Source: Flavobacterium magnum (GTDB lineage: Bacteria > Bacteroidota > Bacteroidia > Flavobacteriales > Flavobacteriaceae). Taken from it: a stretch of DNA of 64,000 nt. The notes beneath the pieces are model-generated. The model had not been told where the DNA came from. It made no database searches and was given only the letters and a program-made list of their open reading frames with translations. Both the position numbers and the translations under genes were made by a program. The stretch is taken from NCBI RefSeq assembly GCF_003055625.1, contig NZ_CP028811.1, positions 2,852,001 to 2,916,000 on the forward strand, written 5' to 3'. Positions 1 through 64,000 of this stretch are shown piece after piece; within the stretch, counting starts at the first letter, position 1; each line of letters begins with the position of its first letter.

Positions 1-60
1 TAGCATTATTAGCTATTAAACTCTAATATCAAATTTATATTTTAGCCGAAAATATATTTT

Positions 61-1149
61 ATGAGCGCCGAAAGCATATTAAACGACCAGTCCCTTGAAT
101 TTCTTGAAAAATACCTGAATAACGCCTCTCCTACCGGCTATGAATCGGGCGGGCAGCAATTGTGGATGGACTACCTGAAACCGTACGTCGACACATTTAT
201 TACTGATACTTATGGCACCGCCGTGGGTGTTATCAATCCCGATGCAAAATATAAGGTAGTGATTGAAGGCCATGCCGATGAAATTTCGTGGTACGTCAAT
301 TACATTACGGACGACGGGCTGATTTATGTCATACGCAATGGCGGCTCAGACCACCAGATTGCGCCTTCCAAGCGCGTACACATCCACACTAAAAGCGGTA
401 TTGTAAAAGGCATTTTCGGATGGCCTGCTATACATACCCGCAACCGCGACAAGGAAGAGCACCCGAAAATTGACAACCTGTTTATCGATATTGGATGCGA
501 AAACAAGGAGCAGGTTGAAAAAGCCGGGGTCCATGTGGGCTGTGTAATCACCTATCCCGATGAATTCATGGTTTTGAACGGCGATAGATTCGTTTGCCGT
601 GCTATCGACAACCGCATGGGCGGATTCATGATTGCTGAAGTTGCGAGGCTGTTGCACGAAAATAAGAAGGCCCTGCCTTTTGGTTTGTATATCACCAATT
701 CAGTGCAGGAAGAAGTTGGCCTGCGCGGAGCCGAAATGATTACAAATACCATCAGGCCGAATGTTGCCATCGTCACCGACGTGTGCCATGACACCACCAC
801 CCCGATGATTAACAAAAAGATTGAAGGCGAAACAAAAATCGGAAAAGGGCCGGTCATTACTTATGCGCCCGCCGTACAGAATAATCTTCGGGAGTTGATC
901 ATCAGCGCAGCCGAGGATAATAAGATCCCGTTCCAAAGACTGGCGTCGTCGCGGGTTACCGGTACTGATACCGACGCTTTTGCATACAGCAACGGCGGTG
1001 TGGCGTCTGCTTTAATATCGCTGCCTTTGCGTTACATGCACACCACGGTGGAAATGGTGCATCGTGAAGACGTTGAGAACGTAATCCGGCTCATTTATGA
1101 ATCGCTGCTGAAAATTGAGGGAGAACCCACGTTCTCTTATTTCGGATAA
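61..1149 (+). CDS. M42 family metallopeptidase (glutamyl/leucyl aminopeptidase type)
   Basis: Cytoplasmic zinc or cobalt aminopeptidase that trims N-terminal residues from peptides. The 362-residue length is normal for family M42. Metal and catalytic residues sit where the family has them: His71 in EGHADE, Asp183 in AIDNRMGG, the Glu217-Glu218 pair in SVQEEVG, Asp240 in VTD, and a late His near 327 in RYMHTTVEMVH. There is no signal peptide. It is a single gene, followed by a bidirectional terminator shared with the convergent ankyrin gene. Substrate preference cannot be read from the sequence. Confidence 0.93.
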   Translation: MSAESILNDQSLEFLEKYLNNASPTGYESGGQQLWMDYLKPYVDTFITDTYGTAVGVINPDAKYKVVIEGHADEISWYVNYITDDGLIYVIRNGGSDHQIAPSKRVHIHTKSGIVKGIFGWPAIHTRNRDKEEHPKIDNLFIDIGCENKEQVEKAGVHVGCVITYPDEFMVLNGDRFVCRAIDNRMGGFMIAEVARLLHENKKALPFGLYITNSVQEEVGLRGAEMITNTIRPNVAIVTDVCHDTTTPMINKKIEGETKIGKGPVITYAPAVQNNLRELIISAAEDNKIPFQRLASSRVTGTDTDAFAYSNGGVASALISLPLRYMHTTVEMVHREDVENVIRLIYESLLKIEGEPTFSYFG

Positions 1150-1161
1150 GCTGTAAAAACG

Positions 1162-1204
1162 AAAAAGCACCATGATCAGCCCTGCAAAACTGATGGTGCT
1201 TTTT
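1162..1204. terminator. Bidirectional Rho-independent terminator
   Basis: The arms AAAAAGCACCAT and ATGGTGCTTTTT, helped by GATCAG/CTGAT, form a hairpin with A/T runs on both sides. It lies between two convergent genes and can serve both. Confidence 0.8.
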
Positions 1205-1228
1205 CTAACTAAACAAAATAATAAAACC

Positions 1229-1621
1229 TTACTTCTTGGTGTTGTTGAGGCTTTTGATATATTCCGCCGCTTGCGTAGCCTTGGAATTTTCGGCGTAATT
1301 CAGGGCGGTAAGCCCGCGTTCATCTTTTGATTTCAAGTTGGCGCCATTTTCTACAAGCAACCTGATGATTTCTACCTGATTGTAACGGGCTGCAAACATC
1401 AAAGGCGTCATGCCGTTAGAGGATTCATTGACACTCGCGCCGTATTCTATGAATTTTTTTACCACGTCCACATCGCCCTTACTGATGGCCAGGCAAAGCG
1501 GTGTGCCGTTGTACGCGGCGCTTTCGGTATTAGGGTTTGAAACAACACGGTTCTCTGCTGCAACTGCCGCAGTAGTGACTGACAATACAGCCATTGCTAA
1601 ACAAATGATTGATTTTTTCAT
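1229..1621 (-). CDS. Secreted ankyrin-repeat protein
   Basis: A 130-residue protein with a Sec signal peptide (about residues 1-22, MKKSIICLAMAVLSVTTAAV) followed by about three ankyrin repeats between residues 38 and 125. Typical repeat phrases are TPLCLAISKGDVDVVKKFI, TPLMFAARYNQVEIIRLLV and TALNYAENS. Ankyrin repeats mediate protein contacts, so this is probably a periplasmic binding partner. The partner cannot be identified from the sequence. The next gene on the same strand also begins MKKSI and also encodes a small exported protein, but the two show no clear homology beyond the signal sequence. Confidence 0.85.
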   Translation of the reverse strand: MKKSIICLAMAVLSVTTAAVAAENRVVSNPNTESAAYNGTPLCLAISKGDVDVVKKFIEYGASVNESSNGMTPLMFAARYNQVEIIRLLVENGANLKSKDERGLTALNYAENSKATQAAEYIKSLNNTKK

Positions 1622-1676
1622 GATGATGATGAATTAAGGTGATTGATTGAATGATTGGATCGGAAACAGGACGGCC

Positions 1677-1958
1677 TTAGTTTGAAAACTGTTTCCTTAT
1701 TTTTATCTGCCTTTTAGCAGCTTTCTTTTTTAAGACCGGCTTTTTGGAAGGCAAACTGGCTTCCGTAATTTTTAAGTCGGCAGCAATAATGTCATCGATT
1801 GTCCTATTATACTTTTTCAGAGTGCCCAATTCACTGGTAATCAGGCTTGGATCAGCCGATGTTGTTATCCTGTTATCGGTGTTAGACAAATTTGCGGCAT
1901 GCGCTGCATTGAAAGTAGCGAAGAGTGCTACCACGAGGGTTGTGATTGATTTTTTCAT
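1677..1958 (-). CDS. Small secreted basic protein, unknown function
   Basis: 93 residues: a signal peptide (about 1-21, ending in AHA), then a Ser/Thr-rich middle and a very basic C-terminus from about residue 68 (KKPVLKKKAAKRQIKIRKQ). I recognise no domain. It lies about 55 bp upstream of the ankyrin gene on the same strand and may be cotranscribed with it. The basic tail suggests binding to nucleic acid or an acidic polymer, but that is only a guess. Confidence 0.6.
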   Translation of the reverse strand: MKKSITTLVVALFATFNAAHAANLSNTDNRITTSADPSLITSELGTLKKYNRTIDDIIAADLKITEASLPSKKPVLKKKAAKRQIKIRKQFSN

Positions 1959-2174
1959 GATGATTGATTGATGATTGTTGATTGCCTAATAGACGTAACG
2001 ATGTTAATTTTGTTACAAAAAGATTTTTAAATTTTTAAATTTAACAATTGATGCTCCGTCATCGGTCTTAAATTACTGAAGATCAGTAATCTAAATTTTG
2101 TACATTGTAACATATATCCCGCAACGCGAAAAAATAAAAACTACTTTTTGTTATGCGTGCATACTATTTTTTAT

Positions 2175-2182
2175 TATATTTG
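2175..2182 (+). promoter_or_regulatory. -7 element TATATTTG of the marR-fad operon
   Basis: Matches the Bacteroidetes -7 consensus TAnnTTTG, 16 bp before the marR start. A TTTG at 2147-2150 could be the -33 element, but its 24-bp spacing is long. Confidence 0.6.
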
Positions 2183-2198
2183 AACTCCAACCGACCAT

Positions 2199-2648
2199 AT
2201 GAAAGAAAAAACAATAGATTATATCCTCCGGGCCACATGGCAGGCAGTTGCCCGCACGTACAATGAAGAAGCGGCGAAATACGGTGCTACTATGGCTACC
2301 GGTTTTGCCTTATTAAGCATCGATCGCGAGAAAGGCACGCCGTCAACCGCACTCGGCCCTAAAATGGGTATGGAAGCCACGAGCCTCACGCGCACATTGA
2401 AGTCGATGGAAGACAAAGGCCTGATCGTCAGGAAAAAGAATCCGGAAGACGGCCGCGGTGTCTTGATTTACCTCACCGAATTCGGTAAAGAGAAACGTGA
2501 ATTGTCCCGCAACAACGTGCTCAAATTCAATGAGGCGATCAAAAAGAACATTACCGATGAGCAATTGCGCCACTTTATGCAGGTTGCTGAAACCATTAAT
2601 GAACTCATACTCGATAAAAATATTTTCAACCAAGAAACTCCCGAATGA
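2199..2648 (+). CDS. MarR family transcriptional regulator
   Basis: A 149-residue winged-helix repressor. The helix-turn-helix and wing run from about residue 45 to 95 (GPKMGMEATSLTRTLKSMED, then GLIVRKKNPEDGRGVLIYLT, the typical MarR wing with the DxR signature). It overlaps the first beta-oxidation gene by 4 bp, so it almost certainly belongs to the operon it regulates. By analogy with other fatty-acid operons, the ligand is probably a long-chain acyl-CoA. That is inferred from context, not from the protein sequence. Confidence 0.92.
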   Translation: MKEKTIDYILRATWQAVARTYNEEAAKYGATMATGFALLSIDREKGTPSTALGPKMGMEATSLTRTLKSMEDKGLIVRKKNPEDGRGVLIYLTEFGKEKRELSRNNVLKFNEAIKKNITDEQLRHFMQVAETINELILDKNIFNQETPE

Positions 2649-5035
2649 AACGAATTATTAAAAAAGTCGCCGTTGTAGGGTCAGGGATCATGGGATCCGG
2701 AATTGCATGCCATTTTGCCAATATCGGCGTGGAAGTGCTGCTGCTCGACATTGTCCCCAACGAACTCACGGAAGCCCAAACAAAAAAAGGGCTGACACTC
2801 GAGCATAAGGCGGTCAGGAACCGCATCGTTAATGACCATCTGGCCAATGCCCTCAGATCAAAACCTTCACCGATTTACCATCCAAAATTTGCCAGCCGCA
2901 TCACCACCGGCAACACCACCGATAATATGCCCGAGATCGCAGGTGCAGACTGGATAATCGAAGTGGTTGTAGAAAGGCTGGACATCAAGAAACTGGTTTT
3001 TGAGCAAATCGAAAAGCACCGAAAACCGGGTACGCTGGTCACCTCGAATACCTCCGGGATCCCGATCCGACTCATGAGCGAAGGCCGCAGCGAGGATTTC
3101 CAGAAACATTTTTGTGGGACGCATTTCTTCAATCCCGCGCGTTACCTGAAATTGTTTGAAATCATTCCTGGCCCGCAGACTTCCCCCGAAGTGCTTGACT
3201 TCCTGAATAATTACGGCGAGCAATTTCTCGGAAAAACATCGGTCGTTGCCAAAGATACTCCGGCATTCATAGGCAACCGCATCGGGATTTTCGGGATACA
3301 GAGTTTGTTCCATCTTGTCCAGGAAATGAATCTTACGATTGAAGAAGTGGACAAACTGACCGGACCCGTGATTGGCAGGCCGAAGTCGGCCACGTTCCGC
3401 ACCGTGGATGTCGTCGGGCTTGACACGCTGGTGCATGTCGCTAACGGATTATACCAGGGCGTTCCTGAAGATGAAGCACATGCACTTTTCAAATTACCCG
3501 ATTTCATCAGTAGGATGGTCGAAAACAAATGGTATGGCAGCAAAACCGGTCAGGGTTTTTACAAAAAAGTAGACAAGGAGATTCTCTCTTTGGATTTAAA
3601 TACATTGGAATACCGCGCCGCAAAGAAGGCCAGCTTCGCGACACTTGAGCTGACCAAAACAATTGAAAAACCGATTGACCGTTTCAAAGTCCTGATAAAG
3701 GGCACCGACAAAGCCGGTGAATTTTATCGCAGGAATTTCGCAGGCATGTTTGCCTACGTGTCGAACCGCGTGCCGGAAATCACAGACGATCTCTATAAAA
3801 TTGACGATGCCATGAAAGCCGGTTTCGGCTGGGAAAACGGTCCGTTTGAAATCTGGGATGCCATCGGTGTACAACAAGGGATTGAACTTATCCGGACTGC
3901 CGGGCTCAGCCGCGCTGCATGGGTTGATGAGATGCTTGCTGCGGGCAGCGAGACCTTTTATACCATCCGCGATGGTGCGACTTACTATTACGATCTGAAA
4001 TCCAAATCGCAGGTTGAAAAGCCGGGGCAGGATGCGTTCATTATCCTCGACAACATCCGCGATGCCAAAAAAGTCTGGAGCAATTCGGGAGCGGTAATAC
4101 AGGACCTCGGTGATGGCATCCTGAATCTGGAATTCCGCTCCAAGATGAATACGATCGGAGGCGATGTATTGCAGGCCATCAACAAGGCGATTGATCTCGC
4201 AGAAACCCAATACAGCGGCCTGGTCATCGGTAACCAGGGCGCCAATTTCTCCGTCGGTGCCAATATCGGAATGATTTTCATGATGGCTGTCGAGCAGGAA
4301 TATGACGAACTGAACATGGCTATCAAGATGTTCCAGGACACAATGATGCGGGTACGCTATTCCGCTGCTCCGGTCGTGGTAGCCCCACATGGTATGACAT
4401 TGGGCGGCGGGTGCGAAATGAGCATGCACGCCGACAAAGTGGTCGCTGCCGCAGAAACCTACATCGGTTTGGTTGAATTCGGCGTTGGTGTCATTCCCGG
4501 CGGCGGCGGATCAAAGGAAATGACATTAAGGGCCTCTGATTTGTTCCGAAAAAACGATGTGGAACTAAACGTACTCCAGGAGTATTTCCTGACGGTAGCC
4601 ATGGCAAAGGTGTCTACGTCTGCGCATGAAGCGTTCGACCTGGGCGTGTTGCAGAAAGGGAAAGACATTGTGGTCGTCAACAAAGACCGGCAAATCCTCG
4701 AGGCAAAAAAACAGGCATTGCTTTTGGCCGAAGCCGGTTACAGCAAACCCATCCCGCGCAAAGACATCAAGGTCCTTGGTAAGCAGGCGCTCGGTATGTT
4801 CCTGGTTGGGACAGACCAGATGACGGCCGGACATTTCATTTCTGACCATGACAAGAAAATTGCCAACAAGCTGGCGTATGTGATGGCCGGCGGCGATTTG
4901 TCCGAACCGACGTTGGTCAGCGAACAATACCTGCTCGATCTGGAACGGGAAGCGTTTTTATCACTTTGTACAGAAAGGAAGACGCTGGAAAGGATTCAAT
5001 TTATGCTCACCAAAGGCAAACCATTAAGAAATTAA
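2645..5035 (+). CDS. fadN: 3-Hydroxyacyl-CoA dehydrogenase / enoyl-CoA hydratase fusion (FadN type)
   Basis: Bifunctional beta-oxidation enzyme of 796 residues. It hydrates enoyl-CoA and oxidises the L-3-hydroxyacyl-CoA with NAD+. The N-terminus is a Rossmann fold (GSGIMGSGIACHFA, about residues 13-26) followed by the 3HCDH domains. The crotonase domain lies in the C-terminal half, with the oxyanion-hole region GMTLGGGCEMSMHA at about 581-594 and GVIPGGGGSKE at about 616-626. This dehydrogenase-first order is that of Bacillus FadN and the reverse of E. coli FadB. It starts inside the end of marR and is followed after 3 bp by the thiolase gene. Confidence 0.93.
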   Translation: MKRIIKKVAVVGSGIMGSGIACHFANIGVEVLLLDIVPNELTEAQTKKGLTLEHKAVRNRIVNDHLANALRSKPSPIYHPKFASRITTGNTTDNMPEIAGADWIIEVVVERLDIKKLVFEQIEKHRKPGTLVTSNTSGIPIRLMSEGRSEDFQKHFCGTHFFNPARYLKLFEIIPGPQTSPEVLDFLNNYGEQFLGKTSVVAKDTPAFIGNRIGIFGIQSLFHLVQEMNLTIEEVDKLTGPVIGRPKSATFRTVDVVGLDTLVHVANGLYQGVPEDEAHALFKLPDFISRMVENKWYGSKTGQGFYKKVDKEILSLDLNTLEYRAAKKASFATLELTKTIEKPIDRFKVLIKGTDKAGEFYRRNFAGMFAYVSNRVPEITDDLYKIDDAMKAGFGWENGPFEIWDAIGVQQGIELIRTAGLSRAAWVDEMLAAGSETFYTIRDGATYYYDLKSKSQVEKPGQDAFIILDNIRDAKKVWSNSGAVIQDLGDGILNLEFRSKMNTIGGDVLQAINKAIDLAETQYSGLVIGNQGANFSVGANIGMIFMMAVEQEYDELNMAIKMFQDTMMRVRYSAAPVVVAPHGMTLGGGCEMSMHADKVVAAAETYIGLVEFGVGVIPGGGGSKEMTLRASDLFRKNDVELNVLQEYFLTVAMAKVSTSAHEAFDLGVLQKGKDIVVVNKDRQILEAKKQALLLAEAGYSKPIPRKDIKVLGKQALGMFLVGTDQMTAGHFISDHDKKIANKLAYVMAGGDLSEPTLVSEQYLLDLEREAFLSLCTERKTLERIQFMLTKGKPLRN

Positions 5036-5038
5036 GAC

Positions 5039-6220
5039 ATGAAAACAGCATACATAGTAAAAGCATACAGGACGGCGGTGGGTAAAGCACCTAAGGGCGT
5101 ATTCCGGTTTAAAAGGCCCGACGAACTGGCAGCCGAAACCATCCAATATATGATGGACGGACTTCCTGAATTTGATAAAAAAAGGATTGATGATGTCATG
5201 GTCGGCAATGCGATGCCCGAGGCTGAGCAAGGACTCAATGTCGCACGCCTGATATCGCTGATGGGATTGAATATTGTCGACGTGCCCGGCGTGACGGTAA
5301 ACCGTTACTGCGCATCAGGTCTTGAGACCATTGGGATGGCTACGGCCAAAATACAATCCGGCATGGCGGACTGCATCATCGCAGGCGGAGCGGAAAGCAT
5401 GAGCTACATCCCGATGGGCGGTTATAAACCCACGCCGGATTATGCGCTGGCCAAAAATGGAAACGAAGACTACTACTGGGGCATGGGTCTCACTGCCGAA
5501 GCGGTCGCAAGACAGTTTAATGTATCTCGGGAAGACCAGGACCAATTTGCACTGGAATCGCATCAAAAGGCTTTGAAAGCACAGGCAGAAGGCAAATTTG
5601 ACGCCCAAATCGTACCCATAACTATCGAACAGACGTTCCTCAACGAAAATGGCAAAAAAGAAACCAAATCCTACACTGTCACAAAAGACGAAGGTCCGCG
5701 TGCCGATACAAACATTGCCGCGCTCCACAACCTCAAACCTGTTTTTGCGGCTGACGGCAGCGTGACGGCCGGGAATTCATCACAAATGAGCGATGGCGCA
5801 GCTTTTGTACTGATCATGAGCGAGGCATTGGTAAAAGAACTGAACCTCACCCCCATCGCGCGCCTCGTGAATTTCGCCTCAGCCGGCGTCGAACCAAGGA
5901 TAATGGGTATCGGTCCGGTAAAAGCGATTCCCAAGGCACTGAAACAAGCGGGAATGAAACAGGATGACATTGAGCTCATCGAACTCAACGAAGCCTTCGC
6001 GTCGCAATCGTTAGCCGTCATCCGCGAGCTGGGACTCAATCCCGATATCGTGAATGTCAACGGCGGCGCAATCGCATTGGGACATCCTCTGGGTTGTACC
6101 GGGGCAAAACTATCGGTACAGCTGTTTGATGAAATGAAACGCCGGGGCAACAAATACGGCATGGTGACCATGTGTGTAGGAACAGGACAGGGATGCGCCG
6201 GTATTTACGAACTATTATAA
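5039..6220 (+). CDS. fadA: Acetyl-CoA acyltransferase (3-ketoacyl-CoA thiolase)
   Basis: Last step of beta-oxidation: thiolytic cleavage of 3-ketoacyl-CoA to acetyl-CoA and a shortened acyl-CoA. 393 residues is the usual thiolase length. The nucleophile is Cys91 in NRYCASGLE. The catalytic His lies in GGAIALGHPLGCTGA (about residue 350) and the acid/base Cys in MCVGTGQGC (about residue 380). The GNSSQMSDGA block is also present. It is translated just after fadN with a 3-bp gap and followed 19 bp later by the acyl-CoA dehydrogenase. Confidence 0.95.
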   Translation: MKTAYIVKAYRTAVGKAPKGVFRFKRPDELAAETIQYMMDGLPEFDKKRIDDVMVGNAMPEAEQGLNVARLISLMGLNIVDVPGVTVNRYCASGLETIGMATAKIQSGMADCIIAGGAESMSYIPMGGYKPTPDYALAKNGNEDYYWGMGLTAEAVARQFNVSREDQDQFALESHQKALKAQAEGKFDAQIVPITIEQTFLNENGKKETKSYTVTKDEGPRADTNIAALHNLKPVFAADGSVTAGNSSQMSDGAAFVLIMSEALVKELNLTPIARLVNFASAGVEPRIMGIGPVKAIPKALKQAGMKQDDIELIELNEAFASQSLAVIRELGLNPDIVNVNGGAIALGHPLGCTGAKLSVQLFDEMKRRGNKYGMVTMCVGTGQGCAGIYELL

Positions 6221-6239
6221 CAATTCAAAAACATAACTC

Positions 6240-8045
6240 ATGGCTGATACAACCGAAAAACACGTAACACGCGGCGGGCAATTCCTTGTGAAGGAAACCC
6301 TGTGCGAAGACATCTTCACTCCTGAAGATTTTTCTGAAGAGCAAAAAATGATGCGCGATTCCGTAAAGGAATTTGTCGATAAGGAAATCTGGCCCAACAA
6401 AGACCGTTTCGAGAAAAAAGACTACGCGTTTACCGAAGAGTGCATGAAAAAAGCCGGAGAAATGGGCTTCCTGAGCGTCGCGGTTCCAGAAGCTTACGGC
6501 GGCATGGGTATGGGATTTGTGGATACGGTCCTGGTCTGCGATTACATTTCAGGTGCTACAGGCTCGTTTTCCACCGCGTTCGGGGCGCATACCGGAATCG
6601 GCACGATGCCCATTACGCTATATGGCACCGAGGAACAAAAGCAAAAATACGTTCCGAAACTGGCGTCAGGCGAATGGTTTGGCGCGTACTGTTTAACGGA
6701 GCCCGGCGCAGGATCTGATGCCAATTCCGGGAAGACCAAAGCAGTCCTGTCAGCCGATGGCAAATATTATTCGATAACAGGGCAGAAAATGTGGATTTCA
6801 AACGCAGGGTTCTGCAGCCTTTTCATCGTTTTTGCCCGAATCGAGGACGATAAGAATATTACTGGCTTTATTGTCGAGAACGATCCTTCCAACGGTATTT
6901 CGATGAATGAGGAAGAACACAAACTGGGCATCCGCGCATCTTCAACCCGGCAGGTATTTTTCAACGACACCAAAGTACCCGTGGAAAACATGCTTTCGGA
7001 AAGAGGAAACGGCTTTAAGATTGCCATGAACGCACTGAATGTCGGGAGGATAAAACTCGCCGCTGCCTGCCTGGATGCACAACGTCGCGTAACGACCGGT
7101 GCCGTCCATTATGCCAATGAACGCGTGCAGTTTAACACCCCAATTGCCAGTTTCGGCGCGATACGCTATAAGCTTGCTGAAATGGCCACGAGCTGTTATG
7201 CCGGTGAAAGCGCCACCTACCGTGCTGCCAAAGACATCGAGAACCGCATCAGGGCACGCGAAGCCGCAGGTGCATCGCATCAGGAAGCCGAACTCAAGGG
7301 TGTTGAGGAATACGCGATCGAATGTTCCATCCTTAAGGTGGCCGTTTCTGAAGACATCCAGAATTGCGCTGACGAAGGAATCCAGATCCTCGGCGGGATG
7401 GGTTTCTCTGAAGACACCCCGATGGAAAGCGCCTGGCGTGACGCGCGTATTTCACGCATTTACGAAGGTACCAACGAAATCAACCGCATGCTTTCAGTGG
7501 GCATGCTGATCAAAAAGGCAATGAAAGGCCATGTCGATTTACTCGGGCCTGCGATGAAAGTACAGGAAGAACTGATGGGCATCCCGGATTTCAATACGCC
7601 CGACTATTCAGAATTGTTTTCGGAAGAGAAGGAAATGATTGCAAAGCTTAAGAAGGCCTTCCTGATGGTCGCCGGGGGCGCCGTCCAGAAATACGGACCC
7701 GACCTTGATGCGCACCAACAATTGCTGATGGCCGCCGCTGATATGCTGATTGAAATTTACATAGCGGAATCCGCGATCCTGCGCACGGAAAAAAATGCCA
7801 AAGCGTCCGGCGAGCACGCCCACGCCGAACAGATTGCCATGGCAAAACTATACCTTTACAAGGCAGTGGATGTTGTAACGCAAAAAGGAAAGGAAAGTAT
7901 TATCTCATTTGCAGAAGGCGATGAACAGCGCATGATGCTGATGGGATTGCGGCGTTTTACCAAATACAACAACATGCCCAATATTGTCGGGTTGCGCGAG
8001 CAGATCGCATCCAGGCTGGTAAAAGAAAATCACTACTGTTTCTAA
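6240..8045 (+). CDS. fadE: Acyl-CoA dehydrogenase (FadE type)
   Basis: FAD-dependent enzyme that starts the beta-oxidation cycle by making trans-2-enoyl-CoA. At 601 residues it belongs to the longer Bacillus FadE-like group, with a C-terminal extension of about 150 residues after the dehydrogenase core. The flavin motif CLTEPGAGSDA lies near residue 153, and the catalytic Glu is in IYEGTNEINRM near residue 408. The gene completes a marR-fadN-fadA-fadE operon and ends in a terminator. No acyl-CoA ligase or ETF gene is adjacent. Confidence 0.94.
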   Translation: MADTTEKHVTRGGQFLVKETLCEDIFTPEDFSEEQKMMRDSVKEFVDKEIWPNKDRFEKKDYAFTEECMKKAGEMGFLSVAVPEAYGGMGMGFVDTVLVCDYISGATGSFSTAFGAHTGIGTMPITLYGTEEQKQKYVPKLASGEWFGAYCLTEPGAGSDANSGKTKAVLSADGKYYSITGQKMWISNAGFCSLFIVFARIEDDKNITGFIVENDPSNGISMNEEEHKLGIRASSTRQVFFNDTKVPVENMLSERGNGFKIAMNALNVGRIKLAAACLDAQRRVTTGAVHYANERVQFNTPIASFGAIRYKLAEMATSCYAGESATYRAAKDIENRIRAREAAGASHQEAELKGVEEYAIECSILKVAVSEDIQNCADEGIQILGGMGFSEDTPMESAWRDARISRIYEGTNEINRMLSVGMLIKKAMKGHVDLLGPAMKVQEELMGIPDFNTPDYSELFSEEKEMIAKLKKAFLMVAGGAVQKYGPDLDAHQQLLMAAADMLIEIYIAESAILRTEKNAKASGEHAHAEQIAMAKLYLYKAVDVVTQKGKESIISFAEGDEQRMMLMGLRRFTKYNNMPNIVGLREQIASRLVKENHYCF

Positions 8046-8062
8046 TCCGCCCATCATAACGT

Positions 8063-8093
8063 AAAAGCCACAGTTTCAACTGTGGCTTTTTTT
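8063..8093 (+). terminator. Terminator of the fad operon
   Basis: AAAGCCACAG and CTGTGGCTTT flank a short loop and are followed by a T run. The run overlaps the 3' end of the convergent gene, and the hairpin could also act in the other direction. Confidence 0.85.
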
Positions 8094-8886
8094 ATTTATT
8101 CAATTGTATGATCCAGAAATATGCGACGAGGTGGATAAATCCCAAGTAGGCGATGTTATCGCAGTATCTCACCAGTTTCGGTGTGCTGCCCTGCGCCGAC
8201 CAGCGTTGGTAAAACCTAGAAATCACCGTAGGGATGGCCGTTGCCACCATGATGTATAGGAACGCCTCGCGGATATTCAGGGAGATTGCGATCAGAAGTA
8301 CCAAAAATAGAAAGTAGTAAAGGTATTCCCTCATTCCTGTCCATCCCGACGAGTTAGCCTCGGCAGCTGTTTTGAAACGCTGTATCAATTGGCTGCGCAT
8401 GGACTCGTCTGCGGAATGCATCTCCCGTACCAGGGCAGCAATTTTATCAGGGTCGCCCGCGAGGTGCCCCAAAGCGAGGTTAAACCGCTCGGCACCAAAA
8501 GCAGAGGACAGCATCGTAGCCCACCGCCACCGCTTCACCCGGAACACAAAGTCGTCGGTGGTCTTTACTGCAATAAATCGCTGTCCGTTGATGTTAATCA
8601 AACGCGTCTCCAATACCTGATCCCACCTGACTTCCTGTTTTTTGGAGGTCCTGTCCCAGACGCCGCGCGGGGTAATTACCAGTTGCGGCCTGCGGTCAAA
8701 AATAATGAAAAGGGCCGCACCCATCGCGATGCCGAAGAAGCCGGCCGCTGCGAGACCGAAAAAATAGGTAATCTCGCCATAGGGCTTATGCCACACCATC
8801 CACAAACCGATTGATACGAACATGCCGGAAACACCGAGCAGCCGGATGCCGACCCATCGGGATTTATAAAATGTCAGTTGGTACAT
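8092..8886 (-). CDS. Membrane protein with a central soluble domain, unknown function
   Basis: 264 residues. Two hydrophobic segments lie near the N-terminus (about 12-32 and 40-63), then a soluble stretch of about 120 residues with beta-rich patterns (LVITPRGVWDR, WDQVLETRLININGQRFIAV). At least two more hydrophobic segments follow near the C-terminus (about 190-220 and 240-260). The arrangement recalls STM3941-like or PH-fold membrane proteins, but I am not certain of that. It stands alone, convergent with the fad operon and divergent from the next gene. Confidence 0.7.
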   Translation of the reverse strand: MYQLTFYKSRWVGIRLLGVSGMFVSIGLWMVWHKPYGEITYFFGLAAAGFFGIAMGAALFIIFDRRPQLVITPRGVWDRTSKKQEVRWDQVLETRLININGQRFIAVKTTDDFVFRVKRWRWATMLSSAFGAERFNLALGHLAGDPDKIAALVREMHSADESMRSQLIQRFKTAAEANSSGWTGMREYLYYFLFLVLLIAISLNIREAFLYIMVATAIPTVISRFYQRWSAQGSTPKLVRYCDNIAYLGFIHLVAYFWIIQLNK

Positions 8887-8985
8887 AAAACGATGTTTTG
8901 CCCGAAAATATAAAAATCCGCGGAACTTCCATATTTTTTTGCCGATTCAATTTTCATTCCTATTTTCGTCCAAAATAAATCAAAA

Positions 8986-9510
8986 ATGAAATTATTAGGC
9001 ATAGGCTCCCGGATTGACCATCCGGAATTCGGAAAAGGCGTTATTACGAATGTTTCTTCCAAGGATTACTGGGTAACGTTCATAGAAAACGGACTGGAAA
9101 CAATCGCGCTCAATGACACATTTGAGGTCATCGAGGCATCAGAAAATGAAGTGGATACGATCAGTCTGTATGATGTGGAGCGTTCACTGCGCGACATCCT
9201 CAAAAAATGGTCCGGTATTGGCGAAAACGTAGCCATAGCCGACAAATGGAAAGGCGGCAAGATGGTGCTTGAACCCGGGCAGGGCGGACTCGCCGCAAAG
9301 GACATCCCGATTGATACTTTTTTCCACAAGATTATTATGGTACGCGACCGCCTTCGCGTGATGGAACAGAAAATCAATGCCAGCAATCTTGAGGAAATTG
9401 AAAAGATCGACTTGCAGCAGTACATTACGAAAATTTACGGCAGCCTGACGACTTTCAATGTGCTGTTTAAATCCAACAGCGACTATTTTGTTGGAGAAAA
9501 AACAAAATGA
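8986..9510 (+). CDS. Conserved protein with N-terminal SH3-like fold, unknown function
   Basis: 174 residues, no signal peptide. The first 50 residues (GSRIDHPEFGKGVITNVSS, then YWVTFIENGLETIAL) look like the short beta-barrel seen at the start of CarD-like and UvrD-tail proteins, which often contact RNA polymerase or nucleic acid. The rest is mostly helical and charged. I know similar flavobacterial proteins of unassigned function. The role is not known, and the beta-barrel reading is from pattern only. Confidence 0.7.
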   Translation: MKLLGIGSRIDHPEFGKGVITNVSSKDYWVTFIENGLETIALNDTFEVIEASENEVDTISLYDVERSLRDILKKWSGIGENVAIADKWKGGKMVLEPGQGGLAAKDIPIDTFFHKIIMVRDRLRVMEQKINASNLEEIEKIDLQQYITKIYGSLTTFNVLFKSNSDYFVGEKTK

Positions 9511-9544
9511 CACCCCATGTAGCCGGTACATCGGTAAAGACCAA

Positions 9545-9690
9545 TAAAAAAAAGGCTTCTAATTAAAGAAGCCTTTTTTCCCAAAAACAATTAAAACATG
9601 ATCGTGATATAAAATTCACCCACGTTTGTGGGCGTTCCCCAATTTTATACTCGTTACTCAGGTTTCAAACTACAAAACAAAATGTATTTT
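9545..9690 (-). ncRNA. Candidate structured small RNA, copy A
   Basis: Read on the minus strand, this segment has a conserved 5' block (9662-9690), a two-part stem, a 26-nt block (9577-9602) identical to copy B, and a Rho-independent terminator (stem 9551-9560 with 9567-9576, then a T run). The main stem pairs 9608-9616 with 9641-9649 and 9617-9623 with 9628-9634. A GGGGAA bulge (minus strand, 9635-9640) lies between the two helices. Copy B keeps the bulge and the shape with different paired bases. It begins right at the stop codon of the small membrane gene, so it could be its own transcript or a 3' UTR product. Confidence 0.55.
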
Positions 9691-9848
9691 TAAACCGGCC
9701 TTTTGCCCTGGATTACCCTCAGCAATACCGCAATAATTGCAATGACCAATAAGATGTGGATGATTCCGCTTGTCGCATATCCTCCGAAGAAACTGATAGC
9801 CCAAATGATGATCAGGATCACCGCGATGGTGTAAAGTAAATTTCCCAT
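9690..9848 (-). CDS. Lmo0937-type small membrane protein
   Basis: A 52-residue protein read directly from the minus strand: starts MGNLLYTIAVILIIIW, ends RVIQGKRPV. Two hydrophobic helices (about 5-21 and 28-44) are separated by FFGGYATSG, followed by a short basic tail. This is the pattern of the lmo0937/DUF5670 family, which is often induced by envelope or osmotic stress. The neighbouring YihY gene also fits an envelope setting. Its stop codon abuts RNA candidate A. Confidence 0.75.
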   Translation of the reverse strand: MGNLLYTIAVILIIIWAISFFGGYATSGIIHILLVIAIIAVLLRVIQGKRPV

Positions 9849-10302
9849 GATTTCTGTTGTTTAGTGTTATTAAAGTTTGGTTTAAAGCTTTCAGGAATTC
9901 CTTCCGGCTTACATTACAAAATTGGCAATAATAACGCAGCGGGCTGTTACAGGATATTTTTGAAAAGTTATAAAATATATCGGTCTCAAAAATGACCATG
10001 ATCAACTCCCCGTAACCAACGGAAATTTCGCTTACGGGCATAAAAAAGACCCTTATTTTCATAAGGGTCTCTTTCCCAAAAACAATTAAAACATGATTTG
10101 TTAAAAAAAATCCAACTGTAAAGATTTACAATCGTTCCCCAATCTTAATTAACAGGTTCCAAGTTTCAAACTACAAAACAAAAATGTATTTTTGACATAT
10201 CCAAGTATTTCGTCGGATATTTGTATCGTTTCATCTTGATTTTACAAAATTCAGACTTTAACGCGAGGTATTGTTACATTTAAAATATCGAATGTTACAA
10301 TA
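9849..10302. other. Gene-free stretch containing RNA candidate B
   Basis: No credible coding sequence. The only structured element is the RNA candidate at 10041-10193. The rest is AT-rich: the leader of the small membrane gene (9849-10040) and the region downstream of the YihY gene (10194-10302). Confidence 0.6.
10041..10193 (-). ncRNA. Candidate structured small RNA, copy B
   Basis: Second copy of the element at 9545-9690, about 495 bp away in the same orientation. The 26-nt block at 10072-10097 is identical to 9577-9602. The outer stem pairs 10100-10112 with 10141-10153 (two T-T mismatches). The inner stem pairs 10113-10122 with 10125-10134 (two G-U pairs). The GGGGAA bulge is kept (10135-10140). 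The terminator is a perfect 10-bp hairpin (10047-10056 with 10061-10070) with a T run on the minus strand only, which sets the direction. The conserved 5' block is at about 10163-10193. Paired bases differ from copy A while pairing is kept, which supports a functional RNA fold. Confidence 0.6.
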
Positions 10303-11220
10303 TTACTTACTGTCAATTTCAAAAATTTCCTTTTTTATCTCCACTGCGTAATCATTAGGAATGATTTTCTGGCCATGCGCCCGCGCGTACACCTTGGTAA
10401 ACTCGGCCCCAAAATACAATATAATCGCCGAATAATACACCCAGACCAAGATGATGATAACCGAGCCCGCAGCGCCATACACCGTCGCGACAGTGGAATT
10501 CCCAAGATACGTGCTGATGGCCAGTTTCCCGATCATAAAGAATACCGAGGTGACGCCGGAGCCGATCAGCGTGTCCTTCCACGCAATGGTCCCGTCGGGC
10601 AACGTCCTGAAAATGATCGAAAACAGCGTTGTTGTGGTCACGAACAGGATCAGCGTGTTGATCCCATAAAAGAGGTATACGGTCACATTTGGGAAATAGA
10701 GCGCCAGCTTTGAGTTCAGGATGTCCATGACGGTGTTGACGAGCAGACTCACCATCAGCAGGAATCCCATGACCGCAATCATGGAGAACGACATCAGACG
10801 GTTTTTTACAAATTTCATCACGCCCTTGTTGGGTTTGGCCTTAAGCCCCCATATGAAATTGATCGAGCTCTGGATTTCGGCAAAAACACCCGACGCACCA
10901 ATCACCAGCATCACAATCCCGAACACAGTGGCAAAAGTGGTGCTCCCTGAAAGCTGCGTGTTCTTAATCGTCTCCTGGATTTGCATGGCGGCCTCATTAC
11001 CGACAAGGCCGTTGATCTGGCCAAAGAATTCACCCGTCACCGCTTCCTCTCCAAAGAAAAAACCGGTAATGGCCAGGATGATCATGATGAGCGGCGGCAA
11101 GGCAAACACTGTGTAGTAAGATAAGGAGGCGCTGAGTTTAATCGCGTTGTCCTCATTGAACTCATTAAAGGTGTCCTTTAGTAGCTGCCAGCCGCTTTTT
11201 ACCATTTCCCTTCGTTTCAT
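10303..11220 (-). CDS. YihY/BrkB family inner-membrane protein
   Basis: 305 residues with about six membrane helices and the family's conserved start (SLSYYTVFALPPLIMIILAI, about residues 31-50). Further family segments are NFIWGLKAKP and VYGAAGSVIIILVWVYYSA. Once annotated as ribonuclease BN or virulence factor BrkB, these proteins have no settled function; some work suggests transport. It has its own promoter and is followed by the RNA candidate region. Confidence 0.92.
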   Translation of the reverse strand: MKRREMVKSGWQLLKDTFNEFNEDNAIKLSASLSYYTVFALPPLIMIILAITGFFFGEEAVTGEFFGQINGLVGNEAAMQIQETIKNTQLSGSTTFATVFGIVMLVIGASGVFAEIQSSINFIWGLKAKPNKGVMKFVKNRLMSFSMIAVMGFLLMVSLLVNTVMDILNSKLALYFPNVTVYLFYGINTLILFVTTTTLFSIIFRTLPDGTIAWKDTLIGSGVTSVFFMIGKLAISTYLGNSTVATVYGAAGSVIIILVWVYYSAIILYFGAEFTKVYARAHGQKIIPNDYAVEIKKEIFEIDSK

Positions 11221-11270
11221 GTTTTCGAGTTTATTGTTAATGATTTTCTTTCAAAAAAGAATATGCCTTA

Positions 11271-11278
11271 CAAAATTA
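11271..11278 (-). promoter_or_regulatory. -7 element TAATTTTG of the YihY gene
   Basis: Minus-strand TAnnTTTG match about 50 bp before the start. A TTTG at 11301-11304 (minus strand) with 22-bp spacing fits a -33 element. Confidence 0.6.
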
Positions 11279-11353
11279 GCAACCTTGGCTATTGGAATTT
11301 CAAAAGACTGTTACAACATTTCCATTTGCCGATTTTGACACTGTGTTTTTTGC

Positions 11354-11361
11354 TACCTTTG
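11354..11361 (+). promoter_or_regulatory. -7 element TACCTTTG of the SOD gene
   Basis: TAnnTTTG consensus 19 bp before the start, with a TTTG at 11334-11337 upstream (16-bp spacing, slightly short). Confidence 0.6.
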
Positions 11362-11380
11362 AAAGAAAACAACCACAATT

Positions 11381-11932
11381 ATGAAAAAAATACTTATCTC
11401 AGCTGCTGCAGTAATTGCCATAGTGATCAGCTGCAAATCAAAAACTGAAAGCGTATCTGACAACGCACAGCCAAGGTCGAAAACCGTGCGTCTAAAACTC
11501 GACCTGATGCCGAAAAGCGACAGTAAGGTTTCCGGGACAGCGACATTCGTGCAACGCGACGGGAAAGTCACTTTTACCGCCAATATATCCGGACTGAAGC
11601 CGGGTGTTCACGCGATACACATCCATGAGAAAGCCGATTGTTCGGCTGCCGATGGGTCAAGTGCCGGCGGCCACTGGAACCCTACGTTCGAAAGCCACGG
11701 CAAATGGGGCACCGGCGCTTACCATAAAGGCGATATAGGCAATTTCCCTGCGGATGAATTCGGGAACGGCACCATCACCATGACGACAGATGAATGGTGC
11801 ATCGGATGCGGCGATCCCAAAAAAGACATTCTGGGCAAAGGGCTTATCGTGCACCAGGACCCGGACGACTTTACGTCACAGCCTGCCGGAAATGCGGGTA
11901 AAAGGGTGGCCTGCAGCGCAATTATCAAATAA
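11381..11932 (+). CDS. Cu/Zn superoxide dismutase family lipoprotein
   Basis: Envelope enzyme that converts superoxide to peroxide and oxygen. 183 residues: a lipoprotein signal with lipobox ending at Cys20 (VIAIVISCKSK), a linker, then the SOD beta-barrel. The copper and zinc ligands are visible in HAIHIHEKADC, GGHWNPTFESHG, YHKGDIGNFPADEFGNG and the late KGLIVHQDPDD. The disulfide cysteines are in ADC and RVAC. It has its own promoter and is convergent with the sensor kinase gene. Confidence 0.93.
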   Translation: MKKILISAAAVIAIVISCKSKTESVSDNAQPRSKTVRLKLDLMPKSDSKVSGTATFVQRDGKVTFTANISGLKPGVHAIHIHEKADCSAADGSSAGGHWNPTFESHGKWGTGAYHKGDIGNFPADEFGNGTITMTTDEWCIGCGDPKKDILGKGLIVHQDPDDFTSQPAGNAGKRVACSAIIK

Positions 11933-11975
11933 TATCCCCTATCCTTTTTTGGAAAAAGGTGGACAATACCGAAAG

Positions 11976-14147
11976 CTACTTCAATTGTTTTTCGATCAGG
12001 TCAAATAACAGCGAAGGCTCGAACGGTTTTACAATAACATCATTTATCCCGGCAGTGACCGCTTCGGCGGTCACTTCTTTTTTGTCAAAAGCAGTGAGCG
12101 CAATTACGGGCGTGGTCATTCCCATCGCGCGCATTTTTTTCGTGGTCTCATAGCCGTTCATGCCGGGCATATTGATATCCATGAGGATGATGTCAAACGG
12201 CTCAGACGTTGCCAAAGCAATCGCGTCGTCGCCACTATCGGCCATGCTGCAGCGGTGTCCGTTCCGCTCGATGATTTTCTTGGTGACCATCTGGTTGATC
12301 TTGTTGTCTTCTACGACAAGGATATTTAGTTTCATGTGGTGTTGCTGCACTTCGGGTGTTATGGTTTCAATCAATTTCTCATCAGCCTGATTAAACGCAA
12401 TGGTGAATGCGAAACGCGTGCCCTTATCTTCGGCACTTTCCAGAGTGATGCTGCTGCCGAACAGGTCGATCAACCGCTTTACAATCGCGAGTCCAAGGCC
12501 GGTACCCTGATAATCGCCTTCTTTCCTGCCAATCTGCACAAACTTTTCGAATATCTTTTCCTGGTCCCCCTTGGCGATGCCGATTCCATCGTCTTCAACA
12601 GTAAAATCGATCAGGTATTTGCCGTCGACAAATGCATTGAGCCGGGCGGTGATCTTTACATGACCATTGTGGGTGAATTTCAGCGCATTGCTGGCCAGAT
12701 TGACCAATATCTGCGACAACCTGAGCTCGTCGCCCTTAATGCGTTCCGGGATGTTCGGGTCGATCACGGTGCTGAAGGTGTTCCCGTTATTGTCGGCCAG
12801 GAATTGCAGCGAATTGCGGATGGTGAGTATCTCCTCCTGCAGACTGAAATCGATTTCTTCCAACACCGTCCGTTTGTCCTCCATCTTATTCATCTGGAGG
12901 ATATCGTTAACGAGATCGAGCAGGTAGTTTGCAGAAAACTTAAGCGAATTCAGCTGCTCGTTATTCACCAGCTCCTTGTGTTCGTCCAAAATCATGTCGG
13001 TGATGCCGATTACGCCGTAAAGCGGGGTGCGCAGCTCATGGCTGACCGTAGAGATAAACTGGGTCTTCAGCTGCGAATTTTGCTCGGCAATTTCCTTTGC
13101 GGCGCGCAACTCCTCATTCGCCTTGGTTAACTCGGCATTGATTTTCTTTCGGAAGATGTTGTTCTTATACAGCATGTACACCATCGTCAGCAAAAACAGC
13201 AGCAGGATGCCGAACAGCACGCTGATGATACGCGAATCGCGGATTTTTTTCTGCTGTGCTTCATTGGCGTTTTCAATTTTCACGAGTTGCGCCTTGTACT
13301 CGTCCAACTCAATCTGCATCGCAGTGTCGTCGAGGTCTCCGGGGCGGTTTTCGAGGTAAATGCTGTCGTTGATTTTCTTATAAATCTTCCTGAGGGAATC
13401 GGCCTGCCTGAAATTCCTGTATTTTTCGAGATGGGCAATGTAGTTGTCATAGGTATTGGCCATGAACGACATCATGTTGTTGCGCTGCCCGATTTCAAGC
13501 GCTTTGCGGTAATACCCTTCGGCAATGGCGGGATTTTTGGTTTCGTGGGTATTGTAAAGTCCGAGCAGCCCGTAGTAAGACAACTTTGATTCGGGCTGGC
13601 CTTTGCGCTCGATAAAACCTTTCACCTCGTTCAGGTAGACGATGCCTTCGCTGAAATGGCCTAGGTAAAAACAGGCCGCCGTAATGTTCATTTTGGCGTA
13701 CGCAATCTGGGAACTGTCGTTCGATTTTGTCGCGTAGTACAACGACTTCTTATAATACTCAATCCCTTTCCTGACATCAATCTTACTGTAGTAATAAACA
13801 CTGCCGATATTGCTGTTGATGAAATCCTTTAACACATCATTGTCGATATTCTCGGCATAATGAAGCGCTTTTTTGTAAAACTCTATGGCGCGCTTCGATT
13901 CTGAAAATTCGTCATACACCACGCCAATTGCGTTGTAGGAATGCGCGATAAGATAATCGTCATCAAGCCTGAACGCGCGGACGAGGGCTTTTGAGGACAG
14001 GCTCAGTGACTTTTCATATTCACCCCGGTCAAACGCCTTAGCGGCGTCGTTGATGATTTTCTCAACGGCTTTTTTCTCAGCAGCTTCAGATTGTGCGTAA
14101 AAAACCTGCACAAAAAGCAGTAATATGATCGAGGCTATTTTCTTCAC
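11976..14147 (-). CDS. Hybrid sensor histidine kinase with TPR sensor region and receiver domain
   Basis: About 723 residues from a GTG start at 14147, chosen because VKKIASIILLLFVQVFYAQ is a clean signal peptide; the frame stays open 66 bp further upstream. A tetratricopeptide-like helical region (about 20-290) is followed by one membrane helix (about 306-328) and a coiled coil. The HisKA box SHELRTPLYG comes next, with the ATPase boxes NLASNALKFTHNG, VEDDGIGIA and GTGLGLAIVKRL. The C-terminal receiver has its phospho-acceptor Asp in ILMDINMPGMNG. No DNA-binding output domain is present, so a partner protein must be encoded elsewhere. It lies 70 bp downstream of ettA on the same strand. Confidence 0.92.
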   Translation of the reverse strand: MKKIASIILLLFVQVFYAQSEAAEKKAVEKIINDAAKAFDRGEYEKSLSLSSKALVRAFRLDDDYLIAHSYNAIGVVYDEFSESKRAIEFYKKALHYAENIDNDVLKDFINSNIGSVYYYSKIDVRKGIEYYKKSLYYATKSNDSSQIAYAKMNITAACFYLGHFSEGIVYLNEVKGFIERKGQPESKLSYYGLLGLYNTHETKNPAIAEGYYRKALEIGQRNNMMSFMANTYDNYIAHLEKYRNFRQADSLRKIYKKINDSIYLENRPGDLDDTAMQIELDEYKAQLVKIENANEAQQKKIRDSRIISVLFGILLLFLLTMVYMLYKNNIFRKKINAELTKANEELRAAKEIAEQNSQLKTQFISTVSHELRTPLYGVIGITDMILDEHKELVNNEQLNSLKFSANYLLDLVNDILQMNKMEDKRTVLEEIDFSLQEEILTIRNSLQFLADNNGNTFSTVIDPNIPERIKGDELRLSQILVNLASNALKFTHNGHVKITARLNAFVDGKYLIDFTVEDDGIGIAKGDQEKIFEKFVQIGRKEGDYQGTGLGLAIVKRLIDLFGSSITLESAEDKGTRFAFTIAFNQADEKLIETITPEVQQHHMKLNILVVEDNKINQMVTKKIIERNGHRCSMADSGDDAIALATSEPFDIILMDINMPGMNGYETTKKMRAMGMTTPVIALTAFDKKEVTAEAVTAGINDVIVKPFEPSLLFDLIEKQLK

Positions 14148-14217
14148 GTCGGATTTAAAGCAAGCAAAAATAAATACAAATCCCGACCATACGCCGGGAT
14201 CTGTCCAAATCATTTTA

Positions 14218-15912
14218 TTAGTTCCTGATGAGTTTCCTGTACTTGATCCGCTTCGGGGTCAGGTCGCCGCCCAGACGTTTTTTCTTGTTCTCTTCGTATT
14301 CGGAAAAACCGCCTTCAAAGTAATACACTTCTGAATTGCCCTCAAACGCGAGGATGTGCGTACAGATCCTGTCCAGGAACCAACGGTCGTGGGAAATGAC
14401 CACCGCACAGCCGGCAAAGTTTTCCAGACCTTCTTCCAGAGCCCTTAACGTGTTAATATCTAAGTCGTTCGTAGGCTCATCCAAAAGCAATACATTACCT
14501 TCCTCCTTGAGCGTCATGGCCAGGTGGAGCCTGTTTCTTTCCCCTCCGGACAGCATCGATACTTTCTTGTTCTGGTCGCTGCCGCTGAAGTTGAAACGGC
14601 TCAGGTATGCCCTCGAATTGACCTGCCTGCCCCCCATCATGATCAGTTCCTGGCCGTCGGCAAAGTTTTCCCAGATGGTCTTATTCGGATCGATATTGGA
14701 ATGCGATTGGTCTACGTAGGCAATCTTTACGGTGTCCCCGATCCCGAAAGACCCTGCATCCGGAGTCTCCTCGCCCATAATCATCCGGAATATCGTGGAC
14801 TTACCCGCGCCGTTTGGCCCGATAATGCCGACGATACCGGCCTGCGGCAAGGTAAAATTCAGGTTGTCGTAAAGCAATTTCTCGCCGAAAGCTTTCGCCA
14901 CGCCATGCGCATCGATGACGTTCGTTCCGAGGCGTGGCCCGTTCGGGATGTAAATTTCGAGCTTTTCGTCAAGCTGTTTCTGGTCTTCGTTGAGCAATTT
15001 ATCGTAGTTCTGCAGACGCGCTTTCTGCTTGGTCTGACGGCCTTTTGCGCCCTGTCTTACCCAGTCCAGCTCGCGCTCGAGGGTTTTCCTCCTTTTTGAT
15101 GCCACTTTTTCCTCCTGGGCCATACGGGCTGATTTCTGGTCGAGCCAAGACGAGTAATTCCCTTTCCACGGAATACCCTCTCCCCTGTCCAGTTCCAAAA
15201 TCCAGCCGGCCACGTTGTCAAGGAAATAACGGTCGTGCGTCACGGCAATCACAGTCCCCGCATACTGCGCGAGGTGCTGCTCAAGCCAGAGCACGCTCTC
15301 GGCATCAAGGTGGTTCGTAGGCTCATCGAGCAGCAATACGTCAGGCTGTTGCAGCAACAGGCGGCACAGCGCCACACGACGGCGCTCCCCGCCGGAAAGA
15401 TTTTTGATCAGCATATCGCCATCAGGCGTACGCAGCGCATCCATGGCGATTTCGAGCTTGGTGTCTAGTTCCCAGGCACCTGAAGCGTCAATCTTGTCCT
15501 GCAGATCGGCCTGGCGGTCCATCAGTTGCTGCATCTTATCCGCATCCTCATAGACCTCGGGAAGGCCAAACATGTCATTGATCTTATTAAACTCATCGAG
15601 AATGGCCACGGTTTCGGCGACGCCTTCCCGAACCACATCAATTACGGTCTTGGTTTCATCGAGCTGGGGCTCCTGCTCAAGGTACCCCACGGTATATCCC
15701 GGTGCAAAGACCACGTCGCCCTGGTAATTCTTGTCGACACCGGCAATGATGCGGAGCAATGAGGATTTTCCGGAACCGTTTAGACCAAGGATCCCGATTT
15801 TGGCACCATAGAAAAAGCTCAGGTAAATGTTTTTTAAAACCTGCTTATCACTGCTTTGATAAGTCTTGCTGACGCGCTGCATTGAAAATATGACCTTCTT
15901 ATCGTCTGACAT
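14218..15912 (-). CDS. ettA: Energy-dependent translational throttle protein EttA (ABC-F)
   Basis: Soluble ABC-F ATPase that binds the ribosomal E site and adjusts early elongation to the ATP/ADP ratio. 564 residues, near the 555 of E. coli EttA. Two ATPase domains each have a Walker A (GLNGSGKS at 43-50; GPNGAGKST near 360), an LSGGE signature and a DEPTNHLD or DEPTNDLD Walker B. Between them are the charged linker and arm (VASKRRKTLERELDWVRQGA, KGRQTKQKARLQ) typical of EttA. No membrane segments are present. Confidence 0.95.
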   Translation of the reverse strand: MSDDKKVIFSMQRVSKTYQSSDKQVLKNIYLSFFYGAKIGILGLNGSGKSSLLRIIAGVDKNYQGDVVFAPGYTVGYLEQEPQLDETKTVIDVVREGVAETVAILDEFNKINDMFGLPEVYEDADKMQQLMDRQADLQDKIDASGAWELDTKLEIAMDALRTPDGDMLIKNLSGGERRRVALCRLLLQQPDVLLLDEPTNHLDAESVLWLEQHLAQYAGTVIAVTHDRYFLDNVAGWILELDRGEGIPWKGNYSSWLDQKSARMAQEEKVASKRRKTLERELDWVRQGAKGRQTKQKARLQNYDKLLNEDQKQLDEKLEIYIPNGPRLGTNVIDAHGVAKAFGEKLLYDNLNFTLPQAGIVGIIGPNGAGKSTIFRMIMGEETPDAGSFGIGDTVKIAYVDQSHSNIDPNKTIWENFADGQELIMMGGRQVNSRAYLSRFNFSGSDQNKKVSMLSGGERNRLHLAMTLKEEGNVLLLDEPTNDLDINTLRALEEGLENFAGCAVVISHDRWFLDRICTHILAFEGNSEVYYFEGGFSEYEENKKKRLGGDLTPKRIKYRKLIRN

Positions 15913-15983
15913 TTGATTTATTTTAAAATTAGAACTGTTTTTTTAGCATTTGTGTTGGCCGGGAATGCCGGACGTTTTGGCGG

Positions 15984-16166
15984 CTACAGCCTGCCTTTTA
16001 ACGAACTGAACACCCAGGCATTGGCAAGAAACCCCACGCCTACGGCGCCGAATCCCCAGCCTGCGGTATCATCATACCTGAAGGCACCTAAAGCAATCAG
16101 TAACAAACCCATCAGGATCATGATTAAGGTCGCCCAGCCCAGGATCGTGTTTTTATTCATTCCCAT
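15984..16166 (-). CDS. CAL67264-type small membrane protein
   Basis: 60 residues with two hydrophobic helices (about 8-29 and 37-54) and a conserved-looking GWGFGAVGVGFLANAWV segment. It matches the small flavobacterial membrane family named after CAL67264. Function is unknown. The start could be residue 1 or Met3. It stands alone upstream of ettA on the same strand. Confidence 0.75.
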   Translation of the reverse strand: MGMNKNTILGWATLIMILMGLLLIALGAFRYDDTAGWGFGAVGVGFLANAWVFSSLKGRL

Positions 16167-16200
16167 ATTTATTTTTTAGAGCGTTCAAATATCGGGAAAA

Positions 16201-16383
16201 TTATTGTGTTATCGTAATAGTTTTGAATCCCGGGACATACTTACCACTTTCTTCGGGTTTTGGTATGGTTTGCTTCGGGTTTCCTTCGGGAAAAGCAGTG
16301 TTTTGTTCGGGCGCTCCCGAACAACTCCCGAACAAAAACAGCAGCAAACCATACCAAAACAGCAATGAAACGGACTTCTGCAA
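16201..16383 (-). CDS. Possible small lipoprotein overlapping an inverted repeat
   Basis: A reading frame of up to 60 residues with a hydrophobic start and lipobox-like FLFGSC, then a Pro/Glu-rich tail (GAPEQNTAFPEGNPKQ, KPEESGKYVPGF). There is no ATG. The first possible start (TTG at 16383) lies inside a -7 element, so the true start would be a later TTG such as 16365. Much of the frame is formed by the arms of an 18-bp inverted repeat, and the mirrored frame on the other strand gives a similar SGAPEQ peptide. It may therefore not be a gene. Confidence 0.35.
   Translation of the reverse strand: MQKSVSLLFWYGLLLFLFGSCSGAPEQNTAFPEGNPKQTIPKPEESGKYVPGFKTITITQ
16257..16360. repeat. Nested inverted repeat with perfect 18-bp outer arms
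   Basis: 16257-16274 is the exact reverse complement of 16343-16360. Inside, the TGTTTTGTTCGGG and CCCGAACAAAAACA blocks pair again, around GTTCGGG-CGCT-CCCGAAC. As RNA this folds into a long two-tier hairpin. There is no T run, so it is not a simple terminator. Confidence 0.75.
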
Positions 16384-16388
16384 ATATA
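16381..16388 (-). promoter_or_regulatory. -7 element TATATTTG upstream of the inverted repeat
   Basis: Minus-strand TAnnTTTG just after the phoH terminator. It would transcribe the inverted repeat and the possible small lipoprotein. Confidence 0.45.
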
Positions 16389-16391
16389 AAA

Positions 16392-16414
16392 AAATCCCCT
16401 TTTTAAGGGGATTT
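16392..16414 (-). terminator. Terminator downstream of phoH
   Basis: AAATCCCCTT and AAGGGGATTT pair around TTT and are followed by a T run on the minus strand. Confidence 0.8.
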
Positions 16415-16458
16415 CCATGAGGTATGGTGTGACTGGCTATTGCGGTTTTCCACCGCGG

Positions 16459-17415
<957 letters not shown>

Positions 17416-17429
17416 TATTTTTTATGTTG

Positions 17430-17891
17430 TTAATTTACGTTCAGGCAAAATCCGATGCCATTTCGGTTGCCGATAACAATGACACCGTTAAAAAGGCTTG
17501 CTGTGGATTTGTTGTTGTAGCCGGCTACGGCGCTTCGCATCCTTTTTTTGTATCCGATCCTTATCGGTAAAGCGACGATTGTCGCGGCGACGCCCGCATA
17601 AAACAGCGTCGTGGGAAAATCAATATCGGAAGTCAGTCCACGGATCGTTTCCTCCGCCATCAGTCCGATTCCGGTGAAAAGAAAAAAATCGCCCAGGATT
17701 TTCTTGTTCCTTCCCGAATTATAAAGATCCACGGCTTCTGAATTCGAAGCCATGATTTCCCGAATTTGATCCGGGCTGAGTTTCTGGTTTTCACTGTTAA
17801 GGATAGTGGCTCCCGATTTATAAACAAGATCCTGGCAATAGGCCTGCACGCTCAAAACCATAATGAAAACACAAATAACCCTTTTTATCAT
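17430..17891 (-). CDS. Exported membrane-associated protein, unknown function
   Basis: 153 residues with a cleavable signal peptide (about 1-19, ending SVQAYC/Q). Two hydrophobic stretches follow (about 69-86 and 95-112), separated by a short polar loop. A KLSPDQIREIMASNSEAVDLY segment looks helical and is similar in style to many flavobacterial small exported proteins. I do not recognise a family. It is 14 bp upstream of phoH and may share its transcript, but no functional link is evident. Confidence 0.65.
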   Translation of the reverse strand: MIKRVICVFIMVLSVQAYCQDLVYKSGATILNSENQKLSPDQIREIMASNSEAVDLYNSGRNKKILGDFFLFTGIGLMAEETIRGLTSDIDFPTTLFYAGVAATIVALPIRIGYKKRMRSAVAGYNNKSTASLFNGVIVIGNRNGIGFCLNVN

Positions 17892-17945
17892 ACCGGGAGA
17901 CGAATATCAATTAAAAAATGTCTGTAAATAAAGTACAAAATGCTG

Positions 17946-17953
17946 TAGCTTTG
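17946..17953 (+). promoter_or_regulatory. -7 element TAGCTTTG of the SAM hydrolase gene
   Basis: TAnnTTTG consensus 55 bp upstream of the start at 18009, in the divergent intergenic region. Confidence 0.6.
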
Positions 17954-18008
17954 CATTCAAATTTAAGCATAATTTAAAGCCTTTTTCTTTTTAGTTATAA
18001 ACAATTTT

Positions 18009-18851
18009 ATGTCAATAATTACCCTCACAACCGACTACGGACTCAAGGATCACTTCGTGGGTTCCTTGAAGGGTAAGATCCTGAAAGAGTTTGCCGAGGC
18101 GCAAATCATTGACATATCGCACGATATCGATCCGTTCAATACCGCGCAGGCGAGTTACATCGTCGGGGCAGCGTATAATAGTTTTCCGAAAGGGACCGTG
18201 CACCTGATCGGAATCGATGCCGAATACAACAAGGAGAACCGCCACATCGCGATGGAATGGGACGGCCATTATTTCGTTTGCGCCGACAACGGCATCCTGG
18301 GCATGCTGACGCAAAAAATCGTTCCGCAGAAAATGGCGGAAATCAACATACACGACCGCCTTCCGGCCGACGCGACCGACCTTGACGTGTTTGTTACCGT
18401 AGCCTGCCATATCGCGCGAGGCGGACAGCTGAATGTTATCGGGAAGGACATACAATCGATGAAGCAGGTCACGGAGCTCAAGCCTGTAGCCCTCGCCGAT
18501 TCCATCAGGGGGTATGTGATTTACATCGACCATTTCGGGAATGTGGTGACCAACATCTCACGGCAGCTTTTCGTCGAGACCGCAAAAGGCCGGCCTTACG
18601 AAATTGTCCTGAACGACAAGCGCGGGCGCAACCACATCAGGACCATCTGGCCGAAGTATTCCGACATTGCCGTGTCTGATAAATTCCCGATCAAGGACTA
18701 TGAAGGCCAAAGGCTCGCAATTTTCAATGAGGCGGGATTCCTTGAAATAGCCATTTTTCGCAGCAACCCTAACACTGTCGGCAGCGCTGAGACCTTACTG
18801 GGATTGGGCTACCGGGATATGATAACCATAAATTTTGATGTACAGCCATGA
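18009..18851 (+). CDS. SAM hydrolase/SAM-dependent halogenase family protein (DUF62)
   Basis: 280 residues of the fluorinase/chlorinase fold. Most members hydrolyse S-adenosylmethionine to adenosine and methionine; a few halogenate. The N-terminal signature is ITLTTDYGLKDHFVGSLKG (about residues 4-22), followed by DISHDIDPFN. A C-terminal half (YVIYIDHFGNVVTNI) closes the active site. Hydroxide use is the default assumption because no halogenase cluster is nearby. Its stop overlaps the start of the next gene (ATGA), so the two are translationally coupled. Confidence 0.92.
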   Translation: MSIITLTTDYGLKDHFVGSLKGKILKEFAEAQIIDISHDIDPFNTAQASYIVGAAYNSFPKGTVHLIGIDAEYNKENRHIAMEWDGHYFVCADNGILGMLTQKIVPQKMAEINIHDRLPADATDLDVFVTVACHIARGGQLNVIGKDIQSMKQVTELKPVALADSIRGYVIYIDHFGNVVTNISRQLFVETAKGRPYEIVLNDKRGRNHIRTIWPKYSDIAVSDKFPIKDYEGQRLAIFNEAGFLEIAIFRSNPNTVGSAETLLGLGYRDMITINFDVQP

Positions 18852-19144
18852 TCGTACGTATTGTAAAAATGTCTTTCCACGAGGAAAATATACCTGCCTT
18901 CCGTGAGAATTTTGAACTGATGAAGGAAAAAATACGGAATGCGCCCGGAAACCGTTTCCTGGAACTGTACCAGGACCGGCACAACCCCTGTATCTTTTTT
19001 ACTTACAGCTACTGGGAATCCGACGACGACCTCGAGAATTACCGGCAGTCGGAATTGTTTTATGACGTCTGGGCATTTACCAAAAAATTGTTTAATGCAC
19101 GGCCCGAAGCGTGGAGCGTGGATAAATTAGTAAGTTTGCAGTAG
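18848..19144 (+). CDS. Antibiotic biosynthesis monooxygenase (ABM) domain protein
   Basis: 98 residues, the size of a single ABM ferredoxin-like domain. It begins MIVRIVKMSFHEENIPAFRE and contains RFLELYQDRHNPCIFFTYSYWESDDDLENYRQSE, the usual strand-helix pattern with a WES motif. Members include quinol monooxygenases and heme-degrading enzymes; none is assigned here. It is coupled to the SAM hydrolase gene by a 4-bp overlap. Confidence 0.85.
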   Translation: MIVRIVKMSFHEENIPAFRENFELMKEKIRNAPGNRFLELYQDRHNPCIFFTYSYWESDDDLENYRQSELFYDVWAFTKKLFNARPEAWSVDKLVSLQ

Positions 19145-19274
19145 GAAGCGACTTCGCATCACCCTATTGAATTGAATAAAACCGGAATGTAATTAACAAA
19201 CACCATAAGGCCGATGTTCAGGGTGTCAGGGTGCGCAGGCACAAGGGCACGTCACAGCACGGCACTCTACAAAA

Positions 19275-20000
19275 ATGAAAGCGATACTCCTCAAAGAAAT
19301 AAAATCCTTCTTCGGTTCGCCGATGGGTTATCTCGTGATTGCCATTTTCCTGCTGCTCAACGGATTGTTCCTTTGGGTTTTTGAAGGTGATTTCAACATC
19401 CTCAATGCGGGCTTTGCTGACCTGGCTCCGTTTTTCACGCTCGCGCCCTGGATCCTCATTTTCCTGATTCCTGCTGTTACGATGCGCAGCTTTTCGGAAG
19501 AGAAAAAACAGGGCACACTCGAATTGCTGTTGACCAAACCGCTTAGCATCGCACAGATCGTAAACGGCAAATTCCTTGCAGCGGTACTGCTGATCGTGCT
19601 CGCGATCCTCCCTACCCTGCTGTATGTGTACGTCATCGGCGACCTCAGTATGGACACCAGCCACATCGATATGGGCAGCACGATAGGATCCTATTTCGGT
19701 TTGCTGTTCCTGATTTCGGGGTATACCGCCATTGGCATCTTTGCGTCGACATTTTCCGACAACCAAATCGTGGCCTTCATCGTTTCGGTCTTCCTGTGTT
19801 TCCTGTTTTACTTCGGTTTTGACGGTGTGGCAGGTTATGCAGGAGCTTTTGCATCCTATGTTTCCGCAATCGGGATGCAGGACCATTTCATAAGCATGGG
19901 CCGTGGGGTGCTGGACACGCGCGACCTGGTGTATTTCACCAGCATCGCCGTATTGTTTTTATCGCTGACCGTTTTCAAACTTAAATCCTCCAAAGCCTGA
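19275..20000 (+). CDS. gldF: Gliding motility ABC transporter permease GldF
   Basis: 241-residue inner-membrane permease with about six helices. It begins MKAILLKEIKSFFGSPMGY and has the ABC-2 type pattern SFSEEKKQGTLELLLTKP between the second and third helices. In Flavobacterium, GldF and GldG with the ATPase GldA form a transporter needed for gliding in some species. gldA is not adjacent, as is usual. The stop codon shares one base with the gldG start. Confidence 0.95.
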   Translation: MKAILLKEIKSFFGSPMGYLVIAIFLLLNGLFLWVFEGDFNILNAGFADLAPFFTLAPWILIFLIPAVTMRSFSEEKKQGTLELLLTKPLSIAQIVNGKFLAAVLLIVLAILPTLLYVYVIGDLSMDTSHIDMGSTIGSYFGLLFLISGYTAIGIFASTFSDNQIVAFIVSVFLCFLFYFGFDGVAGYAGAFASYVSAIGMQDHFISMGRGVLDTRDLVYFTSIAVLFLSLTVFKLKSSKA

Positions 20001-21664
20001 TGAAAAGCCATACAAAAACCGGCCTTAAAAAACTGACTTTCATCCTCGCCGCATTAATTCTGGTCAATCTCATCGGATTGTTCTGGTTTAAACGCTTCGA
20101 CCTCACTGCCGACAAACGGTATACCCTGTCAGAGGCTACGCGTCGTGTAGTAAAGGAAATCAAGGATCCCGTGTATATTGACGTGTTCCTTGCGGGTGAG
20201 TTTCCAGCTGAATTCAAGAGGCTGCAGACCGAAACCAGGCAGATGCTCGAGGAATTCAATGCCTACAATTCGAACATCGTTTTTAAATTCAATGACCCGA
20301 TGGCCGACGAAGCCAATGCCGACGCGTATAAGCAGGAACTCATCGGACTCGGATTTGTCCCCGTAAACATCAACCAGACCGTCAAGGGCAAAAAGACGCA
20401 GACGCAGGTATTCCCGTGGGCCATCGCCAATGTCGGGAAGAAATCGGTGCGCGTACCGCTGCTGGTTAACAATTTCGGAAACAGCTCAGACCAAAACATC
20501 AGCAAATCAGTACAGCTGCTCGAATATGCGTTTACCGACGCGCTGACCAAACTGACCACCACCAATAAAAAGAAAATCGCTGTGCTTAAAGGGAACGGCG
20601 AAATCGGTGACAAATACATGTCCGATTTCCTGATGGCGGCCAAAGAATATTACACGATTGCTGAGTTCAATCTGGATTCACTGCAGAATGACCCGGTAAG
20701 AGTATTGTCAAACCTCAACCATTTTGACGCGGCCCTGATTGCCAAACCCACACAGCCGTTTAACAATAACGAGAAATACATCCTGGACCAGTTCATTGAA
20801 AAAGGCGGCAAAACGATGTGGCTCATCGACAAGGTAGCCATCGACCTCGACAGTTTGCAGAACGAACAGCAGGCGTCACTGGCATTCCCTATGGACCTGA
20901 ACCTCGACGACATGTTCTTTAAATACGGCGTGCGCATCAACGGCAGGCTGATCCAGGATCTGTTGTCAACGCCGGTCACGGTGCAATCCCAAAACGGCGA
21001 AATGCCCGTCGACTGGTTGTACTCCCCGATCATCAAATCGGAAGAAAACCACGCCATCAATAAAAATGTCAACCTGGTGAAGCTCGAATTTGCCAACCAG
21101 ATGGATACGCTGAAAAATGGCATAAAGAAGACGGTATTGCTTAAAAGCTCGGCACAATCCAAAGCAGTCGGCGTACCCATCCGCGTGGGCTTAACGGATT
21201 TTACCGACGGCGTCGACGAAAATGCGTTCAAGGAAGGCGGGCAGATCATCGGTACGCTGCTTGAAGGCAGGTTCACCTCAGCATTTAAGAACCGCGTGAA
21301 ACCGTTTCAGGCGCAAAAACCCATCGACGACGGCATTCCAAATAAGATGATTGTCATTGCCGATGGTGACATCATCAACTACAAATACGTCAACAAGAAG
21401 CCACTGGTCAACGATATTGACACGTGGACGCAGCAGAGTTACGGCAACCGCGACTTCCTCATCAATGCGCTGAACTACCTGCTCGATGACAATGGCCTGG
21501 TGGGCATCCGCAATAAGAACATCGAACTGCAGTTGCTCGATGATAAAAAAGTCGAAGAGCAATACACCAAAACACAGCTTTTGACTGTAGGCGCGCCTTT
21601 GCTGTTGCTGCTGGTCTTCGGCCTGATCTATAGCTTCTTAAGAAAGCGCAGGTACGCGGGATAA
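20000..21664 (+). CDS. gldG: Gliding motility ABC transporter substrate-binding protein GldG
   Basis: 554 residues. An N-terminal membrane helix (about 12-33) is followed by the FDLTADKRYTLSEATRRVV segment typical of GldG and the related IFT-type domain. A large periplasmic region comes next, then a C-terminal membrane helix (about 528-547) and a basic tail. It functions with GldF in gliding. Starting at the last base of gldF means translational coupling. Confidence 0.95.
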   Translation: MKSHTKTGLKKLTFILAALILVNLIGLFWFKRFDLTADKRYTLSEATRRVVKEIKDPVYIDVFLAGEFPAEFKRLQTETRQMLEEFNAYNSNIVFKFNDPMADEANADAYKQELIGLGFVPVNINQTVKGKKTQTQVFPWAIANVGKKSVRVPLLVNNFGNSSDQNISKSVQLLEYAFTDALTKLTTTNKKKIAVLKGNGEIGDKYMSDFLMAAKEYYTIAEFNLDSLQNDPVRVLSNLNHFDAALIAKPTQPFNNNEKYILDQFIEKGGKTMWLIDKVAIDLDSLQNEQQASLAFPMDLNLDDMFFKYGVRINGRLIQDLLSTPVTVQSQNGEMPVDWLYSPIIKSEENHAINKNVNLVKLEFANQMDTLKNGIKKTVLLKSSAQSKAVGVPIRVGLTDFTDGVDENAFKEGGQIIGTLLEGRFTSAFKNRVKPFQAQKPIDDGIPNKMIVIADGDIINYKYVNKKPLVNDIDTWTQQSYGNRDFLINALNYLLDDNGLVGIRNKNIELQLLDDKKVEEQYTKTQLLTVGAPLLLLLVFGLIYSFLRKRRYAG

Positions 21665-21779
21665 TCGGGAATCCGTCTATGCAGGAATTCAGGTTTGTGC
21701 GTGGCCGACATGTGGATGCGGAGCGCGTAAACTTTACTGAATGTTAATAAAAATCTTTTCAAAATCTATTACTTTAAAA

Positions 21780-21787
21780 TATATTTG
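21780..21787 (+). promoter_or_regulatory. -7 element TATATTTG of dnaN
   Basis: TAnnTTTG match 53 bp before the dnaN start, in a 176-bp gap after gldG. Confidence 0.6.
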
Positions 21788-21840
21788 TGGAATGTAAAAA
21801 TTATACAGATTTTTACGTCCTTTAAAAAAAATTACACCGA

Positions 21841-22959
21841 ATGAAATTCATCGTATCGAGTTCTTACTTATTAAAACAACTGCAGGTTTTAGGAAGTGTC
21901 ATCAACAGCAGCAACACGCTGCCCATCCTGGACAATTTCCTTTTCGAATTAGACAACAAGACGCTTACCGTTTCCGCCTCAGATCTTGAGACGACGATGT
22001 CGGCGACGCTTGAAATCGATTCAGACAGCACCGGAAGCGTAGCGGTACCTGCAAAACTGTTGCTCGAAATACTCAAGACTTTCCCGGAACAGCCCCTGAC
22101 TTTTACCGTTGAGGAAAACAATACAATCGAGATCAGCTCCAATTCCGGAAAATATGCCCTGGCCTATGCCCCGGGTGAGGAATTCCCGAAATCCGTAAAT
22201 CTTGAAGATCCTTCAGTGACCTTAGTCCCCGCCGACGTACTGGCGACTGCCGTGAGCAAGACGATATTTGCTGCCGGAAACGATGACCTGCGTCCCGTGA
22301 TGTCGGGCGTGTTTTTCCAGTTTTCCCCTGAAGGGCTGACTTTCGTTGCCACAGATGCGCACAAGCTTGTGAAGTATGCCCGTACCGATGTGAAGGCGTC
22401 ACAGGTTGCCGACTTTATTATGCCAAAAAAGCCGCTGAACATCCTGAAAAGCATTTTGGGCGCTTCGGATGCTGAAGTAAAGATTGAGTACAACGACTCC
22501 AATGCAACGTTCTCGTTTGATAATTATGTATTAATGTGCCGACTCATAGACGGCAAATATCCGAATTATGAGGCGGTTATCCCGAAAGAAAACCCAAACA
22601 AACTCATGATTGACCGCTCGCAATTCCTGAATTCCGTGCGCCGTGTGGCCATCTTTTCAAATAAGACCACGCACCAGATCAGGCTTAAAATTGCGGGAGC
22701 TGAACTGAATATCTCTGCTGAGGACATCGATTACTCTAACAAGGCTGAAGAAAGGCTGACCTGCGATTACCAGGGCGATGACATGCAGATCGGCTTTAAC
22801 TCACGTTTCCTGACTGAAATGCTTACCAACCTGCACTCGGACATGATCATGCTAGAAATGTCACTGCCGAACCGCGCAGGGATCCTGACACCGGTAGATG
22901 GACTCGAAGAGGGAGAAACCGTGACCATGCTTGTTATGCCGGTGATGCTCAACAATTAA
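21841..22959 (+). CDS. dnaN: DNA polymerase III beta subunit (sliding clamp)
   Basis: 372 residues in three repeated clamp domains (about 1-120, 121-245, 246-372). It begins MKFIVSSSYLLKQLQVLGSV and has the family's NTLPILDNFLFEL, VMSGVFFQFSPEGLTFVATD, RLIDGKYPNY and the C-terminal MLVMPVMLNN. The ring-shaped dimer tethers the replicative polymerase to DNA. As in other Bacteroidetes, it is not beside dnaA. It has its own promoter and terminator. Confidence 0.97.
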   Translation: MKFIVSSSYLLKQLQVLGSVINSSNTLPILDNFLFELDNKTLTVSASDLETTMSATLEIDSDSTGSVAVPAKLLLEILKTFPEQPLTFTVEENNTIEISSNSGKYALAYAPGEEFPKSVNLEDPSVTLVPADVLATAVSKTIFAAGNDDLRPVMSGVFFQFSPEGLTFVATDAHKLVKYARTDVKASQVADFIMPKKPLNILKSILGASDAEVKIEYNDSNATFSFDNYVLMCRLIDGKYPNYEAVIPKENPNKLMIDRSQFLNSVRRVAIFSNKTTHQIRLKIAGAELNISAEDIDYSNKAEERLTCDYQGDDMQIGFNSRFLTEMLTNLHSDMIMLEMSLPNRAGILTPVDGLEEGETVTMLVMPVMLNN

Positions 22960-23013
22960 GAGTACACTATTACACCATAGATTTATTACCAACCCAACCA
23001 ATTTTTATACGAG

Positions 23014-23046
23014 AAAAACCGCAATTATCCATTGCGGTTTTTTTTA
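23014..23046 (+). terminator. Terminator of dnaN
   Basis: AAACCGCAAT and ATTGCGGTTT hairpin followed by a run of T. Confidence 0.85.
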
Positions 23047-23085
23047 TGTCCTGACAGCCTATGAGGTTTCACGCACTGACGGCCC

Positions 23086-24450
23086 TTACGCAATCCGGAT
23101 CACTTTTTTGTTTACGAATTCTTCAATCCCTAACTGGGACAGTTCCCTGCCATAGCCCGAGCGCTTGGTGCCGCCAAAGGGAAGGTCAGGTCGGGATGCC
23201 ACGTTCTGGTTGATAAAAACCATGCCGGTGTCGATGCGGCTTGCCACCGCAATGGCCTTGTCAGTATCCCGACTGAAAACCGAACCGCCCAATCCAAAAC
23301 CGGTATCATTGGCCAGGGCCACGGCGGCTTCGATATCCCTGACTTTATAGAACGAGGCGACCGGGCCGAACAACTCTTCCCGGTAAGCCACCGACCCTTT
23401 CGGAATATCGGTTAGTATCGTAAAATCATAGAAAGCCCCTTCCCTGTCGATGCGCTTTCCACCCGTCACGATCTTCGCACCTGCCTTTACCGTGTCATCA
23501 ACCTGTTCTGCCAATCGTGCGGCGGCCTCCTCACTGACCATCGGACCGATTTTCGTATCCGGGTCTAAGGGATCACCCACTTTCAGTCCGATTATTTTTG
23601 CCTTAAACTTGTCGAGAAATTCGTCGGCTACCGCCTCTAACGCGATGATCCGTTTGGACGAGGTGCAGGATTGTCCCATATTGTTAAATCGGCCCAGTAC
23701 GGCTTTTTCAACGGCCAGATCGATATCGGCATCGTCGAGGATAATGAACGCATCGCTGCCGCCAAGTTCGAGCACCGATTTCTTGAGGTTCTTCCCTGCC
23801 GCTTCGGCGAGGCTGGCGCCTGCTTTCTCGCTGCCCGTCAGCGACAGTCCCGTAACACGTTCGTCGGCGGCGAGCGCGGCTATCTTATCACCGGGCAGGA
23901 ACAGGTTCGTGTAGACGCCTTCGGGTGCACCCGCTTCCTTAAAAATCGTCTCCATCATGGCGGCACATTGCGGCACGTTAGACGCGTGCTTAATCATCAC
24001 CACGTTACCTGCGACAATATTTGGGGCTGTAATCCTGCCCACCTGGTTAAACGGGAAGTTCCATGGTTCCACGCCCAGGATGATGCCTGTAGGCGTATAT
24101 CGTATGAACGCACTGCCGTCTGACACCTCCAGCGGCTTGTCCTCGAGGAACGCTGCAGCGTGATCCGCATAGTATTGATAGACCGAAGCACACATCTCAA
24201 TCTCGCTTTCACTTTGTGCGATGAGCTTGCCCATTTCAAGTGTGATGAGCTTTGCCAGTTCGTTTTTACGCTGCAGCATAATATCTGACACCTTGTGCAG
24301 GAGTTCGGCGCGTACCGAAACGGGTTCGTTGCGCCACGACAGGTATGCCCGGTGGGCCTGCGCCAATTTGTGTTCGAGTTCACTTTCGGTCAAAGCGTCA
24401 AATGATTGTATGAGCTTGTTGTTGTACGGATTGATGGTCTGTATGGGCAT
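23086..24450 (-). CDS. NAD(P)-dependent succinate-semialdehyde/aldehyde dehydrogenase
   Basis: 454 residues starting at MPIQTINPYNNK; the frame is open further upstream, but that part has no homology and overlaps a plausible leader. It oxidises an aldehyde, probably succinate semialdehyde, to the acid. The catalytic Glu is in VLELGGSDAF and the nucleophile Cys in NNMGQSCTSSKR. The cofactor and oxyanion segment GVEPWNFPFNQ and the C-terminal PFGGTKRSGYGRE are also present. The gene for a two-domain universal stress protein lies 56 bp upstream on the same strand. Confidence 0.92.
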   Translation of the reverse strand: MPIQTINPYNNKLIQSFDALTESELEHKLAQAHRAYLSWRNEPVSVRAELLHKVSDIMLQRKNELAKLITLEMGKLIAQSESEIEMCASVYQYYADHAAAFLEDKPLEVSDGSAFIRYTPTGIILGVEPWNFPFNQVGRITAPNIVAGNVVMIKHASNVPQCAAMMETIFKEAGAPEGVYTNLFLPGDKIAALAADERVTGLSLTGSEKAGASLAEAAGKNLKKSVLELGGSDAFIILDDADIDLAVEKAVLGRFNNMGQSCTSSKRIIALEAVADEFLDKFKAKIIGLKVGDPLDPDTKIGPMVSEEAAARLAEQVDDTVKAGAKIVTGGKRIDREGAFYDFTILTDIPKGSVAYREELFGPVASFYKVRDIEAAVALANDTGFGLGGSVFSRDTDKAIAVASRIDTGMVFINQNVASRPDLPFGGTKRSGYGRELSQLGIEEFVNKKVIRIA

Positions 24451-24506
24451 AGATGGTGTTAATTTGATTTTTGTACGGGTAAAATGGGATGATTTAAAAA
24501 CGCTGT

Positions 24507-25346
24507 TTATCCTTCGTGTAATGCGAGCAAAGGCACCTTGAGGTGAAATGCGAGTTTCTTGGTCAGGCTCGTATGGAACAGGCCTTCCCAAAATCCGTGT
24601 TTGTGGTTCAGTAACGCAAACAACTGGATTTTATGCACTTCGGTAAAGTCGATGATCGATTCTTCCACCGAAGCGCTCTCAATGGTATGGAAGTTGATGT
24701 TGCTTTGGGCGAACGCCTGCTTCCAGTCCGCTATTTGTGCAGCGTCCGATGGCTCTCCTGGCAACTGCACGTGCAGGCATTCAATCACGGCGCCGAGGGT
24801 TTGTGCAATCGGGATGAGTTTGGCCAGGGCCGTTTTATCGTCGGGGTTGTATGCAGTGGCAAAGCCGATTTTCCTGATGGGTTCGTATTTTGATTCTTCG
24901 GGGACACCGATCACAAAGGCATTGGTACCCGTCATGACATCGGCGGTGGTGGTGCCAAAGAAAAAGGCATTGAAACCGGAGGCACCCTGGGTGCCCATGA
25001 TCACATAACCGATAGGCTCATCCCTGACTATTGATGCAATATTGTCTACGAGGTCCCCTTCGCGCAGAACATTGCTGATCGGTATGTGCTCCATGCCATT
25101 TGCCGAGGCGAGCTGCCGCAGGACGGGAATCTGGCTTTTGTAATTCTCGAAGCTGGACAGCTCAAGGCTTTCATACACCTCAGCCTGGTACAACGGCACC
25201 TCTATGTAGTTGCTGTCGAGGATCGGAAACTCATACACATGCAGTGTTATGATTTCCATCCTGAAGGTGTCGGCGAGGTGCAACGCGTAAATAAAGGCGT
25301 TGTTGGCGCTCTCTGAAAAATCGGTAGGGAAAAGGATCTTTTTCAT
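24507..25346 (-). CDS. Universal stress protein with two Usp domains
   Basis: 279 residues from MKKILFPTDFSESANNA. The first Usp domain (about 1-145) ends with the nucleotide-binding pattern MGTQGASGFNAFFFGTTTADV, and a second, more diverged domain fills the rest. Such tandem UspA proteins respond to starvation and redox stress. It lies 56 bp upstream of the aldehyde dehydrogenase and may share its transcript. The start was set at the conserved MKKILFPTDFS, ignoring 32 upstream codons. Confidence 0.9.
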   Translation of the reverse strand: MKKILFPTDFSESANNAFIYALHLADTFRMEIITLHVYEFPILDSNYIEVPLYQAEVYESLELSSFENYKSQIPVLRQLASANGMEHIPISNVLREGDLVDNIASIVRDEPIGYVIMGTQGASGFNAFFFGTTTADVMTGTNAFVIGVPEESKYEPIRKIGFATAYNPDDKTALAKLIPIAQTLGAVIECLHVQLPGEPSDAAQIADWKQAFAQSNINFHTIESASVEESIIDFTEVHKIQLFALLNHKHGFWEGLFHTSLTKKLAFHLKVPLLALHEG

Positions 25347-25541
25347 GGCTCGGGCTTTTTTGGTTTCCTTAAAGTTACAAAAGCTACGGGAAATGCGTGG
25401 CGGGCATTGGGGAATTTTTAACAAGTGTGCCGCGTCATCCAACGCCTGTCAGCGCGCCTGAGATCATTCGCGACCCGCAATGGTTTATGGCTGACGCAGG
25501 TCACCGAGACAAACACATTCGGCAATCCAGCCGCTTTTGCT

Positions 25542-25549
25542 TACTTTTG
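25542..25549 (+). promoter_or_regulatory. -7 element TACTTTTG of mnmE
   Basis: TAnnTTTG match 14 bp upstream of the ATG at 25564. It lies inside the longer open frame that begins at 25537, which rules out that upstream start. Confidence 0.6.
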
Positions 25550-25563
25550 CAAAAAAAATCCGA

Positions 25564-26958
25564 ATGACCTACGATGATAATATAGTGGCTTTGGCAACAC
25601 CTTCCGGGGCGGGTGCCATTGCCGTGGTGCGTATTTCAGGACCTGATGCGATTGTAATTGCCGATAAGGTGATCCGGCCGGTCAGGCGCAAGGATTTGCT
25701 GAAGCAGAAAACCCATACGCTGCACCTTGGCCATATCGTGGACGGCGAGAAAGTCATTGACGAAGTGTTGGTGTCCCTTTTTAAAGGCCCGAACTCCTAT
25801 ACGGGTGAAAATACCGTGGAGATTTCCTGCCACGGGTCGACGTACATCCAGCAACAGGTCATCCAACTGTTGCTTCGTACCGGGTGTAGGATGGCGCAAG
25901 CCGGTGAGTTTACGCTGCGCGCTTTCCTGAACGGCAAACTTGATTTATCACAGGCTGAAGCGGTGGCCGACCTGATTGCGTCTGACAACGAGGCATCGCA
26001 CCAGATTGCGATGCAGCAGATGCGTGGCGGATTTTCCAACGAGATTGCGCAGCTGCGTATTGAATTGCTGAATTTTGCGTCACTGATTGAACTCGAACTG
26101 GACTTCGCCGAAGAGGATGTGGCTTTCGCGGACAGGGCGCAGTTCCGCGAACTGCTCGACCGGATCGAGCGCGTGCTTAAACGACTGATCGACTCGTTCG
26201 CAACGGGGAATGTCATCAAGAACGGGATTCCCGTAGCCATTGTGGGTGAGCCGAATGTGGGCAAATCGACCTTGCTCAATGCGCTGCTCAACGAAGAGCG
26301 CGCCATCGTCTCAGACATTGCCGGAACGACGAGGGACACGATTGAGGATGAGCTGGTCATTGGTGGGATAGGCTTCCGGTTTATTGATACGGCGGGCATC
26401 CGTGACACTCAGGATGTCGTGGAAAGCATCGGGATACGGAAGACGTTTGAGAAGATGGAACAGGCGCAGGTGGTGGTTTATCTAATTGACAGTTTACAGT
26501 TTACAGTTCACAATTCTACTGTAGCGTTAAAGAATGAAATCGAGAAGATCAGGAACCAGTTTCCGTTGAAACCTCTTGTGATTGTGGGCAATAAATCGGA
26601 TAAGTTATCGGAGCAGGAAATCAACCACCTGGAGTCGGAGATTCCCGGGATCTTACTGCTATCAGCCAGAGCGAATATAGGTGTTGAGGAACTAAAGCAA
26701 ACGTTACTTTCGTTTGTGAATACCGGTGCTTTGCGCAACAATGAAACGATTGTGACCAATACACGCCATTATGATTCCCTGCTAAAAGCATTGGAAGAAA
26801 TCCAGAAGGTGAATTACGGCCTGCAGATGAACCTGCCTTCAGACCTTATGGCGATTGACATACGCGAGGCATTGTACCACTTTGGAGAAATTACCGGGCA
26901 GGTCACCAATGATGAGCTGTTGGGGAACATCTTTGCGAATTTCTGTATCGGAAAATAA
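25564..26958 (+). CDS. mnmE: tRNA uridine-5-carboxymethylaminomethyl GTPase MnmE
   Basis: 464 residues. With MnmG (not in the window) it modifies wobble uridine 34 of several tRNAs. An N-terminal folate-binding domain (about 1-118) and a helical domain flank the G domain: P-loop GEPNVGKSTLLNALL near 225, switch DIAGTTRDTIEDE, DTAG, NKSD, and SARA. The C-terminal CIGK box carries the catalytic Cys. Residues about 309-320 (SLQFTVHNSTV) are encoded by a heptamer repeat. The start at 25564 follows from the promoter position and the conserved N-terminus. Confidence 0.96.
   Translation: MTYDDNIVALATPSGAGAIAVVRISGPDAIVIADKVIRPVRRKDLLKQKTHTLHLGHIVDGEKVIDEVLVSLFKGPNSYTGENTVEISCHGSTYIQQQVIQLLLRTGCRMAQAGEFTLRAFLNGKLDLSQAEAVADLIASDNEASHQIAMQQMRGGFSNEIAQLRIELLNFASLIELELDFAEEDVAFADRAQFRELLDRIERVLKRLIDSFATGNVIKNGIPVAIVGEPNVGKSTLLNALLNEERAIVSDIAGTTRDTIEDELVIGGIGFRFIDTAGIRDTQDVVESIGIRKTFEKMEQAQVVVYLIDSLQFTVHNSTVALKNEIEKIRNQFPLKPLVIVGNKSDKLSEQEINHLESEIPGILLLSARANIGVEELKQTLLSFVNTGALRNNETIVTNTRHYDSLLKALEEIQKVNYGLQMNLPSDLMAIDIREALYHFGEITGQVTNDELLGNIFANFCIGK
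26489..26509 (+). repeat. Three heptamer repeats inside mnmE
   Basis: Three consecutive copies of ACAGTTT (the last ends in C) within the G domain of mnmE, encoding DSLQFTVH in frame. The surrounding coding sequence has no such repetition. Confidence 0.7.
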
Positions 26959-27015
26959 ATGCCACACCCGATCGGCTGGAATACAACGCGTGGCGGGTTG
27001 CCTACTCAAGAAAGG

Positions 27016-28671
27016 CTATTGGTTTACGATGACAATTTTCCTGGTGTATGTAACGTCCTGGTAATTTATCTTTAAGACGTACATGCCGTTGTTTAAATCG
27101 GTTTTGATCTCATTGCCATTTACGGCACCACGCGACACTTCTTTTCCCAACAAATCAAAAACAGCAAATGCGGCAGGTCCTGTAAAATTGTACGACACTC
27201 TCATGCTGCCATTGGACGGATTGGGATACACGGTGAGCGCATCCGCGTCAGGCGCCTGATCGGTATCGAGCGTCGAAGGATCAAACATCATCAATTCGTT
27301 TCCATCGTTTAAAGTACCCGCAAAAAAGATCTTGTTGTTGCTCACGGTAATGTAGGAAACCGATTGGGGATTGACGAACGGAGTAAACAAACCTGCCACC
27401 AAAACCGTTCCTGCCGCGGTGCCATTGGTGCGCCAGAATTCCTTTTTACCATCTCCGTCACTGTCGACGGCAAAGTAAACGAAGCCATTGTATTCGACAA
27501 AGCACTTCTCGCTCGCAAATGAAAGCAAAGAGGCCGAACTGGCATTACAATCCAGTAATTTGGTCGTTACGGTGCCATTTGTAGCGTACAAATCCCATGT
27601 TGTCCCTTCATTGGCGTAAAAATACACCAAACCGTTCGCGCTGGTTACATACGAATACGTATTTGAAGCCACTACGCCCGGCGGTAACGGGATGGCCACC
27701 GTGCCGGCTGCCGTTCCGTCAGACTTCCATAACCTCGAATCGTTCGTATTGGTCGCAAAATAGATGTTGTTTCCTAAGGTCACAATCTGGTACGGAATGC
27801 CCGAGCTTTGGGACCCGGGTTTAATGTCCTTGACCAAAACGGTGCCCGCTGCAGTACCATCGGTCTTGAACAACTCCCAGCCCGTGCTGCCGTTATTGCC
27901 AATAAAGAAAATGGTGCCCAGTGCATTTACGGCATATTTGTCGACGCCATTAATGATGTCACCGTTAAGTTCCTTCACGAAGGTATTGTTGCCCACATCC
28001 CCGTTGGTTTTGTAAATTTCGTTGCCAAGCGGAAAGACAATTCCCATGTAATATAGATTCTGCCCCATGATGACTTCGCTCCCCAGTTTATTCATCCACG
28101 ATATGGTATTGCCGTTGCCCTGAAAATCGGTGATGTTCACCGTACCGTCGCTGGTGCCATCGGTCTTCCATAATTCCATACCGCCCGTGCCGTCATTCGC
28201 CTGAAAAAGCATGGTGGTCGGATTCAATATCGTTAAAAGGTTTGGATTGCTGCTGCCTAAGCCGGGATGCAGGTCTTTTACCCTGACCGTTCCGTCGGTC
28301 GTTCCGTCTGTTTTCCACAATTCCACATTTACCGTGCCGTTATTGAACGAGGTCGTTCCACCGGTGAAATATAAGGCACCGTTGAACGGGGTGAAATTAT
28401 AACCGTTACCAAAATACGCCTGTGTGGAATAATCGACATCTTTTACGATGACGGTACCATTTTCCGTGCCATCCGATTTCCAGAGCCCGATTTGGCTGCT
28501 GACCTGACCGTTTGCGGCCCTGAAGAACAGGGTGCCATTGTAATCGAACAATTCCCTCGGATTGCCGCTTTCCGTACCAAAACCGGTGGAAATGTCCTTA
28601 ACCTGGACAATCTGGGCCTGTGGGGTGGCGAAGCCTGCCAAAATGAGTGCTAACGTAACAATGTGTTTCAT
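27016..28671 (-). CDS. ELWxxDGT-repeat surface protein with T9SS sorting domain
   Basis: 551 residues. A signal peptide (about 1-19) is followed by about eight repeats of the ELWKTDGT type (LWKSDGTENGT, ELWKTDGTTDGT, ELFKTDGTAAGT, EFWRTNGTAAGT and others), likely a beta-propeller. The C-terminal domain from about 480 (VYPNPSNGSMRVSYNF, then NNGMYVLKINYQ, ending RKIVIVNQ) is a type A T9SS sorting signal. The protein is therefore secreted and anchored or released at the cell surface. Ligand is unknown. It has its own -7 element. Confidence 0.9.
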   Translation of the reverse strand: MKHIVTLALILAGFATPQAQIVQVKDISTGFGTESGNPRELFDYNGTLFFRAANGQVSSQIGLWKSDGTENGTVIVKDVDYSTQAYFGNGYNFTPFNGALYFTGGTTSFNNGTVNVELWKTDGTTDGTVRVKDLHPGLGSSNPNLLTILNPTTMLFQANDGTGGMELWKTDGTSDGTVNITDFQGNGNTISWMNKLGSEVIMGQNLYYMGIVFPLGNEIYKTNGDVGNNTFVKELNGDIINGVDKYAVNALGTIFFIGNNGSTGWELFKTDGTAAGTVLVKDIKPGSQSSGIPYQIVTLGNNIYFATNTNDSRLWKSDGTAAGTVAIPLPPGVVASNTYSYVTSANGLVYFYANEGTTWDLYATNGTVTTKLLDCNASSASLLSFASEKCFVEYNGFVYFAVDSDGDGKKEFWRTNGTAAGTVLVAGLFTPFVNPQSVSYITVSNNKIFFAGTLNDGNELMMFDPSTLDTDQAPDADALTVYPNPSNGSMRVSYNFTGPAAFAVFDLLGKEVSRGAVNGNEIKTDLNNGMYVLKINYQDVTYTRKIVIVNQ

Positions 28672-28688
28672 GACTTTTTAAATGTGCC

Positions 28689-28696
28689 CAAAGATA
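28689..28696 (-). promoter_or_regulatory. -7 element TATCTTTG of the ELWxxDGT gene
   Basis: Minus-strand TAnnTTTG match 17 bp before the start at 28671. Confidence 0.55.
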
Positions 28697-28864
28697 GCGT
28701 TTAAAATGTAATCTGCTAAGGCGAAATGCAATAGGAGGTCATGAAGATAAAAAAGCGAAAAAGCGATTTAAAAGGTGATGGTTTGTTGCTGAAGATGGCT
28801 CTAACGGATGTGCAGTGGATGTAGCCTTCACAAGTAACAGGAGTAACACCAGCAATTATTAATA

Positions 28865-28919
28865 TACGCTACAAATACGCTATAAACACGCTATATATAC
28901 GCTATATATACGCTTTAAA
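28865..28919 (+). repeat. Tandem repeat, five 11-bp units
   Basis: Consecutive units TACGCTACAAA, TACGCTATAAA, CACGCTATATA, TACGCTATATA and TACGCTTTAAA. The constant part is ACGCT followed by an AT stretch. The 11-bp period is close to one helical turn. Looser copies (ACGCTTTGA, ACGTTATAT) follow up to about 28960. Confidence 0.85.
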
Positions 28920-29035
28920 TACCTTACACAAACGCTTTGATAATACATTAAAAACGTTATATTTACAGTTGATAGCGTGACTGAACCCGTCTGGTGGTCG
29001 TGCGATTCAGGAGCGTTTGACTAACACTATTCATT

Positions 29036-29779
29036 ATGGCGAAGCAACAGGGCATCATTAAACTGGCAGGGACACTGGGCGGGTTGAATTTTTATTACCG
29101 AAACGGCAAGCCCATGGTGCGTGCTGCCGGTGGCGGCTTTGACGGAAAAAAGATTAAGGACAGTCCGAAGATGGTGCGGGTAAGGGAGAATGCATCCGAG
29201 TTTGGATCGTGTTCCAAAGTAAAGAAAGCGCTGCGGATTGCGCTGCATCCTTTCCTTGGAAAGCACAAGGATGCCACGCTGCACGGCAGGATGATGAAGC
29301 TGTTGCAGGACATCAAGACCCATGACAGCGTTTCTGCACGTGGGCAGCGGAAAGTGGGTATTGGGATGCAGACGGAAGCGGGTAAGCAGTTGCTGCGTGG
29401 ATTTGTGTTTTCACCCAAGTACAGCCTCGAGCAGCTTCTTGGTGCTACGGAGCGTTTGGATGCGGATACGTTTGCGTATGCCGTTGATGATTTTTCCGTG
29501 GACAGGGTGCGGTTCCCGGTTGGCGCCACGCATCTGGAAATCCTTTATGGCGCACTGCGTTTTGATTTTGATACGTTGACGCATGCCGTTACGCTGTGCC
29601 CTCCCCTGCTCATCGCGCGCCATGCCGGGGAGACTTCCCTAGATTTATCTGTTGCTGCTTTGCCAGATGGCGGGGGGATGCTGATGGGGGTTGGGTGCGT
29701 ACGGTTTCTGCAGGAGGTGAACGGGGTGATGGTTGGGATTGGCGATTTTGGGTGTGGGGTTGTGAGGATAGAAAGTTGA
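29036..29779 (+). CDS. Conserved flavobacterial protein of unknown function
   Basis: 247 residues. The N-terminus (MAKQQGIIKLAGTLGGLNFY, then YRNGKPMVRAAGGG) matches a pattern I associate with a multi-copy family of uncharacterised Flavobacterium proteins. The first 110 residues are basic and helical; the rest is strand-rich with hydrophobic beta stretches. There is no signal peptide or membrane segment. G-rich coding toward the 3' end differs from neighbouring genes. It stands alone between an 11-bp repeat array and the restriction operon. No function is proposed. Confidence 0.75.
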   Translation: MAKQQGIIKLAGTLGGLNFYYRNGKPMVRAAGGGFDGKKIKDSPKMVRVRENASEFGSCSKVKKALRIALHPFLGKHKDATLHGRMMKLLQDIKTHDSVSARGQRKVGIGMQTEAGKQLLRGFVFSPKYSLEQLLGATERLDADTFAYAVDDFSVDRVRFPVGATHLEILYGALRFDFDTLTHAVTLCPPLLIARHAGETSLDLSVAALPDGGGMLMGVGCVRFLQEVNGVMVGIGDFGCGVVRIES

Positions 29780-30132
29780 ATGCTATTGTTGCACACACTT
29801 TAATGATGTCACATTGTAAACTTCAGAGTCAATGAAATTGTTATTTTTTTGATAAACGTTGTGGAGATGGGATGCAAATTCTTGCTATCGGTTTGTAAAT
29901 TCGCGCTATTTTTAACTTGAAAAACATCAGGTGTTGTCGCGACAATACGTATTGTTTGGACGGTTTCAAATCCGAACGACTAGTTTAAATCATCAATGTC
30001 GCCTTAAACTTATAACCTGTAGATTGCTTAAAAGACAAAACTACGGAAACACTACAACATAAAAATTTCCAGTGCTTCTAACTTTATCTATCATTATCAC
30101 TGAGCGCGTTGAATTTAACTATCGCAACTTTA
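29780..30132. other. AT-rich gene-free stretch beside the restriction operon
   Basis: 353 bp with no credible gene. It marks the left edge of the AT-rich restriction island. A 12-bp palindrome, TTGTCGCGACAA, lies at 29934-29945. I see no terminator hairpin with a T run after hsdM and no direct repeats suggesting integration. Confidence 0.5.
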
Positions 30133-31761
30133 TTAAATTTGGGGTAATCCTAGCTCTCTAAGAAATTCATTATGCTTATCAGTAGCCTCTTTAATCTTTT
30201 TATTAATGTCAATCATTTTTAAATTTACTTCTCGTAAATCAATCTTCTCTTCGTCTAAAGAAGTATTTACGTAACGAGAAATATTCAAATTATAGCCTTG
30301 CTTTTCAATTTCATCCATTGATACTCTTTTAGAATATCGCAACTCTTCGTTTCTATATTTGTAGGTATTAATAATTCTTTCAAAATGAGCTTCGCTTAAT
30401 GTATTTTGCCTTTTTCCTTTTTCATAGGTTTCACTGGCATTGATAAACAAAACATCTTCTTGTTTTTTACATTTTTTAAGCACTAAAATACAAACCGGAA
30501 TACCAGTAGAATAAAACAAATTAGAAGGTAATCCAATGACTGTATCAATGTTATTGTCTTTCAATAATTTGGTTCTAATCCTTTCTTCTGCACCGCCACG
30601 GAATAAAACACCGTGGGGTAAAATAATTGCCATAGTTCCATTTTGACCCAGAAAGTGAAAACCGTGTAATAAAAAGGCAAAATCAGCCGCTGATTTAGGC
30701 GCTAAACCATAGCTTTTAAAACGAAAATCTTCTCGCATAGCTTCGTTAGGTTCCCAACGTAAACTAAAAGGCGGATTGGCTACAATGGCATCGAACTCAA
30801 TTTTTTTTGCAGGATTCATTTCGTTTAGTTCATCCCATTGGTTAAGTAGGGTATCACCATGAAATATTTCAAACTCAGTGTCTTTCATCCCATGCAAAAG
30901 CATGTTCATACGTGCCAGGTTATAGGTCGTAATATTTTTTTCCTGACCATATATTTTACCAACACTACCGCCATTTTCTTTGATTCGTTTTCTAACATTC
31001 AGCAAAAGTGAACCCGAACCACTGGCAAAATCTAATACTTTTTCCAGTTTATTTTTAGGTCCTGTTGTTGGATCTTGACTGTCTAAAGTTACAATTTCTG
31101 ATAGGATAGACGATATTTGTTGCGGGGTATAAAATTCTCCTGCTTTTTTACCAGAACCCGCTGCAAATTGACCAATTAAATACTCATAAGCATCGCCTAA
31201 AGTATCAGAATCTATAGAAAAATCTTTGATGCCTTCTGATATTTTTTGAATGATAACACAAAGCTTATCATTTCTTTCGGGATGTGTCTTTCCTAATTTT
31301 TCAGAATTTAAATTGATTTCCGAAAACAAACCTTGAAAAGTACTTTCAAACGATTCGTTTTCAATGTATTTGAAACCGTCTTGAAGCGTTTCTAATAACT
31401 CATTGTTTTGTGTACGAGCCATTTCGGCGATACTATTCCAGAGATGTTGTGGCTTGATAACATAATGCACTTTTCTACGCATTTGTTTTTCAAAAAACTC
31501 TATATCAGCCGAATTTTCTTTATACCAAATTTCTAAAGGTGTATTGACCTTTAATTTGGACATAACATCTTTTGGTGTATCATCAGGATAATCCCTTCCT
31601 AATTCTTTTTTAGCAGATTCTTCGTAGTTGGAAGATAAATATCTTAGAAAAAGAAACGATAGCATATAATCCCGAAAATCATCGGCATTCATAGCCCCAC
31701 GTAATTTATCTGCTATAGCCCAAAGGGTTTTACCCAATTGTTGTTGTTCTTTTTGTGTCAT
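30133..31761 (-). CDS. hsdM: Type I restriction-modification methyltransferase subunit HsdM
   Basis: 542-residue N6-adenine methyltransferase that works with HsdS to methylate the host recognition site, and with HsdR to restrict. The N-terminal helical domain (LGKTLWAIADKLRGAMNADD, then FRDYMLSFLFLRYLS) is typical. SAM-binding motif I is DFASGSGSLLLNV and the catalytic motif is NPPF (near residue 329). It is the last gene of the operon, starting 2 bp after the ATPase gene. HsdM is intact in length and motifs. Confidence 0.95.
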   Translation of the reverse strand: MTQKEQQQLGKTLWAIADKLRGAMNADDFRDYMLSFLFLRYLSSNYEESAKKELGRDYPDDTPKDVMSKLKVNTPLEIWYKENSADIEFFEKQMRRKVHYVIKPQHLWNSIAEMARTQNNELLETLQDGFKYIENESFESTFQGLFSEINLNSEKLGKTHPERNDKLCVIIQKISEGIKDFSIDSDTLGDAYEYLIGQFAAGSGKKAGEFYTPQQISSILSEIVTLDSQDPTTGPKNKLEKVLDFASGSGSLLLNVRKRIKENGGSVGKIYGQEKNITTYNLARMNMLLHGMKDTEFEIFHGDTLLNQWDELNEMNPAKKIEFDAIVANPPFSLRWEPNEAMREDFRFKSYGLAPKSAADFAFLLHGFHFLGQNGTMAIILPHGVLFRGGAEERIRTKLLKDNNIDTVIGLPSNLFYSTGIPVCILVLKKCKKQEDVLFINASETYEKGKRQNTLSEAHFERIINTYKYRNEELRYSKRVSMDEIEKQGYNLNISRYVNTSLDEEKIDLREVNLKMIDINKKIKEATDKHNEFLRELGLPQI

Positions 31762-31763
31762 TT

Positions 31764-32849
31764 TTAATCTTTTGGAATTATAAATCCATATTTATCCATT
31801 ATTCTAATCAAAACATCGTTAAATATTTCTAAGTTATCTGGAACTGGTTTATCGATTTGTTGATAGTACACATTTAAATGGGAAAGAGCATTTACAATAA
31901 AAGCAATTCGTTCTTTATCTTGAATTCCTATTTGTTCCAAAACATAGCTAAATTGCCCAACACCTAGAAAAGAAGCAATATTTTCTAACACTTGCCTTAA
32001 CAATGCAAAATGATAAGTATAAACTTCAGTTTTGGATGCTTGATCTAAAATTTGCAATAACCTTAAATGATAAAGAAAAACACCATCTTTTGTTGTTATT
32101 AATGATAGATCATCTGTATTACTTTCAAGAATAAATTCTTTGTATTTTTTTGAATTATCTTTATTTCGATACTTACCAGCGCTAGAACCTTTGCCTAACA
32201 TATCAGATAGAATTGTCAGGAAACCAAAATGATGTGAAGTAATAATAATTTTCCTTTTTTCAAATTCTCTTTCAATTAAATCAAAAACGGTATAAGCTGT
32301 AACATAGATATTATGGTCATCCATACTAGAAACAGGATCATCAATAAAAAAATGTGCACTTTGACTATCAGCCCAACCTTCAACTTCAAATAAAGCTAAA
32401 AAGAAACACCAAACGAAAATTCGTTCTTCACCTCTTGATATTTTTATTGGAGTGTCTGTATCATCGTTTTTATAAAATGTTATTGAGTCGTAACCTTTTT
32501 CAGGATCATTGTTTGGATTAAAAAAGAAATTATACTTGCGCTTGTAAGGCAATAATTTTTTTTCAATATCTTCTTCCGTCATTAATCTTTGTAGTGTGTT
32601 AAGGCTACTGTATTTAATGTCTAGTTTGATATTTTGCTCTCCATTTTTAGTATCATTATCCCAAACAAACAAATCTTCACTATATGCGTTGTAATAGACC
32701 CCAGCATGGCTTCCGTCTTCAGGATTTTTAGTTATATTTTTATATTCTACAGACAAGCGTGTTTTTCCAGTTGCATTGAAGGCGTAAACCAGAATAACAC
32801 TCTCTTTTATGTCTTTTAATTCCTGAGCTATTTCTATTACACTACTCAT
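31764..32849 (-). CDS. RloA/PrrC-like ATPase in a type I RM operon, possible anticodon nuclease
   Basis: 361-residue ABC/AAA-type ATPase placed between hsdS and hsdM. The P-loop is AFNATGKT (23-30), with Ala in place of the first Gly. An ABC-like signature SRGEE (138-142), Walker B FFIDDPVSSMDD (167-178) and SHH switch (205-207) follow. The C-terminal region has R285-x3-E289 and H324 in NALSH. This spacing resembles the Arg-Glu-His triad of the PrrC/RloC anticodon nucleases. It is shorter than PrrC-type proteins and lacks a long coiled coil. The ATPase call is strong. The nuclease role is inferred from the triad and from PrrC and Rlo genes occurring in type I operons. Confidence 0.75.
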   Translation of the reverse strand: MSSVIEIAQELKDIKESVILVYAFNATGKTRLSVEYKNITKNPEDGSHAGVYYNAYSEDLFVWDNDTKNGEQNIKLDIKYSSLNTLQRLMTEEDIEKKLLPYKRKYNFFFNPNNDPEKGYDSITFYKNDDTDTPIKISRGEERIFVWCFFLALFEVEGWADSQSAHFFIDDPVSSMDDHNIYVTAYTVFDLIEREFEKRKIIITSHHFGFLTILSDMLGKGSSAGKYRNKDNSKKYKEFILESNTDDLSLITTKDGVFLYHLRLLQILDQASKTEVYTYHFALLRQVLENIASFLGVGQFSYVLEQIGIQDKERIAFIVNALSHLNVYYQQIDKPVPDNLEIFNDVLIRIMDKYGFIIPKD

Positions 32850-32852
32850 ATT

Positions 32853-34106
32853 CTAATTTTTTACTTTTGGAAACAACCCTTGCATTAATCCTTTTTTGTG
32901 CAATTTTAACTGTTCTATTTTATCAACTTGCTCTTTAATCAAATTATCTAAAGAATATAGTGTATCGGCTATTTTTTGTTGTTCTTCAATTGAAGGAATG
33001 TATAATTCAAATTCTCTAAGCCAGGTTGAATTTAAATTATCTTTTGCTCCGCCTCCTACTTTTTGATTTACTTGCTTCCAAAATAAATCAGATTCCATCC
33101 AATATTTCATGTAATAGTTATTTGCTTTTTTGTTAACACGAAAAAAACCTAAACTTACAAAAATTCCAAATTCTATGTTCTTTTCCAATATAATTGGATT
33201 GCCTAAATTTGATCCAACTCTTGTGAAAAGAATATCACCTACCTTTGGTTTAGTACTCTCAGGCATACTTTCAAATTTTTCTTTACTTATATATTGAATA
33301 TCTTTAAAGTCAATATAACCACCTGAAATGTTTTTAGATGAAAGAAATGGAATACCAGTATTTATGTAATCAGGTTTATGAGTTAACCCAATTTTTATTT
33401 CACCAAGTTCTGCAAAACAGATTTTTATTAATGAAGTAAAAAACTCACTAAACCTTAACTTTGGCATTTTTTCTTCCTCTTGTGGAAAAAGGCTTTGCAT
33501 CAATCCTTTTTTGTAGGTTTTTAAAGTTTCTAATTTATCAATTTGAGTCGCTATCACTTCATCTAATGAAGAAAGGCAATCTGCAATTTTTTGTTGCTCT
33601 TCAATTCTTAGCGGGATATGTAAAATTAAATTTTCAATATTAGATTTATTAATTCCAGCTTGTGCTCCTCCACCAGCAAAAGATAATATTTGTGTAGTTT
33701 CTTTTTGTAATTGATAAAATAGAAACTTTGAATTTAGATTTGTTAAACCTATAAACCCCGCAACAGATTGATTACCGCAACTATTTATATCAAGAAAACC
33801 AACTTTTCCTAGAGTTGCACCAGTCATTGCTAAAACGGTTGTTCCTTTGGGCAACAAATATGTTGAACTTTTTTTCATACCTAGTTCTGTGATATATTTT
33901 GTTGGCGATTTAATAATATTATTTTTTAATTCACCAGAACCAATCCATCCAATATCACCGTTCCAATATTCATCAATAATTGTGCTTGGAGTTCCGCCTA
34001 TAACTATATTGCTTATTTCTCCTAACTTTCTTTTATCCCATATACCTTCACTTTTATACTCAGGAAAGCGAATTTCAGGAATTAGTTTATTTGTTTCATT
34101 ATTCAT
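32853..34106 (-). CDS. hsdS: Type I restriction specificity subunit HsdS
   Basis: 417 residues with two target-recognition domains (about 20-160 and 215-360). Each is followed by the conserved helical spacer: EEQQKIADCLSSLDEVIATQ and EEQQKIADTLYSLDNLIKEQ. The duplicated IEEQQKIAD phrase is typical of HsdS and sets the bipartite DNA target. The target itself cannot be deduced. It overlaps the end of hsdR by 8 bp and is followed 3 bp later by the ATPase gene. Confidence 0.94.
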   Translation of the reverse strand: MNNETNKLIPEIRFPEYKSEGIWDKRKLGEISNIVIGGTPSTIIDEYWNGDIGWIGSGELKNNIIKSPTKYITELGMKKSSTYLLPKGTTVLAMTGATLGKVGFLDINSCGNQSVAGFIGLTNLNSKFLFYQLQKETTQILSFAGGGAQAGINKSNIENLILHIPLRIEEQQKIADCLSSLDEVIATQIDKLETLKTYKKGLMQSLFPQEEEKMPKLRFSEFFTSLIKICFAELGEIKIGLTHKPDYINTGIPFLSSKNISGGYIDFKDIQYISKEKFESMPESTKPKVGDILFTRVGSNLGNPIILEKNIEFGIFVSLGFFRVNKKANNYYMKYWMESDLFWKQVNQKVGGGAKDNLNSTWLREFELYIPSIEEQQKIADTLYSLDNLIKEQVDKIEQLKLHKKGLMQGLFPKVKN

Positions 34107-37086
34107 AAGCCGTAAGTCCAGATATTTCTCGCCCTTGGGCTTGTTTTTTTAATAATGGTATGAGGTCGGTCATCAACGCTTGTTCTTTTACACTGCGCTC
34201 TTTCCAGTTGAGTTCTAAGGGTTCTAACAAATCGGTCAATTTTTCACCATCAAAAATCAATCGGCTCATGATGTTTAAAACAAATGCTTTTAATTCATTT
34301 TTTTGCACTCCGTGATCAATAGCTATTTTTGTTAATACTTTATCGCTCTTTTCATCTTTAAAAGCTTGATAACCTTTGCGTAATTTGTCTACATCTTGAC
34401 CAGTGTTCCAATCTAAACTATTGATGTAGTCAGTTAAGTCTTCTTGCTCTTCCATCATATTAGCGGTAGCACTCAACAAACTAATGATTTCGTGTTTCGT
34501 CATTTTTTGTTTAGACGGTTTCATTTGCAAGTTGTCTGCAACTAAATTCATGATGTAATCATAATCAATTACAGCAGAAGCAAACAACACAAACTCAAAA
34601 TCCAATTGTTGTACATCTTCAGGAGCATCATTGCCTTCTTTGTCTTGTATGGCTTTGAACTGTTTAGCTGTTTCTAAATACGAACTTCTAAACGATTGCA
34701 AACGGTCGGTTGGCAAAATGTTTTCAATAACTTCTTTTTGTTTTTCATCTAAATCGGTATATTGGTCTAATTGCGTTTTCAGTCGTTGTACTTCTTTAAA
34801 GTTTTTTACAAAAGCAATTTTGGCACTATCGCCTTTCAGGCTATACACTTCGTCAGGCTCGTAAGTCAAGTTGTTTTCTTGCAAGAATGTACCCAACGCT
34901 TCCACAGCTTTTTTATATTCTTCAATGACAACTGGAGCAGGATCCACCATCCAGATTTTAAACGCCTTGTCTTTGCTCTCGCCCGAGAACAACGCAATTG
35001 CCTGATTAACTTGTTCTTGTTGCGAACGGAAATCTAGAATATTGCCGTATGGCTTGGTGTCGTTCAATACACGATTGGTACGGGAAAATGCTTGAATTAA
35101 TCCGTGGTACTTTAAGTTTTTATCTACATACAGCGTATTCAAAAACTTCGAATCAAAGCCAGTAAGCAACATATCTACTACAATGGTAATGTCTATTTTA
35201 TTGTTGTGCGCATAATCTCGATTGCTGTATTTTTGGTCTTTTATTCGTGCTTGTAAATTTTGATAATATCCGTCAAATTCATTGATAGTATGATTGGTTT
35301 TAAATTGTTTGTTATAATCGTCAATAATTTCAATCAGCGCTAATTTCTTTTCTTCCGGATTTATCTTATTGTCTTCTTTTTCTTGAAGTAAATCTTCTTG
35401 CAATTGCTTAATGTCTTCTGCATTTTTTTGGTCACCTTCTTTTGCCAACAATTGGGCAGGTGGAGAGAATACACAAGCAATGTTAAGCGGCACATAAGCT
35501 ACATCCGTTTCTTGCTTTTTTTGTTGCGCAAGTTTGAACAATCGATAATATTCAATAGCATTATTGATAGAAGAAGTTGCTAAAACGGCATTAAATTTTC
35601 TGTGGTTGGTGGCTGCATCGTGTTTTTCTATAATAGCATCGACAACTGCTTGTTGTGCAATAGCTTCTCCTGGTTTTGGGTTTACATCGCCTTTGCCTTT
35701 GAAGTAATCAATATGAAAACGCAATACATTCTTGTCTTCAATAGCGTGTGTTATGGTGTACGCATGCAATTGTTTTTCAAAAATAGATTCGGTAGTTTTA
35801 TAGGTTGCTTCTTCGTTTTCTCTAACAATGTAATTGGAGTTTTCAGAAAAAATTGGCGTTCCTGTAAAGCCAAATAATTGTGCTTTTGGAAAGAATTCCT
35901 TAATGGCTTTATGATTATCACCAAATTGAGAACGATGGCATTCGTCAAAAATAAACACAATGCGAGTGTTACTTAAATATTTTAATCGCTCTTTATAGTT
36001 TTTAGTATCATCAAGCGCTAAACCTAATTTCTGAATGGTAGTAACAATTACTTTATCCGAATAATCAGAAGACAGTAAACGTCTAACCAAACTTTCGGTA
36101 TCGGTATTTTCCTCAACGCTTCCTTCTTGAAATTTATTGAACTCTTCTCGTGTTTGTCGGTCAAGGTCTTTTCTATCTACAACAAACAAGCATTTTTCAA
36201 TTTCATGATTTTCTTTTAAAAGGGTAGAAGCTTTAAAAGAAGTTAAGGTTTTACCGCTTCCGGTAGTATGCCAAATGTAACCGTTACCACGATTTTGATT
36301 GATACAATCCATGATCGCCTTTACTGCATATATTTGGTAAGGGCGCATCACTAAAAGCTTTTGTTCACTTTCAACAAGCACCATGTATTTGCTAATCATT
36401 TCGCCCAAAGTACATTTAGACAAAAACTTTTCGGAGAATAAATCTAAATTGGTGATTTTTTTATTGCTTTCATCAGCTAATTGATAAACAGGTAAAAACT
36501 GTTCATCCGCATTAAACTGAAAATGTTGGTTTCTGTTATTAGCGAAGTAGTAAGTATTATATTGATTACTAACAATAAACAATTGCATAAAACACATGAG
36601 TGAATTGGTATAACCATTTCCTACATCGTTTTTATAATCAACAATTTGTTGTATTGCTTGTCGTGGAGAAATACTGATACCTTTTAGTTCAATTTGTACG
36701 ACAGGAAGACCATTAATCAAAATAACTACATCATAACGATGGTTGCTATTTTCTGTATTTATGCGTAATTGATTGATAACTTCAAAGTCATTTTTACACC
36801 AATCTTTTATATTTACAAGTGTATAATGCAAAGGTGTTCCATCTTCACGCTGAAAGTAATTTTTCTCCCGTAAGACTTTTGAAGCTGCAAAAACATCAGG
36901 AGTTATTATTTCATCACGCAATCTTGCAAATTCAGAATTACTTAAACGGACACGGTTCAGCGCTTCAAATTTTTCCCGAAAGTTTCTTTCAAGCGAAAAC
37001 CTATCGCGAATATCGGTGCGATAAGTATATTTTAAATCTATTAGCTTGCCAATTAGACTTTGCTCAATTTTCTTTTCTCTTGTCAT
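34099..37086 (-). CDS. hsdR: Type I restriction endonuclease subunit HsdR
   Basis: About 995 residues from MTREKKIEQSLIGKLIDLKY. This start is preferred because the -7 element at 37109-37116 would put the upstream TTG at the transcript start. The N-terminal nuclease has the PD-(D/E)xK pattern (YDVVILINGLPVVQIELKG, residues about 118-136). The helicase motor has Walker A HTTGSGKT, DECHRSQ and the GFTGTP motif, followed by QAFSRTNRV. It translocates and cuts DNA lacking the host methylation. First gene of the operon. Confidence 0.95.
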   Translation of the reverse strand: MTREKKIEQSLIGKLIDLKYTYRTDIRDRFSLERNFREKFEALNRVRLSNSEFARLRDEIITPDVFAASKVLREKNYFQREDGTPLHYTLVNIKDWCKNDFEVINQLRINTENSNHRYDVVILINGLPVVQIELKGISISPRQAIQQIVDYKNDVGNGYTNSLMCFMQLFIVSNQYNTYYFANNRNQHFQFNADEQFLPVYQLADESNKKITNLDLFSEKFLSKCTLGEMISKYMVLVESEQKLLVMRPYQIYAVKAIMDCINQNRGNGYIWHTTGSGKTLTSFKASTLLKENHEIEKCLFVVDRKDLDRQTREEFNKFQEGSVEENTDTESLVRRLLSSDYSDKVIVTTIQKLGLALDDTKNYKERLKYLSNTRIVFIFDECHRSQFGDNHKAIKEFFPKAQLFGFTGTPIFSENSNYIVRENEEATYKTTESIFEKQLHAYTITHAIEDKNVLRFHIDYFKGKGDVNPKPGEAIAQQAVVDAIIEKHDAATNHRKFNAVLATSSINNAIEYYRLFKLAQQKKQETDVAYVPLNIACVFSPPAQLLAKEGDQKNAEDIKQLQEDLLQEKEDNKINPEEKKLALIEIIDDYNKQFKTNHTINEFDGYYQNLQARIKDQKYSNRDYAHNNKIDITIVVDMLLTGFDSKFLNTLYVDKNLKYHGLIQAFSRTNRVLNDTKPYGNILDFRSQQEQVNQAIALFSGESKDKAFKIWMVDPAPVVIEEYKKAVEALGTFLQENNLTYEPDEVYSLKGDSAKIAFVKNFKEVQRLKTQLDQYTDLDEKQKEVIENILPTDRLQSFRSSYLETAKQFKAIQDKEGNDAPEDVQQLDFEFVLFASAVIDYDYIMNLVADNLQMKPSKQKMTKHEIISLLSATANMMEEQEDLTDYINSLDWNTGQDVDKLRKGYQAFKDEKSDKVLTKIAIDHGVQKNELKAFVLNIMSRLIFDGEKLTDLLEPLELNWKERSVKEQALMTDLIPLLKKQAQGREISGLTAYE

Positions 37087-37108
37087 CAAAATTTTTACTA
37101 TCAAGTTT

Positions 37109-37116
37109 CAAAGATA
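37109..37116 (-). promoter_or_regulatory. -7 element TATCTTTG of the restriction operon
   Basis: Minus-strand TAnnTTTG match 22 bp upstream of the hsdR ATG at 37086. It implies one host-type promoter for hsdR, hsdS, the ATPase and hsdM. Confidence 0.6.
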
Positions 37117-37176
37117 ATTTTTTAAATGCAATTTCAGTAAGTTTCATTGGCGGTTTACCACCTCTGATAAAAGCAC

Positions 37177-37217
37177 AAAAAACCAGTTGAACTGTTTGAA
37201 ACAATCCAACTGGTTTT
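37177..37217 (-). terminator. Terminator of the LLM oxidoreductase gene
   Basis: 11-bp arms AAAACCAGTTG (37179-37189) and CAACTGGTTTT (37207-37217), with a T run on the minus strand. It separates this gene from the restriction operon. Confidence 0.85.
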
Positions 37218-37238
37218 ACATTCTAAATTTCAATTACA

Positions 37239-38261
37239 TCACCGCCACCCCAACCCCGGCGCCACATGTTTCAAAATACTTTCGAGAACATGCACGTTGT
37301 ACTCCACGCCTAAGGTATTCGGGATCGTCAATAATATCGTATCCGCTTCCTGAATCGCTTCGTCGTGGGCGAGTTCCGCGATGAGCTTGTCGGGTTCGGC
37401 CGCATAGCTTTTGCCGAAGATCGCGCGTTTGTCGCTTTCGATATAACCGAAGCTGTCGGTTCCGTTGCCCTGCTGCCCGAAGTACATGCGGTCCTGGTCG
37501 TTCATCAGCGCGAAGATGGAGCGGCTTACGGAGACACGCGGTTCGCGCTTATGCCCTGCTGCTTTCCATGCTTCTTTATACAGCCTGATCTGTTCTGCCT
37601 GCTGGACGTGGAAAGGCTTGCCGTTTTCGTCAAACTTCAGGGTTGAGCTTTGCAGGTGCATGCCCTGCTGTGCCGCCCAGACCGCGGTGGCATTTGAAGC
37701 CGCGCCCCACCAGATGCGGTCGCGCAGCCCTTCCGAATAGGGCTCGAGTCGCAACAGCCCGGGCGGATTGGGGAACATCGGGTTCGGGTTCGGCTGTGCA
37801 AACCCATCGCCTTTCAGCCGTTCTAAAAATTCGAGTGCTTTCTTTCGGCCCATGTCGGCATCGGTCTCGCCCTGTTGGGGTTCGTACCCAAAATGACGCC
37901 AGCCGTCAATCACCTGCTCCGGTGATCCGCGGCTGATACCGAGTTGGAGGCGTCCGCCCGAAATCAGGTCGGCAGCCCCGGCATCCTCGACCATATACAG
38001 CGGATTTTCGTACCGCATGTCGATGACGCCCGTTCCGATCTCTATGGCGTTTGTTTTCGCACCGATGGCGGCCAGCAGCGGGAAAGGCGATGCCAGCTGC
38101 CGTGCAAAATGGTGGACGCGGTAGTACGCGCCGTCTATACCGATTTCTTCAGCGGCAACGGCCAGGTCAATCGACTGGAGTAAGGTGTCGCTGGCTGTAC
38201 GGGCTTTGTAGGCCGGGTGATTGGCCCAATGGCCGAAGGATAAAAAACCTATTTTTTTCAT
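37239..38261 (-). CDS. LLM class flavin-dependent oxidoreductase
   Basis: 340-residue luciferase-like TIM barrel enzyme using F420 or reduced FMN. It begins MKKIGFLSFGHWANHPAYKA and contains DGAYYRVHHFA, AIEIGTGVIDMRYENPLYM and a glycine-rich GGRLQLGISRGSPEQ. The substrate is unknown. FMN is more likely than F420 in Bacteroidetes. A second LLM-class gene of the same size lies upstream on the same strand, but the two are from different subgroups. Confidence 0.9.
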   Translation of the reverse strand: MKKIGFLSFGHWANHPAYKARTASDTLLQSIDLAVAAEEIGIDGAYYRVHHFARQLASPFPLLAAIGAKTNAIEIGTGVIDMRYENPLYMVEDAGAADLISGGRLQLGISRGSPEQVIDGWRHFGYEPQQGETDADMGRKKALEFLERLKGDGFAQPNPNPMFPNPPGLLRLEPYSEGLRDRIWWGAASNATAVWAAQQGMHLQSSTLKFDENGKPFHVQQAEQIRLYKEAWKAAGHKREPRVSVSRSIFALMNDQDRMYFGQQGNGTDSFGYIESDKRAIFGKSYAAEPDKLIAELAHDEAIQEADTILLTIPNTLGVEYNVHVLESILKHVAPGLGWR

Positions 38262-38416
38262 GTTGTTTTATTTATTGGTTTATCCGTAACTGTACCTCTC
38301 AATTAAATCGTTCTTATTTTGTCTTGACCAGAGACGCAGCCGACTGAGCGGCGCTAAACAAACGAAGCAAAAATTACTCATGCGATAATATTGTTCAGTG
38401 GGCGCTATCGCAATTC

Positions 38417-39433
38417 TCACACCAAGATATTCCTTTCACTCATTATTTCAGACAGGATTTGGTATGACCTGATCCTGTCGTTATGATCGTGCATGTTGGT
38501 GACGACCATAAGTTCGTCCACGCCGGTTTGCTGGAGGAATTTATCCAGTTGTTTGGCGACCGCCTCTTTCCTGCCCACAAACGAATATTTGAGCATGTCT
38601 CGAACGGCGGGGTTGTGCTGGATCATCATCAGCTCGTCGGTCATTTCCATGGGTGGCTGCAGGGGTTGGCGCCGGCCTGTCAGGATCCCGACGAACATGC
38701 GCAGTACGGAAGTGAAATTCCGTTCCGCCTCGTCGTCAGTTTCTGCGGCGATGACATTCACGCCGGCCATGGTGTAAGGCTTGTCCAAATAAGCGGACGG
38801 CTCGAATTCCTCCCTGTAAATACGAAGGGCTTCGGTGAGCATGCCCGTCGCAAAATGGCTTGCAAACGCATACGGCAATCCCATTTTGGCGGCCAGGTGT
38901 GCGCTGTCGAGGCTTGAACCCAGTATGTAGAGCGGCATGGGAACGCCCTCGGCAATCGGGGCGCGTACTTCGGACCATTCATTTTCCACGGAAAAGTATT
39001 GCTGTATTTTCGCAATCTCTGCCGGAAAGTTATTTACCGCCTGCATCCTGTCGCTGCGTATGGCTTGCGCCGTGAGCTGGTCGGTGCCCGGTGCCCTGCC
39101 CAGACCCAAGTCGATGCGGTTGGGGTACAGCCGACCCAGCGTTCCAAACTGTTCTGCCACAATCAGTGGCGCATGGTTGGGAAGCATGATCCCGCCGGAT
39201 CCCACACGCAGGGTTTGGGTATTGCCGGCCATGAGTCCGATGAGTATGGGCGTGGCCACACTCGCCACGTGGGGCATGTTGTGGTGTTCGGCGAGCCACA
39301 GTCGGGTGTAACCCAGGGTTTCGGCCTTTTGGGCCAGGTCGACGCTGTTTTTCAGCGTTTGTTCTATCGAGACGCCCTCGGCTACGATGGCGAGCTCCAG
39401 TATGGAGTAGGCGATTTTCTTAGTTGTTTCCAT
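38417..39433 (-). CDS. LLM class flavin-dependent oxidoreductase (MsnO8/YhbW-like)
   Basis: 338 residues from METTKKIAYSILELAIVAEG; 59 upstream codons have no homology and are discarded. It has the luciferase-like signatures LWLAEHHNMPHVASVATP, LRVGSGGIMLPNHAP and RIDLGLGRAPGTDQ. Members of this subgroup are FMN-dependent monooxygenases of mostly unknown substrate. The 155-bp gap to the other LLM gene makes cotranscription uncertain. Confidence 0.9.
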   Translation of the reverse strand: METTKKIAYSILELAIVAEGVSIEQTLKNSVDLAQKAETLGYTRLWLAEHHNMPHVASVATPILIGLMAGNTQTLRVGSGGIMLPNHAPLIVAEQFGTLGRLYPNRIDLGLGRAPGTDQLTAQAIRSDRMQAVNNFPAEIAKIQQYFSVENEWSEVRAPIAEGVPMPLYILGSSLDSAHLAAKMGLPYAFASHFATGMLTEALRIYREEFEPSAYLDKPYTMAGVNVIAAETDDEAERNFTSVLRMFVGILTGRRQPLQPPMEMTDELMMIQHNPAVRDMLKYSFVGRKEAVAKQLDKFLQQTGVDELMVVTNMHDHNDRIRSYQILSEIMSERNILV

Positions 39434-39683
39434 AATGTATCTTCGGGATGTGTTGCTGTTATTATAAAAATTGTGCCAAAGTGGGATTATTACGCCAGTT
39501 TTTAAAAATAGCCCTTTTGTCATGGATGTTGTGGCAAGTGTCCCGCGCATCGAAGCTTTATAAATTTTAGGGAGGACTACAATTTTAGGGAATTGTGAGG
39601 CGGTCGGCAACGACGGCTTACAGAAATTGATTGCCAGTTAAACCTAGTGTAGAGGCATGTCAGCAGGCATAAAGAAAAGCGGA

Positions 39684-41246
39684 TCAGTCTCCGATGACGA
39701 TGGTTTTAGTAAATGACATCCCTGTCGGGCCTTTAAATTGCAAAAGATACAATCCGTTTGCCAAATTGCCACGCTCAAGAACAAAATTGCTGCCGGACAA
39801 CCCTTCGAAATGCCTGACGATCTGCCCTGTGGCATTGTAGAGGGTCATCGTGGCATCTTGCAATTCCACGCCTGTATTTACATTTGCCGTAATCATAAGC
39901 GGAACAGGCGCCACTGTCAGGTGTGCTGTCCTTTCCTGCCCTGCCAATCCCAAATCGGTATCATTATCATATCTGGCTACTACAAAGTGCCTTGGCGATC
40001 CTGAGAAACCGGACAGTACAATTTTATTGTCATCCTGTAATAAAACACTGTAAGCATAATCAAAAGTATTGTTGCCCACCGGTGTAATAATCTTTCCGTT
40101 TTCGCCAAAAGAGGTATCTATACTCCCGTCGCTTTCAAGACGTAGCAGTATGAAATCAAAAATTAAGATTGAATCATCTGCAAACCCACCCGCGATAATC
40201 TTACCATCTTCCTGTATAACTACACTTCGCGCGACATTTATCCCCTCTGTGTTGGCAAATTCGAGGACAATGCCGTTTGATCCGAAAGAGGTGTCCAGGC
40301 TTCCATCTACATTATAACGGATTATTGCCAGCGGATAGTTATTTTCCAATGAGACATTGCCTACGGCGACAATCTTGCCGTCCTGCTGAATCTTTAGCCC
40401 ATATGCCACATCATCGCCACTGCTGATGGACGTGAGGACTTTGCCGTCATTATCAAAGGTTGTATCGAGGTTTCCATTAGTATTGTAACGGGCTAAAATA
40501 ATGTTTTTCGGATTAGCCCCGTCCGCGGAAGTACCGGTCCCGCCTACAACAATCCTGTTGTCAGGCTGTATAACGATGGCGTTAAACGAATTCCTGTATG
40601 TTTCAATGAATGTGACCTGCTTGCCATTATTGCCGAAACTACCATCCAGGCTTCCATCAATATTGTATCGTGCCAGAGCACCCCCAACATAGTATCCCGA
40701 CGTTGATGCATAACCCGCAGCAACAATCTTTCCATCAGCCTGTATGGCAACGCACATTGCCGCTTCGGAATAACTCCCGAATGTAGTGATTACCTTACCA
40801 TTGATACCAAAAGTACTGTCAAGCGTTCCGTCGGTATTGTAACGCACAACTGCAAAATCGTTGTTGGTGCCATTGTTGGTTGAACCTACGGCTACGATCT
40901 TGCCGTCACCTTGTATGGCTATACCGTGTAAAAAATCATCCGATGCGGCGAACGCAGTGGTCACAATGCCGCCGGTACCAAACGAGGAATCCAGGCTCCC
41001 ATCTGTATTGTACCGTGCTATGGCAAAATCATAATTCGCTCCATTGTCATAGTACCCGGCCACAATGATTTTACCGTCCTGCTGCAGTGTTGATGTAAAA
41101 GAGAGGGCATCAGAACCGATTGCCGTTGTAACAATCCCATTATTGCCAAAACTCAAATCCAATGCACCAGCCTGTGGAAATAAATTGACAACCCACAAAA
41201 AAGTGCATGCCATATAAATTCTGTTTAGCAAGAAAACGGCTTTCAT
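39684..41246 (-). CDS. Delta-60 repeat surface protein with T9SS sorting domain
   Basis: 520 residues with a signal peptide (about 1-28). Seven to eight delta-60 repeats follow, each near 55 residues with the pattern QxDGKIVAVG, DFAVVRYNTDG, SLDSSFGTGG. The last about 80 residues (TMTLYNATGQIVRHFEG, GNLANGLYLLQFKG, ending KTIVIGD) are a T9SS type A signal. The repeats likely form a beta-propeller on the cell surface. Ligand is unknown. The near-regular repeat DNA could recombine. Confidence 0.9.
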   Translation of the reverse strand: MKAVFLLNRIYMACTFLWVVNLFPQAGALDLSFGNNGIVTTAIGSDALSFTSTLQQDGKIIVAGYYDNGANYDFAIARYNTDGSLDSSFGTGGIVTTAFAASDDFLHGIAIQGDGKIVAVGSTNNGTNNDFAVVRYNTDGTLDSTFGINGKVITTFGSYSEAAMCVAIQADGKIVAAGYASTSGYYVGGALARYNIDGSLDGSFGNNGKQVTFIETYRNSFNAIVIQPDNRIVVGGTGTSADGANPKNIILARYNTNGNLDTTFDNDGKVLTSISSGDDVAYGLKIQQDGKIVAVGNVSLENNYPLAIIRYNVDGSLDTSFGSNGIVLEFANTEGINVARSVVIQEDGKIIAGGFADDSILIFDFILLRLESDGSIDTSFGENGKIITPVGNNTFDYAYSVLLQDDNKIVLSGFSGSPRHFVVARYDNDTDLGLAGQERTAHLTVAPVPLMITANVNTGVELQDATMTLYNATGQIVRHFEGLSGSNFVLERGNLANGLYLLQFKGPTGMSFTKTIVIGD

Positions 41247-41264
41247 TTTAGGGATTTGTTTTTA

Positions 41265-41272
41265 CAAATATA
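41265..41272 (-). promoter_or_regulatory. -7 element TATATTTG of the delta-60 gene
   Basis: Minus-strand TAnnTTTG match 18 bp before the start at 41246. Confidence 0.55.
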
Positions 41273-41316
41273 TGCAAATTGCTTGATATCCGGCAAGATG
41301 GTTAACGGGCTGGCTC

Positions 41317-41913
41317 TTATATAACCATCGAGTCCACTACATTTTCCACAACCTGATCCCCACCTGCCATTTTCAGGCCTTCGGCGCGGAAAGTCGTGAT
41401 GTCTGTCAGCCCGATAAATCCGAGCGCCTTACGCAGGTAAGGATCCGTAAAATCATAGTCGGACATCGGGCCCTCAGAATACACCCCACCCGAGGCGATG
41501 GACAGGTAAATCTTCTTGTCGCCGAGCAAACCTTTGGGGCCGTCCGGACCATAGCTGAACGTAACGCCGGCACGGAAAATGTGGTCCAGCCATGCCTTCA
41601 GCGTTGACGGGATACCGAAATTGTACATCGGCACGCCAAGCACAATGATGTCGGCTTCACGGACCTGTGCAATCGCCTCGTCAGAAAGCCTGATGGCGGC
41701 CTGTTGCAACTCATTGTGCGATTCTGCCGGCGAAAAGAACGAGGACAGCAGCAACCCGTCAAGGTGTGGGAGCGGGTTTTCCGATAGATCGCGCGTGGTC
41801 ACCGTACTGCCGGGATATTCCCCGAGCAATTTTTCGATGATGCCATCAGAAAGTTGTACAGTGGCCGATGCGCCTTTGCCCGGACTGGTAACGATATTCA
41901 GTATTTTTTTCAT
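41317..41913 (-). CDS. azoR: FMN-dependent NADH-azoreductase
   Basis: 198 residues of the flavodoxin-like AzoR family, which reduces quinones and azo compounds by two-electron transfer. The FMN-phosphate loop is in TSPGKGASATVQLS and the flavin contact in VPMYNFGIPSTLKAWLDHIF. The C-terminal FRAEGLKMAG is also typical. It is divergent from an hxlR gene across 139 bp containing back-to-back promoters and an inverted repeat. This strongly suggests induction by quinones or other electrophiles through that regulator. Confidence 0.92.
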   Translation of the reverse strand: MKKILNIVTSPGKGASATVQLSDGIIEKLLGEYPGSTVTTRDLSENPLPHLDGLLLSSFFSPAESHNELQQAAIRLSDEAIAQVREADIIVLGVPMYNFGIPSTLKAWLDHIFRAGVTFSYGPDGPKGLLGDKKIYLSIASGGVYSEGPMSDYDFTDPYLRKALGFIGLTDITTFRAEGLKMAGGDQVVENVVDSMVI

Positions 41914-41968
41914 GGTTTCTATTATTTTGCCGTAAAGGCAGGTTGAAAATTATTTTATTTTAACACCA

Positions 41969-41976
41969 CAAAATTA
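41969..41976 (-). promoter_or_regulatory. -7 element TAATTTTG of azoR
   Basis: Minus-strand TAnnTTTG match 55 bp before the azoR start, with a possible TTTG at 41992-41995. Confidence 0.55.
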
Positions 41977-41978
41977 CC

Positions 41979-41986
41979 TACCTTTG
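41979..41986 (+). promoter_or_regulatory. -7 element TACCTTTG of the hxlR gene
   Basis: Plus-strand TAnnTTTG match. It lies 2 bp from the opposing azoR element, so the two promoters would compete or be repressed together. Confidence 0.55.
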
Positions 41987-42002
41987 CTATACAAAGAGAA
42001 GT

Positions 42003-42020
42003 ACTATACTCTTGTATAGT
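42003..42020. promoter_or_regulatory. Probable HxlR operator
   Basis: ACTATAC-TCTT-GTATAGT, a perfect 7-bp inverted repeat with a 4-bp spacer, extending to 9 of 10 matched bases outward. It sits downstream of the hxlR -7 element and upstream of the azoR promoter, and resembles TACT/AGTA-type operators of the YodB/HxlR family. Confidence 0.6.
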
Positions 42021-42052
42021 GCTATCATGTAATATAGTAAACTGATTATCAA

Positions 42053-42418
42053 ATGGCTATGAACGAGAAATCTGAAAGAAACCACGCGGAATGCCAGTCG
42101 TTGATCCGGCCGGTGCACGATGCGCTGGAAGTGCTCAACGGCAAATGGAAACTGCCGATCATCATATCGCTGTCGTTCGGGAACAAACGGTTTTCCGAAA
42201 TGTCCAAGGAGATTGCGAAGATCACCGACCGGATGCTTTCAAAGGAATTGCGCGATATGGAGGTCAACGGACTCATTAAAAGGACGGTGCACGACAGCAT
42301 TCCCGTTGTCGTGGAATATGCGCTTACCGAATATGGGCAGTCGCTTGATCCTGTCATCAACGAGCTGCGCAAATGGGGTGTTGAGCACCGGCGCAGGGCG
42401 GGTGTGCCCGTGCCATAG
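42053..42418 (+). CDS. HxlR family transcriptional regulator
   Basis: 121-residue winged-helix protein. The family hallmark is CQSLIRPVHDALEVLNGKWK (about residues 12-31), followed by NKRFSEMSKEIAKITDRMLS and KELRDMEVNGLIKRTV. Cys12 is at the position of the redox-sensing Cys in YodB and HypR, so thiol modification by quinones may release it from DNA. It is divergent from azoR, its likely target. Confidence 0.92.
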   Translation: MAMNEKSERNHAECQSLIRPVHDALEVLNGKWKLPIIISLSFGNKRFSEMSKEIAKITDRMLSKELRDMEVNGLIKRTVHDSIPVVVEYALTEYGQSLDPVINELRKWGVEHRRRAGVPVP

Positions 42419-42432
42419 TGATTTCATTAAAA

Positions 42433-42933
42433 ATGATGAGAACAGCGGTCCTGATACTTTTGATGCTGCTGTCCTGCCCTGCTTTTGCTCAAAAGGAAAT
42501 CCTGTACACGCAACGGCAGTTTGACAGCGACACCTGCTGCTGGCGCGAGCTGGCCCGGTCCGGGCGCTACCTTCAGGGTGCCGCGCTGATTGCGGCGTAT
42601 TTAAAGGACGGAAAGCCACAGCGCAGGCAGGCGTTGTATTGGCATGCAGGCCAACTTTACGCACTTGGCGGAGACAACTCCATGGCGCTGCGATATTTTG
42701 GCAAAACGACGAATATACTCTATCGCTACCTTGGGGATGAAGATGCAAGGATGTGGTATTTCTACGTAAACGGAGTAAAAGCGTTTCTTAAGCGTGACAG
42801 GCAAAAACTACTGAAAATCATTTCAATATGGAAGCGGAAGTTTCTAGGTAACCTGAATTACAACCAACTCCTCCTGCTTTCGGAACATTGGGATATGCGT
42901 TATGCCGAGGCGTTGGATCTTCCCAAAGGGTAA
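42433..42933 (+). CDS. Small exported protein, unknown function
   Basis: 166 residues from MMRTAVLILLMLLSCPAFAQ, a signal peptide. The mature part is rich in aromatic and basic residues with helical pairs (GAALIAAYLKDGKPQRRQAL, NSMALRYFGKTTNILYRYLG) that look like degenerate tetratricopeptide helices. No family is recognised. An in-frame GTG at 42418 overlaps the hxlR stop, but the ATG at 42433 gives the better signal peptide. The two genes may be cotranscribed. Confidence 0.65.
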   Translation: MMRTAVLILLMLLSCPAFAQKEILYTQRQFDSDTCCWRELARSGRYLQGAALIAAYLKDGKPQRRQALYWHAGQLYALGGDNSMALRYFGKTTNILYRYLGDEDARMWYFYVNGVKAFLKRDRQKLLKIISIWKRKFLGNLNYNQLLLLSEHWDMRYAEALDLPKG

Positions 42934-43112
42934 TGACGCCATGGCGATAATTACACCGCAAAGGTGAAACGCATTGGCCTGTCTTTATTATGCATCGATG
43001 CACCGACGCAGCGGCCCATTTTTGCGCAGTAATATTCTGGCCTTTTTCACTATATTTACAAAAACCAATTACAAAACACCGATTACGGTACACTGATCCT
43101 TACTGCTTTAGA

Positions 43113-43697
43113 ATGAATTTCCTTGCGCACATATACCTTTCCGGCGACAACGAACTGATGAAAATCGGGAACTTTATGGCGGACGGTATCCGGGGAAAGC
43201 AGTTCGAGTCGTTTCCAGACGACGTACGCAGGGGCATCCTGCTGCACCGCGCCATCGATACCTTTACCGATGCCCACCCGATATGGCGGGAAAGCACGAA
43301 AAAACTGCACCAGCGCTACCATCATTATGCCGGCGTGATCGTGGATGTGTTTTACGACCATTTCCTATCCAAAAACTGGACACTGTATTCGTCCGAGACA
43401 CTGGAATCGTTCACGGACAATTTTTATCGCAGCCTGATCGCCCATTACGACATCCTGACCGAAAAGACCAAAGCGATGATGCCGTATATGATCCGCCGAA
43501 ACTGGCTGCTCAGTTACCGTACTTTACAAGGTATGGAGCGCATCCTCACGCAGATGGACCACCGTACGGGTGACAAGTCGAATATGCGGTTTGCGCACCT
43601 TGAGCTTCGCGAGCACTATGCGGTATTTGAGCAGGAGTTCACGCGGTATTTCCCCGAACTGCAGCGGTTTTGCGCTGAGAAAAAACAAACTTTATGA
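43113..43697 (+). CDS. acpH: Acyl carrier protein phosphodiesterase (AcpH family)
   Basis: 194 residues from MNFLAHIYLSGDN, the family's typical start; upstream in-frame codons are ignored. It removes phosphopantetheine from acyl carrier protein. HD-like metal residues appear in NFMADGIRG, GILLHRAIDTFTDAHP, and DVFYDHFLSKNW. The stop overlaps the ggt start by 4 bp, so the two are coupled, though no metabolic link is obvious. Confidence 0.9.
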   Translation: MNFLAHIYLSGDNELMKIGNFMADGIRGKQFESFPDDVRRGILLHRAIDTFTDAHPIWRESTKKLHQRYHHYAGVIVDVFYDHFLSKNWTLYSSETLESFTDNFYRSLIAHYDILTEKTKAMMPYMIRRNWLLSYRTLQGMERILTQMDHRTGDKSNMRFAHLELREHYAVFEQEFTRYFPELQRFCAEKKQTL

Positions 43698-45370
43698 AGC
43701 GGGTTGCCGTGCTGATGGTATGGCTGTGGCCGACTTGTAGTATTACATGGGCGCAGCAACCTGTAGTCGCTGAACACGCTATGGTGGTTTCCGCAAGGGA
43801 AGAAGCTTCGGCGATTGGCGCGGAAATCCTCAGGAAGGGTGGTAACGCATTCGATGCGATGGTGGCTACCGAACTGGCTTTGGCCGTAGCCTACCCTTAT
43901 GCAGGCAACATCGGCGGCGGCGGATTTATGGTGTACCGAAAAGCGGACGGCGAAACGGGCGCCCTTGACTATCGCGAAAAAGCCCCGATGGGAGCCACCA
44001 AGGACATGTACCTTGACGATAGCGGCCATGTCATTCCCGGATTGAGCACGGAAGGCGCGTTGGCCGTCGGTGTGCCGGGGACGGTCGCCGGCGTGTTCGC
44101 AGTGCACGAACGCTTCGGGAAACTGCCGATGCAGGATATCATGGCGCCGGTGATTGCTTTAGCCGAAAAAGGTGTGGTCGTTACGGCGGGGCAGGAAAAG
44201 CAACTCAGCACGTACCGTGAGGCCATTATAAAAATCAGCGGCAGCGCAACAGGGCTTGCCAAAGTTTACCACCAGGGCGATACCATCAGATATCCGGCGC
44301 TGGCCAACACGCTGCGGCGCATCTTACGAAATGGCCGTGATGAATTTTACAAGGGGGAAACAGCCCGATCCATCGCCGGTTTTATCCAAAAAAACGGCGG
44401 CATTATCACACTGGAAGATTTAGGAAGGTATGAGGTCCGGTGGCGCAGGCCGGTGTTCTTCGACTATAAAGACCTCAGGATCATATCGATGTCGCCTCCA
44501 TCGAGCGGCGGCATCACGCTGGCCCAGATCATGACGATGATTGCGCCCTATCCGTTGTCGCGCTACGGACACAACAGCCAGGCGACGATCCAGGTGCTTA
44601 CAGAGGCGGAACGACGTGCTTACGCCGATCGGAATTATTTCCTGGGCGATCCGGATTTTACGGTCATCCCGTACGCCACACTGCTCAGCAAAAACTACCT
44701 CAGAAGGCGGATGAAATCATTCAGCCCGGATAAGGCCACACCCTCGTCGACCGTATCGCACGGACAGGTTACCATTTCGGAAAGCAACGAGACCACGCAC
44801 TATTCGATTGTGGACCAGGACGGGAACGCTGTAGCCGTCACGACGACACTGAACGGCGCTTTCGGATCAAAGTTATACAGCGACGAACTCGGTTTTTTCT
44901 TCAATAATGAAATGGATGATTTCAGTGCCAAGCCCGGCGAACCCAATTCATACGGTCTCATTGGCGCCGAGGCCAACAGCATTGCCCCGCAGAAACGCAT
45001 GCTGAGTTCAATGACGCCGACGATTGTGGAAAAACAAGGCAGGCTGTTTATGGTATTGGGCACGCCGGGCGGTTCTACGATCATCACCTCGGTATTGCAG
45101 GTCATTTTGAATGTGCGGGAATTTGGGATGAACATCCAGGAGGCCGTCAATGCGCCACGGTTCCACCACCAGTGGCTGCCTGATGAAGTGTTGTTTGAGC
45201 CCGGGAAGTTTCCGCAGCATATCCTGCAAAGCCTTACCGGGAAAGGCTACCACGTCAACGAGCAAAGCGCGCCCGTGATCGGGAAGGTGGATGCCATCCT
45301 GATCAATTCGCAGGGAAAACGAGAGGGTGGCGCAGACTGCCGCGGTGACGATAAAGCGGTAGGTTATTAA
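43694..45370 (+). CDS. ggt: Gamma-glutamyltransferase
   Basis: 558-residue periplasmic enzyme that cleaves the gamma-glutamyl bond of glutathione. A signal peptide (about 1-20) precedes the heavy chain. The self-processing Thr is in NETTHYSIVDQDGNAVAVTT (about residue 368), which would become the N-terminal nucleophile of the small chain. The downstream PGGSTIITSVLQVI and MLSSMTPTIV motifs are present. Overlap with the upstream gene implies coupled translation. Confidence 0.94.
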   Translation: MKRVAVLMVWLWPTCSITWAQQPVVAEHAMVVSAREEASAIGAEILRKGGNAFDAMVATELALAVAYPYAGNIGGGGFMVYRKADGETGALDYREKAPMGATKDMYLDDSGHVIPGLSTEGALAVGVPGTVAGVFAVHERFGKLPMQDIMAPVIALAEKGVVVTAGQEKQLSTYREAIIKISGSATGLAKVYHQGDTIRYPALANTLRRILRNGRDEFYKGETARSIAGFIQKNGGIITLEDLGRYEVRWRRPVFFDYKDLRIISMSPPSSGGITLAQIMTMIAPYPLSRYGHNSQATIQVLTEAERRAYADRNYFLGDPDFTVIPYATLLSKNYLRRRMKSFSPDKATPSSTVSHGQVTISESNETTHYSIVDQDGNAVAVTTTLNGAFGSKLYSDELGFFFNNEMDDFSAKPGEPNSYGLIGAEANSIAPQKRMLSSMTPTIVEKQGRLFMVLGTPGGSTIITSVLQVILNVREFGMNIQEAVNAPRFHHQWLPDEVLFEPGKFPQHILQSLTGKGYHVNEQSAPVIGKVDAILINSQGKREGGADCRGDDKAVGY

Positions 45371-45413
45371 CCAAAGAAACGTTAAATTGTAAGCTTTAAG
45401 AACAAATACGGCC

Positions 45414-45421
45414 TAATTTTG
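45414..45421 (+). promoter_or_regulatory. -7 element TAATTTTG of the CLC gene
   Basis: TAnnTTTG match 18 bp before the ATG at 45440. An in-frame TTG at 45419 overlaps it and is therefore not the start. Confidence 0.6.
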
Positions 45422-45439
45422 CGACTCCATAAAAATCAG

Positions 45440-47224
45440 ATGTTCCGAAAATTCTTTTTCCGCACCGAATATACGCTCGTGTGGGCACGAAACCGCCTTA
45501 CGGAGAAGCAATTCATTTTCCTGTCAAGCGTACTGGTGGGCATTTCGGTGGCGTTTGCGGTAATCCTGCTGAAGTCCTTTGCGCACTACGTATATTATTT
45601 CGCCACCTATATAAACGGCATCCTCAAGTTGAGTTTCATCAACAGTATCCTGCCCATAGTGGGTATTTTCCTTACGGTCGTGGTTGTCAGGAAAGTCCTT
45701 GGCGGCGCGATTGAAAAGGGCACCTCACAAATTTTGTACGCGGTGGCCAAAAAGGCCGGTATCATCCCGCGCAAGCAGATGTATGCACAGATTGTTACGA
45801 GTTCGCTTACCGTCGGGCTTGGCGGCTCGGCGGGACTCGAAAGCCCCATCGTGATTACGGGCGCGGCCTTCGGATCTAATTTTGCACAGCGCTACCGGCT
45901 GGGTTACAAGGACAGGACCTTACTCATTGGCTGCGGTGTGGCGGCGGGAATTGCAGCGGCTTTCAACGCACCGATTGCCGGTGTGCTTTTCGCCGTGGAA
46001 GTGCTGTTGGTCGATGTGAGCATTTCAGCATTTACGCCCATCATGATTGCGGCCGCCACGGGCGCTTTGGTGTCTGTGATTGTCCTCGATGAGACGATAT
46101 TACTGTCCTTCAAGCAACAGCAGGTTTTTGACTACCACAATATTCCGTTCTACCTGGTATTGGGCCTTTTTACAGGATTTATTGCCGTGTACTACTCACG
46201 GAATTTCCAGCGGGTTGAGCATTTCTTCTCTCGACTGAAATTTACGCCGTACAAGAAAGCGCTGGTGGGCGCGGCGATCCTGGCGGCAATTATTTTCATC
46301 TTTCCGACCTTGTTTGGCGAAGGGTATGAGAGCATTAAAATCTTATCGGAGAGTGACCCGGGACAGCTGTTGGAGAACACCCTTTTTGGCGGACTGCGTG
46401 ACAATAAGCTTGCGCTGCTGGCCTTTGTAGGGATGACCATGATGGTTAAGGTGTATGCTACAGGGATCACTTTAGGCAGCGGTGGTAACGGAGGTAACTT
46501 CGCCCCTTCCCTGTTCCTGGGTTCCTATTGCGGCTTCTTCTTTTCTTCATTGCTGAATTTTACCGGATTGACCAAATTGCCTGTGAGCAACTTTACCATG
46601 GTGGGTATGGCCGGAATATTAAGCGGTATTTTCCATGCGCCGCTTACCGCGATATTCCTTATTGCAGAAATTACCGGTGGTTACAACCTGATGATTCCGT
46701 TGATGATTGTTTCCTCAATCAGTTTTGCGGTGTCGAAACGTTTTGAAAAACACTCCATGGATGTAAAGCACCTCGCCAAAAAAGGGCATGCCTTTACCAG
46801 TAATAAAGATGCCAATATCCTGAACACGCTGGAGACGACGCAGATCATACAGTCCGATTACCTGACCGTAACCGAGGACGAAAACCTTGAGAAACTCGTT
46901 GATTTGATCTCGCATTCCAACCAGGTGATCTTTGCCGTAACCGATAAGGAAAACAATTTGAAAGGCATCGTGCATTTTAACGACATCCGCGCAATCATAT
47001 TCAGCAACTTTAAGGTGAAATACACGAAAATCCGGGAGATTATGCTACAGCCCAAAGAAGTCATTTCCCCTACGGACACGATGGAAACCGTGATGAATAA
47101 GTTTGAGAGCAGCAAGATGGCGTTTCTTCCCGTTTTAAAAAACGGGAAATATTTCGGGTTTATTTCCAAGGCCCAGGCATTGGAGGCGTACCGTTCTAAA
47201 TTGAAGTCGATGGTTTTTGAGTAG
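45440..47224 (+). CDS. CLC-type chloride channel/transporter with CBS pair
   Basis: 594 residues from MFRKFFFRTEYTLVW. About ten membrane helices with the CLC ion-path motifs: GSAGLESPIVITG (the GxExP form with the gating Glu), GSGGNGGNFAPSLFLG and the NAPIAGVLFAVEV helix. Two CBS domains follow (about 455-590: LTVTEDENLEKLVDLISHSN and KEVISPTDTMETVMNKF), which may sense nucleotides. The start was set downstream of the promoter element. Confidence 0.92.
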   Translation: MFRKFFFRTEYTLVWARNRLTEKQFIFLSSVLVGISVAFAVILLKSFAHYVYYFATYINGILKLSFINSILPIVGIFLTVVVVRKVLGGAIEKGTSQILYAVAKKAGIIPRKQMYAQIVTSSLTVGLGGSAGLESPIVITGAAFGSNFAQRYRLGYKDRTLLIGCGVAAGIAAAFNAPIAGVLFAVEVLLVDVSISAFTPIMIAAATGALVSVIVLDETILLSFKQQQVFDYHNIPFYLVLGLFTGFIAVYYSRNFQRVEHFFSRLKFTPYKKALVGAAILAAIIFIFPTLFGEGYESIKILSESDPGQLLENTLFGGLRDNKLALLAFVGMTMMVKVYATGITLGSGGNGGNFAPSLFLGSYCGFFFSSLLNFTGLTKLPVSNFTMVGMAGILSGIFHAPLTAIFLIAEITGGYNLMIPLMIVSSISFAVSKRFEKHSMDVKHLAKKGHAFTSNKDANILNTLETTQIIQSDYLTVTEDENLEKLVDLISHSNQVIFAVTDKENNLKGIVHFNDIRAIIFSNFKVKYTKIREIMLQPKEVISPTDTMETVMNKFESSKMAFLPVLKNGKYFGFISKAQALEAYRSKLKSMVFE

Positions 47225-47237
47225 CCCCGTGGCAAAA

Positions 47238-47266
47238 AAAAACCCGGTCCTCAACTGGACCGGGTT
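47238..47266 (-). terminator. Terminator of the surface-protein operon
   Basis: AACCCGGTCC and GGACCGGGTT pair perfectly around TCAACT and are followed by a long T run on the minus strand. Confidence 0.9.
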
Positions 47267-47286
47267 CCAAAGTATCAAACACCGGA

Positions 47287-48189
47287 TTAGTATACGATTT
47301 TTCTGGTGACCGACCCCCGATCGGTCTCGACAACGATGACGTATACGCCGCCTGCGGTATTAAGGTCATTAAGCTCCAATTGGAGTCCGCTGCCCCATTT
47401 GCGATACACCTCACGTCCGCGCATATCATACAGTATAACCTGTTGAATCGAGGCGCTTTCAGATCGGATAAAGATTGATCCGCGTTGCCTGTAACTCACA
47501 ATGTCGATTACCCCAGCGGGATCTGGTGTATTCAGCGGCGCTGCCACGGCGAACGTATAAGAACTGTATAAGGCCTGATCGATAAAATCATTGCTTTGCA
47601 CATAACTCCCCGCCTCATTTACGGTGGACGGGATCACAACCCAATCAGAACCATCATAACCTGCGATTGAAAAATCAGCGAAATCGCTTACCGACAATGA
47701 CGCGAGATCTTCTGCGGTAAAATACAATTTCACTTTCCCGAGCGCCTCAGAATGGATCGCCCAGTATCCGCTGTCGGCAAGTTCCCCGACGCCCTCCAGA
47801 TTTCCAGGATTCTCAGGTGCTGCGGCTATAAAGCCGATTTCTACCGGCGCATCGTTTGAAGCCGTCTGCAATTCGAACGGCTTGAGCGTCAGCAGACTGC
47901 CAACAGGATAGACCACAAGGTCTGCAGGAAAGTTATTGGCGAGAAATCCCACCACCTTATGCGCGTCATCCGCCCCCGAATAGGACGTGTTTTCACCGAA
48001 AACCAGTACGCCCTTTGGGGCGGTTTCGGTAACGATATTGGCATTGAATTTTACCTCGCTGTTCGCACAGTACAGTGTGCCGCCACTGCCAATGTAAATC
48101 TCCTCCCCGACATAAAACGCCGTTTGAGCGGCAGCTGATAATGGAAACATCCATAAAAAGCCAAACATAATAAAACGTCCCATAACCAT
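47287..48189 (-). CDS. Secreted protein with T9SS sorting domain
   Basis: 300 residues with a signal peptide (about 1-22) and a body of beta-rich sequence (EEIYIGSGGTLYCANSEVKF, LVVYPVGSLLTLKPFEL, GYWAIHSEALGKVKLYFTA). The C-terminal 70 residues (ASIQQVILYDMRGREVYRKW, DLNTAGGVYVIVVE, ending TRKIVY) are a T9SS type A signal. Its ATG overlaps the stop of the large repeat protein gene (ATGA), so they are coupled and probably function together on the cell surface. A second ATG six bases downstream is possible. Confidence 0.85.
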   Translation of the reverse strand: MVMGRFIMFGFLWMFPLSAAAQTAFYVGEEIYIGSGGTLYCANSEVKFNANIVTETAPKGVLVFGENTSYSGADDAHKVVGFLANNFPADLVVYPVGSLLTLKPFELQTASNDAPVEIGFIAAAPENPGNLEGVGELADSGYWAIHSEALGKVKLYFTAEDLASLSVSDFADFSIAGYDGSDWVVIPSTVNEAGSYVQSNDFIDQALYSSYTFAVAAPLNTPDPAGVIDIVSYRQRGSIFIRSESASIQQVILYDMRGREVYRKWGSGLQLELNDLNTAGGVYVIVVETDRGSVTRKIVY

Positions 48190-51100
48190 CAGTTTTTTGC
48201 GGCGGTTGGATCTCCGGGCATCAGCAATGACTTCAGCGCCGCCATGTCTTTTTTCAGGCTGTCGGTTTCCACTGCCTGTGCGTTGATGGATGCCTTGAGC
48301 GTATTGTTGTCATTTTGCAATGCTTTCAACGCCTCTTTCTGTTCATCGATGATGCGTTGTTGTTCTTTAACGGCATTAATCAGCATATACGTCATGGCAC
48401 TGTTGTCCACCTGCAGGTATTCGGTATTTTCCCTGTTGAAAGTACTCACCATATACGGTGCAATGGGTTGCAATTCCTGAGCGATTACCCCTATATGTTC
48501 CTTGCTGGTATCATTCCCGGATTTTTCATTGTAATGGTATTTTACGGGATGGATGCCCATGAGTTGCGCAAGTCCGTCCTTGTAATCCACAACGTTTTTC
48601 TTAAGACGGGCATCAGAAGTGGCTGCAAACGCACCGCCGCCGGGCTTGAATGCGTTTCCTGCGATGGTCAGGTCTCCGTTTTTCATTACCGTAAGTGCAT
48701 TGGAACGGGAGAAATCGTTGGTACCATTCCCTATCGCAAAAATCCTGTCGGCGGTATTCCAGTTTCCGGTACCTCCTAACGGCGTATAGGTTGTGGCATA
48801 CCTTCCTATCACGGTTTCTCCAAAGGACGGCGAGCTGTTTCCATAACCCATTGCGGTAGCATAACTTCCAGTGGAGTTGGTGGAATATCCTGTTGCCAAG
48901 GCATTGAGGCCGGACGCGTTTGTGAACGTCCCGATGGACACGCCGCCGGCGCTTGCTGTGGCAAAGTTACCGATGGCCACACTCTCGCTGGCCGCGGACA
49001 CGTCACCTCCAAGGGCGATAGCCGTACTTCCGCTGGCAATGGCATTACGCCCCATAGCCGCTGAAAATTCGCCTATATTTCCGTTATCCCATTGTGTGCC
49101 GTCGACATTGCCTGCACGGAACGCCGCTTTTTTAGGATAGAAGAACATTTTTGTACCGGCCCCTGAAAGGGCGAGGTTGGCACCGCTGTACATCGTGCCT
49201 GTCACCTGAAGGCCATCAGTCCCAGCAATCTGTACAGCACCCGCATCAGCGGTTATGGTACGCCCTGTACCCGAACCTCCGTTGTCATAGGCGGCGTCCA
49301 GTGAACTCGCTGATCCCGAACCCTCACCGCTGCCGCCTGTTCCGTTTAAAGGCTGCCAGGCGTTGCTGTGTTTGCCTTCAAATCCGTTGGCTGCGGTATA
49401 ACGGATGGTTCCGTTGGCGGCACCGTCTGAAGAGGCGTCGCCAATCTTAATGGCGCCGTTGACCTCTACCTTTTCCGTGGTGGCCCCGTTGACCCCGAAA
49501 TTGATCTTACCAAAAGTGGTTTTCACTGCGTAGTCGCTGTTAGAGGAGGCGTTCACATAGAGTCCGTTGGGCTGCGATCCGCCATAAATGGATAATTTCG
49601 TATCAGGGGATGGATTGTTGCTTCCGATGGAGACATTCCCTCCGGAAACATTTGCCTGATAAATATGGGTGCCGTTGGGGGAAGTAGTCCATTGGTTGCC
49701 TCCGCCGGCGGGTGCATCGACCCAGGCGGCATTCCCATTGGCATCGATGGCGGAAAGGAACTTACCTGCCGCGGCACCGTTGCCCTGCAGCCTGAAAGTA
49801 CCTTTGATATCTACTGTAGCTGTAGGCGTTTCATTGGTAGCTCCAAATCCTGAATTGCCGTTTTTCAGGATGGTTAGTGCATTTGATTTCGCCGAAGCGT
49901 TATTTCCATTTCCGACGCTGAACACGCGATCGGTATTTACCCATGTTGCAGCGCCGGAAGGCGAATAAGTTGTGTTGTAACTGCCGACGGCTGTCTCCTG
50001 ATAGGAAGGTGCGGTAGTTCCTGAACCTATGGCGGTACTTCCTGATCCTGAAGCCGTAGACTCATAACCCATAGCCGTTGCGGCTAATCCCGATGCGGTG
50101 GTATTCCATCCTGAGGCGAAAGACATATCGCCAACGTTAGTATTATTCCATTGTGTTCCGGTTACCCTCCCTGAACGGAATGCTGATTTTCTTGGGTTAA
50201 AAAGCATGCGTGATCCTGCGCCATTCAGGTTAAGTGCGGCTCCGGAACCATAAGTCCCGGTCACCTGCAAACCATCAGTCCCGCCGATAACCACGGCACC
50301 GGAATCAGCATCAATAATACTTCCTGAACCAGGGGTTGGGTAATCGTAGGCATCGTTTAACGTGCCTCCGGCGCTGCCGCCAACAGGGATTTCCTGGGTT
50401 GATAACGTACCGTTCGCTCCTGCTACCACCATACGGTTTCCTGTACCTGAAAGGTTGTCAAACCTAATAGTACCCTGCAAAGTTCTCAGGGCGACCCCAT
50501 CGCTCCAGTTTCTAAATAGCCCTCCGCTTCCATTTGGGCTTTGTGTTTCGCCGGACACACCGGCTGCAACACCTGAATCTGCATTGGCAACACCCATGAT
50601 GCCCGCTCCCTGCTGGCTAAAATTCTCGGCATACATACCGTTAGAATAAACGTCTCCTTCTATGTCGGCTATTGCCTGAATCGCTGATGTAGTACCATGA
50701 GTACGTCCGTAGACAGCGACACCGGTAGAGGAAATACCTGCGAACGCATTTGCCGCCGGGCCGTCAGTCGTAATGTTGATTCCTGAGCCGGCGGTGGTCA
50801 CAGTGTAAGGCAACACCAATCCGGCTGGTTGGGCAGATAATCTTCCGCTGGCATCGGCGACGACCATGCGCATCCCGTCACCGGAAAGGTCGTCAAACCT
50901 GATAGTACCCTGCAAAGTTCTCAGGGCAACACCATCGCTCCAGTTTCGAAATACCCCTCCGCTTCCATTAGGGCTTTGTGTTTCGCCTGACACACCGGCT
51001 GCAACACCTGAATCTGCATTGGCAACGCCCGTGATACCTGCTCCCTGCTGGCTAAAATTCTCGGCATAAATACCGTTAGAATAAAAGTCTCCTTCGATAT

Positions 51101-52469
51101 CGGCTATCGCCTGAATTGCTGATGTAGCACCATGAGTACGTCCGTAAACCGCGACACCGGTTGAGGAAATACCTACAAACGCATTTGCCGCCGGGCCGTC
51201 AGTCGTAATGTTGATTCCTGAGCCGGGGGTCGTTACAGTGTAAGGCAATACGAGTCCTGTTGGTTGGGTAGATAAAGTTCCATCTGCACCGGCAACGACC
51301 ATACGGGTGCCCGAGCCGGACAGTTTATCAAATTTTATGTTTCCCTGCTGCGTCCTGAGTGCTATGCCGGAAGTGTTTAAATTAGCGAAAGTACCACCAC
51401 TTCCCTGTGGACTCAGCGATAACCCAAATACGCCATTGTTGACTCCTGTTGAATGGGTCGCTATGCCGTATACCCCTGTTCCGCCTGAGGCTGTCGAAGC
51501 TCCTTCCACACCGGCAGCTGTACCTGCGCCGCTTAGCGCCGTCCCCCTGAGACCGCTTCCCGATGGTGCGTTCGTAGTACCGACAACACCAGCCGCATCA
51601 CCTGTACCTGCCGAAGCATAGGCAACAATTACAGACGAACCGCCTGCTGTACTTTCCAATGTCAGGGCTGAAGAAGCAGTTGTTCCGGAGTAGGGCAGCG
51701 AGAAAGATTCCGGCAAAGCCAGTGCAGAAAGTGTACCATTGCTGCCGGCGACAACCATACGCGTACCCGTGCCGGACAGTGCATCCATTTGTACGCCGCC
51801 TTCGGCGGTACGCAGTGCCTTACCTCCGGTTTCGTTCTTAAAATAACCGCCATAGCCATCAGGGCTTTGGCTCGAGCCATGAACACCATAGTTCTCGCCG
51901 GTAACACTATTGGCGATGCCGTCTACACCGCTTCCGTTGGCAGAACCGGAATATCCCCTTACACCCGAGGCATAGCCTGTGGTGTTGTATGCTTCTCCCT
52001 GTACTCCGGCACCAAGTGAGGCAGCAGAGGTGCCCAACACCCCTTTTGAATCTGAGGTATTGGTTGTGGCGGCACCCCAGACGGCGGCAGTATTGTTACC
52101 GTACGCTGAGACGTAAATGGGCGCAAACTCAGCTGAACCGTCGATAGGCAGTGCCTCCCTTGATACGGGGTACCAGCTCCCGTCCTGCCAAAAGTAAAAT
52201 CCCACAAGCACATTGTTTGGGGGTGTACCACCCTGTTGCAGGTTATAAACCAATGTTCCATTGGCTAATGCGCCTCCCTGAGGGTTGGTTACCGGTGCTG
52301 CCACGTTTCTGGCTGTCAGTACCACCCGGGGTACCAACAAACCTTTATCGGTTGCTGAGACGTCCAGTGCCCCCTGCGGGGTTTCCGTTCCGACGCCGAT
52401 CTGGGCGTGCCCCCGTTGCGCGCCAAGCAGGCAGGCAAACAGGGTTAGTAAAAATAGTTGTTTCTTCAT
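48189..52469 (-). CDS. Giant repeat protein with YadA-like head repeats and S74-type tail-fibre chaperone domain
   Basis: 1426 residues from MKKQLFLLTLFACLLGAQRG, a signal peptide; 49 upstream codons are discarded. The N-terminal IGVGTETPQGALDVSATDKG module is common in Bacteroidetes secreted proteins. A long central region contains 145-residue repeats (DNA 435-bp period, about 50,440-51,300). YadA-like head motifs (STAIALGGDVSAASESVAIG, GLAATAMGYESTASGSGSTA) appear in two places. The C-terminus has SDARLKKNVVDY and IGVIAQELQ, the intramolecular chaperone/S74 fold, then a coiled coil. Probably a trimeric adhesin-like fibre. It has no T9SS signal of its own. Confidence 0.88.
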   Translation of the reverse strand: MKKQLFLLTLFACLLGAQRGHAQIGVGTETPQGALDVSATDKGLLVPRVVLTARNVAAPVTNPQGGALANGTLVYNLQQGGTPPNNVLVGFYFWQDGSWYPVSREALPIDGSAEFAPIYVSAYGNNTAAVWGAATTNTSDSKGVLGTSAASLGAGVQGEAYNTTGYASGVRGYSGSANGSGVDGIANSVTGENYGVHGSSQSPDGYGGYFKNETGGKALRTAEGGVQMDALSGTGTRMVVAGSNGTLSALALPESFSLPYSGTTASSALTLESTAGGSSVIVAYASAGTGDAAGVVGTTNAPSGSGLRGTALSGAGTAAGVEGASTASGGTGVYGIATHSTGVNNGVFGLSLSPQGSGGTFANLNTSGIALRTQQGNIKFDKLSGSGTRMVVAGADGTLSTQPTGLVLPYTVTTPGSGINITTDGPAANAFVGISSTGVAVYGRTHGATSAIQAIADIEGDFYSNGIYAENFSQQGAGITGVANADSGVAAGVSGETQSPNGSGGVFRNWSDGVALRTLQGTIRFDDLSGDGMRMVVADASGRLSAQPAGLVLPYTVTTAGSGINITTDGPAANAFAGISSTGVAVYGRTHGTTSAIQAIADIEGDVYSNGMYAENFSQQGAGIMGVANADSGVAAGVSGETQSPNGSGGLFRNWSDGVALRTLQGTIRFDNLSGTGNRMVVAGANGTLSTQEIPVGGSAGGTLNDAYDYPTPGSGSIIDADSGAVVIGGTDGLQVTGTYGSGAALNLNGAGSRMLFNPRKSAFRSGRVTGTQWNNTNVGDMSFASGWNTTASGLAATAMGYESTASGSGSTAIGSGTTAPSYQETAVGSYNTTYSPSGAATWVNTDRVFSVGNGNNASAKSNALTILKNGNSGFGATNETPTATVDIKGTFRLQGNGAAAGKFLSAIDANGNAAWVDAPAGGGNQWTTSPNGTHIYQANVSGGNVSIGSNNPSPDTKLSIYGGSQPNGLYVNASSNSDYAVKTTFGKINFGVNGATTEKVEVNGAIKIGDASSDGAANGTIRYTAANGFEGKHSNAWQPLNGTGGSGEGSGSASSLDAAYDNGGSGTGRTITADAGAVQIAGTDGLQVTGTMYSGANLALSGAGTKMFFYPKKAAFRAGNVDGTQWDNGNIGEFSAAMGRNAIASGSTAIALGGDVSAASESVAIGNFATASAGGVSIGTFTNASGLNALATGYSTNSTGSYATAMGYGNSSPSFGETVIGRYATTYTPLGGTGNWNTADRIFAIGNGTNDFSRSNALTVMKNGDLTIAGNAFKPGGGAFAATSDARLKKNVVDYKDGLAQLMGIHPVKYHYNEKSGNDTSKEHIGVIAQELQPIAPYMVSTFNRENTEYLQVDNSAMTYMLINAVKEQQRIIDEQKEALKALQNDNNTLKASINAQAVETDSLKKDMAALKSLLMPGDPTAAKN
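50440..51310 (-). repeat. 435-bp direct repeat inside the giant repeat gene
   Basis: Two neighbouring copies within the gene repeat at a 435-bp (145-codon) period, for example the shared segment at 50801 and 51236. Stretches of well over 20 bases are identical, so the two copies are recent or are kept alike by recombination. Confidence 0.8.
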
Positions 52470-52605
52470 AAAAGGAAATTTTAATCTTTGGTAAGAAGTT
52501 AATAATGAGGAACCTTTGACGCAAAGTACAGGCATTAGGTGATGCGGGGCATCACGAGATAGGGTGAGTGTTTTGCTGCCAACTGTTTTTTCATAACTTA
52601 GCGGG

Positions 52606-53178
52606 ATGCACGACATATTTCAATCGCATCTTGAAAAATTCATTACCACAGATGATGCTGAATATGCCGGTATTGATTCTTTCTTCCAGGTTATGGATGT
52701 TAAAAAGAAGGAAAACCTGCTTTCAGAAGGGCAATTGTGCCGGTACCATTATTTTGTATTGAAGGGCTGCCTGCGGAAGTTCTTTATTAATGATAAAGGC
52801 ATTGAACAGACGACTGAGTTTGCCATCGAAACATGGTGGATTACCGATAATATGGCGTATGAACGGAATCTCCCGACGGAATTTTACATCCAGGCTGTTG
52901 AAGATTCCGAGATATTATACATTGAGGGAGGCCCAGGATCGGTTACTGACTGAGTTTCCAAAAATGGAGCGGTATTTCCGGTTTGTGTACCAACGTGCCT
53001 ATGCCGCAGCGCAGATCAGGCTGAAGTATCTTTACGATTTTTCTAAGGAAGAGATTTATGAACAGTTATGCCTTAGGCAACCCGCATTCGTCCAGCGGGT
53101 ACCTCAATACCTGATTGCTTCCTATCTGGTTTCACACCTGAATATTTAAGTGAAATCCGGAAAAAGAAACGTTCTTAA
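52606..53178 (+). pseudogene. Crp/Fnr family regulator, disrupted by two opposite frameshifts
   Basis: The first frame (52606-52953) begins MHDIFQSHLEKFI and carries the cyclic-nucleotide-binding fold. An extra G in the GGG at 52926-52928 breaks it. The next frame continues with EAQDRLLTEFPKMERYFRFV and FVQRVPQYLIASYL. A missing G near 53128 breaks that frame, and the original frame resumes with GFTPEYLSEIRKKKRS to a stop at 53176-53178. Correcting both single-base changes gives a normal protein of about 190 residues. Either a recent pseudogene or two sequencing errors in G runs. The neighbouring decarboxylase gene is a typical partner. Confidence 0.85.
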
Positions 53179-53210
53179 ACCAGTTTAAGTTCTGTGTGTT
53201 TTTACTGAGC

Positions 53211-53218
53211 TAGCTTTG
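53211..53218 (+). promoter_or_regulatory. -7 element TAGCTTTG of the carboxymuconolactone decarboxylase gene
   Basis: TAnnTTTG match 25 bp before the start at 53244; no clear TTTG upstream. Confidence 0.55.
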
Positions 53219-53243
53219 CGTCATTAATCTTAGATACACAAAA

Positions 53244-53684
53244 ATGGAAACCAGAATCAACATCAATGAATTACAGCCACAGGCTTTTAAAGCCATGTAT
53301 GCCCTTGAAGGTTATATGGCAACGACGAAGCTGTCCAAAACCCATAGGGAACTAATTAAGATCAGGGCGTCGCAAATTAACGGCTGTGCTTTCTGTATAG
53401 ACATGCACACCAAAGATGCGCTGAAAAACGGGGAAACGACACAACGCATTTTTCTTTTGAACGCCTGGCGCGACACGGCTTTGTTTTCTGAAGAAGAGAA
53501 AGTCATCCTTGCCATAACTGAAGAGGTGACCCTTATCAATAATCTCGGATTGTCTGCAGATACTTACAAAAAGGCCACACAGTTTTTTGATGAAATCACA
53601 ATCGCGCAACTCATTATGGCCGTAGTGACGATCAATGCCTGGAACCGGATTGCGATCAGTACAAACCTTGAACCGGCGGGATAA
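53244..53684 (+). CDS. Carboxymuconolactone decarboxylase (AhpD-like) family protein
   Basis: 146-residue all-helical protein. The redox-active motif NGCAFCIDMHTKDAL (Cys-x-x-Cys and downstream His) is that of AhpD-like peroxidase partners. METRININELQPQAFKAMYA is the common start. It probably handles peroxides or alkyl hydroperoxides rather than aromatic degradation. A Crp/Fnr-type regulator gene precedes it and would normally control it, but that gene is broken here. Confidence 0.92.
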   Translation: METRININELQPQAFKAMYALEGYMATTKLSKTHRELIKIRASQINGCAFCIDMHTKDALKNGETTQRIFLLNAWRDTALFSEEEKVILAITEEVTLINNLGLSADTYKKATQFFDEITIAQLIMAVVTINAWNRIAISTNLEPAG

Positions 53685-53871
53685 CTGACCAGCGACATAC
53701 ATCCGGTTTGCAACGTTGTTAGCGCCGCAGTGGTCAGACTGATCTTCGGGATACGGGTCCCCAGATTGTCATCCATTTTTCAAAATACGGAAAAAACCGG
53801 GCCATATCACGCGACATTGACGGACCGATGCGTGAAAGCCATAACGGTTATTGCACATGAGCGACATGCGG

Positions 53872-54513
53872 TCACAGGTTTTCGCGCAGTGCCCTCGCAA
53901 CGGCTTCCGTGTTGGAATTCACCTGTAACTTGGCATAGATATTCTTGATGTGTGATTTTACGGTGTCGAGCGAAAGCCCTAAATCAGCAGCAATCATCTT
54001 ATAGCTTTTCCCGTCGACCAATGCATGCAGCACTTCCTTTTCCCTGAAACTTAATAAGGGCTTGGAGTTGGCGGCTGTCTGTGGCATGGCGTTGCGGAAC
54101 AAATCGACAATCCGCCGGGCAATTCCGGGTGTCATGGGCGAACCACCGTTGCCGATGTCTTTCAATGCCGCAATGTATCCTTCAGGTGTTGTTGACTTCA
54201 GGATGTACCCCGATGCGCCGGCGCAGATCGCCCTGAAGATGTAATCATCGTCAGAAAAAACCGTCTGGATCAGGATTTGGGCATCAGGAAATACCGATTT
54301 GATTTGACGGGTTGCATCAATGCCGTCTACGCGTGGCATCGCAATGTCCATCAGCACGATATCGGGATTGTGCTTCTTCATCTTGGTGACAGCGTCGCTG
54401 CCGTTGGCAAAACTGGCTGCGCAATGAAGCGCCGGATCACTGTTAATAACCATTTCCAGGCTTTCGCGCAGGTGCCTGTTGTCTTCGAAAAGTATGACCT
54501 CGAGTGGCTGCAT
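53872..54513 (-). CDS. NarL/LuxR-type response regulator
   Basis: 213 residues. Receiver domain with phospho-acceptor Asp in IVLMDIAMPRVDG (about residue 56). It is followed by a LuxR-type helix-turn-helix (SFREKEVLHALVDGKSYKMI, then DLGLSLDTVKSHIKNIYAKL, about residues 150-200). It is the cognate partner of the adjacent histidine kinase, encoded 62 bp upstream on the same strand. Targets are unknown. Confidence 0.95.
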   Translation of the reverse strand: MQPLEVILFEDNRHLRESLEMVINSDPALHCAASFANGSDAVTKMKKHNPDIVLMDIAMPRVDGIDATRQIKSVFPDAQILIQTVFSDDDYIFRAICAGASGYILKSTTPEGYIAALKDIGNGGSPMTPGIARRIVDLFRNAMPQTAANSKPLLSFREKEVLHALVDGKSYKMIAADLGLSLDTVKSHIKNIYAKLQVNSNTEAVARALRENL

Positions 54514-54575
54514 CGGTTTTTAAAAGCAAATTAAATTATTTAAGTTTTGAGACGCATCCCGAATTTGGGGGATGG

Positions 54576-56477
54576 CTAGATTTTGACGGTCAGCCTTAGG
54601 TGTGTGCCTGAGCCGGGAGCACTCCTGATCTCGAATACCGCGCCGATATCCCTGGCACGCTGCTGCATGTTCTCAAGGCCGTCACCATGGTTTGCCGCGG
54701 CCACATCAAAACCGGAACCGTTGTCAGAAACGGTGAGTGTGAGTATACGTTCCCGCAGCAGCAGTTCCACTTCGACGCTATCAGCACCGGAATACTTGAC
54801 GGCGTTATTCAGCGCTTCCTTAAAAATTAGGTAGATATTCCTTTTATGAATCATCGACAGTTGCATGTCTGCCGTATTTTCAGTCCTGAATATCAATTCC
54901 AATGGGGATGATGCGCGAAGATCGGCGACAAAATGCTGCATCCTCTTATCCAGTCCTGATGACGTGGTTCGATAGGAGTCCGGTTTTATCATCCACACGA
55001 TATCGCTCATCGATTCGATGGTTTCCCTGATGTTGGTACTGATTTTTTCCATGAGTTCCGGGGAGCCTTCCCTGTTATTGCGGACCATTTCGTTCAATAG
55101 CCGGATGCTGCTCAGCGAGCTGCCGACATCGTCATGTAGGTCTGATGCGATACGGTTGCGCAACTCCAGTTCCTTATTGCGCTGCCTGAGTCGGTTTCGG
55201 TTGATAATGAACGCAATGCCCAACAGAATGAAGACGACAAGCAACACCATGACGACCAACATGGTGCGGCTGTTTTTTATTTTTTGCTGCTGGAGCATCC
55301 TGTCCTTGTTCAGCAGCTTAATTTCTTTTTCTTTTTCTTTCGTTCCGAATTCAGTCTGTAGTTTGTCGAATCTTGTCTGCTGTTCCTGTAGATCCAGGCT
55401 GTCGCTGACGGTTGCCGCCTGCTTTACGCATTCCAGCGACCTTTTGTAATTGTGTGTGGCTTCATAAAAATCGGCCAGAAGGTGTAAAGCCTTTAGTCGG
55501 TAAAGCGTGTTATGCATTTCGGTCGACAGTGCATACGCTTCTTCAACGACAGATATGGCGGCATCGTAATGTGCCAGTGTACTTTCAAAAACGCCGATGG
55601 TAAGCTGTAGATAGACGATATCCATCTTATAGCCCAACCGCCGGTATACCTGCATTGCCTTGTCAAAATATTTCCTCGTAAGCGCCGGGACCTTCCGATA
55701 AATATACACCTGAGCGATGTTTTCGTAGACGAGAGCGGCATTGTAATCGTCGCCCGTATTCTCATAGTAGGCCGCCAGTTCGTTGTATTCCTGCATCGCC
55801 TTATCGTACTCGCCCTTGAGCTGGTAAATGTTGGCAAGGCTCGTCTTTACCTCATTTTTGGTTTTCGCCGTTGGTGCGTAATCGAGTGCCTTGCGCATGT
55901 AATTTACAGCACTTCGGAAATCATTCATTTTTCGGTAAATGACGCCCAGGTTTTTATACAACGCACAAGCCGATGCATTATCCTTGATTTTGTCAAGCTT
56001 ACGGATACCTTTGAATACCGTTTGCATAGCCGCCTCATATCGTTCCATGCGAATGTATATATTCGATAGGTTCGCCAGGATTTTCAGCACCTGACTTTCG
56101 TCTTTATTCTTCTGATAGATGGCGATGGCACTGTTTATGTAAAACTGGGTCTTGTCGTAATCGCCGTCAAAAGAGTACACCCAGCCCAGCGTGTTATAGC
56201 AGCTCGCCAGTGCCTCCTCATCATGATGTTTTTTTGCCAGCGCGATGGCCCTGTTTGCAATCTTATAAGCCGAGTCCTTTTGTATGCTGGTATAATAAAA
56301 GGCCAGGTGGCTCATTGGGATGATGCGATCCTTTTCCGATTTGGTTTTGGCGATGACAGCGCGAAGGGAATCCATTGTCGGATTTTGCGCCGGAACAATA
56401 AACGGTAATAACAGCATCAACAGCACGATACTGTGACGCCTTCCTGTGGGGTTATGCCACAAATAAGGAGATAACAT
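54576..56477 (-). CDS. TPR-containing NarX/LiaS-type sensor histidine kinase
   Basis: 633 residues. A signal peptide (about 14-30) leads into seven or so tetratricopeptide repeats (about 35-390), then a membrane helix (about 405-425). HisKA_3 box RIASDLHDDVGSSLSSIRLL contains the phospho-acceptor His. The ATPase boxes are IFKEALNNAVKYSGAD and VSDNGSGFDVAAANHGDGLENM. The periplasmic TPR sensor is common in Bacteroidetes kinases. It acts with the LuxR-type regulator gene that follows. Confidence 0.94.
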   Translation of the reverse strand: MLSPYLWHNPTGRRHSIVLLMLLLPFIVPAQNPTMDSLRAVIAKTKSEKDRIIPMSHLAFYYTSIQKDSAYKIANRAIALAKKHHDEEALASCYNTLGWVYSFDGDYDKTQFYINSAIAIYQKNKDESQVLKILANLSNIYIRMERYEAAMQTVFKGIRKLDKIKDNASACALYKNLGVIYRKMNDFRSAVNYMRKALDYAPTAKTKNEVKTSLANIYQLKGEYDKAMQEYNELAAYYENTGDDYNAALVYENIAQVYIYRKVPALTRKYFDKAMQVYRRLGYKMDIVYLQLTIGVFESTLAHYDAAISVVEEAYALSTEMHNTLYRLKALHLLADFYEATHNYKRSLECVKQAATVSDSLDLQEQQTRFDKLQTEFGTKEKEKEIKLLNKDRMLQQQKIKNSRTMLVVMVLLVVFILLGIAFIINRNRLRQRNKELELRNRIASDLHDDVGSSLSSIRLLNEMVRNNREGSPELMEKISTNIRETIESMSDIVWMIKPDSYRTTSSGLDKRMQHFVADLRASSPLELIFRTENTADMQLSMIHKRNIYLIFKEALNNAVKYSGADSVEVELLLRERILTLTVSDNGSGFDVAAANHGDGLENMQQRARDIGAVFEIRSAPGSGTHLRLTVKI

Positions 56478-56544
56478 ACTGATAGGGTAATGGTTAGTAT
56501 GCTATAAAAATAATAAAACTTTAAATATAACTACTACTCGGGGA

Positions 56545-57714
56545 TTACCTGCCCCTCCTGCGGTTGCGCTCCGCTTTCAGTAAATTGAGTTCACGGCTCG
56601 TTTGCCCGGCAACTGAAGTATTCTCCTCAGCACGGCGAATCAGGTACGGCATCACATCACGGACGGGACCAAACGGGAGGTATTTTGCCACGTGGTAATC
56701 TGCAGCAGCGAGGTTAAAACTGATGTTGTCGCTCATACCGTACAACTGTCCGAACCAGACGCGCCCGTCGTTTTTCGGAATGTTATGCGCCGCCATAAGT
56801 TCCATCAGTTTGTAAGAGCTTTCCTCATTGTGGGTGCCTGCGAAGATGGCCATGTTATTGATGTGCCTGACCATGTACAGGATGGCGGCATCGTAATTCT
56901 CATCCGTAGCTTCTTTGGAAGCGCAGATCGGCGTGGGATAGCCTTTTTCTTCCGCGCGTTTGTGTTCCTTTTCCATGTAGGCGCCGCGTACAATCTTCAT
57001 CCCGATGTAGAATCCCTCTGATTTGGCCTGGTCGTGCAGTTTCTTCAGGTAATCCATCCGGTCGTGGCGATACATCTGTAAGGTGTTGAAAACGATGGCT
57101 TTTTCCTTGTTGTATTTTCGCATCATATCCGCCACGAGGTCATCGGCGGCATCCTGCATCCAACTTTCCTCGGCATCAATCAGCAGTGCAACATCCTTAT
57201 CGTGGGCCACTTTACAGACATGGTCAAAACGGGCAACAACGCGGTTCCATTCTTCCTGCTCTTCGGCGCTGAGCGTTTGCCCCTCACCCAATTTTTCATA
57301 CAGTTCAAAACGTCCGAAACCGGTCGGCTTAAAAACTGCAAAAGGGATTGATTGCCTTTCTTCCGCAAAATGGATGGTTTTGAGCGTCATGTCCAACGCG
57401 GCATCAAATTGCGCTTCTTCTTCCTTGCCTTCCACGGAATAATCCAACACCGACGATACGCCTTTGGTAAACATCTTGTCGACTACCGGCAGGCAGTCGG
57501 CTTCATTAACGCCGCCGCAGAAATGGTCAAAGACAGTCGCACGGATCAGCCCTTCGACAGGCAAATGCGCTTTGATGGCAAAGTTGGTCACGGCCGTCCC
57601 AATACGCACCAGGGGCTCACTCGCAATCATCTTAAAGAGGAAATAAGCGCGGTCGAGTTCGGTATCTGTCTTGAGTGCAAATGCGGTTTGCGTGTTGTTG
57701 AAGATTTTTTCCAT
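56545..57714 (-). CDS. Proline dehydrogenase
   Basis: 389-residue monofunctional proline dehydrogenase, oxidising proline to pyrroline-5-carboxylate with FAD. Family features: LIDAEESWMQDAADDLVADM, MKIVRGAYMEKEHKRAEEKG and a C-terminal RRAEENTSVAGQTSRELNLL. The second-step P5C dehydrogenase is not adjacent. There is one -7 element upstream. Confidence 0.94.
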   Translation of the reverse strand: MEKIFNNTQTAFALKTDTELDRAYFLFKMIASEPLVRIGTAVTNFAIKAHLPVEGLIRATVFDHFCGGVNEADCLPVVDKMFTKGVSSVLDYSVEGKEEEAQFDAALDMTLKTIHFAEERQSIPFAVFKPTGFGRFELYEKLGEGQTLSAEEQEEWNRVVARFDHVCKVAHDKDVALLIDAEESWMQDAADDLVADMMRKYNKEKAIVFNTLQMYRHDRMDYLKKLHDQAKSEGFYIGMKIVRGAYMEKEHKRAEEKGYPTPICASKEATDENYDAAILYMVRHINNMAIFAGTHNEESSYKLMELMAAHNIPKNDGRVWFGQLYGMSDNISFNLAAADYHVAKYLPFGPVRDVMPYLIRRAEENTSVAGQTSRELNLLKAERNRRRGR

Positions 57715-58042
57715 GTGATTTTTGTTGATAGTGCAAATATAAGCGTTGGAAATGCATTTTTTTTTAGTTTTCGGCGATAAATTTCAAATGAAACGGCTCG
57801 CACGCTGGAAAAAAACTTTAACAACTGTTGTGGAATTACCGCACGAAAAATCCAGCGGTTTTTGTAAGGGACAGCACTTTCCCCTACCCTTAGGGCAAAA
57901 TACAAATCATTCCGTTAGCCGGCGTGCGCAAAATGCACATCAATTGTTAATACTAATAATCGGTTTTCGATACCGATGTGCGGATTGCTATCTGGCTCCC
58001 ATCGTTTGGAGGCAACAACTTTGCGGGAAACGCGGAATTTAT
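57715..58042. other. Intergenic stretch upstream of proline dehydrogenase
   Basis: 328 bp between the porin 3' end and the proline dehydrogenase start. It contains the dehydrogenase promoter. An open frame on the plus strand is not supported. I see no other structure I can support. Confidence 0.5.
57734..57741 (-). promoter_or_regulatory. -7 element TATATTTG of proline dehydrogenase
   Basis: Minus-strand TAnnTTTG match 19 bp before the start at 57714. Confidence 0.6.
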
Positions 58043-59284
58043 TTAAATCCCGACCTCAATCTGGAACCGCACATACCAATTATTCGCCGAGCTCCCGTTG
58101 GCAAAGTCGAGCTTTTCGTAGGTAAACTCGGATTGCAATTTCAGTGCATGCTCCCAGATATACTTGTTGATGCCGAAACTGAACTGGTCCGTGTCAGGCG
58201 AATAGGCGCTGATTTCATCGGCCACCTTCTGGGTCGAATAACGACCGATGAACTCATACTTAGAGGGGAACACGTAGCTGAGCTGGTAATCCATGCCTTG
58301 CCCCGCGAATACCGCCCGCGTTAAAGTGGGATCGGTCGGGTTGACGGTGACCGGGTTATCAGCAACGCGGTTCATATAGGTCAGCATGGCAGCCCACCCA
58401 TTGTATTTGGCAATCGCGTCGAGCAATAACGATGACATATCGCGTGCTTCGTACAACAAGTCACCGGTTTGTCCTAATGTTTTTCTGGCTTTAAGGTTGA
58501 TATTGTACGCGCCCGAAACCATCAGCCTGGGTTTGGGCTCCCTCAGGATATCGCCTTCAAAGTAATGCCCGTCCTTCTTAAAAGTCCCCAGCGGCAACAA
58601 TTCAATCTTTCCGGTGTATGACAGCCCGTTGTTGTCTTTAATGGCGGGTACATTCGGGTTGTTCGTTGCCCAGTTCCGACCCTCACCCAGGCTGATCGCG
58701 CCTTTGAAATTATACGAAAACTTATCTTTGAACTCATTGAGGTTGGCGAAATGGAAACCGAAATCACGGTCTATCGCGAACTTAAAGTTGTTGATGGAAC
58801 GGTCGGTGAGCTGGATGGCACCTGAGGAATTCACGGTCTGCCTCGTGCCCGGAAGCTTTGTCACCCCAAACCCGAATTGCCAATGTGTATTGGGGCGGTA
58901 GTATAAGATCGCGTCGCGGATCACGTTCAGGTTTTCCCCTGCTTTTTCCGAGCCGACGTCGCCGGCACCGAACGAAATCTGCAGTACGTACAGGAATCTA
59001 GGATTTCCTACAAATCCGTCAAACCGCATCCTGAGGCGGCGCACCTGACCTTCGTAATACGGGTCCTGCCCTTCATTATCAAAATAGGTCACACGGTTCT
59101 GTATCCTGAAACGGATGTTGAACTGGAAAATACTGTCCGGCGACGTGATGCCTAGGCCTTTTCCGTAGTTGTAATAAGGCAGGGACGACAATTTGAGGTC
59201 GTTGTCCTTCTTATTCCGGATGATTTCCTGGGCGTTTGCTGACGCCGCACAAAGCAGGAACAGAATGGGTAAGATTTTTTTCAT
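58043..59284 (-). CDS. Porin of the OprO/OprP family
   Basis: 413-residue outer-membrane beta-barrel from MKKILPILFLLCAASANAQE (signal peptide). Upstream in-frame codons are dropped. Alternating hydrophobic strands run throughout (FLYVLQISFGAGDVGSEKAG, WQFGFGVTKLPGTRQ, YEFIGRYSTQKVADEI), and it ends in WYVRFQIEVGI, the last strand with an aromatic-rich close. The family includes phosphate- and pyrophosphate-selective porins. Substrate is not clear. Confidence 0.85.
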   Translation of the reverse strand: MKKILPILFLLCAASANAQEIIRNKKDNDLKLSSLPYYNYGKGLGITSPDSIFQFNIRFRIQNRVTYFDNEGQDPYYEGQVRRLRMRFDGFVGNPRFLYVLQISFGAGDVGSEKAGENLNVIRDAILYYRPNTHWQFGFGVTKLPGTRQTVNSSGAIQLTDRSINNFKFAIDRDFGFHFANLNEFKDKFSYNFKGAISLGEGRNWATNNPNVPAIKDNNGLSYTGKIELLPLGTFKKDGHYFEGDILREPKPRLMVSGAYNINLKARKTLGQTGDLLYEARDMSSLLLDAIAKYNGWAAMLTYMNRVADNPVTVNPTDPTLTRAVFAGQGMDYQLSYVFPSKYEFIGRYSTQKVADEISAYSPDTDQFSFGINKYIWEHALKLQSEFTYEKLDFANGSSANNWYVRFQIEVGI

Positions 59285-59305
59285 AGTGTGTTGTTTGTTT
59301 GGTCG

Positions 59306-59313
59306 CAAATTTA
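59306..59313 (-). promoter_or_regulatory. -7 element TAAATTTG of the porin gene
   Basis: Minus-strand TAnnTTTG match 21 bp upstream of the start at 59284. Confidence 0.55.
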
Positions 59314-59364
59314 TAAAAAAAAGGTGCGGTTGCGACGAAAGCAAACTGACACGCGCCACGCCCT

Positions 59365-59475
59365 CTCAGCGATGTACCGCGTGAGGGATAGCAGCGGCAG
59401 CCCGCAGGGAGCGCAGCGGACGAGGACTAAAGCGGATAGCCCGACCCGAGGAACGAGGGGCACGCCCGCCACAAA
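59365..59475. repeat. GC-rich dispersed-repeat candidate
   Basis: A GC-rich island in an otherwise AT-rich gap. It carries phrases such as AGCCCGACCCGAGGAACGAG and GGCACGCCCGCC, which I recall as recurring intergenic elements in Flavobacterium genomes. No second copy is in this window. Coding on either strand is not credible. Confidence 0.45.
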
Positions 59476-59525
59476 CAAAGGCAATAATCGCACAAAGTTC
59501 TACTCGGCACCCTAAACCTTTTTCA

Positions 59526-59533
59526 TACCTTTG
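59526..59533 (+). promoter_or_regulatory. -7 element TACCTTTG of prmA-clpS
   Basis: TAnnTTTG consensus 14 bp upstream of prmA. Confidence 0.65.
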
Positions 59534-59547
59534 CAAAAAATTACACC

Positions 59548-60381
59548 ATGTCAAATATCTATTTGGGATACCATTTTACAATTGAGCCAAAGGCGTCAGG
59601 CGCCGAAATTTTAGTAGCCGAATTGGGTGAAAAACCGTTCGAAAGTTTTGTGGAAACCGACTTCGGGGTGACGGCCTACGTGCAAAAAAGCCTATGGACC
59701 GCCGACATCCTGGATGACATTTACATCCTCAATTCGCCTGAATTTACGGTTTCATATCAGGTCGAAGAAATAGAACAGGTGAACTGGAACGAGGAATGGG
59801 AGAAAAATTTTGAGCCGATTGACGTTGACGGCAAATGCCATGTACGTGCCCCTTTCCACCCGAAAACGCACGCAGCATACGACATTGTGATTGAGCCGAA
59901 GATGAGTTTCGGCACGGGCCATCATGAGACGACGCACATGATGATCCAGCATTTGCTTGAGATGGATGTGCGCGGCATGAAAACGCTTGACATGGGCTGC
60001 GGTACCGCCATCCTGGCCATCCTGGCTGAAATGAAAGGTGCCGGGCCAACAGATGCGATTGATATCGACAACTGGTGCTACCTCAATTCGATTGAAAATG
60101 CGGAACGCAACGGTTGCACGCAGATCACGGTCTATGAAGGGGATGCGGCCTTACTGGCAGGTAAACGCTATGACCTGATTATCGCAAACATCAACCGAAA
60201 TATCCTGCTTAATGACATGCAGGCTTATGTGGACAGCCTGAACAAGGGCGGACAGTTGCTTTTGAGCGGATTCTACGAGGACGACATCCCGGCAATCGAT
60301 GCCTGCTGCACGGAAAAAGGATTGAGATACGTTAAGAAATTCCAGCGTAACAACTGGGTTTCGCTGAAATACGCTTACTGA
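59548..60381 (+). CDS. prmA: Ribosomal protein L11 methyltransferase
   Basis: 277 residues. SAM-dependent methyltransferase that trimethylates ribosomal protein L11. An N-terminal recognition domain is followed by the conserved MSFGTGHHETTHMM (about residues 116-129) and the SAM-binding motif LDMGCGTAILAILA. The late YDLIIANINRNILL carries the family's N-I-x-x-N-I pattern. Only 1 bp separates its stop codon from the clpS start. Confidence 0.95.
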   Translation: MSNIYLGYHFTIEPKASGAEILVAELGEKPFESFVETDFGVTAYVQKSLWTADILDDIYILNSPEFTVSYQVEEIEQVNWNEEWEKNFEPIDVDGKCHVRAPFHPKTHAAYDIVIEPKMSFGTGHHETTHMMIQHLLEMDVRGMKTLDMGCGTAILAILAEMKGAGPTDAIDIDNWCYLNSIENAERNGCTQITVYEGDAALLAGKRYDLIIANINRNILLNDMQAYVDSLNKGGQLLLSGFYEDDIPAIDACCTEKGLRYVKKFQRNNWVSLKYAY

Positions 60382-60382
60382 T

Positions 60383-60658
60383 ATGGATACCATTGAAAAA
60401 GTTTTAGAGGAGGTCCTGACCGAGGAAGCGGTGGGCAACAACAATGAAATCGTTTTGTACAACGATGACGTAAACACCTTCGACCATGTCATCGAGACCT
60501 TAATCCGCGTGTGCAGCCATACCGCTGAACAAGCCGAGCAATGCGCGATACTGGTGCATTACAAAGGAAAATGTACCGTGAAAACCGGATCGTTTGAGGA
60601 ATTGAAGCCGCAATGCACCCAATTATTGGAAGCGGGACTGAGTGCCGAAATCGTGTAA
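60383..60658 (+). CDS. clpS: ATP-dependent Clp protease adaptor ClpS
   Basis: 91 residues. ClpS delivers N-degron proteins to ClpA-type unfoldases. The core is IVLYNDDVNTFDHVIETLIR followed by CSHTAEQAEQCAILVHYKGK. The NDDVNTFDHV loop and the conserved H in VHYKGK line the N-degron pocket. It forms a two-gene unit with prmA, an arrangement that recurs in Bacteroidetes. Confidence 0.94.
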   Translation: MDTIEKVLEEVLTEEAVGNNNEIVLYNDDVNTFDHVIETLIRVCSHTAEQAEQCAILVHYKGKCTVKTGSFEELKPQCTQLLEAGLSAEIV

Positions 60659-60801
60659 CGGCAGTTTCCCTGCAAAATAAACCATACACCAAGGCTACGA
60701 AATCGTTTTAGCCCATTCAAAATTTCCGTGAATCTTAATAGAAAGTCGCGTTGGCATTGACGGGAACAACGCGTTTGGTCCGGCCGTGCAGATATTCCGC
60801 G

Positions 60802-60812
60802 TTGTATAGTTT
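60802..60812 (+). promoter_or_regulatory. Shared upstream motif TTGTATAGTTT (first copy)
   Basis: 11 bp identical to 62965-62975. It ends 69 bp before the start at 60882 and 39 bp before a TACATTTA -7-like element (60852-60859). Confidence 0.5.
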
Positions 60813-60851
60813 AAATATCACGCTCCCGGAATTTTCATTGTCTGTTGTTGG

Positions 60852-60859
60852 TACATTTA
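60852..60859 (+). promoter_or_regulatory. -7-like element TACATTTA
   Basis: One mismatch to TAnnTTTG, 22 bp before the start at 60882. Confidence 0.4.
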
Positions 60860-60881
60860 TATAAACCAACACATTCAGATT

Positions 60882-62171
60882 ATGAGAAAAATTTACGCAT
60901 TACTTTGTCTGGCTACAGCCGGTTATGGCCAGCAGAATATCAACTTCGAAACTGGCGGGCAAGGTGCCAATTACACCTGGAACGTTTTTGAAAATGACAG
61001 CAATCCGGCGCTCGAGTTTGTGGACAATCCAAATCCTTCAGGCATTAACATTTCACCTACCGTTGCCAAATTTACCACACTCATCACCGGCATGCCCTAC
61101 GCAGGGACAGAGACGCAGCATGGGAATATGGGGACTTTCACGCTGGATGCCGACCATGCCACTATAAAAATCATGGTGTACAAATCTGTCATCAGCGATG
61201 TCGGCATCAAACTAGTTCAGCCCGGTAACGGGGCGCAGCCGGAGATTAAGGTATCAAACACGGTCATTAACCAATGGGAAGAACTCTCCTTTAATTTTTC
61301 TGCGCAGGTAGGCACAACATTTGACCAGATTGTCGTGTTTCCTGACTTTTCCGGATCTCCGCGGACTTATGGCTGCGTAACGTATTTCGACAACATCACT
61401 TTCGGGATGGCAGAAGCCCAACCGCAACCACTCACCGCTGCCCCTACCCCCGTACTGCCGCAGGCCCAGGTCATCTCAATGTTCAGCGATGCGTATCAGG
61501 ATGTTCCTGTCGACACCTGGAGGACCGCCTGGTCTGATGCCGTGCTGCAGGATTTGGCAATTGACGGGAATCCGACGAAAAGGTATACCAATTTAAACTT
61601 CGTCGGGATTGAAACCATAGCCTCACAAATTGATGCCACGCAGATGGATTATTTTAATGTGGATGTCTGGTCGCCCGATTTCACTATTTTCAAGATAAAA
61701 TTGGTCGACTTTGGTCCGAACGCCATATACGACGGCGGCGGCGATGACAGCGAACATGAAATAACATTTAACAATCCGCAACAGGGCAGCTGGATCACGT
61801 ACAGCATTCCGCTTACCGATTTTGCCAACCTGCAACACAGGGATCATATTTCACAACTGATTTTTGTGGGCGGAAATAAAACCGTGTATGTTGATAACGT
61901 GTACTTCAGCAGAGCCGAACTACAGGCAGCAGATCCGCAAACGCCTGAATTCAGCATGTATCCGAATCCGGTAAAAGACCAGCTTCATATCCTGAACCCA
62001 TCCGGGATCGACCAGATCAGGATTTGTAATATACACGGGCAGCTGCTTTATCAAAGCGATACCCCTGCCGGTGACGTAGAGATCAATACGCAATTTCTCA
62101 CAGCGGGAACCTATTTTATCACCGTCAACAGTGGTGGAAAGACGGCAGTGAAAAAATTCATTAAACAGTAG
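60882..62171 (+). CDS. Secreted two-domain protein with T9SS sorting signal, probable carbohydrate-binding modules
   Basis: 429 residues. A short signal peptide (about 1-16) leads into a beta-rich domain (about 18-170, FDQIVVFPDFSGSPRTYGCV and YFDNITFG). A second domain (about 195-345) begins VISMFSDAYQDVPVDTWRTA and ends AQLIFVGG-type strand VYVDNVYFS. That second domain is repeated twice in the protein encoded from 63048. The C-terminal QFLTAGTYFITVNSGGK to the end is a T9SS type A signal. The domains resemble accessory modules I know from flavobacterial glycoside hydrolases, but no catalytic domain is present. Confidence 0.85.
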   Translation: MRKIYALLCLATAGYGQQNINFETGGQGANYTWNVFENDSNPALEFVDNPNPSGINISPTVAKFTTLITGMPYAGTETQHGNMGTFTLDADHATIKIMVYKSVISDVGIKLVQPGNGAQPEIKVSNTVINQWEELSFNFSAQVGTTFDQIVVFPDFSGSPRTYGCVTYFDNITFGMAEAQPQPLTAAPTPVLPQAQVISMFSDAYQDVPVDTWRTAWSDAVLQDLAIDGNPTKRYTNLNFVGIETIASQIDATQMDYFNVDVWSPDFTIFKIKLVDFGPNAIYDGGGDDSEHEITFNNPQQGSWITYSIPLTDFANLQHRDHISQLIFVGGNKTVYVDNVYFSRAELQAADPQTPEFSMYPNPVKDQLHILNPSGIDQIRICNIHGQLLYQSDTPAGDVEINTQFLTAGTYFITVNSGGKTAVKKFIKQ

Positions 62172-62174
62172 CTA

Positions 62175-62206
62175 AAAAAAAAGCCCTTCATGAGAAGGGC
62201 TTTTTT
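62175..62206. terminator. Bidirectional terminator
   Basis: AAAGCCCTTC and GAAGGGCTTT hairpin with A and T runs on both sides, between convergent genes. Confidence 0.85.
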
Positions 62207-62222
62207 AATGAATCATTTCATG

Positions 62223-62666
62223 TTAGCTCGCTTTATTAAAGTAGCGCGTTACCGTGACAGTGGTTCCACCGACGGTGGAAGTCGCGCGGATCTGCAATTC
62301 TGAATTGGTGAGTTTGGTCACCTCATAGGTTCCTGCCAAAGCCCCTCCGGTTACATTGAGCGCATCTCCGGCCTGCGTCCAGGTTCCCTGGTCTCCGGCG
62401 TCTTCTGTACACACATTCTCTGCATTTTTAAAGAAAATGATGTTCTTTAAAACGCCACCGGTCACGAATTCAATATAATCCTTGTCACAGCCCGGTTCGT
62501 TATCCGTGTACGGATCTGTATCGGTCGTGCCTGATACAACGGAAACCGTCTTGGTAAGGTTCCATTTCGCAATGATAGTCGGCGCAGGACCAGAATCGCT
62601 GTCGCTGCTGCAACTGAAAGCTAAGGAAGCAATAGCAGCCATGGCTAAAAATTTAATCTTTTTCAT
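62223..62666 (-). CDS. Lipocalin-like lipoprotein
   Basis: 147 residues. A lipoprotein signal ends with a lipobox Cys19 (AIASLAFSCSSDSDSG). The body begins IIAKWNLTKTVSVV and has alternating beta strands and a C-terminal TSTVGGTTVTVTRYFNK, the pattern of lipocalin-like DUF lipoproteins common in Bacteroidetes. The ligand is unknown. It lies between the two homologous secreted proteins but on the opposite strand. Confidence 0.85.
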   Translation of the reverse strand: MKKIKFLAMAAIASLAFSCSSDSDSGPAPTIIAKWNLTKTVSVVSGTTDTDPYTDNEPGCDKDYIEFVTGGVLKNIIFFKNAENVCTEDAGDQGTWTQAGDALNVTGGALAGTYEVTKLTNSELQIRATSTVGGTTVTVTRYFNKAS

Positions 62667-62964
62667 ATATGTTGATTTGTGTTACGGGGCTAATTTACAC
62701 AATCAGGACAACGCAGTTGTTAAAATTGTAATAAAAATCGTTACCTATACCTTATAACATTCCCATATGAGATTCAATAGGGCCTATTGACCTACACCGT
62801 CGCAGATTTCCTACAGGTTTTGTTAAACTGCATCTCTGAACGACCATAACATTACCTCAACATCTTTGGTTGGGACGACGCTTAGGCAACTCCTCCATTC
62901 CCTGACATTTATTGACAAATGCAGTGTTTTAAGCTATATGCAGCGATAACGATATCGTAAGAAA

Positions 62965-62975
62965 TTGTATAGTTT
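62965..62975 (+). promoter_or_regulatory. Shared upstream motif TTGTATAGTTT (second copy)
   Basis: Identical to 60802-60812. It ends 72 bp before the start and 40 bp before the -7 element, nearly the same layout as in the first copy. Confidence 0.5.
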
Positions 62976-63015
62976 TTATATAATGCGTTTCTTCGCACTA
63001 CAACGTATTCGTGAT

Positions 63016-63023
63016 TACATTTG
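63016..63023 (+). promoter_or_regulatory. -7 element TACATTTG
   Basis: TAnnTTTG match 24 bp before the start at 63048. Confidence 0.6.
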
Positions 63024-63047
63024 ATTAGAACAAAAAACCAAACATTT

Positions 63048-64000
63048 ATGAAAAAAATTACAATATCGCTTTGCCTGATGTTATATTCATTAGGTTATTC
63101 ACAGCAACCATCCGCTGCGGCTGAGAACCCCTCCCTGCCGCAATCGGATGTGATCTCGATGTTCAGCAATGTGTACACCAATGTACCTGTAGACACCTGG
63201 CAGACCTCGTGGTCAGCAGCCACACTGGAGGATGTGCAGATTGCCGGAAATGATGTTAAGAAATACTCCGGGCTCAGCTTTGTCGGGATTGAAACCGTGG
63301 CAAGCCAGCTCGACATCACTGCGATGACGTATTTCAATGTCGACGTCTGGTCTGCTGATTTTCCGCTTTTTAAAGTGAAGTTGGTTGACTTTGGTGCTGA
63401 CGCGGCCTTTGGCGGCGGCGATGACAAGGAACATGAAATTACCTTCAACGCTCCTGCCCAGAATCAATGGGTGCATCTGCACATCCCGCTGTCCGAATTT
63501 GAGAACCTGACAACCAGGCAACATATTGCCCAGCTGATTTTCGTTGGCGGCAACGCCACAGTATTTGTAGACAATGTGTACTTCAGCAATGAAGTGACCG
63601 TACCGGTGGTTACCGACCCAGTCGTGGCGGCTCCGACCCCAACAGTTCCGTCATCGGATGTCATTTCAATGTTCAGCAACGCGTATACCAACGTTCCTGT
63701 AGACACCTGGCGCACCAGCTGGTCAGATGCCACGCTTACTGATGTACAGGTTGATGGCAACGATACCAAGAAATATACCGGGCTCAATTTCGTAGGAATT
63801 GAAACCGTCGCGCAACAGCTTGACATCAACGGTATGACCCATTTCAATGTCGATGTGTGGTCGCCAAATTTCACCATATTCAAGGTTAAGCTGGTCGATT
63901 TCGGCAATGATGGCGCCTTTGGTGGCGGGGATGATACAGAACACGAACTGACATTCGACGCGCCTGCACTGAACCAATGGGTAACGCTGCACATCCCGTT
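63048..64000 (+). CDS. Secreted tandem-domain protein (partial, runs off the right edge)
   Basis: At least 317 residues, with no stop before the window end. A signal peptide (MKKITISLCLMLYSLGYSQQ, cut near 19) is followed by two copies of the domain found in the protein at 60882. Copies start at SDVISMFSNVYTNVPVDTW (about residue 33) and SDVISMFSNAYTNVPVDTW (about residue 203), a 170-residue period that includes a Thr/Pro/Val-rich linker (VPVVTDPVVAAPTPTVPSSD). Copies share HFNVDVWS, FKVKLVDFG and FGGGDD. Likely a T9SS-exported carbohydrate-binding or glycan-degrading protein, though the catalytic part, if any, lies outside the window. Confidence 0.85.
   Translation, partial: MKKITISLCLMLYSLGYSQQPSAAAENPSLPQSDVISMFSNVYTNVPVDTWQTSWSAATLEDVQIAGNDVKKYSGLSFVGIETVASQLDITAMTYFNVDVWSADFPLFKVKLVDFGADAAFGGGDDKEHEITFNAPAQNQWVHLHIPLSEFENLTTRQHIAQLIFVGGNATVFVDNVYFSNEVTVPVVTDPVVAAPTPTVPSSDVISMFSNAYTNVPVDTWRTSWSDATLTDVQVDGNDTKKYTGLNFVGIETVAQQLDINGMTHFNVDVWSPNFTIFKVKLVDFGNDGAFGGGDDTEHELTFDAPALNQWVTLHIP

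Follow-up and report, generated by a model that had tools for sequence, protein, structure and literature searches.

In enterobacteria, the tandemly encoded OmrA/OmrB as well as RybB and MicA are stress-controlled small RNAs (sRNAs) that limit outer membrane protein synthesis in an Hfq-dependent manner. They differ in sequence and structure from the RNAs described here, and the analogy is functional only. Comparable systems have been described in the Bacteroidota. FopS and GibS of Bacteroides thetaiotaomicron are paralogous sRNAs that pair with translation start regions; they are induced by membrane-type stress and target outer membrane protein messages (PMC11697453). The FopS family has 14 members, one of them derived from a 3' untranslated region (UTR); their seed lies at the 5' end, and they are transcribed from canonical sigma-A promoters (PMC11697453). 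In Flavobacterium psychrophilum, the sRNA Rfp18 is described as conserved in the genus and needed for normal protease mRNA levels, and it is said to pair through its third stem-loop (PMC9723704).

Here, we describe two minus-strand RNA elements in the window, the whole 64,000-nucleotide stretch of Flavobacterium magnum DNA that we analyzed. Like FopS and GibS, they are paralogous Bacteroidota RNAs, one of them possibly of the 3' UTR type, for which pairing with start regions is proposed. Compared by description, they differ from FopS in that there are two copies, the invariant stretch lies before the terminator, and the targets are only candidates. With the Rfp sRNAs, again compared by description only, they have in common that they are structured Flavobacterium RNAs, but unlike Rfp18 they combine a single long hairpin with a terminator and occur in only 6 of 398 genomes. 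They may still be identical to one of the Rfp sRNAs.

The family is absent from Rfam 15: there were no matches in the whole window at gathering cutoffs, and nine related loci gave four matches, none overlapping these RNAs. The original prediction had left open whether the elements belong to Flavo-1 (RF01705), which is also a flavobacterial noncoding RNA of unassigned function. The Rfam search spoke against membership, as the Flavo-1 model misses both copies: it had no match in the window at its gathering score of 42 bits and was missing from the 25 matches with E values up to 10 over positions 9400 to 10350. The places that this model does match are other ones. We found no description of the RNA in the open-access literature on Flavobacterium/Bacteroidetes sRNAs or on the associated genes, most of which was covered as listings. 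What we describe appears to be a new RNA family of a known kind, structured and probable sRNAs in an unusual genomic setting.

Two copies of a structured RNA

The original prediction described two minus-strand elements that share a 26-nt block, a 5' block, and a conserved GGGGAA bulge and that end in different terminators. Sequence comparison and folding agreed on every one of these points (Table 1). The 26-nt block is 100% identical between the two copies. The 5' blocks are 96% identical over 24 nt (9659-9682 and 10160-10183), a second 5' stretch is 89% identical over 18 nt (9674-9691 and 10176-10193), and the bulge region is 93% identical over 15 nt (9633-9647 and 10133-10147). The copies also have TTTTGTAGTTTGAAAC in common. 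Each fold contained one GGGGAA bulge on the 5' side and one terminator, and the two terminators differ in sequence; the terminator pattern scan reported that of copy A alone and missed that of copy B. There was no third copy in the F. magnum genome, where the next match (E 8e-4) fell on the inverted terminator arm of copy A itself.

TABLE 1 Coordinates of the two RNA copies, their parts, and associated features (window positions unless a locus is named)
Feature	Position	Strand	Description
Promoter-like module before copy B	10245..10297	minus	TAACATT-N14-TAACA-N22-TTTTG; G000:C1:2862245-2862297
Leader, module to copy B	10189..10244	minus	
TACATTTTTG	10179..10188	minus	Conserved 5' of the copy B RNA
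RNA copy B (free-standing)	10041..10178	minus	TTTTGTAG, P1 closing helix, P2, GGGGAA bulge, P3, invariant block, terminator
Copy B GGGGAA bulge	10135..10140	minus	
26-nt common block, copy B	10072..10097	minus	5' half in P1; 3' half (TTGTTTTTGGG) predicted unpaired
Copy B intrinsic terminator	10042..10074	minus	From sequence comparison and fold
Promoter-like module before lmo0937-family gene	9917..9970	minus	Same layout; G000:C1:2861917-2861970
lmo0937-family small membrane protein, 52 aa	9690..9848	minus	NF033488; DUF5670
TACATTTTG	9678..9686	minus	5' of copy A
RNA copy A	9545..9677	minus	Begins 12 nt after the lmo0937-family stop codon
Copy A GGGGAA bulge	9635..9640	minus	
26-nt common block, copy A	9577..9602	minus	
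Copy A intrinsic terminator	9546..9581	minus	From pattern scan and fold
Second RNA-like element	L089:5536-5672, L087:5600-5770, L080:5730-5920, L077:5710-5900	minus	

Both copies were predicted to fold in the same way. P1 pairs UUGAAAC with GUUUUAA and then UGR with UCA; it is followed by an internal loop, P2, the one-sided GGGGAA bulge, P3, an unpaired U-rich linker, and the terminator. The minimum free energy of the whole element had a z score of -4.6 in copy A and copy B alike. For the core without the terminator the values were -1.47 (copy B) and -1.51 (copy A), within a range of -0.9 to -3.4 over nine sequences. Thus, the whole-element score stems mostly from the terminator, and what supports the core is its covariation among related sequences, not its energy.

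The covariation of the helices, which had been proposed from the two copies, was also found among their relatives. In the two-copy alignment, pairing is kept through two-sided changes at four positions of the apical helix and six of the terminator. Among six close sequences, 11 of 41 pairs had changed on both sides and 94.3% of the cells were paired; four of five covariation measures were reached by 0 of 500 shuffles, and 90 of 500 reached the fifth, which concerns further pair types. In the alignment of 10 sequences (9 distinct), which was fitted to the structure by the covariance model R2 and is to that extent biased in favor of that structure, 18 of 28 core pairs had changed on both sides, 0 of 500 shuffles reached the observed values on five measures, and all slid versions scored far below the true register. 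The linker ATTGTTTTTGG is present in all 10 sequences, and the opposite strand of P1 varies around it and still pairs. The 3' part of ATTGTTTTTGG is unpaired in the predicted folds of both window copies. The GGGG bulge is absent from the G100 sequence. We rejected a pairing of the GGGGAAC bulge with GUUUUU of the linker, an idea that came from a poor eight-sequence alignment, because it consists mostly of G-U pairs and is lost in G100.

Distribution and gene neighborhood

According to the covariance model searches, 6 of 398 Flavobacterium genomes and one named MAG carry the RNA, for a total of 10 sequences, 9 of them distinct. These structural homologs, together with the covariation, the terminators, and the lack of a long reading frame, support the original reading of the elements as a small-RNA family. 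Both copies are present in three genomes: that of F. magnum (G000), G236, and the MAG Flavobacterium sp. BFFFF1 (L067, G421). In the last two, the copies flank the same lmo0937 gene. G372 (a genome that is 67% complete), G100, G154, and G352 have a single copy; G352 and G154 have identical elements, and the element of F. aurantiibacter (L100) looks identical to that of G154 as well.

Several searches led to this set. A terminator-rich first model, R1, matched 15 of 150 genomes at an E value of 0.01; on reading, only G000, G100, and G154 carried the RNA, and the remaining matches were rejected as terminators or T-rich 3' ends. The motif GTTTTAATTGTTTTTGG was found in 7 of 299 genomes, compared with 1 of 299 for the reversed motif; four of the seven carry the RNA (G000, G236, G100, and G154), and there is none at the matches in G311, G286, and G114. 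R2 matched 10 of 398 genomes at an E value of 0.05, of which 6 were kept on reading and 4 (G414, G117, G260, and G339) were discarded on visual inspection. R3, which was built from the sequences of all six carrier genomes that it recovers, returned the same 6 of 398 at an E value of 0.02. When we followed synteny, only L067 and L100 had the RNA among the 80 loci listed around the neighboring 174-aa gene. Thus, the RNA is rare and patchy within the genus. As far as we searched, with strict filters in the 398-genome searches that may have missed weak relatives, the family appears to be confined to a few Flavobacterium lineages.

The lmo0937-family gene sits between the two copies (NF033488, 59.9 bits against a cutoff of 30; PF18919). 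The upstream neighbor is a YihY/BrkB-family gene (PF03631), and the module of copy B lies directly behind it. The downstream neighbor, on the opposite strand (8986-9510, plus), encodes a 174-aa protein for which there was no Pfam or NCBIfam match at an E value of 0.01. This protein is conserved in Flavobacteriaceae, with 71 to 92% identity over the 80 loci listed. In 7 of the 10 sequences, the RNA begins 6 to 25 nt after a stop codon. The gene in front is lmo0937 in five of them, at 12 nt in F. magnum and G236 (copy A), 11 nt in BFFFF1 (copy A), 25 nt in G100, and 21 nt in G372. The G154 RNA begins 6 nt after a gene assigned to DUF4142 by Pfam, and the G352 RNA is preceded by the same DUF4142-type frame end. 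With 12 nt between it and the lmo0937-family gene, copy A may therefore be produced as a 3' UTR instead of as a small RNA in its own right. No comparable gene lies directly in front of copy B.

Between the three genomes with both copies, the B copies are 89.7 to 95.7% identical and the A copies 77.3 to 80.9%; within one genome, A and B are 68.2 to 74.8% identical. These pairwise identities indicate that the two copy lineages predate the split of the three genomes. The geneless copy B is under stronger constraint than copy A.

A second element that looks like an RNA and has a terminator lies between lmo0937 and the 174-aa gene at four loci: L089 (F. noncentrifugens), L087 (F. caeni), L080, and L077, where lmo0937 was recognized by its C-terminal end only. 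TTTGTTTGGTTCGCAATAT and TGGGGTTAT are invariant in this element. It was rejected as a member of the family, as R3 finds nothing in any of the four loci, and it has no Rfam match. Structured RNAs thus seem to recur at the 3' end of this stress-type locus. Near the second element, without overlapping it, there are Flavo-1 matches above the Rfam cutoff (L080:1313-1388, L077:1260-1363, and L089:6694-6788). In L080, yihY and DUF4142 are present upstream as well. DUF4142 genes recur at the RNA locus, before lmo0937 or before the RNA (L065:5690-6310, plus; L080:6103-6693, minus; L089:5851-6450, minus).

A common promoter-like module and candidate pairing targets

Copy B and the lmo0937 gene have a promoter-like module in common, with repeats 21 bp apart followed by AATTTTG. 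We drew the pattern TAACWTT-N14-TAACW-N20-25-TTTTG from upstream regions aligned by eye and scanned seven carrier genomes. There were eight matches in five genomes, seven of them at the RNA/lmo0937 loci, the very loci that defined the pattern; the reversed pattern gave five matches in the seven genomes. The eighth match precedes a CsbD gene of F. magnum (PF05532, 59.6 bits). Given five matches for the reversed control, this single match is not significant by count and could be due to chance. What makes it look credible is its context and a further similarity (CTGTAACAG and GCAATTTTGTAA). The CsbD module is at G000:C1:2091698-2091751 (L214), and a nearby gene for a LytTR response regulator faces CsbD. 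A repeat spacing of two DNA turns is reminiscent of LytTR regulators, and we can only guess at a link between such a regulator and the module. AgrA binds two direct repeats (PMC4227749).

A relaxed scan of nine loci placed the module before the gene that precedes lmo0937 in L080, L089, and L077; Pfam assigns this gene to DUF4142 in L080 and L089. Weaker forms were found in L101 and L113, along with two evident chance matches, and nothing was found in L065, L084, and L087. The exact module is absent from G154 and G352.

TACATTTTG or TACATTTTTG stands in front of copies A and B and of the G100 and G372 RNAs, and G154 carries TAAATTTTG in its place. Flavobacterial sigma-A promoters have a TAnnTTTG box at -7 (PMC9723704). 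TACATTTTG and TACATTTTTG resemble this box, but the spacing is 1 to 2 bases longer and the -33 element is not clear. They may be either an internal promoter or a processing site. If the RNAs are processed, the transcript would start at the upstream module, at about 9.91 kb for copy A and 10.24 kb for copy B.

The complement of the 26-nt block, TTTCCCAAAAACAATTAAAACATGAT, resembles a flavobacterial leader that ends in ATG. We compared the block with 339 start regions sampled from about 12% of the genome plus the window, and 5, 3, 2, and 1 of 150 mononucleotide shuffles were as strong on four measures. When dinucleotide shuffles were used with 323 genes, 97, 30, 20, and 6 of 170 were as strong on the four measures. 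Thus, the preference for start regions nearly vanishes with dinucleotide shuffles. The candidate target is a gene (G000:C1:2505508) whose product we judged by eye to be a beta-barrel-like secreted protein. It has a 16-nt perfect complement to the block, 6 nt before the ATG, and the predicted duplex of -18.3 kcal/mol was matched by 0.6% of the 323 sampled start regions. Its ortholog in G236 (65% identical) gave a duplex of -15.9, matched by 2.5% of the sampled start regions. The gene had no match in G421 (BFFFF1), G372, or G100 and matches of only 29 to 31% identity in G154 and G352, so a close ortholog is present in only one other carrier. A search for start-site-like sequences found seven other places in F. 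magnum, compared with three for the reversed pattern, and seven compared with seven in G236. In F. magnum, the start regions of a 110-aa protein at G000:C1:3101701 and 3075621 (L004 and L005) are near identical and have an upstream stretch in common.

Possible function and alternatives

We give a probability of roughly 45% to the reading that the elements are sibling small regulatory RNAs of a stress-type regulon, acting in trans, with one of them being or deriving from a 3' UTR and the other having a gene of its own. Copy B would be an independent gene under the module that it has in common with the lmo0937-family gene. Copy A would be the end of the lmo0937 message, either released from it or made from TACATTTTG just behind the stop codon. 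Each RNA, if transcribed as we infer, would consist of a long imperfect hairpin (P1, P2, the GGGGAA bulge, and P3), the invariant U-rich linker ATTGTTTTTGG, and a terminator. The module would probably be switched on by envelope or general stress. The linker and the adjacent P1 strand would then base pair with other messages at their A-rich leaders and start codons, and this pairing would hold back translation of those messages. Base pairing with start regions, modeled on FopS of Bacteroides, is the mechanism that we favor. Flavobacterium is without Shine-Dalgarno sequences (PMC6847099), and the enterobacterial model therefore does not give how an sRNA would block translation.

The first alternative is that the RNA is a structured 3' UTR with a terminator, which ends and protects the lmo0937 (or DUF4142) message and has no action in trans. 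We consider this rather unlikely. It would account for the seven sequences that lie closely behind a stop codon and for the terminator at the end of each window copy, but it is copy B, which has no gene in front, that is the more conserved in the three genomes, and the invariance of ATTGTTTTTGG goes beyond what stability alone demands.

It is less probable that the linker and bulge bind an RNA-binding protein or the polymerase, as a decoy or in a 6S-like manner, instead of mRNAs. The linker does stay constant whatever the helices do. The Rfam 6S model (RF00013) had no gathering match in the window and none in the F. magnum genome at an E value of 0.001, which would leave the 6S role vacant there; this model is weak for showing absence, as it detected 6S in only 5 of 14 control genomes. 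6S RNA is a long hairpin with a central bubble that templates pRNA, whereas a short hairpin with a one-sided 6-nt bulge is predicted here, in two copies of about 135 nt with an intrinsic terminator. A 6S RNA has been reported for F. psychrophilum (PMC9723704).

We think it very unlikely that either copy controls the adjacent yihY or lmo0937 message in cis, by termination or as an antisense RNA. Copy B is directly behind yihY and copy A directly behind lmo0937, but both are 3' of these genes with terminators of their own, and they are on the same strand as their neighbors, so they are not antisense to them. Finally, a short protein-coding region or a chance repeat can be dismissed almost entirely: the leader of copy B has a 22-aa ATG frame in F. 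magnum, but across the three genomes this frame is 22, 10, and 8 aa long and so is not conserved as a coding frame, the longest ATG frame inside the RNAs is 0 to 20 aa in nine sequences and unrelated between the copies, and the pairs covary.

The reading as sibling regulatory RNAs can be extended to a wider one, which we offer as doubtful. There may be a Bacteroidota stress regulon, marked by the 21-bp repeats and AATTTTG and perhaps driven by LytTR, that produces small RNAs out of the 3' ends of lmo0937 and DUF4142 messages. At this locus, different Flavobacterium lineages would carry two unrelated-looking RNA families, this one and that of TTTGTTTGGTTCGCAATAT/TATGGGGTTAT, and one lineage would have duplicated the RNA with its promoter and freed it from the gene. 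The linker would be a general mask of A-rich start regions that lack Shine-Dalgarno sequences. The family is a compact test case, with two siblings, one of them free-standing, and an invariant linker that resembles an anti-start sequence. The common module links the RNA to lmo0937 and possibly to CsbD and DUF4142 genes.
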